DNA from: Commensalibacter melissae
GTDB taxonomy: Bacteria > Pseudomonadota > Alphaproteobacteria > Acetobacterales > Acetobacteraceae
Reading direction: 5' to 3'
NCBI RefSeq assembly: GCF_003691365.1
Contig: NZ_CP033087.1
Location: 882,501 to 946,500, forward strand
DNA: 64,000 nucleotides
Shown here: piece by piece, positions 1-64,000 of the stretch
Numbering within the stretch: the stretch's first letter is position 1
Layout of the letters: the number at the start of each line of letters is the position of its first letter
The notes under the pieces: model-generated
Database searches by the model: none
The model's input: only the letters and a program-made list of their open reading frames with translations
Told to the model about the DNA's origin: nothing
Program-made: the position numbers and the translations under genes

Positions 1-405
1 CTGCGTTTTTGGGAAACGCGTTTCCCTCAGGTACAACCGATAAAACGAAGTGGTGGTCGTCGTTATTATCGTGTTGAAGATATAACGCTTCTAAAGTATA
101 TATCTGAACTTTTATATATCCAAGGATATACGATAAAAGGTGTTCAGCGTCTTTTACAAGAAGAATTATTGAATAATAAAGTTTCGGATAATGAACAATT
201 AAATTTTAAATCGGAATCTGATATATCGATAACAAATGAATCTCAATCCCCAAATGATGATCTGACAAATATAGATGAAAATAATCAGCAAGATTTATGT
301 AAGGAATTGGAAAAATTGAAAAATGAAAAATCAATGCTGATTGATTCTTTAAAAAATGTTTTGATTGAGTTGCAAGAATTGAGAAAAATAATAGCTGAGG
401 CTTAA
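1..405 (+). CDS. MerR-family transcriptional regulator, 5' end outside window
   Basis: Open from the first base in frame 1 to the TAA at 403-405, so the start codon lies upstream of the window. The visible N-terminal residues ([10 protein letters not shown], then [12 protein letters not shown]) are the recognition helix and wing of a MerR winged-helix DNA-binding domain. A linker reading [11 protein letters not shown] follows. The remaining part is acidic and Asn/Gln-rich, and ends in a Leu/Glu/Lys-rich stretch that could form a coiled coil. No metal- or drug-sensing domain is evident, so this resembles the short MerR proteins found near ihfA in alphaproteobacteria (recalled, not checked). 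Effector and targets are unknown. tRNA-Pro follows 51 bases downstream. Confidence 0.85.
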
Positions 406-456
406 TTTTATATTGATCCAAATAAAATTGACTGCTATATGGCTGTATAGATTTAA

Positions 457-530
457 CGGGCAGTAGCGCAGTCTGGTAGCGCATCAGTCTGGGGGACTGG
501 GGGTCGTGGGTTCGAATCCCGCCTGCCCGA
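457..530 (+). tRNA. tRNA-Pro(GGG)
   Basis: The acceptor stem CGGGCAG pairs with CTGCCCG (523-529), followed by discriminator A at 530. The D arm, a TCAGT/ACTGG anticodon stem with loop CTGGGGG (anticodon GGG), and a T arm with loop TTCGAAT are all present. The 3' CCA is not encoded, unlike the other four tRNAs in the window. The stop codon of the converging AI-2E-type gene begins only seven bases past the tRNA end. Confidence 0.95.
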
Positions 531-536
531 TATTCG

Positions 537-1643
537 TTAATATTTTCTTTTTTCAGCTGTCCAATTGTTCCATAACATAATTATGGCGGCCATTATTGCT
601 GGACCGATAAATAAACCAATCATACCCCAAGATTCCAGCCCTCCCAAGATACCGATTAATACCCATATAAATGGTAATTTTGTTGAGCCACCAATCAAAG
701 CTGGTCTGATAAAATGATCTGCAATAAAAATAATGATGCAGCCAATAATCAGTATAGTTAAAGCGATCAAATAGGAAACTTGAAAAAAAGCGATAAACGC
801 AACTATACCAATGGCAATCAGGGGGCAAAAGGGGATCATTGCAGCCAAGGCTGTCAATATACCCAACAATGCCGCATGCGGTATATGCAGAAAATAGTAT
901 AAGGTTCCGAGAATGATACCCTGTCCTAGCCCGACCAGAACTAGTCCCGAAACTGTTCCATGAACTGATGAGATCATTTGTTGAGCAATTGTTTCCCCTT
1001 GTTTGCCAAACAATCGTCTCGAACCTGATTTGCATTGATGAATAATTGATTCTCCATCTTTAAAAATAAAAAATAAGGTTAAAATTGAAAAGAAAAACAG
1101 TAAACCTCTATGAAGGATTTGTGATCCTATTTTTTGTGTAACATATACTCCATGACTTAGATGCAAATTGGAAATTAGTGTCGAGGCAGAAGATGGATCT
1201 TCAAGGTTTTCTTTCCACCAGTGAATGATATTATTGTTTATAACTGGGATTTTATTAAGCCACTCGGGTGGTGGTAAACCCTCACGACTAATTTTTATGA
1301 CCCAACTTATGCCTGTTTGCAAATCTTTTGTCGCTTCAAGTGCTATAAAACCCAGGGGAAGAAGAAAAACCAGGGTAATAAAACAGGAAAAAATAAAGGG
1401 TAGTATAAAATTAAATCGTTCATAGGGCCATTTTTGCTTGACAGTTTTGTAAAATGGCCAGCATGCTATGGCAAAGATAATTCCCCAAATCAGGGAAAAC
1501 AAAAAGGCTTTAATGGTATATAGACCAAATAGTATCAATACGATACTTAAACAACTGTGAGCAATAGTTTGATTATGGATTTGCTCTGCCAGTGACAATT
1601 GACGCGAAATTTTTCTATTGATTATATGATCATCTTGGGACAC
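537..1643 (-). CDS. AI-2E family transporter (PerM/YdiK-like)
   Basis: 368-residue polytopic inner-membrane protein of the AI-2E transporter superfamily (PF01594). There are hydrophobic segments near the N-terminus (two helices around residues 30-75), a soluble loop around 115-175, and a C-terminal block of helices. The C-terminal block holds family-typical pieces such as GLVLVGLGQGIILG and FIADHFIRPALIGGSTKLPF followed by GILGGLESWGMIGLFIGP. Substrates in this family are diverse and mostly unproven (autoinducer-2 efflux, Na+/H+ exchange), so transport specificity is not assigned. The start is GTG at 1643. The gene begins 22 bases after the stop of oligopeptidase B on the same strand and is probably co-transcribed with it. 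It converges on tRNA-Pro. Confidence 0.88.
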   Translation of the reverse strand: MSQDDHIINRKISRQLSLAEQIHNQTIAHSCLSIVLILFGLYTIKAFLFSLIWGIIFAIACWPFYKTVKQKWPYERFNFILPFIFSCFITLVFLLPLGFIALEATKDLQTGISWVIKISREGLPPPEWLNKIPVINNNIIHWWKENLEDPSSASTLISNLHLSHGVYVTQKIGSQILHRGLLFFFSILTLFFIFKDGESIIHQCKSGSRRLFGKQGETIAQQMISSVHGTVSGLVLVGLGQGIILGTLYYFLHIPHAALLGILTALAAMIPFCPLIAIGIVAFIAFFQVSYLIALTILIIGCIIIFIADHFIRPALIGGSTKLPFIWVLIGILGGLESWGMIGLFIGPAIMAAIIMLWNNWTAEKRKY

Positions 1644-1665
1644 GTTAATTATTCCCCAATATCCG

Positions 1666-3759
1666 TTATAATTCTTTTTTGATAATGGAAATGGCGAAGG
1701 CCTGAATGAAGGCGGCCTCTTTTAAGGCTGTATATCGACCTGCAGCTCCCCCGTGCCCTGAATCCATATTTATTTTCAAAAGCAAGGGATTGGACGATAT
1801 ATTGTGATCTCTTAGTTTTGCAATCCATTTTGATGGTTCCCAATAGGTAACACGGGGATCAGTCAGGCCTCCCATTGCAAGTATGGCAGGATAGTCTTGT
1901 TCTTTTATATTATCATAAGGTGAATAACTGGCTATATATTGATATGCTTTTGAATCTTTGAGAGGATTGCCCCATTCTGGCCATTCTGGAGGTGTGAGTG
2001 GTAAAGTAATGTCTGACATTGTGTTTAATATGTCTACAAAAGGAACAACGGCAATGATTGCCGCAAAAAGATCAGGGCGTTCATTGGCTATATATCCCAT
2101 TACCATACCGCCTGCTGATCTTCCGTCAGCAACGATTTTTTTTGGCTGTGTATAATTTTGTTCAACAAGATAATCGGCACAGCAAATAAAATCGGTAAAA
2201 GTGTTTATTTTGTTGAAGCGACGCCCCTCCATAAACCAATTCCAACCTTTTTCTGATCCGCCACGAATATGAGCTATGGCATAAATCCACCCTTGTTCGA
2301 TATAATTCAGTGCTGTTATCGAAAAAACAGGGTCAATGGCATATCCATATGATCCGTAACCATAAAGAAGAGTTGGGTTTTTACCGTTTAATTCAATATC
2401 TTTACGATAGGTCAAGGTCATGGGAATTTTTTCACCGTCGTTTGCAATAGCCCATATCCTTTTTGATTCGTAAAGGCTTGAATTATAACCGCAAGGAATT
2501 TTCTGCTGTTTAATGATTTCTTTTTTACCAGTTGGAATATGAAAACGATTCCAGCAACGTGGAGTTGTAGGGGACTGATAACTGTATCGTAACCATTCTG
2601 TATCATATTCAAGCGTTTCATCCAGGGAAAGAAGGTATGCATCTTCATCACCTGAGATAATTTCATTTTCATCGTTTGTATTGGTGATGATTATTTTTGC
2701 ATTAACCTCATGACGTTCCAATCTTATAAAATAATTTTTAAACGCCTTGAATTCCATTAGGTAAATATCAGGATTATGATTAATCCAATTTTGCCAATTT
2801 TTTCTTTCTATTTTATCCTGTATAAAATTATTCGGTATGGGCAATCGCATGAGTTTAAAATTGTATGCATTATCTTCATTTGTATAGATTATAAAATGAT
2901 TGTTCCAATCTGTTATTTTGTAAAAAACACCTGTTCGTCTTTTTTTAAAACATATTGCTGCATGTGTGGGGTGTTGTCCCGATATGATCCAGACCTCGCT
3001 GGTATCATGATTATTGGCTGTTATATAAATCCATTGGTTGGAAAGACTACGCTCAATATTAATAAAAAAGCCTGAATTTTTCTCTTTATAAACTAGAGTA
3101 TCTTGAGAAGTGGCTATATGATGTCTGTAAACTGCGGTAGGTCTGCCTTGATCATCGCGATAGACCCAAAATATATACTGACTGCATGGTGAAAAACAGT
3201 AAGATCCAGAACAGGGTGAAATGGATTGTGGTAATATATCTCCTGTCTCCAGATTTTTAATTTTTAAATACCAAATTTCTGAGCCTTGGGTATCTTCAAT
3301 ATAGGCAAAGTATTTATGGTTAGGGCTATGTGAAACCGAGCCTATTTTATAATAGTCAATAGTACTTGCCTGAATATTTGGATCAATAAGCAATTGTTCT
3401 TCAAAATCATGAATTGATTTTCGATAAAAACACTTATGCTCTTTTCCCTCTTCAAATCGTGAATAATATATCCAGCTACCGTCAGGAAGTTCAGGGCTGC
3501 TTTCTTTATCAGCCAATTTTGATTTCAAGGAAAGAAAAAGCTTGTTTTGCAACGGTTTAGTCTGCTGCATTATTTTATTAGCATAATTATTTTCCTGTTC
3601 AAGATATTGTTTTATCTCTTTTTTTAGTTTTGAAGGATTGGACAAGACTTCCTGCCAATTATCATCTTTTAACCAGGCATAAGGATCATTTCTTGTAAAT
3701 CCCAGTTGTTTTATGATTTTCTCTTTTTTAGGTGCTTTTGGCGGAAGAATTGATGACAT
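1666..3759 (-). CDS. ptrB: Oligopeptidase B (S9A prolyl oligopeptidase family)
   Basis: 697 residues, the usual length for oligopeptidase B, a cytosolic serine peptidase that cuts short peptides after Arg/Lys. The N-terminal cap reads ARNDPYAWLKDD-like (here TRNDPYAWLKDD). It is followed by a seven-bladed beta-propeller (roughly residues 75-400) and a C-terminal alpha/beta-hydrolase domain. The catalytic triad is visible: Ser548 in DGRSAGG, Asp634 in GGLTDPRV, and His669 in SGHGGAAGR. GSYG and the IAHIRGG motif that shapes the S1 pocket are also present. There is no signal peptide. The ATG at 3759 has only a weak upstream ribosome-binding site. Likely first gene of a two-gene unit with the AI-2E-type gene. 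Divergent from glf, with about 160 AT-rich bases between. Confidence 0.95.
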   Translation of the reverse strand: MSSILPPKAPKKEKIIKQLGFTRNDPYAWLKDDNWQEVLSNPSKLKKEIKQYLEQENNYANKIMQQTKPLQNKLFLSLKSKLADKESSPELPDGSWIYYSRFEEGKEHKCFYRKSIHDFEEQLLIDPNIQASTIDYYKIGSVSHSPNHKYFAYIEDTQGSEIWYLKIKNLETGDILPQSISPCSGSYCFSPCSQYIFWVYRDDQGRPTAVYRHHIATSQDTLVYKEKNSGFFINIERSLSNQWIYITANNHDTSEVWIISGQHPTHAAICFKKRRTGVFYKITDWNNHFIIYTNEDNAYNFKLMRLPIPNNFIQDKIERKNWQNWINHNPDIYLMEFKAFKNYFIRLERHEVNAKIIITNTNDENEIISGDEDAYLLSLDETLEYDTEWLRYSYQSPTTPRCWNRFHIPTGKKEIIKQQKIPCGYNSSLYESKRIWAIANDGEKIPMTLTYRKDIELNGKNPTLLYGYGSYGYAIDPVFSITALNYIEQGWIYAIAHIRGGSEKGWNWFMEGRRFNKINTFTDFICCADYLVEQNYTQPKKIVADGRSAGGMVMGYIANERPDLFAAIIAVVPFVDILNTMSDITLPLTPPEWPEWGNPLKDSKAYQYIASYSPYDNIKEQDYPAILAMGGLTDPRVTYWEPSKWIAKLRDHNISSNPLLLKINMDSGHGGAAGRYTALKEAAFIQAFAISIIKKEL

Positions 3760-3919
3760 AAGCTAGAACATTTCCCCATTTTTAAATAATTTGCATAAGA
3801 GATAAGACTATCATATTTTATCTGGATTAATGAAATAATTAATTATTAGAAAATTGATAATTTCAGATTGATAATGTAAATTCTGTATATTTTTATAAAT
3901 AGTTTTGAAGGTGGTATGA

Positions 3920-5074
<1,155 letters not shown>

Positions 5075-5397
5075 TTCATATTCATATTGCCTAAATCTAT
5101 CTAAAAAATAATCGCTATTTCAATGTTAAATCGACTTGCTTTAATTTTAGCGATTATAAATTATTCTAATCAAAAATATTTATGGTCAATGGCAATAGTT
5201 TATCAAATTTTTTTATAATAATTCGTAATTTACGATATCTTTCGTTATTTATAAAATTTATGTAAAATTGTTTAGATTCATAATTTTTTAGAATTTAAAA
5301 AATTTTGAAGAATTCGTAACAGCTTTTGTTTGATTTTTTAAAATGCTCTATATAGGTTCTTTTGAAGACATACATTAACTATATAGTTTTAAAATCG
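5075..5397. other. AT-rich intergenic stretch between glf and purU
   Basis: About 320 bases without a credible gene. A perfect 10-base inverted repeat, ATAATCGCTA (5108-5117) with TAGCGATTAT (5148-5157), is separated by 30 bases and may be part of the glf transcript end. A weak promoter-like pair, TTGTTT (5326-5331) and TATATA (5349-5354) with a 17-base spacer, could drive purU. The rest is homopolymeric A/T runs in which I see nothing further. Confidence 0.4.
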
Positions 5398-6276
5398 ATG
5401 AGTGATTCAATAAAATCAAAACAAAATCAATATGTTTTAACACTTTCTTGCCCTGATAAACCAGGTATTGTTTCCGCAATTTCTACAGGATTATTTGAAG
5501 CTCAAGCCAATATTGTTGAGTCGCAGCAGCATGATGCTCTTTCGGGTTATTTTTTTATGCGTGTTGTGTTCACCCTAGAGAGCAATAAAAAAAATTATCA
5601 ATGGTTATATTCCAGATTGGAGGCTATTGCTGCCCAATTTAAAATGACATGGTTCTTGCATGATCGGGAACGTAAAAAACGTGTGTTGTTGATGGTATCA
5701 AGATTTGATCATTGTCTGGTTGATCTTTTATATCGATGGAGAATAGGGGAACTGGCAATCGAACCCAGTGCAATTGTTGCAAATTATCCATATGAAGATT
5801 ATGGTCATATTGATATGCAAGATGTACCATTTTATTATCTTCCTATTCTTAAGGATACCAAAAGGGAACAAGAAACGAAATTGTGGGATATTATTAAGGA
5901 AACCCGGACAGAGCTTGTTGTTCTTGCGCGCTATATGCAAATTCTGTCTCCTGAAATGGTAAAAAAATTGGCGGGTCAATGTATAAATATACATCATTCC
6001 TTTTTACCCGGCTTTAAGGGTGCAAAAGCCTATCATCAGGCTTATGAACGAGGGGTTAAATTGATTGGTGCAACAGCACATTATGTAACCGAGGATCTTG
6101 ATGAAGGTCCAATTATAGAACAGGACGTTGAACGGGTCAGTCACAATGACACCCCTCATGACCTTATCCGTAAAGGAAGGGATATTGAAAGACGAGTTCT
6201 GGCAAAAGCCGTGCGTTATCATATTGAAGACCGTGTTCTTTTAAATGGTCACAAAACCGTTGTATTTTCGGATTGA
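5398..6276 (+). CDS. purU: Formyltetrahydrofolate deformylase
   Basis: Hydrolyses 10-formyl-THF to formate and THF, balancing one-carbon pools and supplying formate for purine synthesis. There is an N-terminal ACT domain (about residues 10-85; [14 protein letters not shown]). It is followed by a formyltransferase domain with the catalytic Asn197-x-His199-His200 ([19 protein letters not shown]) and the [13 protein letters not shown] block carrying the catalytic Asp. The frame opens at TTG 5362, but the ATG at 5398 gives a 292-residue protein whose N-terminus matches family length, so that start is used. The ribosome-binding site is poor. The stop codon is immediately followed by the stop of the converging Nudix gene. 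Confidence 0.93.
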
Positions 6277-7125
6277 TCAGGGAAATAATTTCCCTCTCAA
6301 TCCAGTTTTTATGCGATGGGCATACTGAGAATTCTTTGCGATGATGCCCATGCGGATAAAAAGATCGATTAATACAAGATTGACATTAAATTTGAAATCA
6401 TCTGTTTCGCACACTTGATGGTAAACATCTTCTAATTTTTTTAATTGGAAAGATTCAACCTCTCCATCATTGGGAACCGGTTGAAAATTCTCCGGCAACC
6501 ATAGATCATAGCAATATAACACATCTCGCCTTAACCCTTCAGGTCTGATCATGCTATAAGTAATCAGTGATTTATATTCCGCATTTATCATGAAGGCGTT
6601 CGGAATGCTTGCTTCTTCACGTGCTTCTTTTTCTAGAGTGTTGTTATGGGTAAATCCTGCTGGTATACCTCCCGCGACGATATGATCCAGTTTTTCAGGA
6701 TCAAGCCGTTTATACTTTGCCCGTTTCGCGATCCACAAATAAATTTGATTTCTTTTCTTAACCAAACCATTGAGATGAACTCCAGTTCCAATCAGTCCAA
6801 GATCAGGAATAACGGCACGATCAATTTTTCCAACCGGCTTAGCATATGGTGAGGGATAGACATCAAAAAGTTCATTCATGGAGCGAACCACATTATTTTC
6901 AATTAGTTGATTACCCAGCATCTCGATTGAATATTGTGCTGGTAAAGTACAAATATTATTTTCTTCCATAACAACATGATGTTTTTGGAGAGTATCCATA
7001 AATGAAGGTCGAACCCATCCTATGATTTGATTATGCGCCTTGAAAGGTAAAAAATCTTTTTGTAACTTGGCGGTGTTACATTTTTTTATATGACGAAATA
7101 AATTTTTAAATTCAATATGTTGCAT
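6277..7125 (-). CDS. Nudix hydrolase with N-terminal DUF4743 domain
   Basis: 282 residues. The first ~120 residues look like the DUF4743 domain seen in front of Nudix domains of the fungal Tnr3/YJR142W type. The C-terminal half is a Nudix fold with a Nudix box around residues 150-175. It starts AGGIPAGF and ends EKEAREEASI, so the metal-binding EAREE core is kept, with Lys for Arg and Ser for Gly in the consensus. Relatives act on oxidised thiamine diphosphates and similar compounds, which would make this a metabolite-cleaning enzyme. That role is inferred from family only. A short DPEKLDHIVAGG segment precedes the box, as is common in this group. It converges on purU with no bases between the two stop codons. 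Confidence 0.8.
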   Translation of the reverse strand: MQHIEFKNLFRHIKKCNTAKLQKDFLPFKAHNQIIGWVRPSFMDTLQKHHVVMEENNICTLPAQYSIEMLGNQLIENNVVRSMNELFDVYPSPYAKPVGKIDRAVIPDLGLIGTGVHLNGLVKKRNQIYLWIAKRAKYKRLDPEKLDHIVAGGIPAGFTHNNTLEKEAREEASIPNAFMINAEYKSLITYSMIRPEGLRRDVLYCYDLWLPENFQPVPNDGEVESFQLKKLEDVYHQVCETDDFKFNVNLVLIDLFIRMGIIAKNSQYAHRIKTGLRGKLFP

Positions 7126-7250
7126 TAAAAATCTCTTATATTGCTTTAATAGTTTTTTTATTTCAAAGTTATCTATTTTTGTATTTTTTCATTTTTGGGG
7201 TAAACACTTCATGTATATTGATAAAACAATTACAATCTTTTGAAAATAAC

Positions 7251-9074
7251 ATGTCACGATATTCCAAATTTTCCTATGTCGACAAAGAAAGCACTCGTTC
7301 AGGATGGTCAACTTTACTAGAGCTCTTGACCTATTTGTGGCCTCGTCAGCATATGACGTTGAAAATTCGCTTTATCTTTGCGATGTTTTTGATGATTGTT
7401 GCCAAAATCATAGCCTTGGGCGTTCCTTATCTTTATAGCAAGATTGTGGATTATTTTTCCCAAAATAATCATGAAATAATTTATGTACCGATTTATCTTA
7501 TTGTTGGATATGGATTGGTTAGGATTTTTTCCAGCTTATGTTCGGAATTGAAAGACACGGTTTTTGCGCCATTGCGATTTCGGGTGATGCGTATAATAAC
7601 CCTACAATGCTTCGAGCATGTTCAAAGACTTTCACTAAAATTTCATTTAAATCGACGAACTGGAGCAATTACACGGGCTATTGAGCGGGGTGGTGAGGGA
7701 ATTGAAACAATTTTGAGAGTGGGTATATTCAGTATCGTTCCAACAGTGATTGAAACCTTGATGGTTCTCGGTGTGATTGCTCATTTGTATAATGGATATT
7801 ATACACTTGTTGTCTGTCTTGCAATATTAGCCTATTTTTTCTTTACGATTTGGTTTACATCTCGGCGTATCAAGATTCGTCGAAAAATGAATGAAATTAA
7901 TAATGAAGCCAATAATCGTGCCTTGGACAGTTTGCTGAATTATGAAACTGTTAAATATTTTTGTAATGAAACCCATGAAATAAGACGATATGATGAAGCA
8001 TTGGCACATTATGAAAAAGCTTCCATTAAAACACAAATAACGCTCAATATCCTGAATTTTGGTCAATCTTTCATTATAGCCATTGCATTGACATTTATTA
8101 TGTTAATGGCAGCACGTGACATTGTCAGTTATCATTTTACTGTCGGAAAATTTGTCTTGATTAACACCTATTTGATGCAGCTTTATCAGCCCTTGAATTT
8201 TCTTGGCAGTATCTATTCTAATTTGCGAAAATCAATTGTTGATTTGGAAAATATGTTTTCTCTTTTGGCACAGCCAATGGATATCAATAATCAAGAATGC
8301 GCCAAATCACTTCCAACAGAATTGGTGAATGCGGGGCCTGCCAAAATTGAATTTAAAGATGTTTTTTTTGGTTATGATCCCTCTCGGGAAATTTTGCATC
8401 ATGTAAGCTTCCTGGCGGAACCAGCCCAGCAGATTGCCATTGTTGGACCAACAGGGGCTGGGAAATCAACAATTAGCCGTTTGCTGTTCCGTTTTTATGA
8501 TGTTACAACTGGTGCTGTATTAATCGATAATGAGGATATACGGTCTTATAAACAGGATGATTTGAGAAAGGCCATTGGAGTTGTGCCTCAAGATACGGTT
8601 TTGTTTAATGATTCAATCGGTTACAATATTGCTTATGGTAAATTAGGAAGCTCACAAGCAGAAATTGAAAAAGCAGCAAGGCTGGCTCAAATCCATGATT
8701 TTATTGTTGGTTTGCCCGAGGGATATCATACTCAGGTGGGAGAAAGAGGCCTAAAACTTTCCGGTGGCGAAAAACAAAGGATAGCTATTGCAAGAACGAT
8801 ATTGAAAAATCCAAGGATTTTAATCCTGGATGAGGCAACAAGCGCGTTGGATAGTCAGACAGAAAAAGAAATACAGCAGGCTCTTTTCCAGGTTTCTCAG
8901 GGTAGAACCGTGATTACAATAGCTCATCGTTTATCAACAATTATTCATTCGGACATGATTTTGGTTATGATGGATGGGAAAATATGCGAACAGGGAACTC
9001 ATGAATTCCTGCTTGCAAAAAATGGTTTTTATGCCAATATGTGGTCTATACAGAGTCAACATTCTGATAAATAG
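7251..9074 (+). CDS. ABC exporter, Atm1/HMT type (fused permease and ATPase)
   Basis: 607 residues from ATG 7251. The frame is open from a TTG at 7179, but the extra 24 residues are not family-like. The N-terminal ABC exporter transmembrane domain (six helices, about residues 40-330) contains the Atm1-typical NEINNEANNRALDSLLNYETVKYF segment and an N-terminal TYLWPRQH. The nucleotide-binding domain has Walker A GPTGAGKST, Q-loop, signature LSGGEKQR, Walker B ILILDEATSALD and switch His (AHRLST). Atm1-type exporters of alphaproteobacteria export glutathione or metal-glutathione species from the cytoplasm. A link to Fe-S or metal homeostasis is inferred from family. It appears monocistronic, divergent from the Nudix gene. 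Confidence 0.9.
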   Translation: MSRYSKFSYVDKESTRSGWSTLLELLTYLWPRQHMTLKIRFIFAMFLMIVAKIIALGVPYLYSKIVDYFSQNNHEIIYVPIYLIVGYGLVRIFSSLCSELKDTVFAPLRFRVMRIITLQCFEHVQRLSLKFHLNRRTGAITRAIERGGEGIETILRVGIFSIVPTVIETLMVLGVIAHLYNGYYTLVVCLAILAYFFFTIWFTSRRIKIRRKMNEINNEANNRALDSLLNYETVKYFCNETHEIRRYDEALAHYEKASIKTQITLNILNFGQSFIIAIALTFIMLMAARDIVSYHFTVGKFVLINTYLMQLYQPLNFLGSIYSNLRKSIVDLENMFSLLAQPMDINNQECAKSLPTELVNAGPAKIEFKDVFFGYDPSREILHHVSFLAEPAQQIAIVGPTGAGKSTISRLLFRFYDVTTGAVLIDNEDIRSYKQDDLRKAIGVVPQDTVLFNDSIGYNIAYGKLGSSQAEIEKAARLAQIHDFIVGLPEGYHTQVGERGLKLSGGEKQRIAIARTILKNPRILILDEATSALDSQTEKEIQQALFQVSQGRTVITIAHRLSTIIHSDMILVMMDGKICEQGTHEFLLAKNGFYANMWSIQSQHSDK

Positions 9075-9223
9075 GTTAGAAATAGTGAAAATTTTTAATT
9101 TTGAGGTTTAAAATTTGGATTTTTACTTGACTATTTTGTGAATTTTAGTCATAGGGCTAAACTAAGTATTTTTTATTTGCCAAACATTAAGTCTTGGCTT
9201 TCACAATCCGAGGATGAAAACAA

Positions 9224-9526
9224 ATGTCTCGCCGTTGCCAAATCACAGGCAAAGGTGTGTTGACAGGAAATAATGTCAGTCACGCCAATAACAAAAACCG
9301 TCGCCGTTTCCTGCCTAATCTGCAGGATTATTCCTTAAGGTCCGATATTTTGGGTCAACAAATACATTTACGCGTCACAACGCATGGTCTCCGTACCATT
9401 GAACATAATGGCGGTTTAGACAATTTCCTGCTAAATACACCGAATCGTAAGCTTACAGAAGAGGCTTTAGTGATTAAACGCCGTATTCTTCAGGCTCAGG
9501 AAAAAAAATCAGCAGTAGCTGCTTAA
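9224..9526 (+). CDS. rpmB: 50S ribosomal protein L28
   Basis: 100 residues. It opens [22 protein letters not shown], the L28 signature, with the Arg-rich rRNA-binding region [12 protein letters not shown] next. The ATG at 9224 has a GAGG ribosome-binding site at 9210-9213. A TTGACT (-35-like) element lies at 9127-9132, but I see no good -10 at proper spacing. A strong stem-loop follows the gene, so it is monocistronic. Codon use is biased to CGT/CGC, as expected for a highly expressed gene. Confidence 0.97.
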
Positions 9527-9556
9527 ATTTTTAAAAAATTGATTATCTAGTAATTA

Positions 9557-9593
9557 AATAACTTCCTTGATTTAATCTTAAGGGAGTTATTTT
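9557..9593 (+). terminator. Rho-independent terminator after rpmB
   Basis: AATAACTTCCTT (9557-9568) pairs with AAGGGAGTTATT (9580-9591) in a 12-bp stem with one G-T pair and an 11-base loop. A short T run ends the stem. Confidence 0.7.
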
Positions 9594-9682
9594 GAGTTAA
9601 AAAAGGAAATTATTCTTTTAATCTTATGATTTGATGAATATATTTTCTGAATATTTTTCTATCGTTTGTGGAGGTTTTACTT

Positions 9683-11770
9683 TTGTCCGACCATTCTGAT
9701 CTTTCTAAAATCCGTAATATAGGTATTACCGCGCATATCGATGCGGGTAAAACAACGACAACTGAACGTATTCTATATTATACAGGTGTCTCCCATAAGA
9801 TTGGTGAGGTCCACGAAGGGAACACCACTACTGACTATATGGCGCAGGAACGTGAAAGAGGGATTACCATTACTTCCGCTGCCGTCACCTGTGAATGGAA
9901 CAAGCATCGTATCAATATTATTGATACTCCGGGCCATATTGACTTTAACATTGAAGTTAACCGTTCATTGCGCGTGCTTGATGGTGCGGTTTTCATTATC
10001 GAGGGTGTTGCTGGAGTCCAACCTCAGTCTGAAACGAATTGGCGTTTGGCTGACCGTTACAATGTCCCTCGCATTATTTTCATTAACAAGTTGGATCGTA
10101 CAGGTGCAAATTTTGAATATGCTTTCAGCACTTTAAAAGATAAGCTGGATATTGTCGCTATCCCTCTACAGCTTCCGATTGGTGCGGAAGAAAATTTAAA
10201 GGGTGTTATCGACCTTGTTAATATGAATGCCATTGTATGGGAAGGTGATGATCTTGGTGCCAAATACAATATTGTTGAAATCCCTGCTGAATTAAAGGAA
10301 AAAGCAGAAGAGGCACGTCAAAATCTTCTGGACACCGTTTTGGCTGTTGATGATGCGGCTATGGAAGAATATTTTGAAAAAGGTGATGTTTCTGTCGAGG
10401 TTTTAAAGAAATGTATTAAAAAAGGTACCATTTCTGGAGAATTTCGTCCGGTTCTTTGCGGTTCTTCTTTCAAGAACAAAGGTGTTCAGCCTTTGTTGGA
10501 TGCAATTGTTGATTACCTTCCTGCTCCTGACGATGTGGAAGGAATTCGTATTGCACCTCCTGAAGATGAAGAGGTTGATGAAAATAAATTACCAATCATT
10601 CCCGTTGATCCAAATGGCAAATTTGCCGGTTTGGCTTTCAAAATCATCAATGATAAATATGGTTCTCTAACTTTCGTGCGTGTTTATCGTGGTATCTTAC
10701 GTTCTGGTGACACGGTTTTGAACACAACCCATGGTCATAAAGAGCGTATTGGACGTATTTTCCAAATGCACGCTGATAAACGTATAGAAATCAAAGAAGT
10801 GCATGCTGGTGATATTGCCGCTTTTGTTGGATTGAAGGATACGAAAACAGGGGATACTTTGGCAGATCCGGCAGATCCGGTTGTTTTGGAGCGCATGCAA
10901 TTTCCAGTACCTGTTATCGATATTTCTGTCGAACCAAAAACCAAGGAAGCGGTTGAAAAAATGACCCTTGCGCTTCAGAAATTGGCGGCAGAAGATCCAT
11001 CTCTACAGTTAAAGACGGATCAGGAAACGGGGCAAACAATTCTTTCAGGTATGGGTGAGTTGCATCTTGATATCATCATTGACCGTTTACGTCGTGAATA
11101 TGGTGTTGATGCGAATATTGGCGCACCACAGGTTGCATATCGTGAAACCATTACTCAGTCTCATACAGAAACCTACACCCATAAAAAACAGTCTGGTGGT
11201 GCGGGTCAGTTTGCTGAAGTCAAAATTATTTTCGAACCTACCGAACGAAATGAAGGAATCATATTCGAAAATAAAATTGTTGGCGGTGCGGTTCCCAAGG
11301 AATATATCCCAGCTGTTGACAAGGGTATCAGAAACCAGGCATCTACCGGTGTATTAGCAGGATTTCCAACTGTAGACTTTAAATTTACGCTTGTTGATGG
11401 TAAATATCATGACGTTGACTCTTCTGCATTGGCGTTCGAGATTGCCGGTAAAGCCTGTTTCCGTGAAGGAATGAAAAAAGCTGGTCCTGTCATTCTTGAA
11501 CCTATCATGGATGTCGAAATCACTACACCTAATGATCATGTTGGTGATGTTGTTGGTGACTTGAACCGTCGTCGCGGAATGATTCAAAGTCAAGAAACTT
11601 CTGGAAGCACTGTCATGGTTCGCGCTTTTGTTCCATTGAAAGAAATGTTTGGCTATATTTCTGATCTTCGTTCAATGACCAAAGGTCGTGCGTCCTTTAC
11701 AATGCAATTCCATCATTATGATCCAGTTCCCCGTAATGTTGCGGATGAAATTATTAGTCAATCTGCCTAA
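9683..11770 (+). CDS. fusA: Elongation factor G
   Basis: GTPase that drives translocation on the ribosome. The start is TTG 9683, giving 695 residues ([19 protein letters not shown]). The perfect Shine-Dalgarno TGGAGGT at 9669-9675 sits eight bases ahead of this TTG and overlaps the GTG at 9668 that also opens the frame. G-domain motifs are [10 protein letters not shown] (P-loop), DTPGHIDF (G3) and NKLDR (G4). Domain II follows, then domain IV with [10 protein letters not shown] and the [19 protein letters not shown] block, and domain V with [11 protein letters not shown]. It is not accompanied by rpsL, rpsG or tuf as in a classical str operon. rpmB lies upstream behind its own terminator, and a strong terminator follows. 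Confidence 0.97.
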
Positions 11771-11800
11771 TTTTAAATAACAATTTGATACGATTTAAAG

Positions 11801-11831
11801 CAGCCTTTTTTGTATAAAAGGCTGTTTTTTT
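11801..11831 (+). terminator. Rho-independent terminator after fusA
   Basis: CAGCCTTTT (11801-11809) and AAAAGGCTG (11816-11824) form a 9-bp stem with a 6-base loop, followed by seven T residues (11825-11831). Confidence 0.9.
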
Positions 11832-11981
11832 GTGAAAATGTATGTGATTAAATAAATATCTTTGGTTTTATTTGTGTAATTTAAAAAATTATATCATAAT
11901 TAATTTTTATCAAAAAATTTTGAAATTTTATGAGATTTATTAAAATAAATTTATCTTTTTTTAAATTAAGACATCAAAACT

Positions 11982-12549
11982 AGTGAAAATAAAGTTCAAT
12001 TAGAACAGTAGACTTATTTTAATACGTTAAGGGTTGCAGGCGACAAGTCAATAAGGTGATTTATGGAAACCTCGTGTTACTATTATTACTTATTTTTCTA
12101 AAGTTTAAAATTATATTAATAAAGCTTTGGAGGCAAAGAACGTCAAGAGCGTTACCCTTTTGCCGTTATTGATGAAAATACAGGGAAAGTTTTGGGTACA
12201 ACTAGTTTTTTTTGAAATTGCCCCTGATCTGCGACGTTTGGAAATTGGCTATACATGGTATGCAAAATCTTTTCAAAGAACTCATGTAAACACAAATTGT
12301 AAATATTTATTGCTAGAATATGCTTTTGAAAAATTGCAAGCCAACACCGTCGTTTTACGAACTGATATTTTTAATTTCAAAAGTCAAAGAGCAATTTAAC
12401 GGCTTAGTGCAAAAAAAGATGTAATTCTACGTGCTCATATTCTTAGACAGGATGATACTTTGCGCGATACCATTATTTACACCATAATTTCAAGTGAATG
12501 GACAAACGTCAAAGTATATATATCCGCTTTGTTAAATAAATTATATTAA
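11982..12549 (+). pseudogene. Decayed GNAT (RimJ/RimL-type) N-acetyltransferase
   Basis: Pieces of one GNAT acetyltransferase are spread over at least two reading frames. From about 11982 comes ENKVQLEQ, interrupted by TAG at 12009. Next is GDLWKPRVT (12055 on, stops at 12052 and 12106), then NKALEAK. The neighbouring frame then reads RQERYPFAVIDENTGKVLG up to a run of eight T at 12206-12213. Beyond the T run the first frame resumes with the acetyl-CoA-binding part EIAPDLRRLEIGYTWYA, then LLLEYAFEKLQ. A TAA at 12397 sits where GNATs have Glu (FKSQRAI-E-RLGAKKDG). The tail continues to TAA 12547-12549. An 8-T tract where seven would restore frame suggests slippage. The longest surviving frame is about 90 codons. 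The N-terminal third is the least certain. Confidence 0.8.
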
Positions 12550-12597
12550 TGAATATTCACATATTAGAAGTATTTTAAATCAGATAAAAATAAGTGA

Positions 12598-12632
12598 GAG
12601 GCAATATTGATATGAGAATTAAATATTGCCTC
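12598..12632 (-). terminator. Stem-loop downstream of the GlsB-type gene
   Basis: A perfect 11-base inverted repeat, GAGGCAATATT (12598-12608) and AATATTGCCTC (12622-12632). Read on the minus strand it lies 17 bases after the stop of the GlsB-type gene and is followed by a T-rich but interrupted tail. It could equally serve remnants of transcription from the pseudogene side. Confidence 0.5.
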
Positions 12633-12648
12633 ATGTCAAATAATATTT

Positions 12649-12915
12649 TTAATAACTGGTATTCCCTTTATGTTCCATAATTTTTTTATAAATAAAAAGA
12701 ATGATAACAGCTCCTACAATTGAAAATAATATTCCAGCTTTTTCTCCATCACGATAGAAATGAAGAAGTTCACCCAACCAAGTTGCCAAAGCGGAACCGG
12801 CAATTCCTAAAAGAACGGTGATAATAAATCCGCCCGGCTGTTTTCCAGGCATAAGTAATTTTGCAATACCACCAATAATAAATCCAACAATAATAGCGCC
12901 AATTAAAGAAAACAT
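12649..12915 (-). CDS. GlsB/YeaQ/YmgE family membrane protein (transglycosylase-associated)
   Basis: 88 residues with three hydrophobic segments. It has the family glycine pattern IVGFIIGGIAKLLMPGKQPGG, then a second helix rich in Gly/Ala (LLGIAGSALATWLG) and a third (FSIVGAVIILFIYKKI). Members (PF04226) are small, stress-induced inner-membrane proteins of unknown biochemical role. The ATG at 12915 has a GGGAGT ribosome-binding site six bases upstream. It lies alone between ppc and the GNAT remnant. Confidence 0.9.
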   Translation of the reverse strand: MFSLIGAIIVGFIIGGIAKLLMPGKQPGGFIITVLLGIAGSALATWLGELLHFYRDGEKAGILFSIVGAVIILFIYKKIMEHKGNTSY

Positions 12916-12999
12916 AAGTTACTCCCTTGAACAAAACTATCTTGTTGTATAGTGTAAACGATTTTTTACTAAAACAATAGATTTATTATTTTCTTTTAT

Positions 13000-15825
13000 T
13001 TATCCGAATGCATGTAATCGATGAATGAGGGCAATTGAAATTTCCCTGACCAAATCGAAATTATATTGCATGGGTTTAAATATTTGACGGTCATCCATTG
13101 CATATGCACCTTCATTTCTTGGACCTTTTGGTTCATAAAAATATAGATCGGATACATGTTCAGATGCTTGTGGAAAGATATAATTGACGAGCATATGCAA
13201 AACCGAGGGTATTTCCAAACACAAGATTTTAATATCCAAATGTTCTCTGTTATAACCGTTAAATGGAGAGAAATATGGAATCTTGGTTGATAACATCCAG
13301 ATTTTTTCAATTAATGCCAATCGGATAGCATGTAACAGGATTTCCTTATCATCCATAATTGGCGTATTTTTCCAAATTGACAGAAGAATAATATGATCTT
13401 TCTGTATGCGATGAAAAGTTGCCTGGGTACTCGACCAGCAATCCAGCCGTTGCAATCCGTTTGCCAGCGCCATATAGGATTCCTGTATCACAGGATTTTC
13501 TTCAGTTGCAGCCCGATCTAGCCAGATGCCGGGATCAAGCATATAGATTCCAGCTCTCAAGACAGATGCATCGGAGTGCTTAAGGGCATGAAAGGCAAAA
13601 TCGAGGGATTGCCTGAACCGTTTGCTGTTTGTCAACATTTCTTCAAATGTATCGGGGTTGGCCGACATTGCGGTTCCCAAACCTTGAAGTACATTAGCAC
13701 ACCAGCCCAATTGTTGTAGAATTGCATTGTTAGGAATAGCACGCAATTCCCTAGGATGTTTTATATAACTTCTTCCCGCTGCGGTATCATTTTGGCGAAC
13801 TGCCGGTCTTGACCCCGTTTGATCGATGAGGGAGGGACCAAATGTGCTTAACAAGGTTCCATATCCCTTATCATTAATCAATTCATTCATGGATGCATTG
13901 ATCGCTGAAAAAAAATCTGCATTAAAATCTTTTTCATCATAGATGGGATCATGGTCAACCTTATCAAAATCGTATATATGCTCTGCTATGATACTGATTG
14001 TGGCATTGGCCAACAATTGTGTGCCAAAAAGTAAATATCCGTCTCCACCTTGAAAAGACGTTTCTTGTCTGCTTCGTATACCAAGTTTATGAAAATATTG
14101 CTCAGTAATTTTTGGGGATAGATATTCCAGACGATCTTGCATGCTGAATGGATGACCACCACGACCGATACTTTCGCCATGTGTATCGAATAAAATAAGT
14201 TGAATATTTGATAATTGATATTTAGCCAAAAGTTTTGCAATTTTCTTGCGTAATTTTTCAATCTGATATGTGGCTGCAATTTGACCAATAAATCTGCCGG
14301 AATCAGAATATCCAAATTGCAGGCATAACTTGCCTGTTTTTTTCAAGTAATTACGCCAATGCGGTGATCTCAGGGCTTGTTCAATAATCTTGTCGCCATG
14401 ATTGAGGGCATAATCTGTTTCAAATAATGGCGAAATCTCTATATTTTTCTCAATTCCAAATAATCTTGCAAGCCAAAGGGCCATAAGTAATGTAAAACCG
14501 CTTTCTGTTTCGGCAATTAAAAAGCGAATAGGGGTTTTGCTATCAATATGTTTAAATATCTGGGTTAACAGCATCATTAATATGCTTGCCGAGGCCTTTT
14601 CAGTTAGCAAAGCACCGAAATCCACAGGAACAGGGTCAATTTTATCCAATGCTGTATTTATCGTATTAAAAAGTGTTCTTGTATGAGAAGGATTTTCAGG
14701 ATTACTGGTTATCCCCAATCGTTGACGGGCCATATTGTGAATTTGGGTGGAATTAAGTCTAACATGGGAATGTGAAAGACTTAAACCATGAGTGACAAAA
14801 CCCGCCTTCGCGATCAATAAATCAATAATGAAATTATCATCAACATCGTTCATGGCTTGATCAAAAAGAGGAAGGAGCTGATCGGTTGAAAGAATTGATT
14901 CATGACGGTTTTCAATCAATATTCGGGAAAAATTTGAAAATTGATCAGGGTCAGGCTTTAAAGGACAGTTATGGATTTGATCCTTGACATGGTTTAGGGC
15001 AATTGCAACAGTATTTTTTAATTGGTCGACACCATTTGGGATGTTGTCTAATTGCTGATATAGACGTTCCAATTGTAGTTTTTTCATCTGTAGGCGTATG
15101 AGTAAACTATCCCACCAGCCTATGTCGCTTCGGCCATCCGTATCATATCCTACCCAACTGCTCAGTAAAATTGGACTGGGATTCAGATTGGTCCAATGGT
15201 CAGGCCAATATTCCTTTGCTGTCTCAAAAAGTGTATAATTGAACAGATCCAAAGCATTTCGTCCCCTAACAATAGCATTATTTGCAATTTGAAGTTCCTC
15301 TTTCAAATCAGGGGGGGCAGATCGTCTGTGAGTGGTAAAAAAAGGAATATTTGTGTCATCATCTATAGGATGACTGGCCATATCTGCCAAGGCTGTGTAA
15401 ACCGGATTGGCAAGGGAAAAAGTTGGATGTGCCGTAAATATTGCGGCAAATTTGGTAGTTTCAACTAATTTCTTGAAATTTTCAAAACTCGTTTCCTTAT
15501 TTTTTTCGTTTGTGTAATTGGATTGCTGGATTAATTTTTTTAAGACGGTTTCGATACGTTGCCGAATATTATCTTTAGTGGGATTGTAAAGGTATTTCTG
15601 CAGATGTTTGGCATGTGACAAAAAAGCGGAATCTCTTAATTTCTGGATTATTTCTTTGAGATTTTCTGTAGTAAGATCATTTGACTCTAATTTTTGGTTA
15701 ATTTTCTGTGCTAAGGTCAGGACAGGATTTTCTGTTGGTTGGTGATCTTTTTTTGATCTCAATTGATTAGTTAACTGTAGCAGCTCATCAAGTATCTGGG
15801 AAGAGGAGTTCGTTGATTCCGTCAT
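13000..15825 (-). CDS. ppc: Phosphoenolpyruvate carboxylase family protein, divergent
   Basis: 941 residues, alignable over its length to PEPC (PF00311), which makes oxaloacetate from PEP and bicarbonate. Visible landmarks are TAHPT (His133), SWVGYDTDGRSD (223-234), GYSDSG (505-510), SIGRGG (551-556), SRPAVR and RELRAIPNN. Several PEPC hallmarks differ from the E. coli type. TAHPTE reads TAHPTF, and GGDRDGNP is replaced by GYDTDGRSD. The SDSGK lysine is Arg511, FHGRGG reads FDTHGE (His549), and the C-terminal QNTG is missing because the protein ends RLHAFG. It may be a lineage-specific PEPC variant or a PEPC-like paralogue. Monocistronic, with its promoter in the divergent gap to the DUF445 gene. 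Confidence 0.8.
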   Translation of the reverse strand: MTESTNSSSQILDELLQLTNQLRSKKDHQPTENPVLTLAQKINQKLESNDLTTENLKEIIQKLRDSAFLSHAKHLQKYLYNPTKDNIRQRIETVLKKLIQQSNYTNEKNKETSFENFKKLVETTKFAAIFTAHPTFSLANPVYTALADMASHPIDDDTNIPFFTTHRRSAPPDLKEELQIANNAIVRGRNALDLFNYTLFETAKEYWPDHWTNLNPSPILLSSWVGYDTDGRSDIGWWDSLLIRLQMKKLQLERLYQQLDNIPNGVDQLKNTVAIALNHVKDQIHNCPLKPDPDQFSNFSRILIENRHESILSTDQLLPLFDQAMNDVDDNFIIDLLIAKAGFVTHGLSLSHSHVRLNSTQIHNMARQRLGITSNPENPSHTRTLFNTINTALDKIDPVPVDFGALLTEKASASILMMLLTQIFKHIDSKTPIRFLIAETESGFTLLMALWLARLFGIEKNIEISPLFETDYALNHGDKIIEQALRSPHWRNYLKKTGKLCLQFGYSDSGRFIGQIAATYQIEKLRKKIAKLLAKYQLSNIQLILFDTHGESIGRGGHPFSMQDRLEYLSPKITEQYFHKLGIRSRQETSFQGGDGYLLFGTQLLANATISIIAEHIYDFDKVDHDPIYDEKDFNADFFSAINASMNELINDKGYGTLLSTFGPSLIDQTGSRPAVRQNDTAAGRSYIKHPRELRAIPNNAILQQLGWCANVLQGLGTAMSANPDTFEEMLTNSKRFRQSLDFAFHALKHSDASVLRAGIYMLDPGIWLDRAATEENPVIQESYMALANGLQRLDCWSSTQATFHRIQKDHIILLSIWKNTPIMDDKEILLHAIRLALIEKIWMLSTKIPYFSPFNGYNREHLDIKILCLEIPSVLHMLVNYIFPQASEHVSDLYFYEPKGPRNEGAYAMDDRQIFKPMQYNFDLVREISIALIHRLHAFG

Positions 15826-15939
15826 GATCCAAAATTATCCATTACTAGTTTCATATAAATAAATCTGTCTTAATATGATTAATTATTATAAAGAGAAATA
15901 AAAGGTATAAATTCACGATAACAATAATTACACGAAAAA

Positions 15940-17235
15940 ATGTTGAAGGCGATGAATAAAGTTTCAAGTCCAGATGACCACGTAAAAATAATTTTCCTAC
16001 GCTATCATCGATTGGCAACTATTTTGCTGTTAATCATGGGATGTATAACTTTATTAGGCTATTATCTGACGACTTATACAGGAATCAAACATAATTTCTG
16101 GGTTGAATTGATTTTGGCTGGTAGTCAGGCTGGATTTATCGGTGGATGTGCTGATTGGTTTGCGGTGACAGCATTATTTCGACATCCCATGGGTTTGCCC
16201 ATTCCTCATACCGCAATTCTACCAAAACAAAAAAAACGTCTAGGATACGGGTTGGGATGGTTTATAGCTCAATATATTTTTACTGAGAAAGACATCACTC
16301 TTATTTTGAAAAAAATGGATCTTCCAAGTTTTTTGGGAAAATATTTGGATAAAACAGAGAATATTGAATATCTGAGCAGTATTTTGTTGAAATCTCTTCC
16401 TGATTTTCTTGATCGGATTGAAGATGGTCGGATCAGCAACTTAATAACAAAAATTATAAATCGTCTTTTGAGTGGAGAATCAATCTCACCTTTTATCGGT
16501 AGAATCATAAGAACAATGCTTGATATCGATCAGCATCAAGACATAATTTCATTCATTTTGGAAATTCTTAAGAAAACGCTTAAAGAAAAGGAATCCAGCC
16601 TCAGGGAAATGATTCATAGTCGAGTGGAAGAACAGGGTGGTCGTTTTCTGGGATGGATGATCGGTGATTCAATTGCGACAAAAGTTTTGGTCGCTGTAAA
16701 TAAGGAAATGGATCGGATAGATCCACATAATGATGCTGTAAGAGAAAAAATCGGCCAGTGGATAAAGGATGAAATTGATAAAATTGAGAATGATCCTGAA
16801 CGTGTCAAAAATATATCTGAAGCCTTTAGACAAATTGTAAATCATGAAAGTATACAGGAATGGCGTGAAAATCTTTGGAAAAAAATTAGAAAATTTATTC
16901 ATGATGATGCCAGGAATGAGGAAGGATGGTTTAGGAATGTGATTATTGATTCAATTCATTATTTTTCTGAACTGCTACAAAAAGATCCCAAAATCAGAAA
17001 AAAAATAAACAAGGCTATATTGAAACTTATTTCAAGATCATTACCAAATTTTAAGGAAGGGTTGATCCGTTTTACTGAAACTGCTGTTTCGCAATGGGAC
17101 AGTCAAGCGTTGGTTGATCGACTTGAATGTCGAATAGGCAAGGATTTGCAATATATACGGATAAATGGTTCTATTGTAGGATTTTCAATCGGAATAATCT
17201 TTTTTTTATTTGTTAAACTGTTTTTTAATCCTTAA
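15940..17235 (+). CDS. DUF445 domain membrane-anchored protein
   Basis: 431 residues, matching DUF445 (PF04286; YjiN-like) in architecture. There are two N-terminal membrane helices (about residues 20-65) with the diagnostic GGCADWFAVTALFRHPMGLP followed by IPHTAILPKQKKRLG. A long charged cytoplasmic or periplasmic helical region is next, and a last membrane helix lies near the C-terminus (IVGFSIGIIFFLFVKLFF). Function is unknown for the family. The start is ambiguous between ATG 15940 and ATG 15952, and neither has a well-spaced ribosome-binding site. It lies upstream of sufR but is separated from it by a promoter and operator-like region. Confidence 0.88.
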   Translation: MLKAMNKVSSPDDHVKIIFLRYHRLATILLLIMGCITLLGYYLTTYTGIKHNFWVELILAGSQAGFIGGCADWFAVTALFRHPMGLPIPHTAILPKQKKRLGYGLGWFIAQYIFTEKDITLILKKMDLPSFLGKYLDKTENIEYLSSILLKSLPDFLDRIEDGRISNLITKIINRLLSGESISPFIGRIIRTMLDIDQHQDIISFILEILKKTLKEKESSLREMIHSRVEEQGGRFLGWMIGDSIATKVLVAVNKEMDRIDPHNDAVREKIGQWIKDEIDKIENDPERVKNISEAFRQIVNHESIQEWRENLWKKIRKFIHDDARNEEGWFRNVIIDSIHYFSELLQKDPKIRKKINKAILKLISRSLPNFKEGLIRFTETAVSQWDSQALVDRLECRIGKDLQYIRINGSIVGFSIGIIFFLFVKLFFNP

Positions 17236-17284
17236 ACTGTTGTATTATAAAAAAAATAAAAAAAACTTTTAAATCGATAAAAAT

Positions 17285-17307
17285 GGACTTATATAGTCCT
17301 ATATAAT
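17285..17307 (+). promoter_or_regulatory. sufR promoter with IscR/Rrf2-type palindrome
   Basis: GGACTTATATAGTCC (17285-17299) is a perfect 5-5-5 inverted repeat immediately ahead of a consensus -10 box TATAAT (17302-17307). The GACT-N5-AGTC core has the same half-sites and spacing as the E. coli IscR type 1 site. No good -35 is present, as often for repressor- or activator-controlled promoters. The first gene downstream (start 17336) encodes an Rrf2-family regulator with three cysteines, so autoregulation of the suf operon is the natural inference. Confidence 0.65.
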
Positions 17308-17335
17308 ATGTTTTATTTGATCGAATTGATAAATT

Positions 17336-17758
17336 ATGTTGAAACTATCCAAACTTATTGATTATGCAACGATTATTATCATAAGCCTTGATCAATATAA
17401 AACTGTTGTCTCTTCATCCACACTTGCTGAGAGAACACATATTCCTGAACCTACTGTTGCTAAGATACTGAAAATGCTAACCAAGGCTTCCTTGACAAAA
17501 TCTTCGAGAGGACCGGGGAGTGGGTATTATCTATTGAATGAGCTTAGTGAAATTTCCCTTGCTACGGTTGTTAGAATTATTGAGGGACCCATTAAGTTGG
17601 TTGATTGTAAAAAGGATGATTGTCGTATTGAGAATGAAGAGTGTATTTTATATGGAAAATGGGAAGTATTGAATTATCAAATAAAAAATGTTTTTGAAAC
17701 TTTAACTTTGGCAGATTTAAAAAAGAGTTCTGCCAGACTTGACTTAAATAAGAATTAA
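17336..17758 (+). CDS. sufR: Rrf2-family Fe-S responsive regulator of the suf operon
   Basis: 140 residues. A winged-helix Rrf2 domain starts [16 protein letters not shown] and includes the recognition region [19 protein letters not shown], then a wing ([12 protein letters not shown]). Three Cys in the C-terminal half (VDCKKDDCR, then EECILYG) are placed like the cluster ligands of IscR and SUF-type Rrf2 regulators. It probably binds an Fe-S cluster and represses the operon when clusters are plentiful. First gene of sufRBCDST, with sufB starting 38 bases after its stop. The gene symbol follows the common name for the SUF-linked Rrf2 regulator. It is unrelated to the cyanobacterial DeoR-type SufR. 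Confidence 0.88.
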
Positions 17759-17796
17759 CAAATTCAAGAAACGAACATTTAGAAACAGAGCATATT

Positions 17797-19284
17797 ATGA
17801 ATAAACATGTCCAAGATGAGGCCTTGTTGAAGCAGCTTAAGACAGATACCTACAAGTGGGGGTTCGAAACGGATATTGAAATGGATATCCTACCCAAGGG
17901 ACTTGATGAAAATGTTATCCGTTCAATTTCTGCTCGCAAGAATGAGCCTGATTGGATGCTGGAATGGCGTTTGAAAGCCTATCGGATGTGGATGACCATG
18001 GAGGCTCCAACATGGGGTAAGTTCAAACATCCTGAAATTGATTTCCAGGACTTGCATTATTATGCAGCTCCAAAAAAGAAAAAAGGACCAAAGTCTCTGG
18101 ATGAGGTTGATCCCGAATTGTTAAAAACATATGCAAAATTGGGTATACCCTTAAGAGAACAGGAAATTTTGGCGGGGGTTGAAAAACCGGAAAATGGAGA
18201 GACTGTACCTGTTGCCATTGATGCAGTTTTTGATAGTGTCTCTGTTGCCACGACGTTTAAAGAAACTCTTGCGAAAGCGGGTGTGATTTTTTGTCCAATT
18301 TCAGAAGCTATACAATCTTATCCAGATTTGGTTAAAAAATATCTTGGTAGTGTGGTGCCACAGGGAGATAATTTTTATTCAGCCTTGAATTCCGCTGTTT
18401 TTACGGATGGTTCATTTGTATATGTTCCGAAAGGTGTGAAATGCCCTATGGAACTTTCAACCTATTTTCGTATAAATGCAAAAAATACCGGACAATTTGA
18501 ACGTACGCTCATTATTGCTGATGATGCTTCTACAGTATCATATTTAGAGGGATGCACAGCTCCTCAACGGGATGAAAATCAATTGCATGCTGCTGTTGTA
18601 GAACTTGTGGCCATGAGTGAGGCTTTTATAAAATATTCCACAGTCCAAAACTGGTATCCGGGTGATAAAAATGGTAAGGGTGGAATTTACAATTTTGTTA
18701 CCAAGCGTGGTGCTTGCCGTGGTGTACGGTCACGTATCTCATGGACACAGGTTGAAACCGGATCAGCAATTACCTGGAAATATCCTTCCTGCATTTTACA
18801 AGGGGAGGGATCAATCGGGGAATTTTATTCTGTAGCCGTAACAAATGGGCATCAGCAAGCTGATACCGGTACAAAAATGATTCATATAGGAGCCAATTCA
18901 CGTTCCACCATTTTGGCAAAAACCATTAGTGCAGGAAAATCTGACAGTACATATCGTGGATTGGTTAGAATGATGCCAAAAGCCCGAAACAGTCGCAATT
19001 TCACTGAATGTGACAGTTTACTGATCGGAAATAATTGCGGTGCACATACAGTTCCCTATATTGAAAGTAAAAATAGTTCCGCCAAAATTGAACATGAAGC
19101 AACAACTTCGAAGATTTCCGAAGAACAGTTATTTTACTGTCAACAGCGTGGATTAACCAAGGAAGCGGCAATCGGATTAATTGTGAACGGGTTTTGTAAA
19201 GATGTTTTAAAAGAGCTTCCAATGGAATTCGCTGTAGAAGCGCAACAGCTTTTACAGATAAGTCTTGAAGGAAGTGTGGGTTAG
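17797..19284 (+). CDS. sufB: Fe-S cluster assembly scaffold SufB
   Basis: 495 residues, full length. Core of the SufBC2D scaffold on which nascent Fe-S clusters are built in the cytosol. Landmarks are [48 protein letters not shown] and the C-terminal beta-helix segment with [35 protein letters not shown] follows, the conserved SufB/SufD interface motif. The ATG at 17797 lies 38 bases after sufR. Eight bases separate its stop from sufC. Confidence 0.97.
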
Positions 19285-19292
19285 TTTAAACT

Positions 19293-20075
19293 ATGAATAT
19301 GTTATTAGAAATAAAAAATTTACATGCATCCGTTATTGATGACACTGTTGAAAATGGATCAAAGCAAATTTTAAAAGGTGTCAATTTATCAATTCCCGCT
19401 GGTGAAACTCATGTTATTATGGGACCTAACGGTTCTGGTAAGTCAACGCTTTCCTATGTCTTGTCTGGTCATCCCAGTTATAAAGTGACATCTGGTCAGG
19501 TATGGTTTAAAGGGGAGAATCTTCTGGAAATGTCTCCTGATGATAGAGCCGTGGCGGGATTGTTTCTTGCCTTTCAGTCTCCCGTGGAGCTTCCTGGGGT
19601 CAATAATGCCAATTTTTTACGTACAGCAACCAATTCCGTTCGTAAGGCGCGAGGACAGGAAGAACTTGACGCGGTGTCATTTCTTAAACTGGCCCGTCAG
19701 TTGGCAAAAAAGCTTTCATTTCCAACAGACATGCTTAAACGCAATGTAAATGTCGGTTTTTCTGGAGGTGAGAAAAAACGAAATGAGGTTCTGCAAATGT
19801 CCTTACTGCAACCATCTTTTGCAATATTGGATGAAACTGACAGTGGGTTAGATATTGACGCGCTGCGTATTGTCGCAGAAGGAGTTAATACTCTTCAATC
19901 TCCAGAATTTTCCTCTTTAATTATCACTCATCATCAGCGTTTATTGGATTATATCAAGCCTGATTATATCCATATTTTAGCAAGGGGTCGCATTATCCAT
20001 ACTGGAGGAGCTGATTTGTCACTTCAGCTTGAAAAAGAAGGTTACGGACGGTTTTTGGATGAAATTGATGAATAA
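19293..20075 (+). CDS. sufC: Fe-S assembly ATPase SufC
   Basis: 260 residues, an ABC-type ATPase without membrane domain that powers remodelling of SufB-SufD. Walker A is GPNGSGKST, the signature is FSGGEKKRNE, and Walker B is FAILDETDSGLDIDAL, where the SufC-specific ETDSGLD replaces EATSALD. The His switch is ITHHQR. An alternative start at the third codon (19299) is possible. The 3' end overlaps the probable sufD start (ATGAATAA). Confidence 0.97.
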   Translation: MNMLLEIKNLHASVIDDTVENGSKQILKGVNLSIPAGETHVIMGPNGSGKSTLSYVLSGHPSYKVTSGQVWFKGENLLEMSPDDRAVAGLFLAFQSPVELPGVNNANFLRTATNSVRKARGQEELDAVSFLKLARQLAKKLSFPTDMLKRNVNVGFSGGEKKRNEVLQMSLLQPSFAILDETDSGLDIDALRIVAEGVNTLQSPEFSSLIITHHQRLLDYIKPDYIHILARGRIIHTGGADLSLQLEKEGYGRFLDEIDE

Positions 20076-21324
20076 TGTCACCGCGATGAACAAGCGTGAA
20101 AATTGGTTGGAAATATTAAATAGGTTGTCTTTATCTGAATATTTACAAGACAAGAGAAATATTGTTGATAAATTGCTGACTCTTCAATTCCCGACACGTA
20201 AAACTGAAGCTTGGAAATACAGCGATTTGAAATGGTTGCAAAAAACAGATTTTTCGCGTGATTTTGTTATTGATGAAGCGTTTGTTCATAGGGCCTTAGA
20301 AGAAATATTAACCGTAGATTTGCTAAATTTACCTAGAATAATCACCTATAATGGTCAATATCTAGAGACTTTTTCAACAATTAGTCTTCATTCAAACGAA
20401 TTTTCTTTAAACAAGAATCTCAAAAGTGGTTGGTCAATTCCGAACGATGATTTTTTGACGGCATTGAACAAAGTTGTTGAAAATCCCGTTTTACAATTTA
20501 ATTGTAATAAAAATTTCAATGATCAGACAATTTTATGTATTAATCTAGGGAAAGCTGAAACAACTGAAAAACTGTTTTTTTCACCAAAGTATTCATTTTA
20601 TATTGAGAAAGAAAATAAATGTTCTGTAATTGAAATAAATTATGGAAAAGGTGTTTATTTTGCAAATTCCGTTCATGAAATAGAACTGGGAAGAAAGTCT
20701 AAACTAAACTATACCATTATCAACCATACATTATCAGAAAGCTATAATTGTTCTAGTAATTATGTTAAATTGTCTGATCATGCATGTTATCAGCAATTTT
20801 TGTTAAATAAAGGTTCCAGATTTTCACGTTATGAACTGAATATTGATTTGGCCGGAGAATGGAGTAAGGCAGATTTTGATGCTGTCCAGATTTTGTCAGG
20901 TCAACAGCATGCCGATATTGCATCAAAAGTGGTTCATAGTGTTCCACATTGTCAATCCAATCAGAATGTTAAAAATATCCTGTCTGATAATAGTCATGGG
21001 GTTTATCAGGGCAAGGTGCTAGTCAATCGTTTAGCTCAGAAAACGGATGCACAGCAGCAAAACCAGGCCCTATTATTGTCAGATAAAGCGGAAATAGATA
21101 CTAAACCTGAGCTTGAAATCTATGCAGATGATGTTAAATGTTCCCATGGTGCAGCAATAGGGGCATTGGACCAAGAACAATTGTTTTTTTTAATGTCTCG
21201 TGGAATTTCTTATGAATTGGCCAGAGAAATGTTGATTAATGCATTTGTTAACGAGTCTATTGAAAAGATCGAAGATACCCTATTGCAGAATTTATTATAT
21301 CATCACGTAACCGCCTCAACTTGA
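20068..21324 (+). CDS. sufD: Fe-S assembly scaffold subunit SufD
   Basis: 418 residues from ATG 20068, which overlaps the end of sufC and suggests translational coupling. ATG 20086 (MNKRENW) is the alternative. It has the SufD hallmarks: RKTEAWKYSDLKWLQ near the N-terminus, a right-handed beta-helix core, and the C-terminal KPELEIYADDVKCSHGAAIGALDQEQLFFLMSRGIS motif. In the SufBCD complex the His in CSHGAA is a conserved functional residue. The middle third is more diverged than in SufB, which is normal for this subunit. Confidence 0.95.
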   Translation: MNNVTAMNKRENWLEILNRLSLSEYLQDKRNIVDKLLTLQFPTRKTEAWKYSDLKWLQKTDFSRDFVIDEAFVHRALEEILTVDLLNLPRIITYNGQYLETFSTISLHSNEFSLNKNLKSGWSIPNDDFLTALNKVVENPVLQFNCNKNFNDQTILCINLGKAETTEKLFFSPKYSFYIEKENKCSVIEINYGKGVYFANSVHEIELGRKSKLNYTIINHTLSESYNCSSNYVKLSDHACYQQFLLNKGSRFSRYELNIDLAGEWSKADFDAVQILSGQQHADIASKVVHSVPHCQSNQNVKNILSDNSHGVYQGKVLVNRLAQKTDAQQQNQALLLSDKAEIDTKPELEIYADDVKCSHGAAIGALDQEQLFFLMSRGISYELAREMLINAFVNESIEKIEDTLLQNLLYHHVTAST

Positions 21325-21336
21325 AAAGTGATTGCG

Positions 21337-22584
21337 ATGTCTAACCCTGTCTATTCTTTTAATATTGAGCAAATTAGAAATGATTTTCCAATTTTAAAAC
21401 AAAAAATTCACGGTAAAGATTTTGTATTCTTGGATAGTGGCGCATCAGCCCAAAAACCAATACAGGTAATTGAAGCGATGCAAAACGCCGCATATACGCA
21501 ATATGCAAATGTGCATCGAGGCATTTATGCCATGAGTGAGGCTGTTACAGATCAATATGAATCAATCCGAAAAAAAATTGCCGGTTTTTTAAATGCATTT
21601 ACGTCCGATGAAGTGATTTTTACAAAAAATAGTACTGAAGCGATCAATCTTGTAGCTTTTTCCTATGGAGGTCTGATAAAAAAGGGGCAGGGTGTTTTAA
21701 TAACTGAAATGGAGCATCATGCCAATCTTGTTCCCTGGCAAATGTTGCGTGACAGATTAGGGATCCATTTATACATTGCACCGATATTGGAAAATGGTGA
21801 TATCGATATATTGGCATTTGAACAAATTTTAATTGAAAATGATATTGCATTGGTTGCTGTAACCCATATGTCCAATGTGTTGGGAACGATTAATCCAATC
21901 AAAATGCTGGCTGAGATGGCACACAAGAATGGTGCCAAAATTCTTGTTGATGGCAGTCAAGGAATTGTTCATCAATCGGTTAATGTTCAGGATCTTGATA
22001 TAGATTTTTACACTTTTACAGGACACAAACTTTACGGTCCTACGGGTATTGGCATTTTATGGGGGAAAAAAGAATGTCTGGATCAAATGCCTCCCTTTAT
22101 GGGAGGAGGGGACATGATTGAGAATGTGACTTTTGAACGGTCAATTTGGGCAAAAATTCCTACTAAATTTGAAGCCGGTACACAACCCATACTTGAGGTG
22201 ATCGGTTTGGGGGCTGCAATAGATTATGTTTTATCTATCGGATATGATATTTTAATGCAGCATGATAAAAATCTGGTTGAATATGCGCTGATTAAAATGA
22301 GGAATATTCCTGGTTTATCTATATTGGGATCACCATCTGTAAGGGGAGGAGTAATCTCTTTTTCGATAAAGGATATTCATGCTCATGATATTGCAACCCT
22401 ATTGGATCAAAATGGTATCGCCATTCGTGCAGGTCAGCATTGTGCTGAACCGTTAGTGAAAAAATTTGGTTATACAAGCGTATCGCGGGTTAGTTTTGCA
22501 GTTTATACAACTTTTGATGAGATCGATAAATTTGTGGATGGATTGAATATGATTATTGATTTTTTTCAAAGATCTAATCATTGA
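21337..22584 (+). CDS. sufS: Group II cysteine desulfurase
   Basis: 415 residues from ATG 21337. A GTG at 21328 also opens the frame, but GAAAAG at 21323-21328 is correctly spaced for the ATG. This PLP enzyme takes sulfur from cysteine for Fe-S assembly. The PLP lysine is Lys231 (FTGHKLYGPTG) and the persulfide cysteine is Cys369 in the group II motif RAGQHCAEP. TEMEHHANLVPWQ is the usual PLP-ring-stacking His segment. Group II enzymes normally need SufE or SufU as sulfur acceptor, and neither is next to it here. Confidence 0.96.
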   Translation: MSNPVYSFNIEQIRNDFPILKQKIHGKDFVFLDSGASAQKPIQVIEAMQNAAYTQYANVHRGIYAMSEAVTDQYESIRKKIAGFLNAFTSDEVIFTKNSTEAINLVAFSYGGLIKKGQGVLITEMEHHANLVPWQMLRDRLGIHLYIAPILENGDIDILAFEQILIENDIALVAVTHMSNVLGTINPIKMLAEMAHKNGAKILVDGSQGIVHQSVNVQDLDIDFYTFTGHKLYGPTGIGILWGKKECLDQMPPFMGGGDMIENVTFERSIWAKIPTKFEAGTQPILEVIGLGAAIDYVLSIGYDILMQHDKNLVEYALIKMRNIPGLSILGSPSVRGGVISFSIKDIHAHDIATLLDQNGIAIRAGQHCAEPLVKKFGYTSVSRVSFAVYTTFDEIDKFVDGLNMIIDFFQRSNH

Positions 22585-22612
22585 TAAAGATTTTTTACCC
22601 ATAATTATATGA

Positions 22613-23068
22613 ATGGCAGAGTTTTTTATGGATAATGTTGATCAAAAAAGGTCAGATAATATTGGAAAAGCAGTATCTACATCTGAATCTGATGTTAATC
22701 AAGAAAATATCGAGGCTTGGAAACCTGAGGATAATTCAAACTCACAGATTAACAATCCTAAGGAAGAAATTGATGAAAATGCAATTATTGATGCTGTTTC
22801 AACAATTTATGATCCAGAAATTCCAGTTAATGTATATGACTTGGGATTAATTTACGCTATCGATTTACATGATGATGGAAAGGTGCAAGTTGAAATGACT
22901 TTAACAGCGCCCAATTGCCCAAGTGCGCAAGAATTACCCGTCATGGTTCAGCAAGCTATTGAAAAAGTTAAAGGAGTGACCGAAGTAAAGGTGGAAATTG
23001 TCTGGGACCCTCCCTGGGATCCTTCAAGAATGAGCGATGAAGCTCGACTAACCCTGAATATGTTCTGA
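22613..23068 (+). CDS. sufT: SUF system assembly factor SufT (MIP18/DUF59 family)
   Basis: 151 residues. The first ~55 are acidic and low-complexity. The rest is an MIP18-like domain with YDPEIPVNVYDLGLIYAI and the LTAPNCPSAQELP segment carrying the conserved Cys, then VEIVWDPPWDPSRMSDEARLTL. SufT proteins assist Fe-S maturation or delivery. Start codons at 22613 and 22628 are both possible. It is the last gene of the suf operon. A stem-loop lies 24 bases after its stop, and the usual sufA-type carrier does not follow. Confidence 0.93.
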   Translation: MAEFFMDNVDQKRSDNIGKAVSTSESDVNQENIEAWKPEDNSNSQINNPKEEIDENAIIDAVSTIYDPEIPVNVYDLGLIYAIDLHDDGKVQVEMTLTAPNCPSAQELPVMVQQAIEKVKGVTEVKVEIVWDPPWDPSRMSDEARLTLNMF

Positions 23069-23092
23069 AATTCATATCGGTTTAAATTTTAT

Positions 23093-23135
23093 CTGAAGAT
23101 AAATAATAATGTTATTTATCTTCAGTTTCTTTTTT
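23093..23135 (+). terminator. Terminator of the suf operon, shared convergent region
   Basis: A perfect 14-bp stem CTGAAGATAAATAA (23093-23106) with TTATTTATCTTCAG (23112-23125), a 5-base loop, and a T-rich tail (TTTCTTTTTT). It lies between converging sufT and the helicase gene. The minus-strand tail is poorer in T, so it acts mainly for the plus strand. Confidence 0.85.
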
Positions 23136-24558
23136 AAAGCTTACGAAACGGCGATAGCATAAAGGCAGGTACAAATTGTCCAAATCCAATAACAGGTGTA
23201 TCGTTATCAATTAATGCATGTGTTAGAGGAATACGAGGAGCAACTTCAATCAAATTCTTATTATCCGCCTTTCTAGATTTGGTTTTTTGTTGACGAGAAT
23301 TTTTATTTTTAACCAATTTCTTATCTGTTTCTTTAGAGGTATTCATAAAATCGTTAATATCAAGAACGGGAATGGTTTCATTTATAAGTTTTTCGATATT
23401 TACAATTAACTCTTTTTCCTCAAGTGTTGCAAGGCTATAGGCATAACCCGTTTTTTCCGCTCTTCCTGTTCTTCCAATGCGATGCACGTAATCTTCGGGT
23501 TGAAGAGGTATATCAAAATTGAAAACGTGCGTTAGATTTTCAACATCTATCCCTCGTGCGGCAATATCAGAACAAACGAGGAACTGAATTTTTCCATTTT
23601 TAAAATCTTCCATCGTTTGGGTACGATGATGTTGTGCGATATCACCATGAAGAGAGGCACTTTTGAAATCATGTTTCTTCAGGGAACGAGTTAAAATGTC
23701 AACATCTTTTTTTCTATTGCAGAATATTATCGCATTTTTTACATTTTCCTGCTGTAAAAGAGTGCGTAAAATTTTTCTTTTTTTGTTATCAGGAACGATG
23801 ATAACTTTCGATTCAATAGTTGAGGCTACTGATGAAGGTGGTGAAATAGATATTTCAATTGGATCTACAAGGAAAGAATTTGTCAATCTTTTGATTTCTG
23901 GGGGCATCGTAGCTGACAAAAGCAGGGTTTGTTTTTGTTGGGGTAAATAGGAAACAATTTTTTCAATGTCTGGGACGAAACCCATATCGAGCATACGATC
24001 TGCCTCATCAATGACGAGTATCTGAATCTGATTGAGTAAAATTGCTCCCTGACCAAACAAATCAATCAATCGACCCGGTGTTGCAATAATAATATCGGTT
24101 CCACGTCGAAGATTTTCTTTCTGTTCAGACTGACTTTCGCCACCAACGAGTAAACTATGGGAAAATTTTACATATTTATTATATAGTTTCAGATTATCTG
24201 CAACCTGAAGTGCCAATTCACGAGTGGGTTCTAGAATTAAAGCGCGTGGCATTCTTGCCCGTCCCTTGGACTGGGAAAGCATCTCGAGAATTGGTAATGT
24301 GAAAGAGACGGTTTTACCGGTACCAGTTCTGGCTATCCCAACGATATCTTTTTTTTGCAAAGCCATGGGAATGACAGCTGCCTGAATTTCCGTAGGCTTG
24401 TCAAATCCTATTTTATCAATGGCTGACAAAATTGAGGGAGACAATTTGAGTTGTTCAAAAGTCTCAATTTTTTCAATCTCAAGATTTGTAGATGTATTGT
24501 TGTCAATTAATTTGTTTTTTTGTATATGAGAAGGCAAAATAAAACTTACCATTAACAC
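23134..24558 (-). CDS. DEAD-box ATP-dependent RNA helicase (RhlE-like)
   Basis: 474 residues. A 30-residue N-terminal extension is followed by the Q motif (TFEQLKLSPSI, GFDKPTEIQ). Motif I is ARTGTGKT, Ia is PTRELALQ, Ib is TPGRLID, II is VIDEADRMLDMGF and III is SAT. The second RecA-like domain has motif IV (IIFCNRKKDV), V (SDIAARGIDV) and VI (HRIGRTGRA). The Lys-rich C-terminal tail (about residues 405-435) is typical of RhlE-type helicases that act on ribosomal or structured RNA. The specific substrate is not deducible. It starts at GTG 24558 or the in-frame ATG 24552. Confidence 0.93.
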   Translation of the reverse strand: MLMVSFILPSHIQKNKLIDNNTSTNLEIEKIETFEQLKLSPSILSAIDKIGFDKPTEIQAAVIPMALQKKDIVGIARTGTGKTVSFTLPILEMLSQSKGRARMPRALILEPTRELALQVADNLKLYNKYVKFSHSLLVGGESQSEQKENLRRGTDIIIATPGRLIDLFGQGAILLNQIQILVIDEADRMLDMGFVPDIEKIVSYLPQQKQTLLLSATMPPEIKRLTNSFLVDPIEISISPPSSVASTIESKVIIVPDNKKRKILRTLLQQENVKNAIIFCNRKKDVDILTRSLKKHDFKSASLHGDIAQHHRTQTMEDFKNGKIQFLVCSDIAARGIDVENLTHVFNFDIPLQPEDYVHRIGRTGRAEKTGYAYSLATLEEKELIVNIEKLINETIPVLDINDFMNTSKETDKKLVKNKNSRQQKTKSRKADNKNLIEVAPRIPLTHALIDNDTPVIGFGQFVPAFMLSPFRKL

Positions 24559-24660
24559 TTAAAAATAATAAAAATCGCTTATTCATTTATATAATAAGAA
24601 TATTGTAATTAATCAATATACTTATTTTGTTGTGAAATAGAATAACTAATAATAATTTCA

Positions 24661-25104
24661 TTAAAAATTTAATAATAAAATATCTATTATTCCCAAAAAT
24701 ATAATTAATTTGAAAATATTACAAATTTTATTATAAAGATCAGTCTTAGGTCGTATAGATCGGTTTGCTTTTTGATAGGCTGACGTAAAACTATATAGAT
24801 GGAAAATTATCATTAGAATAGTGGTAATTATGGCTGCATAACCAGACCAGTTTACAGTTTTGTCAAAATAGTGGTGAATAAAAAGAATCAATTGACAAAT
24901 CAGGATGGCAAAAGCGTTAAAACCATTAATTTGATAAATTCTTTTCAGGTTTTGCAATAATACGGAAGATTTGAGTGTTTTATCAAGTAATCCCACTGAT
25001 GATTGAACACTCAGACAATAAAAAAATATACTTCCGATCCATATGGAAAGAGCAATAGAGTTAATCGAAGTGATAATTCCCCAGTAAAAATTCATATGAG
25101 CCAT
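24661..25104 (-). CDS. Small integral membrane protein, unknown family
   Basis: 147 residues with four hydrophobic segments (about 10-30, 60-80, 85-105 and 127-146) joined by short basic loops. I do not recognise a family with confidence. The pattern of a 4-helix protein with a W-x-G-S-x-F-x-Y first helix resembles DUF4149-like or CopD-like small membrane proteins. The ATG at 25104 is preceded by AGGGAATT, a fair ribosome-binding site, which supports real translation. It lies about 100 bases upstream of the helicase gene on the same strand and is divergent from the NAD(P)HX repair gene. Confidence 0.65.
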   Translation of the reverse strand: MAHMNFYWGIITSINSIALSIWIGSIFFYCLSVQSSVGLLDKTLKSSVLLQNLKRIYQINGFNAFAILICQLILFIHHYFDKTVNWSGYAAIITTILMIIFHLYSFTSAYQKANRSIRPKTDLYNKICNIFKLIIFLGIIDILLLNF

Positions 25105-25295
25105 ACTAATTCCCTAGATATTGTGGTTTCGATAGATTAAATCCGTCTTATCATTGACGTGATGATTGTTAAAATCATTCATGTCAAATAAAGGCAAAAA
25201 AAGCAATTTTTCTTTATAGTTTGCCATATTATAATCATTCGTAGTTATAATTATAAGTGATATACTTAATTCATCACATTGAAAGATATATCATT

Positions 25296-26729
25296 ATGCA
25301 ATTAAAAAATGAAAAAACTAATTTGCTTCTGATAAATCCAGAAGAAATGAATCAGGTTGACAAGATCGCAATGCAATATTTGCCTGTTTTAACTTTGATG
25401 GAAAATGCTGGATTAGCCGTTGCACGGGCAATTATGCAATTTTATAAACCTTGTAAAATACTTGTTTTATGCGGTCCTGGAAATAATGGAGGTGATGGAT
25501 ATGTCGTGGCACACATACTTGCCAATGAGGGATGGCCAGTTAAGGTTGCCTCTTTGAAACCTCCAGAAAAGGGAACTGATGCTTACAAGGCTTTTGTTCA
25601 ATGGAATGGAGATAAAACTGATTTCAATATTCAATCTGTGAGAGATGCAGATTTAGTTGTGGATGCTGTTTTTGGTGCGGGATTATCTCGTGACATTGAT
25701 GATCATATAAGTTCGGTGTTGAAAGCTGCAGATCATCTTGTTGCCATAGACATGCCCTCTGGTGTTGATGGCAAGACGGGTATAATCAGAGGTTATGCTC
25801 CCCACGCTGAATTGACCGTAACGTTTTGTAGAGCCAAAGCGGGACATTATCTTTTACCTGGACGAGAATATATAGGTAAACTTGTTATTGCAAATATAGG
25901 TATACCAGAAAACATATTGTCAGAGCTATCAATAAATACCTGGTTGAACGAACCGGGATTATGGGAACTTCCAATTGCAGACGTTGAAGATTATAAATAT
26001 CATCGTGGCATTGTAAATGTTGTGGGAGGGGGAACGGTAACAGGAGCCGCTCGTTTATCAGCATTAGCAGCTTCTTCCTGCGGGGCTGGATTGGTGCATA
26101 TCTTTGCCTTTGGTAGCCGTGATTTATATTTGTTAACTTCACCCTGTTTTATGGTTGATGAGGGTGATTTCACTGATACCTTACAGGATAAACGAAGAAA
26201 AGTCTGGGTATGCGGGCCTGGTCTGACAGAAGATGAGGTTAAAATATCCCTAACAAATTTAATTAAGACAAATAAAACGATTGTTGCCGATGCAAGCGCT
26301 TTGACAAAAGAAAATTTTGATTTGTTGAAACAATGTGCCGTTATTACGCCTCACATAGGTGAATTCAAACGGATATTTGGTGATTTTAAAGATTGCCGGA
26401 TTGAAGCGGTTAAAAAGGCAGCTAGTATTCTTAATACAGTGGTCATTCTCAAAGGTCCGGATACATTAATAGCTTCTCCCGATGGCAGGGTAGCGGTCAA
26501 TTGTCATGCAAATGCACGATTGGCGACAGCAGGATCTGGGGATGTACTAACGGGAGTCATCGCGACTTTGCTTGCATGTGGTATGGAGGTATGGGAAGCG
26601 TCTTGTGCCGCGGTCTGGATTCATGGGGAGGCAGCTTTTTTACATAACAATTCTTGGCCTAATGCAATGGACTTAATTCATAATCTTGGCAAGGCAAGAG
26701 ATAATGGTCGATATCACGTGGAAAAATGA
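25296..26729 (+). CDS. nnrDE: Bifunctional NAD(P)HX epimerase / ADP-dependent dehydratase
   Basis: 477 residues from ATG 25296 (GAAAG at 25281-25285). The upstream in-frame start at 25257 adds 13 unlikely residues. It repairs hydrated NADH and NADPH. The N-terminal YjeF_N epimerase domain has TLMENAGLAVA, CGPGNNGGDGYVVA and AIDMPSGVDG. The C-terminal carbohydrate-kinase-like dehydratase domain has HRGIVNVVGGG, ITPHIGEFKRIFG, VILKGPDTLIASPDG and the ATAGSGDVLTGVIA motif with the catalytic Asp. Both domains look complete. It stands alone upstream of tRNA-Leu. Confidence 0.94.
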   Translation: MQLKNEKTNLLLINPEEMNQVDKIAMQYLPVLTLMENAGLAVARAIMQFYKPCKILVLCGPGNNGGDGYVVAHILANEGWPVKVASLKPPEKGTDAYKAFVQWNGDKTDFNIQSVRDADLVVDAVFGAGLSRDIDDHISSVLKAADHLVAIDMPSGVDGKTGIIRGYAPHAELTVTFCRAKAGHYLLPGREYIGKLVIANIGIPENILSELSINTWLNEPGLWELPIADVEDYKYHRGIVNVVGGGTVTGAARLSALAASSCGAGLVHIFAFGSRDLYLLTSPCFMVDEGDFTDTLQDKRRKVWVCGPGLTEDEVKISLTNLIKTNKTIVADASALTKENFDLLKQCAVITPHIGEFKRIFGDFKDCRIEAVKKAASILNTVVILKGPDTLIASPDGRVAVNCHANARLATAGSGDVLTGVIATLLACGMEVWEASCAAVWIHGEAAFLHNNSWPNAMDLIHNLGKARDNGRYHVEK

Positions 26730-26763
26730 AAATAAGAAAAATTGAGTTTTGTTAAAAAAATTG

Positions 26764-26791
26764 TTGCCCTGCGATAGATAGTGCGTTAAAT
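26764..26791 (+). promoter_or_regulatory. Probable promoter of tRNA-Leu
   Basis: TTGCCC (26764-26769) and TTAAAT (26786-26791) with a 16-base spacer, placed 24 bases before the mature tRNA 5' end. Confidence 0.4.
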
Positions 26792-26815
26792 AGAAAAACT
26801 TCAATGCACAGACGT

Positions 26816-26900
26816 GCGGATGTGGTGAAATTGGTAGACACGCTAGACTTAGAATCTAGTGGCGTAAGTCGTGGGGGTTCAAGTCCCTCCATCCGCACCA
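26816..26900 (+). tRNA. tRNA-Leu(UAG)
   Basis: Acceptor GCGGATG pairs with CATCCGC (26890-26896), discriminator A at 26897, and CCA encoded at 26898-26900. The anticodon stem CTAGA/TCTAG holds loop CTTAGAA with anticodon TAG. The long variable arm (TGGCGTAAGTCGTG region) is the class II feature expected for leucine. Confidence 0.97.
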
Positions 26901-27030
26901 AAAACGTATGATGTTGATTCCATATGATTTTTGTGATCTGCTGTTAAAGTGATATAAATTAATGTTAATTCTGAAACGCTCTATAATATTAGGGTAAAAT
27001 TTAATTTAGACCGAGAGGATGGCCTGGCTG

Positions 27031-28362
27031 ATGCAGGTTACTGAAACGCTTTCTGAAAGCTTAAAACGCGGCTTCAAAATCATTATTGAAGAAAAACAAC
27101 TCGCTGAAACGAGAAATCAACGATTAACAAAACTTGGACACGAGATGAATATCCCTGGTTTTAGGCCGGGAAAAGTGCCATTAACGATTGTTGAGCAACG
27201 TTATGGAGAATCTGTTCAGAATGAGGTTGTCAATGAGGCGATTTCAAATGCAGTCAGAGATACATTGAGTGAAAGAGGTCTGCGACCTGCCCGTCAACCA
27301 TCGGTCAATCTCAAAGAGGGTTATAAAAAGGGGGATGATCTGGAATTCACTTTTGAAGTTGAATTGATTCCAGACTTTGAAATTCCAGATCTTAAAGATA
27401 TTCATTTGACTCGCTTAAAAGCCAAGCCAGATGAAAAATCGCTTAAATCTGCTTTTGACACAATTGCCCAACGGCAACGTGAATTTAAGGCTATTGATGA
27501 AAAGCGGCCTGCTAAATCCGGTGATGTTCTGTCTGTTGATTTTGTGGGTAAGGTTGAAGGCGTAGCTTTTGAGGGTGGCACTGCAGAGAATGTTGATGTT
27601 GAAATTGGTGGTAAGGGGTTTATTCCGGGATTTGCAGAACAGATTGAAGGAATGACACCAGGAGAGGAAAAAGTAATAACGGTTACTTTCCCTGAAAACT
27701 ATCAGGCTGCCAATTTGGCTGGCAAGGAGGCAACATTCGATATCAAGGCAAAATCCTTAAAAGAGGCTATTGTTCCTGAAGTGAACGATGAATTTGCAAC
27801 CAAACTCGGATTTGAAAATTTAGATAAACTAAAAGAAGCTGTTGAAAAACAAATTGTTGCTGAATATGATCAGATGTCCCGTTTGAGATTGAAACGTGAT
27901 ATTTTGGATGTGTTGGCTGAGAAAGTTAATTTTGAATTGCCTGAAGGATTGGTTGATACAGAATTCAAGCAAATTTGGCAGCGTATTGAAAATGACCGTA
28001 AAAATGATCTTCTTGATGAAGAAGACAAGAACAAAGACGAGGAAACTTTAAAGGCGGATTATCGCAAAATTGCAGAAAGACGTGTTCGCCTTGGATTGCT
28101 GGTTGTTGAAATTGGAAGAGTCAATTCGATAACAATTAATGAAGACGAACTTGTTCAGGCGATGCGGGCCGAGGCAATGCGTTATCCGGGGCAAGAAAAA
28201 GAAGTTATGGAATTTTTCCAGAAAAATCCGCAGGCTGTCGAATCTATTCGCGGTCCACTTTACGAGAATAAAGTTCTTGATTATATTACAGAGCTTGCCA
28301 CGGTAGAGGATAAAGAGGTGAGTCCGGAAGAGCTCTCTAATATGCCCGCTGTTAAGATTTAG
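27031..28362 (+). CDS. tig: Trigger factor
   Basis: 443 residues from ATG 27031 (MQVTETL, the family N-terminus). The frame is open from ATG 27019, which would sit only one base after the GAGAGG ribosome-binding site at 27013-27018. It is a ribosome-associated chaperone and peptidyl-prolyl isomerase. The ribosome-binding domain has the signature GFRPGKVP. The FKBP-type domain has SVDFVGKVEGVAFEGG and GFAEQIEGMTPGEE. The C-terminal helical chaperone domain follows. First gene of the tig-clpP-clpX-lon group, but with its own terminator. Confidence 0.96.
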   Translation: MQVTETLSESLKRGFKIIIEEKQLAETRNQRLTKLGHEMNIPGFRPGKVPLTIVEQRYGESVQNEVVNEAISNAVRDTLSERGLRPARQPSVNLKEGYKKGDDLEFTFEVELIPDFEIPDLKDIHLTRLKAKPDEKSLKSAFDTIAQRQREFKAIDEKRPAKSGDVLSVDFVGKVEGVAFEGGTAENVDVEIGGKGFIPGFAEQIEGMTPGEEKVITVTFPENYQAANLAGKEATFDIKAKSLKEAIVPEVNDEFATKLGFENLDKLKEAVEKQIVAEYDQMSRLRLKRDILDVLAEKVNFELPEGLVDTEFKQIWQRIENDRKNDLLDEEDKNKDEETLKADYRKIAERRVRLGLLVVEIGRVNSITINEDELVQAMRAEAMRYPGQEKEVMEFFQKNPQAVESIRGPLYENKVLDYITELATVEDKEVSPEELSNMPAVKI

Positions 28363-28386
28363 GAATTTTATAGATTTTAGTATTGG

Positions 28387-28421
28387 GAATGTCTGGAAAT
28401 TTTTCCAGACATTCTTTTTTT
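28387..28421 (+). terminator. Rho-independent terminator after tig
   Basis: GAATGTCTGGAAA (28387-28399) and TTTCCAGACATTC (28402-28414) form a perfect 13-bp stem with a tiny loop, followed by seven T (28415-28421). Confidence 0.93.
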
Positions 28422-28518
28422 GGAAAATTGAATTCTATCTTATTTTTGTTGTATTTATTTTCTTAAATTGAATAAATATACTATTATTTAATCAAACATA
28501 AATTTGGGAAGAAAATTA

Positions 28519-29163
28519 ATGAGAGATTTCAAGTCTCTGGAAATATATGATAATACACTTGTTCCAATGGTTGTTGAACAAACGTCCAGAGGGGAACGTG
28601 CTTTTGATATTTATTCTCGTCTGCTTAAGGAAAGAATCATTTTTCTCACGGGTCCTGTATATGATCAAGTTGCATCTTTGATTTCTGCTCAGTTATTATA
28701 TTTAGAAAGTGTAAATCCAAAAAAAGAAATTTCTTTCTATATCAACAGTCCTGGTGGTGTAGTATCGGCTGGTTTGGCAATTTATGATACGATGCAATAT
28801 ATACGTTGTCCTGTGAGTACTGTCTGCATTGGTCAAGCTGCCTCAATGGGATCATTACTTTTATGTGGAGGTGAACCCAATAATCGATTTGCCTTGCCCA
28901 ATGCGAGAATCATGGTTCATCAGCCTTCTGGTGGTGCGCAAGGTCAGGCAAGCGATATAGAAATTCAGGCCAAAGAAATATTGGAAATACGTAAAAAGCT
29001 TAACGAGATTTATAAATTGCATACCGGAAGAACACTAGAGGAAATTGAACAACGTCTTGAAAGAGACAGTTATATGTCACCTGAAGAGGCTAGGGATTTT
29101 GGTATAATTGATAAGGTAGTTCAAAATCGTAATGCAGATTTGTTAAAAGAAAGTGACAAATAG
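28519..29163 (+). CDS. clpP: ATP-dependent Clp protease proteolytic subunit
   Basis: 214 residues from ATG 28519. GGAAG at 28507-28511 is the ribosome-binding site and lies inside the upstream in-frame TTG extension, so the extension is rejected. Catalytic Ser109 lies in [10 protein letters not shown] and His134 in MVHQPSGG. The Asp lies near the C-terminus in GIIDKVV. It forms a 14-mer chamber with ClpX and ClpA-type unfoldases. Its gene is 117 bases upstream of clpX start with only a weak hairpin between, so co-transcription is possible. Confidence 0.97.
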
Positions 29164-29280
29164 TCATAATATTATTATAAGATTTCTTTAAAAATTATCT
29201 TATTTAACTAAATAATTTATATAATGATATTTACTGGTTGGTATTTCTGACCCTGACTTTAATTGGGGGTGAAGGTTAAA

Positions 29281-30543
29281 ATGACTGATAATAAAAAAGA
29301 TTCAAAAAATGCGTTATATTGCTCTTTTTGCGGGAAGTCACAGCATGAGGTGCGTAAATTAATCGCAGGTCCAACCGTATTTATTTGCGATGAATGTGTC
29401 GAATTATGTATGGATATTGTGCGTGAAGAAAATAAAACGCAAATAGCAAAAAAACAAGGCAATCTACCCACTCCTAAAGAAATTTGTAAAATTTTGGATG
29501 ATTATGTTATAGGACAGACAGACGCAAAAAAGGTTTTGTCCGTTGCTGTTCATAATCATTATAAACGGTTAAACCAGATCGATAAAGCTGGTGATGTGGA
29601 GATAGCTAAATCCAATATCCTGCTTATTGGACCAACCGGAACCGGTAAAACCTTGTTGGCCCAAACCCTTGCAAGAATTCTGGATGTTCCTTTTACAATG
29701 GCAGATGCAACAACCCTGACCGAGGCAGGATATGTTGGTGAAGATGTTGAAAACATATTATTGAAATTGTTACAGGCTGCAGATTATAACGTGGAACGGG
29801 TGCAGCGGGGTATCGTTTACATTGATGAAATTGATAAAATTTCACGTAAATCTGATAATCCTTCAATTACAAGGGATGTAAGTGGCGAAGGTGTTCAGCA
29901 AGCTCTTCTTAAGATTATGGAAGGTACTGTTGCATCTGTTCCTCCTCAAGGAGGACGGAAACATCCGCAACAGGAATTCCTGCAAGTGGATACTACGAAT
30001 ATTCTCTTTATTTGTGGTGGTGCATTTGCAGGTTTGGATAAAATCATTAGTGATAGGAGTGTAGGGTACACGATTGGATTTGGTGCAGATGTAAATTCAC
30101 AAGATCATAAAGAAGTTGGGAAATTGTTTCGACAGATGGAACCCGAAGATTTGATGAAATTCGGGTTAATTCCTGAATTTATTGGAAGATTGCCCGTAAT
30201 CGCTACACTTGATGATCTTGATCAAAAAGCATTGATGAAGATACTGACTGAGCCAAAAAATGCTCTAATAAAACAATATCAAAAACTGTTTGAAATGGAG
30301 AACGTACAATTGCAATTTACAGAAGAAGCTATTCGAGAAATTGCTAATAAGGCTATTGAACGACAGACAGGTGCGCGTGGGTTGCGTTCAATTCTGGAAG
30401 ATATTCTTTTGTCGACAATGTATGAATTGCCAGATCTTAAAGGGGTAAGCAAAGTCGTCATTAATAAAGAGGTGATTAACCATAAAGAGGAACCGGTTTA
30501 TGTTTATGAGGAGATATCTCCTCATAAAGAACAAACAGCATAA
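29281..30543 (+). CDS. clpX: ATP-dependent Clp protease ATP-binding subunit ClpX
   Basis: 420 residues from ATG 29281, with a strong GGGGGTGAAGG ribosome-binding site at 29265-29275. This AAA+ unfoldase delivers substrates to ClpP. The N-terminal zinc finger has two Cys pairs (CSFCGKS, then CDECVELC). Walker A is [11 protein letters not shown], Walker B is VYIDEIDK and the pore loop region is GYVGEDVE. Sensor and arginine-finger segments ([21 protein letters not shown]) are present, so the protein appears complete. A good terminator follows. Confidence 0.97.
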
Positions 30544-30561
30544 ACACTTATTGTTTTATGG

Positions 30562-30589
30562 AAAAGACTCTTTTAAAAGGGTCTTTTTT
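30562..30589 (+). terminator. Rho-independent terminator after clpX
   Basis: AAAAGACTC (30562-30570) pairs with GGGTCTTTT (30579-30587), with one G-T pair and loop TTTTAAAA, and runs into T residues. It separates clpX from lon transcription. Confidence 0.85.
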
Positions 30590-30755
30590 ATTATTATCAA
30601 AAAAGGTTGAGAAATATCTTATTTTTGATGTAAATTTTTTTTATATTAATTTATTATCTGTAATAAATCTTGATATTTAGGATTGTTTTTTACTCATAAA
30701 GGTTCAGGATAATTAATTCTGTTTATTACTTTAAAAAAAATTAATACACTGCATA

Positions 30756-30829
30756 TATAATATTAAGATTGTAATCTTATAGAATGTGCCATCCTGGGCA
30801 TTCTTACAGGATCGTCCATATAAGGAGGT
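30756..30829 (+). promoter_or_regulatory. lon promoter and structured leader
   Basis: A consensus -10 TATAAT (30756-30761) has no recognisable -35. TAAGATT-GT-AATCTTA (30764-30779), a 7-2-7 palindrome, follows where transcription should start. A leader hairpin GAATGTGCC (30782-30790) with GGCATTC (30797-30803) comes next, then a near-perfect Shine-Dalgarno AAGGAGGT (30822-30829) ten bases from the lon ATG. The upstream part of this gap (30590-30755) is plain AT-rich DNA with nothing else visible. Confidence 0.5.
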
Positions 30830-30838
30830 CATAAATTT

Positions 30839-33301
30839 ATGACAGAAAAGAAAATTGAATCCGAAATCTCTGAAAAAAAAGAGAAGGATGCCAATAAAGA
30901 CCAAGAAATAAGGCAGCCCAATAATATGGCTGTTCTACCGTTAAGGGATATTGTTGTATTTCCATATATGATTGTACCTTTATTTGTAGGGCGAGAAAAA
31001 TCGGTCTGCGCTTTAGAGGAAGTTACAAAAAATCATTCAAAAATATTGCTTGTTTCCCAAAAAGATGCTTCAGTTGAAGATCCTACGGAAAAGGATGTTT
31101 ATTCATTTGGAACAATTGCAACTATTTTACAGTTGTTAAAATTACCTGATGGAACAGTCAAGGTATTGGTAGAGGGTATTCAACGTGCCAAGGTCAAGAA
31201 ATTTATTGATCATGAAGCTTTTTTTGAGGCAGAGGTTGAGCTTATTGAAGAAACGGAGAATGATGACAAGGAGATTAATGTCTTAAAAAGAACAATGACT
31301 AATCAGTTTGAGCAATATGTTAAACTGAACAAGTCAATCGCGCCTGAAGTTCTGGTAGCTGTCAATCAAATTGAAAATTCTTCCAAGGCTATAGATACAA
31401 TTACAAGCCATCTTAATCTTAAAGTTTCTGAAAAACAGGAAATACTTGAAACGGTTGATTTGAAAAAACGCTTGGAAAAACTTCTTGAACATTTGGAAAC
31501 AGAAGTTGGAGTATTACAAGTTGAAAAGCGTATACGAAACCGTGTTAAAAAACAGATGGAGAAGACACAGCGCGAATATTATTTGAATGAGCAGTTAAAG
31601 GCTATTCAAAAAGAATTGGGCGAGGGCGAAGACGGCAAAGATGAGTTGACAGAATTAGAAGACAAGATAAAAAAACTTCGCTTAACCAAGGAAGCTCGTG
31701 ACAAGGCATTATCTGATCTTAAAAAATTACGCGGGATGAGTCCGATGTCTGCAGAGGCAACCGTTGTGCGTAATTATTTAGACTGGATTGTAGGTTTGCC
31801 TTGGAAAAAACGTTCCAAAATTTCCAAGAATCTAAAAAAAGCGGAGGAAATTTTAAACTACGATCATTATGGACTGGAAAAGGTTAAGGAAAGAATTCTT
31901 GAATATCTTGCTGTTCAAATCCGCTCTTCTAAACTTAAAGGTCCAATTTTATGCCTTGTTGGACCGCCAGGTGTTGGTAAAACATCCCTTGCCCGTTCTA
32001 TAGCCAAGGCAACGGGACGTGAATATGTTCGCATGTCCTTGGGGGGTGTACGCGATGAAGCCGAGATTCGTGGACATCGTCGAACATATATTGGTGCAAT
32101 GCCCGGTAAAATTATTCAGGGAATGAAAAAGGCTGGGACTTCTAATCCTTTATTCTTACTGGACGAAATTGATAAACTTGGAGCAGACTGGCGCGGAGAT
32201 CCAGCTTCCGCTCTTTTGGAAGTTCTTGATCCTGAACAGAATTCCACGTTTGTAGATCATTATCTAGAAGTCGATTATGATCTTTCTGATGTAATGTTCA
32301 TTACAACGGCAAATAGTTTCAATATGCCACAACCTTTATTGGATCGTATGGAAATTATCCGCATTGCCGGTTATACAGAAGATGAGAAGGTTCAGATCGC
32401 CCGTCAGCATTTGATCAAGAAGGAGGGGGAATCTCATAGTCTTAAACCTACAGAATGGTCAATTGATGATGACGTGTTGCGTGAACTTGTCCGCACATAT
32501 ACCCGTGAGGCAGGTGTACGTAATCTTGAACGAGAGATAGCGAAAATTGCTCGTAAAATTGTGAAGAAGATCGTTTCTGGAGAATGTGACCATATAAAGA
32601 TCACGTTGGATAATCTGGAGGATTATGTCGGGGTTAAACGGTATTTTTATGGTGAAAGTGAAGAACGCGATATTATAGGTGTCGTAACTGGACTTGCGTG
32701 GACAGAAGTAGGTGGTGACATTCTTCATATAGAAAGTGTCATGGTTCCAGGCAAGGGGCATATAAAGATAACCGGGAAGCTTGGCGAGGTAATGCAGGAA
32801 AGTGTATCTGCAGCCTTATCTTATGTAAAAAGTCGAGCTTTGCAATTTGGAATACATCCTGATTTGTTTGAAAAGCATGATATACATGTTCATGTTCCTG
32901 AGGGTGCAACCCCAAAGGATGGACCATCTGCTGGTGTTGCGATGGCAACCAGTATTGTCAGCATTATGACAGGTATTCCTGTTCGTAAGGATATAGCCAT
33001 GACAGGGGAAATCACTTTGCGGGGCAGGGTTTTACCTATAGGCGGTCTTAAGGAAAAATTGCTTGCTGCATTGCGTGCAGGAGTTAAGAAAGTTTTCATT
33101 CCTCAAGAAAATGAAAGGGATTTGGTGGAAATACCTGAAAATGTCAAATCAAATCTGACAATTGTTCCGGTTAAAATGGTAGATGATGTTATTCATCAAG
33201 CATTGATTAGACCCTACGAATCTATTGAGCTAGAGGAAACCTCTGCACCAGTAATTGCGAAAAAAAGTAATGTTTCATCAAAAAAACAGCTGGCACATTA
33301 A
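30839..33301 (+). CDS. lon: ATP-dependent protease La
   Basis: 820 residues, full length. It degrades misfolded and regulatory proteins. The N-terminal substrate-binding LON domain (about 25-220; [23 protein letters not shown]) is followed by a coiled-coil linker. The AAA+ domain has [15 protein letters not shown] (Walker A), [10 protein letters not shown] (Walker B) and the [14 protein letters not shown] loop. The protease domain has Ser697 in DGPSAGVAM and the dyad Lys in [11 protein letters not shown] Lys-rich N-terminal tail of ~20 residues precedes the LON domain. The start is fixed by the strong ribosome-binding site at 30822-30829. The tig-clpP-clpX-lon-hupB order is a conserved bacterial arrangement. 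Confidence 0.98.
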
Positions 33302-33348
33302 ATAATGTGGTGATATTGCAACCAAAAATAGAATAAATGTATTAAAAT

Positions 33349-33400
33349 AACTATTGAAGTCCTTGAACGGTTGACGTTCTTGAAAAGTGCTTCAATAGTT
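33349..33400 (+). promoter_or_regulatory. Inverted repeat enclosing the probable hupB promoter
   Basis: AACTATTGAAG (33349-33359) and CTTCAATAGTT (33390-33400) are perfect 11-base inverted repeats. Between them GAACG (33365-33369) and CGTTC (33375-33379) form a second small repeat. A promoter-like TTGACG (33371-33376) lies in the centre, and AATAGT (33394-33399), 17 bases on, is the right arm. In lon read-through RNA the same sequence would form a branched hairpin and could help end transcription. Confidence 0.5.
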
Positions 33401-33467
33401 TAAGATATGGATGTAATATCCATTAGCAGTTAAATTTAGTCTGTGATTATTATAGAAAGAAAAAAGA

Positions 33468-33755
33468 ATGGAAAAACCTCTAAATAAACAAGAACTTGTT
33501 GCCGCTGTTGCTGAAAAAACAGAATTGTCAAAAGCCAAATCAGGTGAGGTTATCGATGCAGTATTGAGTACTATTGAAGAAACACTTGCAAAAAAACAAG
33601 AGGTTCGCCTTGTAGGTTTTGGCAGTTTCGTCACTGCTCATCGTAAAGCAGCCAAAGGGCGTAACCCACGTACAGGTGAAGAAATCAAGATTCCAGCATC
33701 TACTTCAGTACGTTTTAAACCTGGTAAATTGTTAAAAGAAGCTGTTAGTAAATAA
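33468..33755 (+). CDS. hupB: DNA-binding protein HU
   Basis: 95 residues, the HU/IHF fold. N-terminal helices include LVAAVAEKTELSKAKSGEVIDAVL. A beta-arm follows with the HU signature GFGSFVTAHRKAAKGRNPRTGEEI, including the RNPRTG tip that intercalates DNA, and a conserved FKPGKLLKEAV end. It is a nucleoid-shaping protein and the genome's HU rather than IHF, judged by the arm sequence. It starts at ATG 33468 after an A/G-rich ribosome-binding region, downstream of lon in the usual order. Confidence 0.96.
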   Translation: MEKPLNKQELVAAVAEKTELSKAKSGEVIDAVLSTIEETLAKKQEVRLVGFGSFVTAHRKAAKGRNPRTGEEIKIPASTSVRFKPGKLLKEAVSK

Positions 33756-33798
33756 TTTTAAAAAAAGTTCATTTTTTTTGAAAAAATAACTGGACAAC

Positions 33799-33828
33799 AC
33801 AACGGCTTCAGTGTTAAGAAGTCGTTGT
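33799..33828 (+). repeat. 11-bp hairpin between hupB and tRNA-Val
   Basis: ACAACGGCTTC (33799-33809) and GAAGTCGTTGT (33818-33828) pair with one G-T and an 8-base loop. No T run follows. It lies 15 bases before the mature tRNA-Val 5' end, so it could be the hupB transcript end or a processing structure of a tRNA precursor. Confidence 0.5.
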
Positions 33829-33843
33829 TCCGGTAAACGGAGC

Positions 33844-33919
33844 GGGCGATTAGCTCAGTTGGTAGAGCATCTCGTTTACACCGAGAGGGTCGGCAGTTCG
33901 AGCCTGTCATCGCCCACCA
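33844..33919 (+). tRNA. tRNA-Val(UAC)
   Basis: Acceptor GGGCGAT pairs with ATCGCCC (33909-33915), discriminator A, CCA encoded. The anticodon stem TCTCG/CGAGA holds loop TTTACAC, anticodon TAC. The T loop is TTCGAGC. Confidence 0.97.
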
Positions 33920-33990
33920 TAAATTAATATTTTGTTAGATATTAATATTGACAAAATATTAAAGAGCTTTTAGAAAGCTTCATGTAATGC

Positions 33991-34068
<78 letters not shown>

Positions 34069-34229
34069 TTTAATTTATAGTATAATGGCGCAATAATAGA
34101 AAATCACTAAAATTTTCATCAAAATAATTTGTTCCATTAAATTTATTAAAATAATCAATAAAAATCAATATATTTAATATTAACAGTGTAATTCTTTTTT
34201 TTCTTTGATATAAAGAATTGAGTTCATTT

Positions 34230-34256
34230 TTGACAAATGATTTAATTTTCTATAAA
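34230..34256 (+). promoter_or_regulatory. Possible promoter of the nuo operon
   Basis: TTGACA (34230-34235) and TATAAA (34251-34256) lie 20 bases before the nuoA ATG. The 15-base spacer is shorter than ideal, so this is a weak call. The rest of the gap from tRNA-Asp is AT-rich without other signals. Confidence 0.3.
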
Positions 34257-34275
34257 AAATTAAAGAGTATTAGCC

Positions 34276-34641
34276 ATGCAGGCAATTTTAAACAGTTATT
34301 TACCCGTGTTAATATTTGGGATTATTTCTTTAATAATTGCGGTTGCAATGTTGGGTGCGGCATTATTTTGTGCAAAACAAAAACCATATGCTGAAAAGAT
34401 AACGCCTTATGAGTGCGGATTTCCGGCATTTGAAAATGCACGTCATATGTTTGACGTGCGCTATTATTTGGTGGGAATATTATTCACGATATTTGATCTG
34501 GAAATGGTGTTTCTGTTTCCATGGGCTTTGACCCTGTCTAAAACTGGCATGTTCGGTTTTTTCTCTATGGTTGTATTTCTTTTAGTCCTGACCATAGGTT
34601 TCGCGTATGAATGGTGCAAAGGTGCACTGGAATGGGATTAA
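34276..34641 (+). CDS. nuoA: NADH-quinone oxidoreductase subunit A
   Basis: 121 residues, three membrane helices, part of the complex I quinone-site region. It contains the signature KITPYECGFPAFENARHMFDVRYYL, whose Cys-containing loop faces the Q cavity, and IFDLEMVFLFPWA in the second helix. First gene of the nuo operon. nuoB follows after 38 bases. Confidence 0.96.
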   Translation: MQAILNSYLPVLIFGIISLIIAVAMLGAALFCAKQKPYAEKITPYECGFPAFENARHMFDVRYYLVGILFTIFDLEMVFLFPWALTLSKTGMFGFFSMVVFLLVLTIGFAYEWCKGALEWD

Positions 34642-34679
34642 GTAAAAATTATTCCATTGTCGGTTAAAACGAGTAGATA

Positions 34680-35255
34680 ATGAATATAAAAATAACAAAT
34701 AAATCTGATCCTGATCAGGTTTACTGGAATCAAGAAACGTTACCTCCTGGATCTGAACAGGATGCAGTTATTAAAGGAATAACGGGGGCAATTTCAAATA
34801 AAGGTTTTGTTGTTGCCAAGCTTGACCAATTAATCAATTGGGGAAGAACTGGCAGTCTTTGGCCAATGACATTTGGGTTGGCTTGTTGTGCTGTTGAAAT
34901 GATTCATGCCTATATGCCACGTTATGATTTGGACCGTATGGGGGTTGTTCCAATGGGATCGCCCAGACAGGCAGATGTCATGCTTGTGGCTGGTACGGTA
35001 ACGAATAAAATGGCACCTGCTTTACGTCGATTATATGACCAAATGTCAGAACCAAGATGGGTTCTTTCAATGGGATCCTGTGCAAATGGTGGGGGATATT
35101 ATCATTATTCCTATTCAGTCGTAAGGGGATGTGATCGTATTGTCCCTGTAGATGTTTATGTACCCGGGTGTCCGCCAACCGCTGAGGCATTGATTTATGG
35201 TATTATGTTGTTGAAAAAGAAAATCAAGCGTACAGGGACAATTCTTCGTGGTTAA
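34680..35255 (+). CDS. nuoB: NADH-quinone oxidoreductase subunit B
   Basis: 191 residues. It carries the N2 [4Fe-4S] cluster that reduces quinone. Ligands are in the tandem Cys of [10 protein letters not shown], in [12 protein letters not shown] and in [13 protein letters not shown]. The N-terminal ~30 residues are a variable extension. The nuoC start overlaps the end of this gene. Confidence 0.97.
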
Positions 35256-35916
35256 TTTTACAGAAAATTCTAAAAAAAGAACTTTAAATCAAAAAGCAAA
35301 TTTGCAGGCGATTGGTATGATGCTCATGTCTTCGTCAAATGGCGTTGTCAAGGCTGAGTTTGATCACGATGAATTAATCATATTGGTTAAACTCAACTGT
35401 TTGCTTGATGTGTTAATTCTGCTTAAAAATCATCCCATTTGCAAATTCGAACAATTGATGGATTTGTGCGGTGTTGATTATCCCTACCGTCAAAAAAGAT
35501 TTGATGTTGTCTATAATCTTTTATCTGTAACATTGAATCAGCGTATTCGTATCATTGTTCATACAGATGAAAAAGAACCGGTTCCCTCCGTTCATCATTT
35601 ATGGAAAAATGCAACGTGGTGGGAACGTGAATGTTATGACATGTTTGGTATATTATTTTCCGGACAGCCTGATTTGAGGCGCATTTTGACGGATTACGGA
35701 TTTGATGGACATCCTTTGCGAAAGGATTTCCCTGTTACAGGATATGTAGAAGTTAGATATGATGCTGATCAAAATAAAGTAATTTATGAACCGGTCCATT
35801 TGACACAGGAGATGCGGGACTTTGATTTTGATTCACCCTGGGAAGGTATTGTAACACTTCCTGGTGACGAAAAGATTCATGAGAAGCGTCAAAATATTAA
35901 ACCGTATTCTATATAG
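35248..35916 (+). CDS. nuoC: NADH-quinone oxidoreductase subunit C
   Basis: 222 residues from GTG 35248, which overlaps the last codons of nuoB (coupled translation). Peripheral-arm subunit of the 30-kDa family. It has [24 protein letters not shown] and the signature [41 protein letters not shown]. It is separate from nuoD, unlike the fused NuoCD of enterobacteria. Confidence 0.96.
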
Positions 35917-35940
35917 GATTAAACGGTAAAAGGATATTTG

Positions 35941-37191
35941 ATGAGTGAAATTATACAAGAAGGGGTAACCGATAAAACATCAGAGGTGAAATCTGAAATT
36001 TCTCAGAATATATCACATGTTTTATCAGGTGATACGCACACGATTAATTTTGGACCACAACATCCTTCTGCTCATGGTGTGTTGCGTGTTGTGATGGAAT
36101 TAGAGGGTGAGGTTGTTAAAAGGGCAACTCCGCATATTGGTTTATTACATCGTGGAACAGAAAAATTACTGGAGCACAAGGCTTATCATAAGGGACTGCC
36201 TTATTTTGATCGTTTGGATTATGCCTCTCCAATGAGCGAGGAACATGCCTATGTTCTTGCTACAGAAAAATTGCTGGGGATTGATGTTCCTGATCGTGCA
36301 AAATGGATAAGAGTTCTGTTTGCTGAAATAACCCGTATATTAAATCATTTACTGAACGTGACTGCCATGGGTCTCGATTGTGGGGCGATGACACCTGCAT
36401 TGTGGGCTTATGAAGAGCGCGAAAAATTAATGGAATTTTATGAAGGTGTATCTGGCGCCCGCTTTCATGCGAATTATTTTAGGCATGGGGGGGTGGCTAA
36501 GGATATGCCCGCAGGTATGGAAGAGAAAATTGGAAAATGGGTTAGAGATTTTCCAAAATTAATTGATGATATTGAAGGATTGTTAACAGAAAACCGTATT
36601 TGGAAACAGCGAACTGTTGGAATTGGAATCTGTACAACTGAAGATGCATTGTCATGGGGATTTTCTGGTCCATGTTTGCGAGCATCGGGAGTTGCATGGG
36701 ATTTGCGGCGATCCCAACCCTATGATAATTATGATAAAGTTGATTTTAAAATTCCCGTTGCTCGGCAAGGGGATTGTTATGATCGGTATTTGATTCGTGT
36801 TGTTGAAATGCGCGAGAGCGCCAAAATAATTGAGCAATGCCTAAGCAAGATAAAACCTGGTCCAATTAAGACTGAAGATGATAAAATCTCACCTCCAAAA
36901 CGCAAAGATATGAAACATTCAATGGAGGCATTGATTCATCATTTCAAACTTTATAGTGAAGGATTTCATGTTCCTGCAGGCACAACCTATACCGCTGTTG
37001 AAAGTCCAAAAGGTGAATTTGGGGTATATCTTGTGGCGGATGGCGGAAGCAAACCTTATCGTTGTAAAATACGTCCGACAGGTTTTTCGCATCTTCAAGC
37101 ATTAGATGAATTATCCCATCGATATATGTTGGCTGACATGGTTGCAATTATTGGTTCGTTGGATTTGGTTTTTGGTGAAGTGGATAGATAG
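35941..37191 (+). CDS. nuoD: NADH-quinone oxidoreductase subunit D
   Basis: 416 residues from ATG 35941. The preceding in-frame TTG is discounted because AAAAGGA at 35928-35934 fits the ATG. The 49-kDa subunit lines the quinone pocket. It has [14 protein letters not shown] with the quinone-headgroup His, [13 protein letters not shown], and the C-terminal [13 protein letters not shown]. The ~25-residue Ser/Glu-rich N-terminus is variable. Confidence 0.97.
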
Positions 37192-37197
37192 GGTGTA

Positions 37198-37833
37198 ATG
37201 TCAGAAAGTAAAATGAATATTGAGCCATCTGACTTCACTTTTGATAAAGAAAGTGAAATGCAGATAGAGAAGGTGCTTGCAAAATATCCGACAGGGAGAA
37301 AAGCAAGTGCTGTTATACCTTTATTATATATCGTTCAAGATCAGATGAAACGTTTGACCAAAAGTGCTTGGGTGCCAAAGGCGGCCATGGCTGCTGTTGC
37401 AAAACGTCTGGAAATTGCGCCTGTGAGGGTATTAGAAATTGCCACATTTTATACAATGTTTAACCTCGAACCCATAGGGCAATATCATTTGCAAGTTTGT
37501 GGAACAACACCATGCTGGTTGAGGGGATCGGATGAAGTGGTTGAAGCCTGTAAAAAAGCGACAGGAATCAGGGAATTTGGTCAAACCAGTGAAGATGGAT
37601 TGTTCACGCTTTCCGAGGTTGAATGTTTGGGTGCCTGTGCAAATGCGCCTATTCTACAGGTTGATCATGATTATTATGAAGACATGAATGGTCCAAAAAC
37701 CATTGAGTTAATTAATGCATTGAGAAGAGGGGAAAAATCGCCTCCAGGATCTGCATTAAATCGTTTGAATTCGGCTCCTTTGCGTCAAGATCATTCCTTA
37801 TCAGATAATTCAAAGGCCAAAAAACGATGCTAG
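37198..37833 (+). CDS. nuoE: NADH-quinone oxidoreductase subunit E
   Basis: 211 residues, thioredoxin-like 24-kDa subunit with the N1a [2Fe-2S] cluster. Ligands are visible in [11 protein letters not shown] and in [10 protein letters not shown]. The C-terminal ~30 residues are a variable tail. The nuoF ATG lies within its last codons (7-base overlap). Confidence 0.96.
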
Positions 37834-39149
37834 AATCTAAAGACCGTATTTATGTCAATTTGCATGGTCAGGATGACTGGAAATTGGCAGGTGCTCGTAA
37901 ACGGGGTGATTGGGATAATACCAAGGCTATTTTAGCTTTGGGACGTGAAAAAATCGTCAAAGAGGTAATTGACTCAGGGTTAAGGGGACGTGGTGGCGCA
38001 GGTTTCTCTACAGGTCTAAAATGGTCGTTTATGCCCAAAGGGGATGGTCCCTTACCTCATTATTTGGTAATTAATGGGGATGAATCAGAGCCTGGCACTT
38101 GCAAGGACAGGGAAGTTTTACGTCATGAGCCTCATAAAATTGTTGAAGGTGCATTGCTTGCCTCTTTTGCAATAGGCGCGCATGTTGCCTACATATATAT
38201 TCGTGGTGAATATTACCATGAAGCCAACAGACTGCAAGTTGCCATTGACGAGGCATATGAAGCGGGATTGATCGGTAAAAATGCCTGTGGTAGTGGTTGG
38301 GATTTTGATTTTTATATTCATCGCGGTGCAGGCGCATATATTTGTGGTGAGGAAACAGCCCAGCTTGAAAGTCTTGAAGGCAAAAAGGGACAGCCGCGTC
38401 TGAAGCCACCTTTCCCAGCGGGTAAGGGATTATATGGTTGTCCTACCACGATCAATAATGTTGAAAGCATTTCGGTAACCCCTACAATAATGCGTAGAGG
38501 AGCCGCTTGGTTTTCAAGTATAGGGCGTAAAAACAATACTGGTCCAAAACTAATGGCGATTTCGGGTCATATTCAAACTCCCTGTGTATTTGAAGAGGCA
38601 TTGGGATTGCCCTTGAAGGAAATTATTGAACGTCATGGCGGGGGTGTACGTGGTGGATGGGATAACCTTTTAGCTGTTATTCCGGGTGGTACGTCAATGC
38701 CCATGCTGAACAAGGAAGTGTGTGATACCGTTATAATGGATTTTGACGGTATGCGTGAAGTTGGGTCCGGGTTGGGAACGGCTGGCATAGTTGTGATGGA
38801 TAAGTCAACGGATCTTATTAGGGCGATTACACGTATTTCTCAGTTCTATAAACATGAAAGCTGTGGTCAGTGCACTCCATGTCGGGAAGGATCCAATTGG
38901 GTGCTGAAGGTCATGAAGAGAATGACAGAGGGACGTGCAGAAATAGAAGAAATTGATATGTTGATGGATGTAACGAAACAGATTGAAAACACAACAATCT
39001 GTGCAATGGGTATGTCTGTTGCCTGGCCCGTGCAAGCATTAATTCGTAATTTCCGTCCAATGATGGAACAAAGAATTATGGATTATAAGAAAACCCATGG
39101 TGGTGCTGTTCAGGTCCAGGTGCCTGTTGGAACGCCGGTATTGGGATAG
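37827..39149 (+). CDS. nuoF: NADH-quinone oxidoreductase subunit F (NADH and FMN binding)
   Basis: 440 residues. It binds NADH and FMN and carries cluster N3. Visible are the glycine-rich NADH site [16 protein letters not shown], the FMN region [17 protein letters not shown], and [21 protein letters not shown] in parts. The cluster motif is [12 protein letters not shown], with a further Cys in TTICAMG. Complete, and typical in length. Confidence 0.97.
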
Positions 39150-39158
39150 GAAGGAATT

Positions 39159-41222
39159 ATGGTAAAAGTTATCGTTGATGGTATTCCTGTGGATGTTCCC
39201 AATGGTTCTTCAGTATTACAGGCCTGTGAGGCAGCAGGAAAGGAAATCCCTCGTTTTTGTTATCATGAAAAACTTTCTGTGGCTGGAAACTGCAGAATGT
39301 GTATGGTTGAGATAACCGGTTCTCGTAAACCTCTGGTTTCATCATGCTCACAGCCAGTAATGAATGGAATGCAGGTTTTGACTGACACAGAAATGGTCAG
39401 GGCAGCGCGTCGCAGTACGATGGAACTGTTATTAATCAATCATCCCTTGGATTGTCCTATTTGCGACCAAGGTGGTGAATGTGATTTACAGGACCAGGCA
39501 GTAGGTTATGGACGTGAATGTTCGCGATTCAGGGATGAAAAAAGGGCAGTTACTGATAAGTATCTCGGACCGTTGGTTCGCACTGTCATGACACGTTGCA
39601 TTCAATGTACACGTTGTATTCGTTTTATGAATGAAATCGCTGGTACGGCAGAACTTGGCGGAATCAACCGGGGTACCAATCTAGAAATCACACCCTTTCT
39701 TGAAGAGGGTATCAATACAGAACTTTCCGGAAATCTTATTGATGTTTGCCCTGTTGGGGCTTTAACGGCCAAACCAACCGCGTTCCGTTACCGTTCGTGG
39801 GAACTGAAAAATACTGATTCAATAGATGTGATGGATTCTGTGGGAACGAATATAACTTTACAAGTGCGAGGAAGTGAGGTTTTGAGAATTCTCCCCCGTC
39901 AAAATGATGATGTTAATGAAAGTTGGCTTGCTGATAAGGGTCGTTTCTCTCTGGATGGTTTGAAACGGCGGCGTCTGGATCGACCATGGATAAGGAAAGA
40001 AGGCAAACTTGTCGAAACTTCATGGAATGAGGTAGTCCAGGTTGTTTCCCAAAAATTAAAATCTACGAAAAAAGAGCGTATAGGCGTCATTGCAGGGGAT
40101 TTATGTGATGCAGAAAGCATGTTCGCATTAAAAAATTTGATGAACGATCTTGGGGTCAGCAATTTAGATTGTCGTCAAGATGGGGCATATTACGATACCT
40201 CTTATCGTGGACATTATGTTTTCAATAGTACGATTGCAGGAATTGAGCAGGCTGATGCTTTATTGATGATAGGTGCTTTTCCACGTCAAGAGGCACCTGT
40301 ATTGAATGCCCGTATTCGTAAAAGATGGTTGTCTCTTACCGAACAATTTCCAATTGCATTTATAGGTGAACTTATTGATGATCCTACGTATAAAATTGAG
40401 AATTTAGGAGAGGATCCAACTTTAATTGATTCATTGTTACGAAATGAGCTTGCCTTTAACGAAATTCTGAATAATGCGAAACGCCCAATGATTATTATTG
40501 GACATGGGGCATTGGTTCGTGAAGATGCAAAATTAATATTTGAAAAAACCTTGGCTTTGGCTCATAAAATTGGCGCCGTAACCGAAAATTGGAATGGATT
40601 CAATGTCCTTCATCATGCAGCCGCTCGTGTTGCGGGTCTGGATATGGAATTTTATCCTAAATCGGATTCACAAGATGCACGCTCGATGGTTACGGGTGGC
40701 ACAGATCTTTTGTGGTTGCTTGATGCAGATGAAATTGATCTTTCAAAATTGGCTGCCGATTGCTTTGTGATTTATCAGGGACATCATGGAGATCGGTCTG
40801 CCAAACGTGCTGATATTATTTTACCTGGAGCCGCTTATACAGAAAAATCAGGTATTTATGTTAATACTGAAGGCAGAATTCAGCAGGGTAACAGGGCGAT
40901 TTTACCTCCTGGAAATGCCAAGGAAGATTGGAAAATTATTTCAGAAATTGCCCAATCAATGAATATTGATCTTCCTTATTCCAATTTATATGAGTTAAGA
41001 ACTTGCCTGGCACAGGCCTATCCTGTATTTAAGGAAAAGGGAGTAGTTAGAAACCAGATGTGTTCTTCCATAAATATTTCAGAAAAAAACATTGAAAAAC
41101 AATCTTTTAGGGCGATTATTTCAGATTATTTCTTAACGAATTCAATCAGTAGAGCCAGCCTCACAATGCATGAATGTTCAAAAACACGTGGTGCCAATTC
41201 ATCGGCAAAAGCTGCGGAGTGA
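39159..41222 (+). CDS. nuoG: NADH-quinone oxidoreductase subunit G
   Basis: 687 residues. It has an N-terminal ferredoxin-like [2Fe-2S] domain ([18 protein letters not shown], then SSCSQP). A His/Cys [4Fe-4S] segment ([20 protein letters not shown]) follows, then a second 4Fe-4S motif ([11 protein letters not shown]). The rest is a molybdopterin-oxidoreductase-like region (about 220-620) that has lost cofactor function in complex I. It passes electrons along the peripheral arm. Ten bases follow nuoF. Confidence 0.96.
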
Positions 41223-41226
41223 TATC

Positions 41227-42252
41227 ATGGAACATTTCTTTTTTCATACATTACTCGGATCAGTTATCCTGATTATATTAAAAACACTGGCACTATTGGT
41301 TCCAGTGCTTGTCGGTGTCGCTTATCTGACTTGGTTGGAACGTAAAGTTTTGGCTGCAATTATGCTTCGTAAAGGTCCGAATGTTGTTGGTCCTTTCGGT
41401 TTGCTGCAACCCTTTGCCGATGCGGTTAAAATGATTTTTAAGGAAACGATCATTCCTGCCAAGGCAAATCGGGTCTTGTTTTTTGTCGCGCCAATTCTAG
41501 TCTTTACATTGTCCCTATTCGCATGGGCGGTAATTCCCGTGAATGATGGTTGGGCTGTTGCAAATCTTAATATTGGTATACTTTACCTATTGGCGATTTC
41601 CTCCTTGGGTGTTTACGGAACTCTGTTGGCCGGCTGGGCCTCGAATTCGAAATACTCTTTATTGGGGGCCATGCGTGCCACGGCACAGATGATATCTTAT
41701 GAAGTCTCGATTGGACTTGTTATCGTTTCCGTACTGTTGCTTGTTGGTAGTGCAAATATGAACGATATTGTCCTGGCACAAAAACATGTCTGGTTTTTCC
41801 TGCCAATGTTTCCCATGTTCATTATTTTCTTTATTTCATGTTTAGCTGAAACCAATCGTCCACCTTTTGATTTTTCAGTTGGTGAAAGTGAACTGGTGGC
41901 AGGTTTTTTTGTGGAATATTCCTCAATGGCCTTCGGATTATTTTTTCTGGCTGAATATGGCAACATGATTTTGATGTCTGCAATTACCAGCATCATATTT
42001 TTAGGTGGATGGTTGCCACCCTTTGATTGTGTGCCGTTTACCTGGATACCTGCACCTTTCTGGATGATAATTAAAGTTTTATTTTGTCTATTTTGTTTTA
42101 TATGGGTAAGAAGCGCGTTTCCAAGATACCGTTATGATCAGTTAATGCGATTAGGCTGGAAAATATTCTTACCCTTTTCATTAATATGGGTTGTGCTTAC
42201 CGCTGCGTTTGTAATGGTAACCGGCGTAGGGATATATGGAGGAGCTGGTTAA
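41227..42252 (+). CDS. nuoH: NADH-quinone oxidoreductase subunit H
   Basis: 341 residues from ATG 41227. The frame extends back to 41170 inside nuoG, which is rejected. Membrane subunit ND1 that, with NuoB and NuoD, builds the quinone tunnel. Signatures are [63 protein letters not shown] (in parts), and C-terminal [15 protein letters not shown]. The nuoI start overlaps its stop. Confidence 0.97.
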
Positions 42253-42740
42253 TGGGTTTTATTGATAGAACCGCACGGTCTTTTTTATTATCAGAATTGT
42301 TGACTGGACTTGGAATAACACTACGTTATTTCTTCAAACCGAAGGCAACAATCAATTATCCTTATGAAAAAAGTCCTCTTTCACCACGGTTTAGAGGGGA
42401 GCATGCCTTGCGTCGTTATGCCAATGGAGAAGAGCGTTGCATTGCGTGCAAATTGTGTGAGGCAACGTGTCCGGCTGAAGCAATTACCATTGAGGCTGAA
42501 GAGCGGAATGATGGTTCGAGAAGAACTACCCGGTATGATATAGATATGACAAAATGCATCTATTGTGGGTTATGTCAGGAAGCATGTCCTGTTGACGCGA
42601 TTGTTCAAGGACCCAATTACGAATTCGCCACTGAAACTCGGGAAGAGTTGATGTACGACAAAAGCAAATTATTGTCTAATGGGGATCAATGGGAAAGTGC
42701 CTTGGCATTGAGACTGGAGCAGGATGCTCCATATCGGTGA
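42252..42740 (+). CDS. nuoI: NADH-quinone oxidoreductase subunit I
   Basis: 162 residues from ATG 42252, overlapping the nuoH stop by one base. It carries clusters N6a and N6b in two ferredoxin motifs, [12 protein letters not shown] and [12 protein letters not shown]. The N-terminal amphipathic part ([21 protein letters not shown]) docks on the membrane arm. Spacing to nuoJ is unusual because a small ORF lies between. Confidence 0.97.
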
Positions 42741-42757
42741 GGCAGGAAACATTTAAA

Positions 42758-42817
42758 ATGAATAAATTAATTTATATATCGGGTCTTATAAAGATCTTTG
42801 ATCAGGAATTAGGATAA
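42758..42817 (+). CDS. Possible 19-codon mini-ORF between nuoI and nuoJ
   Basis: ATG 42758 opens a 19-residue frame (MNKLIYISGL, then IKIFDQELG) ending at TAA 42815-42817, whose last base is the A of the nuoJ ATG. A purine-rich GAGGCAGGA precedes it at the nuoI stop. It may be a leader peptide coupling translation to nuoJ, or a chance frame. The peptide resembles nothing I know. Confidence 0.35.
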   Translation: MNKLIYISGLIKIFDQELG

Positions 42818-43551
42818 TGACACCGATTATTCTTTTTTATATTTTCGCAATAATTTTGCTACTATCAGCATCGATGGTTGTTTTTGTTCGAAATTCAGTT
42901 CATGCAGCCCTATTTCTAATTCTTGCATTCTGTAATGCCGCTGGATTGTTTATGCTGGCCGGTGCCGAATTTTTGGCTATACTTTTGATAGCCATATATG
43001 CTGGTGCAGTCATGGTTCTGTTTATGTTTATTGTAATGACAATGCAAATAGAGCTGGTCCAGTTAAAGGAAGGAATGCAGCGTTACATGCCTGTGGGTTG
43101 TATCATTGCTTTTATTCTTGTCGTTGAATTTATTATGATTGCCATCCATTGGCATGTTGATCCTGAATTGATAGGCAAGGGTCAAAATTCTGCGTTGCAT
43201 GATATTTCGAATACCAAAGCATTGGGGGATATTTTATATACGCATTATGTTTTGTTATTCCAGATTTGTGGATTAATCCTGCTTGTTGCAATGATCGGTG
43301 CAATTGTCTTGACCCTGCATAAAAATCCTAAAAACCGTAGACAGAACATTATGCGCCAACATATGCGCGAACCTAGCCAAACTCTGGAAATTCGTGATGT
43401 GCCCTTGAATAAAAGCATTCAGGATATTGGCGGTTTCCTTCGTCCCAAAGAGACTTATTATGGTGTTGTACAAGAGGATTCCTTCGGTCCAAAACCTGGT
43501 GATAAAACCGATATTACTGAAAAAAGACAGCAAAGGGAGCAAATGAAATGA
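42817..43551 (+). CDS. nuoJ: NADH-quinone oxidoreductase subunit J
   Basis: 244 residues, five membrane helices in the first ~170. The family segment [26 protein letters not shown] (in parts) includes the pi-bulge helix. The hydrophilic C-terminal tail of ~70 residues is longer than in E. coli NuoJ and is rich in charged residues. The stop overlaps the nuoK ATG. Confidence 0.95.
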
Positions 43552-43868
43552 ATATTTTAAATTCTGTGGGGCTTGCTCCCTATATGATTGTCAGTGGTAT
43601 TTTATTTTCAATTGGTCTGTTTGGTGTTTTTGCCAATCGGAAGAATTTAATTGTTATATTGATGTCTATTGAATTGATGCTTTTATCTGCAAATCTTAAT
43701 TTAATTGCATTCTCTTCTTTATATAGCAATTTAACAGGGCAGATTATGGTTATGTTTAGCCTTACAGTCGCCGCTGCAGAATCTGCCATCGGACTTGCCA
43801 TTATTATGGTATTTTATCGTAATCGTCGGTCGGTGGAAGTGCAAGATACGATGATGATGAAGGGGTAA
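43548..43868 (+). CDS. nuoK: NADH-quinone oxidoreductase subunit K
   Basis: 106 residues, three membrane helices. It contains the conserved Glu-bearing helix [22 protein letters not shown] and [15 protein letters not shown], key for proton movement next to NuoN. Ribosome-binding site AAGGGAG at 43533-43539. Confidence 0.96.
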
Positions 43869-43872
43869 AGAA

Positions 43873-45810
43873 ATGACATCATCATTATTTATTACAGCTG
43901 TTATCTCACCCTTGGCTGGTTTTTTATGCGCAGGGTTAATGGGGCGGATAATCGGTGATTCATTTGCGAAGTTTATTTCTATTCTTGGAATGTCCATATC
44001 GGTTACATGTGCATGGCTTGTAACTTGGCAATTTTTTGCCAATCATATGGATAGTCAAGTTGTTCATTTTATGGAGTGGATCAATGCCGGTAATTTTCAT
44101 ATTAACTGGTATTTGAAACTGGACAGTTTGTCTGTCGCCATGTTGACGATGGTATCAAGCATATCCTTGTTAATCCATATCTATAGTATGGGATATATGT
44201 CGCATGACACGATGCCAACTTATCGCTTTTTTGCATATTTATCTTTATTTACATTCAGTATGATTGCCTTGATTACTTCTAATAATCTGGTTCAATTGTT
44301 TTTTGGCTGGGAAGGGGTAGGTTTATGCAGTTATTTACTTATTGGATACTGGTATATGCGTCCAGCAGCTATATCAGCCGCAATCAAGGCTTTTGTTGTA
44401 AATCGTATTGCGGATCTATTTTTTCTCGTAGGCATTAGTTTGCTTTTTATCACGACCGGTTCGGTTTTTTATAATGAAATATTTCAAAAATTACCTGATT
44501 TAGTTCAACTGCATTATCATTTATTGGGTTTTGATTTCCAGATATATGAATTTATTGCATTCCTGCTATTTGTCGGGGCCATGGGAAAGTCTGCCCAATT
44601 GTTTTTTCATGTATGGTTACCGGATGCAATGGAAGGACCAACGCCAGTTTCCGCACTTATTCATGCCGCAACTATGGTGACAGCAGGTGTATTCTTGATG
44701 GCAAGAATGTCACCCCTGGTTGAATTGGCTCCACATGTTAAGATATTCATTATTGTTATAGGATCATTAACAGCATTATTTGCCGGTTCTGTTGCTTTGG
44801 TACAATCAGATATTAAGAAATCCATTGCTTATTCAACTTGTTCTCAGCTTGGATATATGTTTGTCGCAGTTGGTGTGGGAACCTATCAAATTGCAGTATT
44901 CCATTTAACGACACACGCTTTTTTCAAGGCATTGTTGTTTCTTGGTGCGGGATCAGTGATTATCGCGCTTCATGATGAACAGGATATGTTCAAGATGGGT
45001 GGATTGTATAAAAAATTACCTTTGACTTGCATATTGATGTGGATAGGCTGTTTAGCATTGGGTGGAATATATCCATTTGCAGGTTACTGGTCAAAAGATG
45101 CCATTCTGGAAGCTGTTTGGGCAACCCAATCTTCTTTGGGATATGCGGCTTGGGTTGTATTGTTATTAACTGCGTTTCTTACAAGCCTATATAGCTGGCG
45201 GATGTTGTTTCTTGTGTTCCATGGAAAACCAAAACATAAGGAAAATTATGATCATGCAAAAGAATCTCCTTTCTCTATGACTTTACCCATGATCATACTT
45301 GGTGTTTCATCAATTATTGGAGGCATTATCCTATATCCTTATTATATAGGTTCTCAACAAGTTATATTTTGGGGAGGTTCAATTGTTAATGTTTCAGCTA
45401 ATTTGCATATGATTATTGAGCAACATACACCTGCAATTATTGCATTAATGCCACTTATACTTGGTATACTGGGTATTTTAATCGCTTATTTATGTTATAT
45501 AGTTAATCCGAATATCCCTATATCATTAGCTCAGTCAATGAAGGGGTTTTACCGTTTTCTATTAAATGCATGGTATTTCGATAAACTTTACGATGTAATA
45601 ATTATCCGTCCTTATGCGGTTTTGTCTAAGGCATTATGGAAAATTGGTGAAAAAGATATTATCCAGGAATTTCCTGTCATACTGGCGCAATTTACAAATC
45701 GTTCTGCCAAAGGGATATCCTGGATTCAAAATGGTTCTTTTGCTTTATATGCTTTTACCATGGCAATTGGGTTGGTGGTTATCGTCGCCACTTTCCTGAT
45801 CTATCAATGA
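43873..45810 (+). CDS. nuoL: NADH-quinone oxidoreductase subunit L
   Basis: 645 residues, full-length antiporter-like subunit. It has the central Lys and Glu helices and the family blocks LFFGWEGVGLCSYLLIGYW, FLLFVGAMGKSAQLFFHVWLPDAMEGPTPVSALIHAATMVTAG (in parts) and SDIKKSIAYSTCSQLGYMFVAVG. The C-terminus has the long lateral helix region and last membrane helix. It was checked for fusion with NuoM. The protein ends like a normal NuoL with no added antiporter domain. nuoN begins 26 bases after its stop. Confidence 0.97.
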   Translation: MTSSLFITAVISPLAGFLCAGLMGRIIGDSFAKFISILGMSISVTCAWLVTWQFFANHMDSQVVHFMEWINAGNFHINWYLKLDSLSVAMLTMVSSISLLIHIYSMGYMSHDTMPTYRFFAYLSLFTFSMIALITSNNLVQLFFGWEGVGLCSYLLIGYWYMRPAAISAAIKAFVVNRIADLFFLVGISLLFITTGSVFYNEIFQKLPDLVQLHYHLLGFDFQIYEFIAFLLFVGAMGKSAQLFFHVWLPDAMEGPTPVSALIHAATMVTAGVFLMARMSPLVELAPHVKIFIIVIGSLTALFAGSVALVQSDIKKSIAYSTCSQLGYMFVAVGVGTYQIAVFHLTTHAFFKALLFLGAGSVIIALHDEQDMFKMGGLYKKLPLTCILMWIGCLALGGIYPFAGYWSKDAILEAVWATQSSLGYAAWVVLLLTAFLTSLYSWRMLFLVFHGKPKHKENYDHAKESPFSMTLPMIILGVSSIIGGIILYPYYIGSQQVIFWGGSIVNVSANLHMIIEQHTPAIIALMPLILGILGILIAYLCYIVNPNIPISLAQSMKGFYRFLLNAWYFDKLYDVIIIRPYAVLSKALWKIGEKDIIQEFPVILAQFTNRSAKGISWIQNGSFALYAFTMAIGLVVIVATFLIYQ

Positions 45811-45836
45811 TATTAAGTTAAGTCAGGATAAATCCG

Positions 45837-47261
45837 ATGAATTGGACGCTTGCTATTCCAGAAATTGTATTAACAATTGGTGGTCTTATTATATTGTTAT
45901 TCGGGGCGCTGCAAAAAAAGGAAAATTCCTTTTTTCCCTCTGCCATTTTTTCTACGGCAATATTTATTGCCGCGGGATTTTTAACGTTAACCAATGCAAA
46001 TGGGTTGGCATATTACGGGTTATTTGTAAATGATGAATTTTCCCGTTACATGAAATTGCTGGTTCTTATTGCAGGTTTATTAACAATTATTTTGTCCTTG
46101 GATTTTAATAAAAAAAATAAAACAACATATTTTGAATTTATAGCGTTGATAATTTTTTCCACGGTCGGTGCAATGGTTATGGTCTCATCCAATAATCTTA
46201 TGAGCCTGTATCTTGGACTGGAGTTATCTTCGTTATCTTTATATATTTTATGTGCAATTGATCGTAACAATCCGTTATCAGCTGAATCTGGGATTAAATA
46301 TTTCATTTTGGGATCAGTCGCGTCTGCAATTTTACTTTATGGTATTTCTATGCTTTATGGCGCAGCTGGAAGTATGGAATATAACAATGTTCATAAAGCC
46401 ATTGCAGCGGCAAATTATAATAATATAGGTTTTGTCGTGGGACTGGTTTTTGTTTTAATTGGAATATGCTTTAAAATTTCTGCAGTACCTTTTCATATGT
46501 GGACACCGGATGTTTATCAAGGTGCTCCCACGCCTGTTACAACCTTTCTTTCGACGTCGCCAAAATTTGCAGCTTTTGCATTATTTTTACGGTTAATGTC
46601 GGAACCTTTTGGAACCTTATCCTATCAATGGCAGTTTTTGATTGAAGTTATATCATTGTTATCCATAATTATTGGAAGTATTGGTGCTATATCACAATTA
46701 AATATTAAAAGAATGATGGCATATTCTTCAGTTGCACATATGGGATATGCAATGGTTGGATTAGCTGCAGGAAATTCAAATGGTGTTTTGGGAACGATCA
46801 TTTACTTGACAACTTATCTTTTCATGAATGTCGGAACTTTTGCCGTGATTACATCTATGACGCGAAAAGGTAAGGTTGTAGAAAACATAAATGATTTGGC
46901 TGGACTTGGTAAAAGTGATCCGGGCATAGCGGTTGCTATGGCAATTTTCATGTTTAGTATGGCAGGTGTTCCGCCACTTGCAGGATTCTTTGGTAAATTT
47001 ATGGTTTTTTGGGCAGCTATTCAGGTGCATTTATACGTACTTGCAACAGTTGGAATTGTTGCCAGCGTTTTAAGCGCTTTTTTCTATCTTAGGATTGTCA
47101 AGATCATCTTCATGGATAAATCTCATGGACAACTTGATCATCGTTCATTATCAATTTCTTTTATGTCCTTTGGTATGAGCGCGTTAACGGTAATTTTTAT
47201 CATATTTATGGGCCCAATGATGCATGTTGGACGCATTGCGGCTAAATCTTTGTTTAATTAA
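45837..47261 (+). CDS. nuoN: NADH-quinone oxidoreductase subunit N
   Basis: 474 residues, the ND2-type antiporter-like subunit. It is identified as NuoN rather than NuoM by LGLELSSLSLYILCA, KISAVPFHMWTPDVYQGAPTPVT followed by FLSTSPKFAAF, and KRMMAYSSVAHMGYAM. CAGGATA at 45823-45829 is the ribosome-binding site. In a standard operon nuoM would lie between nuoL and this gene, and it is absent. Confidence 0.97.
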   Translation: MNWTLAIPEIVLTIGGLIILLFGALQKKENSFFPSAIFSTAIFIAAGFLTLTNANGLAYYGLFVNDEFSRYMKLLVLIAGLLTIILSLDFNKKNKTTYFEFIALIIFSTVGAMVMVSSNNLMSLYLGLELSSLSLYILCAIDRNNPLSAESGIKYFILGSVASAILLYGISMLYGAAGSMEYNNVHKAIAAANYNNIGFVVGLVFVLIGICFKISAVPFHMWTPDVYQGAPTPVTTFLSTSPKFAAFALFLRLMSEPFGTLSYQWQFLIEVISLLSIIIGSIGAISQLNIKRMMAYSSVAHMGYAMVGLAAGNSNGVLGTIIYLTTYLFMNVGTFAVITSMTRKGKVVENINDLAGLGKSDPGIAVAMAIFMFSMAGVPPLAGFFGKFMVFWAAIQVHLYVLATVGIVASVLSAFFYLRIVKIIFMDKSHGQLDHRSLSISFMSFGMSALTVIFIIFMGPMMHVGRIAAKSLFN

Positions 47262-47279
47262 TCATTTAAGTGTCTAAAC

Positions 47280-48035
47280 GTGGAAAAAAGAAGGTTCTGG
47301 AAATTTGAACATTATTCCACGTTATCGTCTACCAATGATCACTGCATTGAGAGGGCCAGATCAGGACATAAAACAAATCTGGCTGTTTTGGCTGACTCTC
47401 AGTCATCACCACGGGGAAGCCGTGGGCGCAAATGGATCGAACCTCAGGGTAATTTAGCCTTTTCTTTATTATATTGGCCAAGATCATCAAATATAAAATT
47501 GAATTGGATTCCGTTTGTTGCAGCATTATCTCTTTATGATGCTGTAAGATTTTACAGCAAAGTCGATCATGAATTATTTATTAAATGGCCTAATGATCTA
47601 TTGTATAAAAACAGGAAAATTGGTGGAATTCTAATTGAAAGCAATATTTCCAAGACCAGTCAATTAGAATGGTTGGTTATAGGTTTTGGTGTCAATATCA
47701 ATAGTTATCCTGATTTGAATAGAAAATTGGGTTGTTTAAAAGATTTTGTAACTAAACCACCCTTAGCAAAAGAGTTATCAAAGAAAATTATATATTATTT
47801 TGATTACTGGATAAATTTTTTAACAAATGACCAAGAAAAAATTATACGTGAGGCATGGATAAAGAAATCAATACCTTTAAATTCAAAATTAACTGTAAAT
47901 TTACAGCAAAATAGTTGGGAAGGAATTTATTGTGGTATTGATGAACATGGGTTACTATTATTACAAACTGTAAAGGAAATGCGAAGTTTCTCTACGGGTG
48001 AAGTTTTTTGGTTAGATAATTCTCAGGATTGTTAA
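47280..48035 (+). CDS. birA: Biotin--[acetyl-CoA-carboxylase] ligase, monofunctional
   Basis: 251 residues from GTG 47280. It has the biotin-protein ligase catalytic domain: STNDHCIERA, the biotinyl-AMP loop region SPRGSRGRKWIEPQGNLAFSLL in parts, and IKWPNDLLYKNRKIGGILIE. A small SH3-like C-terminal domain follows. There is no N-terminal helix-turn-helix, so it is an enzyme and not a repressor. It modifies AccB-type biotin carriers. It follows nuoN by 18 bases, a linkage common in alphaproteobacteria. Confidence 0.92.
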   Translation: MEKRRFWKFEHYSTLSSTNDHCIERARSGHKTNLAVLADSQSSPRGSRGRKWIEPQGNLAFSLLYWPRSSNIKLNWIPFVAALSLYDAVRFYSKVDHELFIKWPNDLLYKNRKIGGILIESNISKTSQLEWLVIGFGVNINSYPDLNRKLGCLKDFVTKPPLAKELSKKIIYYFDYWINFLTNDQEKIIREAWIKKSIPLNSKLTVNLQQNSWEGIYCGIDEHGLLLLQTVKEMRSFSTGEVFWLDNSQDC

Positions 48036-48038
48036 AGC

Positions 48039-48809
48039 GTGTTAATGGTCATTGATGCGGGCAATACCAATGTTGTATTTGCTATACATAATGGTGAAAA
48101 ATGGGTGGGTTCATGGCGAATGAGTACAATTCCCAACCATACATCAGATGAATACGCCGCGACATTACTTATTTTACTGCAAGCCTGTGGGATAAAAACT
48201 GATCAGATTGACAACATTATCATTGGTACTGTTGTTCCCCCGATTTTATATCAATTGAGATTATTGTGTCGACAATGGTTTGGCGTCGAACCTCTTATCG
48301 CTTCATCTGATCTGGATTGGGGATTCAAAATTTTAATTGATAACCCTCATGAAGTGGGTGTTGATCGTTTGCTAAATGGCCTAGCAGCTCATACTCTATT
48401 TGGGGGTCCTTTAATTGTTGTGGATCTAGGGACAGCCACAACATTTGATGTTATTGATGAAAAAGGAAATTATTGCGGAGGAATTATTTCACCCGGTCTT
48501 ACTTTATCTTTGGAATCTCTACATAAAGCCGCAGCTCGATTACCAAAGATCGGTATAATGAAACCCATTTCCGTGATAGGTAAAGAAACAGTTAACGCAA
48601 TGCGATCAGGTATATATTGGGGATATATAGGTCTTATTGAGGGTATCATAAAAAGGATTGGAGCCGAAGCTAATTGTTCCTATCGCGTTATAGGAACAGG
48701 CGGATTGGCATCCTTATTGGCAGAAGGTACCGATATTTTTGAAAAAATTAGTCTGGAATTAACGTTAGAAGGATTAAGATTGCTTGCAAATCGTAATAAA
48801 ACATCATAG
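48039..48809 (+). CDS. coaX: Type III pantothenate kinase
   Basis: 256 residues, first enzyme of CoA synthesis from pantothenate. It belongs to the ASKHA fold: phosphate-1 motif [10 protein letters not shown], phosphate-2 [14 protein letters not shown], pantothenate-site [11 protein letters not shown], and [23 protein letters not shown] in parts. The start is GTG 48039 or ATG 48045. It is three bases after birA and was probably expressed from the nuo operon tail. panB, in the same pathway, lies 9 kb downstream. Confidence 0.95.
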
Positions 48810-48832
48810 TAAAAATAATAAAAAGGATAAAC

Positions 48833-50476
48833 ATGAATGAAACTGCAAACGATTTTGCCTTTCTTCCCTTAGGAGGAACAGGTGAAATTGGTATGAATTT
48901 TAATTTATATCGTCTTAATGGGTCATGGCTTGCATTTGATTGTGGCATTGGTTTTAGTGGTAACGACATGCCGGAAGCCGATATTCTGGTGCCTGATCCT
49001 GAGTTCATCATTCGATATAAAGATAGTTTGTTAGGATTGGTTATCACTCACGCACATGAAGATCATATCGGTGCGATAACATATCTTTGGGAAGCATTGG
49101 AGTGTCCAATCTATGCAACGTCGTTTGCCGCTTCAATTATTAGAAGAAAATTGAGAGAGGCTAACTTACTAAATGATGTCACAATTCATCTGATTGATAT
49201 TGGAGCCCGTATCAGAATTGGGGAATTTGATCTGGAATTTATACCTGTAACGCATTCTATACCTGAAGCGCAAAGTGTTGTAATTCGCACTCCTTATGGA
49301 ACAGTATTACATACAGGTGACTGGAAATTCGATCCTGATCCTGTAATAGGTCATCCAACAAATCTTTCAAAATTTGCCGAGATAGGTGATGAAGGTGTTT
49401 TGGCAATGATTTGTGATAGTACGAATGCGATTGTCAGACGTGCGCCTGAATCAGAGGGTGCCGTCAGAAAAAGCATGGTTGATCTTATTGCCAATATCAG
49501 GGGAAGAGTTGCAGTAACTTGTTTCGCAAGTAATGTCTCAAGGATCGAGACGATTGCTTATGCAGCAAAACAGGCAAATCGCCCTGTGGTAATTATTGGC
49601 CGCTCTTTGCAGAATATTGAAATTGCAGCACGTGAAAATGGATATTTTCGTGATATTCCTCCGTTTTATACGGAACAGAATATGAATGAAATTGATCAGG
49701 AAAATGTTGTATTCATTATTACGGGAAGTCAAGGTGAGGAAAGATCAGCCTTAACCCGTATTTCCTATGATACACATCAACATATATCTTTTGGTGTTGG
49801 AGATACTGTTATTTACAGCAGTCGTACAATTCCCGGTAATGAATTGGCAATCATGCGTGTACAGGATAATCTGGTGCGTCGCGGGGTCAGGGTAATAACA
49901 TCCGTAGATCATTTGGTTCATGTTTCAGGACATGCCAGTCATGATGAAGTTACAGAATTATATAAACTGGTAAAACCAAAATACGGTATTCCTGTTCATG
50001 GTGAGTGGATTCATTTGAATGCACAGGCGGAAATTGCCAAGTCTTGTAACTCTGAACCTATCCTGCTTGAGGATGGAGATATCATTCAATTGGCACCAGG
50101 ACCAACCAAAATTGTAAATAGTGTACCTTATGGCCGCTTGACGGTTGATGGAAACAGGCTTTTATCCATAGATGGGAACGTATTGGCGGCACGTCGACGC
50201 ATGCTTTATAACGGTGTTATTGTTGCAAGTTTTGCAGTGGATGATGAGGGTATGTTGTTGAGTGATCCAAATATAAGCGCGCCCGGTTTACTGGATCAGT
50301 ATGATGATTGTGATCTGATTATTGATAATTTTGCCGATGCAATTGAACAATTGCCAAGAACAGTTCGGTTGAATGACGAAGAATTAATTGACAAATCGAA
50401 ATCAATACTAAGACGTATTCTGGGGCGTAAGCTTGGTAAAAAACCGCTTATCGAGGTTCACGTCATACGGTTGTGA
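48833..50476 (+). CDS. rnj: Ribonuclease J
   Basis: 547 residues. Metallo-beta-lactamase plus beta-CASP domains acting as exo- and endoribonuclease in RNA maturation and decay. The metal site HAHEDH is in LVITHAHEDHIGAI, with further ligands in THSIPEA and in HTGDWKFDP. beta-CASP is marked by GSQGEERSALTRIS and HVSGHASHDE. ATG 48833 has AAAAGGA upstream. The birA-coaX-rnj order is typical for alphaproteobacteria. Confidence 0.95.
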   Translation: MNETANDFAFLPLGGTGEIGMNFNLYRLNGSWLAFDCGIGFSGNDMPEADILVPDPEFIIRYKDSLLGLVITHAHEDHIGAITYLWEALECPIYATSFAASIIRRKLREANLLNDVTIHLIDIGARIRIGEFDLEFIPVTHSIPEAQSVVIRTPYGTVLHTGDWKFDPDPVIGHPTNLSKFAEIGDEGVLAMICDSTNAIVRRAPESEGAVRKSMVDLIANIRGRVAVTCFASNVSRIETIAYAAKQANRPVVIIGRSLQNIEIAARENGYFRDIPPFYTEQNMNEIDQENVVFIITGSQGEERSALTRISYDTHQHISFGVGDTVIYSSRTIPGNELAIMRVQDNLVRRGVRVITSVDHLVHVSGHASHDEVTELYKLVKPKYGIPVHGEWIHLNAQAEIAKSCNSEPILLEDGDIIQLAPGPTKIVNSVPYGRLTVDGNRLLSIDGNVLAARRRMLYNGVIVASFAVDDEGMLLSDPNISAPGLLDQYDDCDLIIDNFADAIEQLPRTVRLNDEELIDKSKSILRRILGRKLGKKPLIEVHVIRL

Positions 50477-50547
50477 TATTCTATTGATATTGAGTAATAT
50501 TGATCGATTGTAATGTTTCATAAAAATATGGTTTTAATAGGATAAAT

Positions 50548-51870
50548 ATGCGTCTATCGTCCAGTTTTCTTCCAACTTTAAAAGAAGATCCAGCTGAAGC
50601 TCAAATTATCTCTCATCGTCTCATGTTAAGAACAGGAATGGTTCGGCAAATGTCTTCTGGCATTTATGCATGGCTGCCCTTGGGATTGAGAGTTCTTGAC
50701 AATATATCGAGAATTGTGAGGGAAGAACAAAATGCTATCAATGCACAGGAAGTTTTGATGCCAACTTTGCAATCGGCGGATTTATGGAAACGTTCTGGGC
50801 GTTATGATGCTTATGGACCGGAAATGCTTCGTATTGTTGATCGTCACAAACGTGATCTTTTATATGGTCCCACGAATGAAGAAATGATAACGGATATATT
50901 TGGACAATTTATAAAATCCTATAAAGAACTTCCACAGCTTTTATACCAAATTCAGTGGAAGTTCAGGGATGAAATTCGTCCACGTTTCGGTGTGATGCGC
51001 GGACGGGAATTCTATATGAAAGATGGATACAGTTTTGATCTTAATTATGAAGATGCCGTTGTAACCTATCATAAAATGATGCTTTCTTATCTCAGGACAT
51101 TTCAAAGAATTGGTGTGAAAGCAATTCCAATGTTGGCTGATACAGGTCCGATAGGCGGGGACTTAAGCCATGAATTTATTATTTTGGCACCTACGGGTGA
51201 AAGCGGGATCTATTTTGATTCTGATTTCACGGAACAGAACTGGCTTGAAATGCCGGTTGATACAAATGATAAGGAATCCTTGGCCGCTTTCTTCCAACGT
51301 ATGACACGATTTTATGCCGCCACTGATGAAAAACATGATCAGAATGAGTGGCAAAAAGTTCCAGAATCCAGACGCTGTGAAGGACGTGGAATTGAGGTAG
51401 GTCAAATCTTCTATTTTGGAACAAAATATACAGAGGCAATGAATGTTTCTGTGATAGGGCCTGATAGTGACAAAATAAATCCTCACATGGGTTCTTACGG
51501 TATTGGGGTTTCCCGTCTTGTCGGGGCAATAATTGAATCATCACATGATGATCAGGGGATAATATGGCCAGATACTATTGCTCCTTTCAAAGCCGTGATT
51601 ATTAATTTGGGATTGAAGAATCAAGCTTGTAAGGATGCTTGTGAAGCATTGTATAAAATGGATCAAGAACAGTTGTTGTATGATGATCGTGATGAACGGG
51701 CAGGAGTGAAATTTGCAGATGCTGATTTGATGGGGCACCCTTGGCAAATTATTATCGGTCCAAGAGGGATAGGTAATAATGTTGTCGAGATTAAACGTCG
51801 TGAAACCGGCGAAAGAACGGAAGTATCTATAGAACAGGTGATGAATTATATTTCCTCTTATCAAGGGTAA
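50548..51870 (+). CDS. proS: Prolyl-tRNA synthetase, short type without editing domain
   Basis: 440 residues. Class II motifs: motif 1 region [19 protein letters not shown]-like ([11 protein letters not shown]), motif 2 around [32 protein letters not shown] in parts, and motif 3 [13 protein letters not shown]. The large INS editing domain of E. coli ProS is missing, as in other alphaproteobacteria. The C-terminal anticodon-binding domain is present ([18 protein letters not shown]). Confidence 0.96.
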
Positions 51871-51877
51871 TGGATTT

Positions 51878-53137
51878 ATGTTTGGCTCTTTTGAAAGAAT
51901 GGTTGCAAAACGATATCTTCGTGCTAGAAAAGGCGAGCGTTTTGTTTCAATAATAGCTATTTTTTCATTGATAGGAATAGCCTTGGGTGTTGGAACATTA
52001 ATAGTCGTCATGGCTGTCATGAACGGTTTCAAGGCTGATTTATTGGGACGTATACTAGGCTTGAATGGAGATTTGAGTGTATACAGTCAATCTTATGATG
52101 GGCCAACCTCTTTAAGGGGATATAATAATTTATCCAACAGAATTGAACAAATGCCCCATATTACATCAGCCATTCCCTTTATTGAAGGACAAGTGTTGAT
52201 AAGTGCTGGAAATTTCAACTCTGGTGGAATGGTTAGGGGAATGACAGCTTCTGGTTTGGAAAAACTCAAGGTCATTAGTAAAACCCTTGATCCAACAGTT
52301 TTGAAACAATTTCAAGGCGATGATGTCATCATTATTGGTGAAACTCTTGCTGAGCAAGCAAATCTGGGAGTTGGTTCAAGGTTAACTTTAATTTCACCTA
52401 AAGGGTCCGCAACAGTAATGGGTAATATTCCCAGAATCAAATCCTATAGAATTATTGGTATTTTTGATTCTGGTATGCATGAATATAATTCCAGTTATGT
52501 TTTTTTACCGATGCGGGCTGCACAGAAATATTTTCAGCTTGATGATGAGGTAACAGGAATCCAGATATTCTCGAATGATTCAACCCATATTCAAGCTGTT
52601 ACGCATCAACTTGAGAATTCGTTTAGAAATGATAATCTGAAATTTGTTGATTGGACTCAGAGCAACAATGCTTTTTTTGGGGCAGTGCAAGTTGAACAGA
52701 ATGTGATGTTTCTTATTCTGGCGTTAATTATATTGGTTGCTGCTTTTAATGTCATATCCTCTTTGATTATGATGGTCAAGGATAAAACACGTGATATTGC
52801 AATACTTAGAACCATGGGGGCATCACGTGGTGCGATAATGCGGATATTCCTGATGTGCGGGGCATCTGTTGGGGTAACAGGAACATTGATAGGTACTATA
52901 TTGGGAATTTTATTTTGTAAAAATATAGAACATATACGTCAGGGTTTGCAAAAAATCACGGGAACTAATCTATTTAATCCTGAGGTTTATTATCTTGAAC
53001 ATTTGCCGGCTAAGTTAGATTGGTCAGATGTGATACAGGTTGTGTCAATGGCTTTGTTCCTTTCTTTACTGGCCACATTATACCCATCTTGGAAAGCGGC
53101 AAAAACGGATCCAGTTGAGGCGTTGAGAAATGAATAA
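51878..53137 (+). CDS. lolC: Lipoprotein-releasing system membrane subunit LolC/LolE
   Basis: 419 residues, four membrane helices (one near residues 20-45, three in the C-terminal 150) around a large periplasmic MacB-like domain. It begins with the family pattern FERMVAKRYLRARKGERFVSIIAIFSLIGIALGVGTLI in parts. A single LolC/E-type gene before lolD suggests a homodimeric permease (LolF-like), common outside gammaproteobacteria. Seven bases follow proS. The 3' end overlaps lolD by eight bases. Confidence 0.93.
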   Translation: MFGSFERMVAKRYLRARKGERFVSIIAIFSLIGIALGVGTLIVVMAVMNGFKADLLGRILGLNGDLSVYSQSYDGPTSLRGYNNLSNRIEQMPHITSAIPFIEGQVLISAGNFNSGGMVRGMTASGLEKLKVISKTLDPTVLKQFQGDDVIIIGETLAEQANLGVGSRLTLISPKGSATVMGNIPRIKSYRIIGIFDSGMHEYNSSYVFLPMRAAQKYFQLDDEVTGIQIFSNDSTHIQAVTHQLENSFRNDNLKFVDWTQSNNAFFGAVQVEQNVMFLILALIILVAAFNVISSLIMMVKDKTRDIAILRTMGASRGAIMRIFLMCGASVGVTGTLIGTILGILFCKNIEHIRQGLQKITGTNLFNPEVYYLEHLPAKLDWSDVIQVVSMALFLSLLATLYPSWKAAKTDPVEALRNE

Positions 53138-53819
53138 TCAAGTTGTCCTTCAGTTAGATAAAATTTCACATGCCTATAAAAATGGTGATGAGAACCTTCA
53201 AATTTTGCACAATGCTGATTTTACGCTCAACCATGGTGAAATTGTTGCCCTGATTGCTCCTTCTGGTACGGGTAAATCAACCTTGTTGCATATTGCAGGA
53301 TTGCTTGAAAAACCCCAAAAGGGCGAAATTATTATTCAAGCTCGAAAATCTTCCAGATTGAATGATCGGGAAAGAACGCAATTAAGATTAAATTCAATAG
53401 GATTTGTTTATCAGTTTCATCATTTGCTTGCAGAATTTACTGCCTTGGAAAATGTTTTGATACCACAATTGATAGCAAGGAGTTCTAAAACGAAAGCGGT
53501 AAATATAGGTAGGGACTGGTTAAAGAAATTTGGTCTTGGTCATCGTGTCGATCATTACCCAGGAAAGTTGTCTGGTGGAGAGAAACAGCGGGTTGCAATT
53601 GCACGGGCTTTGGTAAATTCACCAAAAATTCTATTGGCGGATGAACCAACGGGAAATTTAGATGAAAAGAATTCCGAGCATGTTTTTAATTTGCTGTTAC
53701 AGGTTGTACGTAGTGAAGGTTTGACGGCTTTGATCGTTACTCATAATCATTGCCTAGCCACCAAAATGGATCGGGTTGTTACCTTGCATGAGGGCAAAAT
53801 AATTCCTTGTCATTTATAA
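53130..53819 (+). CDS. lolD: Lipoprotein-releasing ABC ATPase LolD
   Basis: 229 residues. ATPase of the complex that extracts lipoproteins from the inner membrane for LolA. Walker A is APSGTGKST (Ala in place of the usual leading Gly), signature LSGGEKQRVAIARAL, Walker B ILLADEPTGNLD, and VTHN with the switch His. It overlaps lolC, so the two are translated together. Confidence 0.95.
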   Translation: MNNQVVLQLDKISHAYKNGDENLQILHNADFTLNHGEIVALIAPSGTGKSTLLHIAGLLEKPQKGEIIIQARKSSRLNDRERTQLRLNSIGFVYQFHHLLAEFTALENVLIPQLIARSSKTKAVNIGRDWLKKFGLGHRVDHYPGKLSGGEKQRVAIARALVNSPKILLADEPTGNLDEKNSEHVFNLLLQVVRSEGLTALIVTHNHCLATKMDRVVTLHEGKIIPCHL

Positions 53820-53836
53820 TAAGGTATAAAACATAG

Positions 53837-56800
53837 ATGTCTCTTGCCTCTTTTATCCATCTTCGTAGCCATTCTGCATATTCACTAAGTCAGGGGGCTA
53901 TTCGCATACCTCAAATGGTTAAGCTGGCCAAGACAATGAACATGCCAGCTATCGCAATTACGGATACAGGAAATTTGTTTGGGGCATTAGAATTTTCAAA
54001 AACCTGTGTTGAAGCAGGCATACAGCCGATTATTGGATCTCAGATCGGTATTCCCGTTTTAGGTGAGCAACCGCGTCATATTACAAATTGGCCAATTGTT
54101 TTGTTGGCTCAAAATGATATTGGATTGTTGAATTTACAATTTCTTTCATCAGAAGGTTTTCTAAATGGAGATCCATCGGATCCCTTTGTCAATGTAGATA
54201 CAATATGTGAACATTCAGAGGGTTTGATTCTTTTGACTGGTGGAACACGGGGGCCTATATTTCAATTATTATCTGAGGGTCAGGAAAAGCATGCATCTAT
54301 GTTGCTTGAACAGTTTGCAAAAGCTTTTCCAGGGCGTTTGGCTGTTGAATTGCAACGTCATAATCTGGCTGAGGAAAAATCGGTTGAGCCAGGTTTAATC
54401 GATCTGGCAGACCGGTATGGCTTACCCCTTGTAGCAACAAATGAATGTTTTTTTCCGACTCCTGAATTGTACGAGGCGCACGATGCGTTAATTTGTATCG
54501 CGCAGGGATGCACTGTTGATATGCAGGATCGTTGGAGAGTTACACCTGAACACTGGTTCAAGCCTCCGGAAATGATGTGCGCTCTGTTTTCGGATCTTCC
54601 TGAAGCATGCGGTAACACGATTGAAATCGCAAAACGGTGTGCAGTTAAAATTGAAACCAGAAAACCTATGCTGCCACATAGTAGAAAAATAAAGGCGGGG
54701 ACAACGGCCGAGGATACGCTTGAACATATGGCAAAAACAGGTCTGGAAAAACGTTTGATATCCATATGCGATCTTACACAAGATCATCGCCAGAAATATG
54801 TGGATCGTCTTGATTACGAAATAAATATTATCAAGAATATGGGGTTTTCAGGTTATTTTCTTATAGTTGCTGATTTTATTCAGTGGGCCAAGGAACATGA
54901 TATTCCTGTCGGACCGGGAAGGGGATCTGGGGCAGGATCCTTGGTGGCCTGGGCATTGACGATTACTGATTTGGATCCTTTGCGCTTTAATTTGCTGTTT
55001 GAGCGCTTTTTAAATCCTGAACGTGTTTCAATGCCGGATTTTGACATCGATTTTTGTCAAGACCGACGAGATGAAGTCATTGAATATGTAAGACAAGCCT
55101 ATGGAACCAATCAGGTGGCACAGATTATAACTTTCGGAAAATTGGCTGCGCGTGCTGCTGTTCGTGATGTTGGTCGTGTTCTTGGATTTCCTTTCGGAAT
55201 GGTCAATAAGGTTGCTGAACTCATACCAAACAATCCCGCCCATCCAGTTACCTTGAAACAGGCCATTGAAACTGAACCTAGATTGCAGGAAATGCAGGCA
55301 ACAGATGAAAATATACATCGTCTTTTACAAGTGGCTTTGCAGTTGGAGGGATTATACCGTCATGCAGGTACGCACGCAGCGGGTGTGGTCATAGGGGATC
55401 GTCCGCTGGTTGAACTTGTGCCACTTTATCGTGATCCAAAAAGTGATATGCTTGTTACGCAATATAATATGAAATTTGTCGAACAGGTTGGGTTGGTTAA
55501 ATTTGACTTTTTAGGATTAACCACCCTGACGATTTTGCAGCGAGCCGTTAAAATGCTGGAAAAGTTGGGACAACATATTGATCTGTCGAAAATTCCGCTT
55601 GATGATACCCTGACTTATGAAATGTTGAGTCGAGGTGAATCCGGAGGCGTTTTTCAATTTGAAGGCGCCGGGATGCGTGATGTTTTGCGTCAAATGCAGC
55701 CCAGTCGTATAGAGGATCTGATTGCTGCTGTCGCTTTGTACCGACCAGGCCCGATGGCCAATATTCCCGATTATTGCCGACGTAAGCATGGAGAGGAATG
55801 GCAATCACCGCATGAAAAAATAAGGGATATTCTTGAAGAGACTTATGGCATCATGGTCTATCAAGAACAGGTCATGCAAATTGCCCAGAGATTGGCTAAT
55901 TACAGTCTTGGGGGGGCGGATCTCTTACGTCGAGCAATGGGTAAGAAAATTCGTTCCGAAATGGATAAGCAGCGTGAGATTTTTACTGAAGGTGCAACTA
56001 AAAATGGTATTGATCGGCAAAAAGCGATAGAGATATTTGATTTGATGGCGCGGTTTGCTGATTATGGGTTCAATAAATCCCACGCCGCTGCTTATGCTCT
56101 GGTTTCTTATCAGACAGCATGGATGAAAGCGAATTATCCAGTGGCTTTTTTTGCTGCGTGTATGTCACTGGCACGAGAAAAGACGGATAAATTAGCCATT
56201 CTTCGACAAGAGGCGAAAAGAATTGGTATTTCTGTCTTGCCTCCTGATATCAACAAATCCGGTGCTGATTTTGAAATTGAGAAACAACCTGATGGCAGTT
56301 TGGCTATACGCTATGCATTAGCTGCGGTTAAAAGAGCGGGTTTTAGCGCCATGGAAGCCTTGGTTCATGATCGGGATGGTCGAGATTTCAAAAATCTTGC
56401 AGATTTTGCCGAACGCATTGATTATCAGAATTTAAATAAGGGCCAACTTGAAAATCTTGCCAAGGCGGGTGTTTTTGATTCAATCGAAAATAACAGACAT
56501 AAGGTTTTTGCATCAGCCGAAGTGATTTTACGGAGAGCCCATGCACGAAAAGAGGAAAAAGCAAGTGGCCAAATTGGATTATTTCAAAATGCCACGGCAC
56601 AAATGGCAGAACCGTTAAAAATTAACAGTGTGGCTGAATGGCCCGAAATTGAACGGTTAACTTTGGAAGCTGAGGCAATAGGCTATCATATGACAGCCCA
56701 CCCACTAGATTCGTTTAGGGCTTTACTGATCAAATTGGGAATACAACCGATAAATAATCTCGAAACAATTGCTCGTTCCGGTGAGGGAAGAATTAAACTT

Positions 56801-57268
56801 GCTGGCTGTATATTAAATTGTAAGGAACGTCCTACCCGTAAAGGAACCAAAATGGCTTGGGTTGGATTATCGGATAAAACTGGAGCCTGTGAGATAACTT
56901 TTTTTTCTGAAAGTTTGAACCGTTTCCGTGATTTGCTTGTGACTGGTAAAATGGTTATCGTAACGGTTGATTTAAGATTGGATGCAGAAAATTTGCGTAT
57001 AACGGCAAATCACGTGGAAGATCTTGAAACATCGATATCTGGTTTGGTCAAGGAACTCAAAATATGGATTGATGACGTCCAAGCTGTAGAAACAATTTCA
57101 AAATTGTTAGAAAATACGCAGAAAGGCAATGGTAAAATCATTTTAATTCCCAATCTTGTTCAGCAACAAGAAGTGGAAATTTTATTACCAGGATACTATA
57201 ATGTATCACCCGTTCTCGCACAGCATATCAAAGTGATCAATGGCGTTGAAAAAGTAGATCAATTCTAA
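53837..57268 (+). CDS. dnaE: DNA polymerase III alpha subunit
   Basis: 1143 residues, full length. The N-terminal PHP domain (FIHLRSHSAYSLSQGA, ITDTGNLFGALEF) is followed by the polymerase palm. Catalytic Asp lie in PDFDIDFCQDRRDEVIEYV, and the GPGRGSGAGSLVAWAL motif is present. The helix-hairpin-helix region contains DYGFNKSHAAAYALVSYQTAWMK in parts. An OB-fold nucleic-acid-binding segment is near residue 990, with a C-terminal tau-binding part. It is the main replicative polymerase, in the conserved neighbourhood proS-lolCD-dnaE. Confidence 0.98.
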   Translation: MSLASFIHLRSHSAYSLSQGAIRIPQMVKLAKTMNMPAIAITDTGNLFGALEFSKTCVEAGIQPIIGSQIGIPVLGEQPRHITNWPIVLLAQNDIGLLNLQFLSSEGFLNGDPSDPFVNVDTICEHSEGLILLTGGTRGPIFQLLSEGQEKHASMLLEQFAKAFPGRLAVELQRHNLAEEKSVEPGLIDLADRYGLPLVATNECFFPTPELYEAHDALICIAQGCTVDMQDRWRVTPEHWFKPPEMMCALFSDLPEACGNTIEIAKRCAVKIETRKPMLPHSRKIKAGTTAEDTLEHMAKTGLEKRLISICDLTQDHRQKYVDRLDYEINIIKNMGFSGYFLIVADFIQWAKEHDIPVGPGRGSGAGSLVAWALTITDLDPLRFNLLFERFLNPERVSMPDFDIDFCQDRRDEVIEYVRQAYGTNQVAQIITFGKLAARAAVRDVGRVLGFPFGMVNKVAELIPNNPAHPVTLKQAIETEPRLQEMQATDENIHRLLQVALQLEGLYRHAGTHAAGVVIGDRPLVELVPLYRDPKSDMLVTQYNMKFVEQVGLVKFDFLGLTTLTILQRAVKMLEKLGQHIDLSKIPLDDTLTYEMLSRGESGGVFQFEGAGMRDVLRQMQPSRIEDLIAAVALYRPGPMANIPDYCRRKHGEEWQSPHEKIRDILEETYGIMVYQEQVMQIAQRLANYSLGGADLLRRAMGKKIRSEMDKQREIFTEGATKNGIDRQKAIEIFDLMARFADYGFNKSHAAAYALVSYQTAWMKANYPVAFFAACMSLAREKTDKLAILRQEAKRIGISVLPPDINKSGADFEIEKQPDGSLAIRYALAAVKRAGFSAMEALVHDRDGRDFKNLADFAERIDYQNLNKGQLENLAKAGVFDSIENNRHKVFASAEVILRRAHARKEEKASGQIGLFQNATAQMAEPLKINSVAEWPEIERLTLEAEAIGYHMTAHPLDSFRALLIKLGIQPINNLETIARSGEGRIKLAGCILNCKERPTRKGTKMAWVGLSDKTGACEITFFSESLNRFRDLLVTGKMVIVTVDLRLDAENLRITANHVEDLETSISGLVKELKIWIDDVQAVETISKLLENTQKGNGKIILIPNLVQQQEVEILLPGYYNVSPVLAQHIKVINGVEKVDQF

Positions 57269-57396
57269 AAAATAAAAAATTATAATAAAGTTTTTTGAAA
57301 TAATTTGTTAATCGGGCTAGTTAAAACATCATAAATGATAAATAGTTATTAATATTTTACAATAGGTTTAATCAGTTATAAATCATAGAGATTTGA

Positions 57397-58209
57397 ATGA
57401 TAGAGAATAAAATCAAAAGAATTACTGTTCCCCAGATATTGGCAAAAAAAAATAAGGAACCAATTGTTTCCTTGACTGCCTATACTGCTTCAGTTGCACA
57501 AATTGTGGATCCTCATGTTGATTTAATACTTGTGGGTGATTCACTCGGGATGGTCATTTACGGATTTGACACGACTTTGGCCGTGACAGTTGAAATGATG
57601 ATCGAACATGGCAAGGCTGTTATGCGTGGATCAAAAAATGCGTGTGTTATGGTTGATTTACCTTTCGCCTCCTATCAGGAAAATCCGCAGCAGGCCTTTA
57701 GGAACGCAGCACGCATATTGCAGGAAACGGGTGCAGCGGCAGTTAAATTGGAAGGTGGGGAGGAAATGGCTGAAACCGTTGAATTTCTTGTCAAAAGAGG
57801 TATACCTGTTTGTGGACATGTTGGATTGATGCCTCAAGCTGTTCAAACCATGGGTGGGTTTAAAATTGCAGGAAAAAATGCCAAACAAATTGAAAAAGTC
57901 ATGCGGGATAGTAATGCTATTGCCAATGCGGGTGCTTTTGCAATTGTTTTGGAGGGAGTGGTTGAATCAGTGGCAAAAACAATTACTGAACAATTATCAA
58001 TTCTAACAATTGGAATAGGTGCTTCTCCAGCCTGTGATGGACAAGTCTTGGTATGTGATGATATTTTTGGCGTTTTTCAGGGATTTAAACCAAAATTTGT
58101 TAAACGGTATGCCCAAATTGGTCAAACAATGGAAGAGGCAGTCAAATCTTATGCCATGGAAGTCAGATCCAGAACTTTTCCAAGCGCTGAATTCTGTTTT
58201 GAAAAATAG
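57397..58209 (+). CDS. panB: 3-methyl-2-oxobutanoate hydroxymethyltransferase
   Basis: 270 residues, TIM-barrel enzyme of pantothenate synthesis that adds a hydroxymethyl group from methylene-THF to ketoisovalerate. Signatures are [32 protein letters not shown] (metal-binding Asp), [29 protein letters not shown] and [11 protein letters not shown]. The 127-base AT-rich gap after dnaE gives it room for its own promoter. A bidirectional terminator separates it from htpG. Confidence 0.96.
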
Positions 58210-58236
58210 ACTAAATATTTCTTGTTTAAGGTTTTG

Positions 58237-58272
58237 AAAAAGGCGAGCATTCATTGATGCATCGCCATTTTT
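58237..58272. terminator. Bidirectional terminator between panB and htpG
   Basis: GGCGAGCAT (58242-58250) pairs with ATGCATCGCC (58257-58266) with one bulged A. It is flanked by an A run (58237-58241) and a T run (58268-58272), so it works for both converging genes. Confidence 0.85.
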
Positions 58273-58285
58273 GATATATCTAGGA

Positions 58286-60127
58286 TTATGCTAATGCGGC
58301 TGCAATACGTTTTGCAAATAATGTTGGATCAGATGGCATTTCCCCATCCTGTATTTTTGCAAGATCAAGCAGTATAAATGCAGCTTCATCTATATTCTCG
58401 CCTGAATTTACTTTCTTGATTAAAGATTTGATTAAATTATGATTTGGATTAATTTCCAGCACAGGTGGGGCTGAAGGAATTGAGCGATCGTTACGACGCA
58501 TTAAACGTTGCATTTGTAAATCGGGTCCGTCCTCTTTTGCAGCCAAAATTACAGGACTGTCAACAAGGCGTGTCGTCATGCGAGCATCCGTAATTTTGTC
58601 TTTCAAACTTTCCATCAAAGTTTTTAAAAGTTTTTCTTCTTCCTCGCTGTTGGATCTTTCCTCTTTTCCCATAAGTTTATCGAGATCTTCCTTGGCACGG
58701 GTAATGCTGCGTAAAGGTTTTTCCTCAAATTTTCCAAAACGATCAGGCCAGAAAGCATCCACGGGATCAGTGAATAATAAAACCTCGATTCCTTGTGCCT
58801 TGAAACCTTCAAGATGAGGTGAAGTTTTTAAGACTTCAAGGGAATCTCCAGCCAAGAAATAGATGGCCTCCTGATTTTCTTTCATACGTTCCACATAGTC
58901 GGAAAGACTTGTCAAACCATCAACGGTAGATGAATAGAATCTTGAGATTTTGGCAATTGTATCATTATTTTCATTGGGTTCCCAAAGTCCTTCTTTAAAA
59001 ATTGCCCCGAAAAGTTCCCAAAACTTTGTATATTTTTCTTTATCTTCCGAAAGTTTTTTTAATTCACTGATCACACGGTTAACAAGGTTCTTACGAATAC
59101 GTGCAAGAACGGGTGTATTTTGTAGCATTTCCCTAGATACATTTAGGGGAAGATCTTCAGTATCCACAATCCCCTGAATGAAACGTAACCAAGGTGGAAG
59201 CATGTCCGCTTCATCTGTAATAAACATACGGCGCACATGCAATCGTACCTTGCTTTTTCTTTCTTGATCGACTGGTGCGAATGGAGAAACCATTCCGGGA
59301 ATAAATAACAAAGAAGTAAATTCAATCACGCCTTCAGCATGCCATAAAAGCGTAGCCAATGGTTTGTCAAATAAATGGGTTACATGACGATAGAATTCAT
59401 CTAGTTGTTCATCGGATATATCGCCACGTGGTTTTGTCCAGATTGCTTGACCTTCATTGGCGGATGTTTCTTTGTCATCCTGTTTAATCGTAATGGGCCA
59501 GGCAATATGATCTGCCCATTTACGGATAATATTCTCCAGTCGCATGCTTTCCAAATATTCTTCAGCATCTTTTTTAATATGAAGAATAACATCTGTACCA
59601 GGTGTATTTCTTGTTGAGGAAGCGATACTATATTTACCTTTACCTTCAGAGTTCCATGCCCAGGCTTCATCCGATCCGGCACGTCGTGAAATTACCTCAA
59701 CTTTATCCGCCACCATGAAGGCTGAATAAAATCCAACACCAAATTGACCGATGAGGTTAACACGATCTTCGGGTTTGGCATCCTTAAGCTGTTTTTCAAA
59801 CGCTCTTGTTCCTGATTTTGCAATGGTTCCGAGATTTTGGATCATCTCATCTTTACTCATACCGAGACCATCATCACTGATCGTTAATAAATTTCCCTTT
59901 TTATCAACGGTTAAAATTATTTGGGGTTTATCGGGCAAGGCAACTGTTTGATTGGTAAGCGATTCAAAACGTCTTCTATCCAATGCATCTGCAGAATTGG
60001 CAATTAATTCTCTTAAAAAAATTTCTCTCTCTGAATAAAGTGCATGAACAACCAGATCCATAAGGCGTTCAACTTCTGCACTAAAATTGTGTTGTTCTTC
60101 AGCATGCGTAGATGTTGCATCACTCAT
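58286..60127 (-). CDS. htpG: Chaperone HtpG (Hsp90)
   Basis: 613 residues from ATG 60127 (MSDATST). The frame runs back to 60217, but the extra 30 residues are unlike the family and lie in AT-rich DNA. The N-terminal GHKL ATPase domain has ELIANSADALDRRRF (Glu and Asn of the ATP site), DDGLGMSKDEMIQNLGTIAKSGT in parts and GQFGVGFYSAFMVADKV. The middle domain has the catalytic-loop Arg region (LNVSREMLQ), and the C-terminal dimerisation domain follows. It folds or protects client proteins under stress. No clear sigma-32 promoter was recognised. Confidence 0.96.
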   Translation of the reverse strand: MSDATSTHAEEQHNFSAEVERLMDLVVHALYSEREIFLRELIANSADALDRRRFESLTNQTVALPDKPQIILTVDKKGNLLTISDDGLGMSKDEMIQNLGTIAKSGTRAFEKQLKDAKPEDRVNLIGQFGVGFYSAFMVADKVEVISRRAGSDEAWAWNSEGKGKYSIASSTRNTPGTDVILHIKKDAEEYLESMRLENIIRKWADHIAWPITIKQDDKETSANEGQAIWTKPRGDISDEQLDEFYRHVTHLFDKPLATLLWHAEGVIEFTSLLFIPGMVSPFAPVDQERKSKVRLHVRRMFITDEADMLPPWLRFIQGIVDTEDLPLNVSREMLQNTPVLARIRKNLVNRVISELKKLSEDKEKYTKFWELFGAIFKEGLWEPNENNDTIAKISRFYSSTVDGLTSLSDYVERMKENQEAIYFLAGDSLEVLKTSPHLEGFKAQGIEVLLFTDPVDAFWPDRFGKFEEKPLRSITRAKEDLDKLMGKEERSNSEEEEKLLKTLMESLKDKITDARMTTRLVDSPVILAAKEDGPDLQMQRLMRRNDRSIPSAPPVLEINPNHNLIKSLIKKVNSGENIDEAAFILLDLAKIQDGEMPSDPTLFAKRIAAALA

Positions 60128-60240
60128 TTTCACTTGTAAGCCTTTATCATATTTATGGGTTAAAATTAAATTTGAATTAATTATATAACAAAATAAACTG
60201 GAAATTAACGAAGACAATTAATAATTTTTTTTGGTAACAA

Positions 60241-61095
60241 TTAAATTTTTAAAAATTCTTTCCATTGGCTGGTAATCATAATCAGAAATTCAGTCATAAT
60301 TTTTTGAATTCTAAAAAAATTTTCATTGAGTTGGAAACATTCTTCATTCAAATACAATTTTTTATTTATTTCAATTTGTAAAACATGAATATTTTTAAAA
60401 GGATTTCCATAATGACTGGTAATATACCCTCCTGCATAAGGTATATTTTTTTTCACTGTTAAGCCTTTTGATTGAAAATATCTAGCAGTCTGGTTTATTA
60501 ACAGCGGGCAACAGCTTTTTGAAAAATTGTCCCCTAATATTATATCTGCAAAGGCAGGGGTTTGGATGCGTGGGGATGGCATTGAATGTACATCGAGGAT
60601 GATGCCTCCATTAAAACGATTTTTAAAGTTATGAATGAAATTTTTAATTTGTTGATGATAGGAAAACCAATAATTTTGAATTAGTTTTTCAATATGAGTA
60701 AATGAAAGATAATATTTGAAAATAACTTTTCCTGAATTACTGATTTTATGAACTGTTCCAATTCCGTTTTTTACCCGAGCGGATTCTGTATCACACCATG
60801 GGGGAAGTTGTTCTTTGAACATTTTTGGATCAAGTTCCCATGCCCATCGATTGAGATCACAGAAAATACGGGATAATTCTGCATTTAACAAACTTCCACC
60901 ATAATTAGATACATGATGAAAAAGTTCATGGACAAAACTGTCTTCACTCTTGCGTAATTCATCCAAGGGTAATCTTGTTAGTTCAAGCAAATTCTGTGGA
61001 TAGAATTGTCCAGAATGAGGTGAGCTGACTAAAAACGGTAAAACATTACCATCAGGTTTCTGTAAACGATATATTTTTGTTTTATGAATTGGCAC
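60241..61095 (-). CDS. N-formylglutamate amidohydrolase family protein
   Basis: 284 residues from GTG 61095. It matches the FGase family (PF05013). Blocks visible are FLVSSPHSGQFYP near the N-terminus, ELSRIFCDLNRWAWELD, and IILDVHSMPS followed by DIILGDNFSKSCC. These carry the His/Asp/Glu residues expected for a zinc amidohydrolase. YAGGYITSHYGNP and VLQIEINKKLYLNE are also typical. Family members hydrolyse N-formylglutamate in histidine degradation or related N-formyl amino acids. No other hut gene is nearby, so the true substrate is uncertain. The gene is downstream-oriented toward htpG and may be co-transcribed upstream of it. Confidence 0.85.
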   Translation of the reverse strand: MPIHKTKIYRLQKPDGNVLPFLVSSPHSGQFYPQNLLELTRLPLDELRKSEDSFVHELFHHVSNYGGSLLNAELSRIFCDLNRWAWELDPKMFKEQLPPWCDTESARVKNGIGTVHKISNSGKVIFKYYLSFTHIEKLIQNYWFSYHQQIKNFIHNFKNRFNGGIILDVHSMPSPRIQTPAFADIILGDNFSKSCCPLLINQTARYFQSKGLTVKKNIPYAGGYITSHYGNPFKNIHVLQIEINKKLYLNEECFQLNENFFRIQKIMTEFLIMITSQWKEFLKI

Positions 61096-61158
61096 AAAAT
61101 AACCTTGCTAACGGAAAAAAAAGAATGATTTTATATAAAATATTTTATTTTTTTGCAT

Positions 61159-61186
61159 TTGACCACTTGCGCTTTTAAACTAAGAT
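61159..61186 (+). promoter_or_regulatory. Probable promoter of tRNA-Val(GAC)
   Basis: TTGACC (61159-61164) and TAAGAT (61181-61186) with a 16-base spacer, 31 bases before the mature tRNA. Confidence 0.5.
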
Positions 61187-61217
61187 GTGTATCAAGCAGT
61201 TTATCAAACGTTAAGAT

Positions 61218-61292
61218 GGGCGCATAGCTCAGCGGGAGAGCACTACCTTGACATGGTAGGGGTCACAGGTTCAATCCCTGTTGCGCCCACCA
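61218..61292 (+). tRNA. tRNA-Val(GAC)
   Basis: Acceptor GGGCGCA pairs with TGCGCCC (61282-61288), discriminator A, CCA encoded at 61290-61292. The anticodon stem CTACC/GGTAG holds loop TTGACAT, anticodon GAC. With the UAC isoacceptor at 33844 the window holds two valine tRNAs. Confidence 0.97.
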
Positions 61293-61423
61293 TCTTATCA
61301 TAACCGTGAAAAAAACTAATCATCATTCAAAAATTATTGTCTTTCGTTTTTACGTATAATCATCATAATTTACCTGTATAATTTAAAAAACATCTAAAAT
61401 TTCCTGTTTGTGTATTGGATAAA

Positions 61424-62035
61424 ATGATGATTAATAATATTTATTGTGTTGGCAGAAATTTTGCTGAACATGCAAAAGAATTGGGAAATCAAATCGAATC
61501 TGTCCCCGTAATTTTTAGTAAACCCAATACCTCCTTGGTAGAGGGAGATTCAATTATCCTACCTGATTTTTCACAGGATATTCATTATGAAACAGAAATT
61601 GTATTAAAGATTTCCCAGGATGGTTTTAAAATTTCGGAGAACAAAGCCGAAAATTATTATGATGAAATCGCTCTTGGCCTTGATTTGACGGCTAGAGACC
61701 TGCAAACAGCATTGAAAGAGAAAAAATTACCCTGGTTTTTGGCAAAGGGTTTTAAAGATTCCTGTTACCTTTCCTCTTTTGTAAAAAAGGAACTGTTATC
61801 TCATCCTATTTGCTTTTCAATGAAATTAAATGGAAAAGAGCGTCAGAGAGGTAATAGCAATAACATGATATTTAATTTCAGCAAGATTATATCCTATATT
61901 AGCCAGTTTGTTCCATTAAAAAAATCAGATGTGATTTTCACTGGTACGCCAAAGGGTGTAGGCAAACTGAAATCTGGGGATCAAATATCACTCTTTTTGC
62001 AGGAAAATGAAATTGCTATAGTGAAAGTAAAATAA
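61424..62035 (+). CDS. Fumarylacetoacetate hydrolase family protein (FAHD1-like)
   Basis: 203 residues from ATG 61424. TTG 61415 and ATG 61427 also fit. Compact FAH-fold protein lacking the N-terminal domain of true fumarylacetoacetase. It starts NNIYCVGRNFAEHAKELGN, with the substrate-lid and metal-site blocks PVIFSKPNTSLVEGD and HYETEIVLKI (metal Glu residues). GLDLTARDLQ, PWFLAKGFKDSC and VIFTGTPKGVGKLKSGD follow. Relatives act as acylpyruvases or oxaloacetate decarboxylases, and the substrate here is not determined. It stands alone between tRNA-Val and the lytic transglycosylase gene. Confidence 0.88.
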   Translation: MMINNIYCVGRNFAEHAKELGNQIESVPVIFSKPNTSLVEGDSIILPDFSQDIHYETEIVLKISQDGFKISENKAENYYDEIALGLDLTARDLQTALKEKKLPWFLAKGFKDSCYLSSFVKKELLSHPICFSMKLNGKERQRGNSNNMIFNFSKIISYISQFVPLKKSDVIFTGTPKGVGKLKSGDQISLFLQENEIAIVKVK

Positions 62036-62104
62036 TTACATAATTTTTAATTAAAATTATTTGGTAAGCCAATGTATTTTAATCGACATAAAAGGGTAAT
62101 AGCG

Positions 62105-63106
62105 ATGAGGCGAAGACAATTTTTGGCAAATTCTATTGGCACAGCAGTTATGGCAGTTGGAAGTGGAAAATTTGTTTTTTCGAATATACCCGCTTTTGCG
62201 AGATCATCATCCGAATATAAATCCTTTCTTTTCAATATATATCAACAGGCTGTTCAGCTAGGATTCAATGCCTCTATTATGAGGCATGCTTTGAATTATT
62301 CTTTACCGAATAAAAAAGTGATTGAACTTGATCATAAACAGCCAGAATTTGTCATGACATGGCAACAATATTACAAAAAAGTCATAACAGTAGAAAAAAT
62401 AGAACAAGGTCGCAATAAATTTCATGAAATTCAAACGTTTTTGACTGCCCTTTGGCAGAGTTATGAAGTTGATCCTTCTATACTTGTTGGAATATGGGGA
62501 ATAGAATCCTTTTATGGCAAATTTCTCGGAAAATTTAATGTTATTGATGCTTTGGCAACTTTGGCTTATGAAGGTAGAAGAGCTAAATTTTTCAAAATTG
62601 AGCTCATGAATGCATTAAGAATTCTTAATCATAGAAATATCAATCCCGAAAATATGATGGGCAGTTATGCTGGTGCAATGGGCCAGCCCCAATTTATGCC
62701 CAGTGCATATTTACGGTATGCGGTTGATTTTTCAGGAAACGGTCATCCAAATATTTGGACAAATGAAAAAGATGTACTGGCTTCGATTGCCAATTATCTG
62801 AAGAAAAATGGTTGGCATGGATCTGAATCCTGGGGACAAAAAATTTTATTGCCAAATGATTTCAATGGTTCATATATCGGACATAGTGTTTCAAAAACAC
62901 TTGGTGAATGGAAATTAATGGGCGTTAAGCGATTAGATGGTTCGGATTTTTCCCGTCTGGATATTTATGGCAGTATTTTGAAACCGGATGAGAAAAATAA
63001 TAATGGTTTTATGATTTATCATAATTTTAATGTAATACGCCGCTACAACCCTTCGGATTATTATGCACTTGCAGTCGGATTGCTGGGAGATGCGATGATT
63101 GCATAA
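62105..63106 (+). CDS. Lytic murein transglycosylase (MltB-like, SLT family 3), Tat signal
   Basis: 333 residues from ATG 62105, supported by AAAAGGG eight bases upstream. The in-frame ATG at 62072 adds 11 residues. The N-terminus MRRRQFLANS plus a hydrophobic stretch ending AFA looks like a twin-arginine signal peptide, so the enzyme would be exported folded to the periplasm. The catalytic domain has Glu134 in WGIESFYGKFLG, then DALATLAYEGRRAKFF and GSYAGAMGQPQFMPSAYLRYAVDF in parts, diagnostic of MltB. It cleaves the glycan backbone of peptidoglycan to make anhydro-muropeptides. It is followed 68 bases later by an RlpA-like gene, a second glycan-cleaving enzyme, suggesting a cell-wall pair. 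Confidence 0.92.
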   Translation: MRRRQFLANSIGTAVMAVGSGKFVFSNIPAFARSSSEYKSFLFNIYQQAVQLGFNASIMRHALNYSLPNKKVIELDHKQPEFVMTWQQYYKKVITVEKIEQGRNKFHEIQTFLTALWQSYEVDPSILVGIWGIESFYGKFLGKFNVIDALATLAYEGRRAKFFKIELMNALRILNHRNINPENMMGSYAGAMGQPQFMPSAYLRYAVDFSGNGHPNIWTNEKDVLASIANYLKKNGWHGSESWGQKILLPNDFNGSYIGHSVSKTLGEWKLMGVKRLDGSDFSRLDIYGSILKPDEKNNNGFMIYHNFNVIRRYNPSDYYALAVGLLGDAMIA

Positions 63107-63174
63107 AATGATTGTTTTTTTGTAATATAAATATAAAATAACAAAATATTAATTTCGTGAATTTGTATTATATC

Positions 63175-64000
63175 GTGAAAAAATATTTATTTTCTCTATT
63201 GTTGATAAGTATAGTCTGTTGTACCAAGGAAGAAAAACCGTTGCAACCAGCTCAGATTCACTATGTGGTTGGTCAACCTTATCAGGTTGGGGAACAATGG
63301 TATTATCCAGAGGAAAATTTTTCCTATCATGCAACAGGTTTGGCAGTTATATCCAAAAATCAGAAAGATAAAGTGACAGCTGATGGGGAATATTATGACC
63401 CGCAACGTATGACAGGAGCACATCCCACATTGCAATTACCGAGTATTATAAAAGTTCGCAATGTTGACAATGGTAGGGAAATTTCAATTCGTTTAAATGA
63501 TCGTCCATCATCTTATCCTTTAAGATTGTTGGAATTGACGCCAAAAGCTGGTGAATTGTTAGGAATTTCAAACGGGCAAACAGTGAAAATCGAAATTGTT
63601 GAGGAAGAAAATCAAAGCCAAAATCTTGCTTTTGAAATGCCCAATGGTCCGCAAACGGAAATGAAAGTTAACACTGCGCCTTTGGATACAATCATGGTTG
63701 AAAATCTGAATGGCAAATCAAGCGAAAATAATGCGAAAAAAAAATCAGATCCCACTTTCCAAAAAGCATTAAATTCTTCATTAATATTAAAAGATTTGCC
63801 CGTCACTTTTACGCAAGGTCAAATTACAGGGGGGCAAATATGGATTGATTGTGGCTCTTTCACCTTGCGAATTTATGCTAATAAATTGGCGGCACGTATT
63901 GGTGGGAGAGTGATCTATAGTTTTGAAGGAGGGCGCAGAATATTGCATGTTCGTTCTGGTCCCTATCAATCAGTCGAAAGTGCTGATCAAAATCTTGATT
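63175..64000 (+). CDS. rlpA: RlpA-like septal lytic transglycosylase with SPOR domain, 3' end outside window
   Basis: Open from GTG 63175 to the window end (275 codons). GTG 63157 is an alternative start. The N-terminal hydrophobic segment ends IVCC and may be a lipoprotein or secretion signal, though the lipobox is not canonical. The double-psi beta-barrel region reads TADGEYYDPQRMTGAHPTL and later SIRLNDR. Glu72, His83 and Asp109 are spaced as Glu120, His131 and Asp157 of Pseudomonas aeruginosa RlpA (numbers recalled). The usual ASWYG motif is missing. A linker of ~100 residues leads to a SPOR domain beginning IWIDCGSF, which would target denuded glycan at the septum. Confidence 0.85.
   Translation, partial: MKKYLFSLLLISIVCCTKEEKPLQPAQIHYVVGQPYQVGEQWYYPEENFSYHATGLAVISKNQKDKVTADGEYYDPQRMTGAHPTLQLPSIIKVRNVDNGREISIRLNDRPSSYPLRLLELTPKAGELLGISNGQTVKIEIVEEENQSQNLAFEMPNGPQTEMKVNTAPLDTIMVENLNGKSSENNAKKKSDPTFQKALNSSLILKDLPVTFTQGQITGGQIWIDCGSFTLRIYANKLAARIGGRVIYSFEGGRRILHVRSGPYQSVESADQNLD

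Follow-up and report, generated by a model that had tools for sequence, protein, structure and literature searches.

The complex I gene nuoM lies outside the nuo operon in Commensalibacter melissae and other acetic acid bacteria

The window considered here, a stretch of 64,000 nucleotides of the Commensalibacter melissae chromosome, carries an operon for complex I on its plus strand. Eleven genes, nuoA-B-C-D-E-F-G-H-I-J-K, follow one another in the usual order at 34276..43868, as read from the open reading frames and NCBIfam matches; NuoA matched subunit A models only, every one of them below its curated NCBIfam cut-off. Ahead of them, tRNA-Val (tac) and tRNA-Asp (gtc) lie at 33844-34068, between an HU/IHF-like gene and nuoA. 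The next gene is a full-length nuoL of 645 residues (43873..45810), whose match to TIGR01974 (768 bits, cut-off 407.5) spans residues 5-641. The normal place of nuoM is taken by a junction of 26 bases (45811..45836, plus strand) with an AGGA core at 45825-45828, and it leads directly into a full-length nuoN of 474 residues (45837..47261), which scores 568.6 bits against NF004440 (cut-off 519) and 474.7 bits against TIGR01770 (cut-off 332.6). The open reading frame list holds no frame between nuoL and nuoN at 45811-45836, and no remnant of NuoM was found in the junction or fused to its neighbours, NuoL and NuoN being no longer than the family models predict. An earlier note on this DNA had described the same order, nuoA to nuoL and then nuoN after 26 bases, with intact flanking genes and no part of NuoM in or beside the junction, and on all three points it is borne out. 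In other Acetobacteraceae and Alphaproteobacteria the canonical nuoA-N operon has the same genes in the same order, but with nuoM between nuoL and nuoN; a copy lies beside nuoN in 104 of the 118 genomes of the family sample with a NuoM match (E cut-offs 1e-100 for NuoM and 1e-85 for NuoN). Downstream of nuoN the window carries birA and coaX, as does a canonical relative (L054). The absence of nuoM is thus confirmed, as an absence from the operon and not from the genome.

An error or collapse of the assembly at the nuoL-nuoN junction, which according to the earlier note would remove the observation, is contradicted by independent genomes. A second genome of the same species, on one contig (G152), and the genome G002 likewise have nuoM and nuoN at separate places, and nuoN comes directly after nuoL in the five other genomes of the genus in which the junction was read (G003 to G007), so that no accident of assembly is at work. 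The comparison across relatives that the note had proposed gave the same kind of junction further afield, in all 11 of the genomes from other genera with the nuoN locus read (of 12; G153 was left out). Nothing was seen that speaks for this explanation, and we give it next to no probability.

The whole genome, 2.02 Mb in two contigs and listed as 100% complete, was searched with PF00361, as the note had also suggested, and the search returned NuoL, NuoN and just one further match, at C1:1379081-1379926. This last match belongs to a full-length open reading frame of 513 residues at G000:C1:1378781-1380322, on the minus strand of the same chromosome and about 450 kb from nuoL. Its product scores 541.1 bits against the NuoM model TIGR01972 (cut-off 263.8), compared with only 130.2 bits against the NuoN model TIGR01770; against the equivalog NF004499 it reaches 562.4 bits, below the cut-off of 585. 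The nearest solved subunit is 8qby_M, subunit M of a complex I (E 8.7e-123, residues 4-484). A paralogue of the Mrp or hydrogenase (Hyf/Hyc) type, from which such hits have to be separated, was rejected: the best Mrp-type model gives 164.7 bits versus 562 for NuoM, and the gene is flanked by mutL upstream and fumC (class II fumarase) downstream, with parE on the other strand, rather than by mrp or hyf genes. All 14 complex I genes, nuoA to nuoN, are therefore in the genome, 13 in the window (NuoA below the NCBIfam cut-offs) and nuoM elsewhere. Since an intact nuoM was found, the finding reduces to a relocation, as the earlier note had foreseen for that case.

The relocated gene looks functional as far as its sequence can tell, being intact and having kept its channel residues. 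E144, K234, K265, H241, H322, H348 and E407, numbered as in E. coli nuoM, with E407 as the NuoM-type glutamate, are present in 17 of 17 aligned rows of relocated NuoM; we take their importance from published work on E. coli NuoM. The seven aligned Commensalibacter nuoM sequences all start with GTG, preceded by a GAGA motif, and they share a block upstream of the gene with a TATA-like stretch at its end; this conserved TATA-like block lies within the 131 bases that separate mutL from nuoM. Between nuoM and fumC there is a hairpin followed by a run of T (-18.1 kcal/mol, z -5.0, equalled by none of 200 shuffles). This hairpin gives nuoM a terminator of its own, and at its present place the gene is predicted to be a single-gene unit. 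A promoter of its own is likely as well, although a scan with a generic consensus does not list it: the scan gave 8 sites where 7.4 were expected, no excess, and none of them directly upstream of nuoM. The exact block found upstream of nuoM was not found upstream of nuoA.

NuoM would be expected to assemble into a normal complex of 14 subunits in this species. For Commensalibacter no data on expression or assembly were found; for Acetobacter pasteurianus there are protein data in print. According to the accessible part of one report (PMC10742644), the separately encoded NuoM protein of that bacterium is made, and its level follows those of NuoB-I and NuoN; NuoM, listed apart from the operon-numbered subunits, shows fold changes of 0.62, 0.33, 2.16 and 1.78, next to 0.39, 0.24, 2.72 and 2.05 for nuoB. 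These observations bear on the second reading that the earlier note had offered beside a gene moved elsewhere, namely a complex I without NuoM that runs on two antiporter-like pumps. The operon itself, without its nuoM, invites this reading, but an intact gene with TIGR01972 above cut-off refutes it at the level of the genome, and both the conserved channel residues and the NuoM protein measured in A. pasteurianus speak against it. We regard a complex with fewer pumping units as very improbable; of the note's interpretation, it is the moved gene that stands.

The arrangement is by no means confined to one genome. Among the nine Commensalibacter genomes read, nuoM adjoins mutL in eight (G000, G001, G002, G004, G005, G006, G007 and G152), and in the ninth (G003) the contig begins inside nuoM. 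The same holds for 9 of the 12 genomes that were read from ten other genera (G008, G016, G020, G061, G072, G090, G103, G116 and G153); nuoM follows mutL at a distance of 2.0 kb in G101 and of 7.2 kb in G086, and the 12 kb read in G147 showed no mutL. In the family sample, the 14 genomes without a nuoM beside nuoN comprise ten with the relocated gene and four others (G011, G024, G082 and G121). For these four, contig ends are the likely explanation; in G024, the only one of them checked, nuoM adjoins a partial nuoN. Counted by copies at the same E cut-offs, 27 nuoM are not beside a nuoN, 15 of them relocated and 12 of other kinds (extra copies, second-type complexes with a nuoN below the cut-off, and contig ends, as far as part of them were checked). 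A profile of the relocated type of NuoM matched 65 of 397 family genomes at 783-889 bits, the next best match being 693; 62 of these genomes, from 11 genera, have one match each at the threshold and three, of the genus g124, have two, with at most three candidates scored per genome, so that a second copy could be missed. Conversely, mutL was found without an adjacent nuoM in all 13 genomes examined that have nuoM in the operon (some of the stretches extend only 1.2-1.3 kb past mutL), and the order ileS-lspA-mutL is visible in six of the 13. The site therefore pre-existed, and it was nuoM that came in.

Other kinds of complex I gene arrangement were also encountered in the family. A second, distant type of complex I, in which nuoL and nuoM adjoin, is present at L045, L080-L083, L090 and L093 (genomes G015, G029, G032, G030 and G072), and some of the genomes with this type also have the relocated type of nuoM. 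Extra stand-alone copies of nuoM occur in two other genera, at G018:C1:993077-994525 (L091) and G132:C1:2218110-2219552 (L092); the two are sisters in the tree and come from their own canonical group, and their neighbours are unrelated.

In a tree of NuoM, the relocated proteins form one clade (98/83), and together with a stand-alone copy from g124 they form one group inside the family (100/100). This nesting, with an AU test of import from outside the family at p 0.001, led us to reject a foreign origin of the gene. The group is sister to the lineage of G098, G030 and G126 and then to G083 (99/96 and 100/99), a placement that recurs in a larger quick tree. A tree of NuoL and NuoN joins the relocated genomes (17 rows, support 100) to the same four lineages with a support of 97. 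The congruence of the two trees fits one move of the native gene. It is worth pointing out that the stem of relocated NuoM is long, at 0.52-0.54 changes per column versus 0.20 for NuoL and NuoN, and that long branches are a weakness common to all the tree tests given here. The reading that we hold, with good confidence, is that the native nuoM moved once, in the ancestor of the acetic acid bacteria (the acetous clade), to the place downstream of mutL. The move would have begun with a copy and been completed by the loss of the copy in the operon; the gene would now be a single-gene unit, and its protein would still take its place in complex I between NuoL and NuoN, as the middle one of the antiporter-like pumps, in an enzyme with all 14 subunits.

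The genus g124 has two kinds of NuoM. All three of its genomes (G130, G421 and G422, 2.7 Mb each) carry nuoL-M-N and, in addition, an intact stand-alone nuoM. That of G130, at L078:7128-8660, is of the relocated (acetous) type; its neighbours include genes for a glutamate synthase and a GST, and ctaG/cox11, while mutL lies elsewhere. A recent local duplication in G130 was rejected (AU p 1e-10), and a placement of the stand-alone NuoM inside the acetous clade was not (AU p 0.10). Among the three genomes, a Nei-Gojobori script gives a dN/dS of about 0.03-0.07 for the stand-alone nuoM, and of 0.02-0.03 for the nuoM in the operon; both copies are thus under purifying selection. The simplest reading is a lateral gain of the stand-alone gene from an early acetous lineage. 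In G422 the nuoN match (G422:C1:1427453-1428673) contains one in-frame TGA, unlike those of its two relatives.

There is one further feature of the relocated NuoM, and it concerns the protein rather than the place of its gene. Near-invariant sites were defined on 41 canonical rows from the family and the class, leaving out G098, G030, G126 and G083. The relocated genomes differ at 52 of 196 such sites in NuoM, as against 4 of 166 in NuoL and 4 of 124 in NuoN. (An earlier count of 24/154 versus 3/160 and 4/110, Fisher p 2e-6, used the sister lineages as reference and treated sites as independent; the count of 52/196 is preferred.) NuoM that is still borne in the operon differs at 25 of 195 sites in G098, G030 and G126 and at 33 of 196 in G083, compared with 2.4-6.5% of the sites in NuoL and NuoN of these lineages and 1.1-2.5% in NuoM of the other control lineages. 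The change is therefore specific to NuoM and was already under way when the gene relocated, which weakens the relocation as a cause of the fast divergence. Among the changed sites are neighbours of E144, K265 and H322, and also H248, which is Y in 17 of 17 rows. Within the earlier count, 11 of the 24 sites fall in one 52-residue window (permutation p 0.006), an exploratory result in which the window length was set post hoc. Both relaxed constraint and adaptation are possible for this change.

The long stem and the number of changed sites leave room for a paralogue in the place of the native copy. According to this account, a duplication of nuoM inside the family came first; the copy that stood alone then diverged, and the acetous lineage eventually lost the one in its operon and has since relied on the divergent one. 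The genus g124, with one nuoM in the operon and another, of the relocated type, standing alone in the same genome, has the gene content that such a history would leave, and 43 of the 52 changed sites are changed in its stand-alone copy as well. Yet the operon NuoM of G098, G030, G126 and G083 already has part of the NuoM-specific change and groups with the relocated type, as vertical descent predicts, and the AU test disfavours a duplication common only to g124 and the acetous clade (p 0.003). We consider the exchange of paralogues quite unlikely and retain a single move of the native gene. A more far-reaching idea, which we offer tentatively and think rather doubtful, is that NuoM has become specialised in the acetic acid bacteria and their sister lineages: only the middle pump would have been rebuilt around its channel lysines (the TM7-TM8 region, with H248 to Y and the changes beside E144, K265 and H322) with NuoL and NuoN conserved, the gene would have left the operon afterwards, and g124, having acquired the special copy, could build two forms of complex I that differ only in NuoM.

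Part of this has been in print. For A. pasteurianus, PMC5158111 lists a nuo operon and, apart from it, nuoM, and the accessible part of that source agrees with our genomes in having a 13-locus operon, as counted from the locus numbers, with nuoM elsewhere in the genome; it differs in giving the annotation only, without neighbourhood, tree or comparison, and the genome studied here is a Commensalibacter. Split nuo clusters are common, and most clades mix split and single-cluster forms of complex I, according to the part of PMC12361115 available to us; the likeness is that the nuo genes are not all in one cluster, and the difference is that here one gene alone has moved, apparently once, to a site kept across many genera. 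The accessible text of PMC4596401 gives the number of nuo operons in acetic acid bacteria, and the tree built there on nuoHIJKLN does not include nuoM; in PMC10715153, which treats complex I in Acetobacteraceae, NuoM is absent from the main text as available. In the open-access literature, as far as its text was accessible, neither the move across the clade, nor the divergence specific to NuoM, nor the double NuoM was found described, and a search of open-access sources on nuoM in Commensalibacter found no paper.

The relocation described here is an ordinary one; for one acetic acid bacterium it had already appeared in print as an annotation, and here it is extended to a clade. It removes a false lead, in that a pump gene absent from the operon is not a pump absent from the enzyme. 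It also shows that, in a tightly built membrane complex, one subunit can be encoded by a gene on its own across a whole clade, and in one species the distant nuoM still follows the other subunits at the protein level. Less ordinary, and deserving of a second look, are the divergence of NuoM alone and the genus with two NuoM, which together offer natural material on how much change the central pump of complex I can tolerate.
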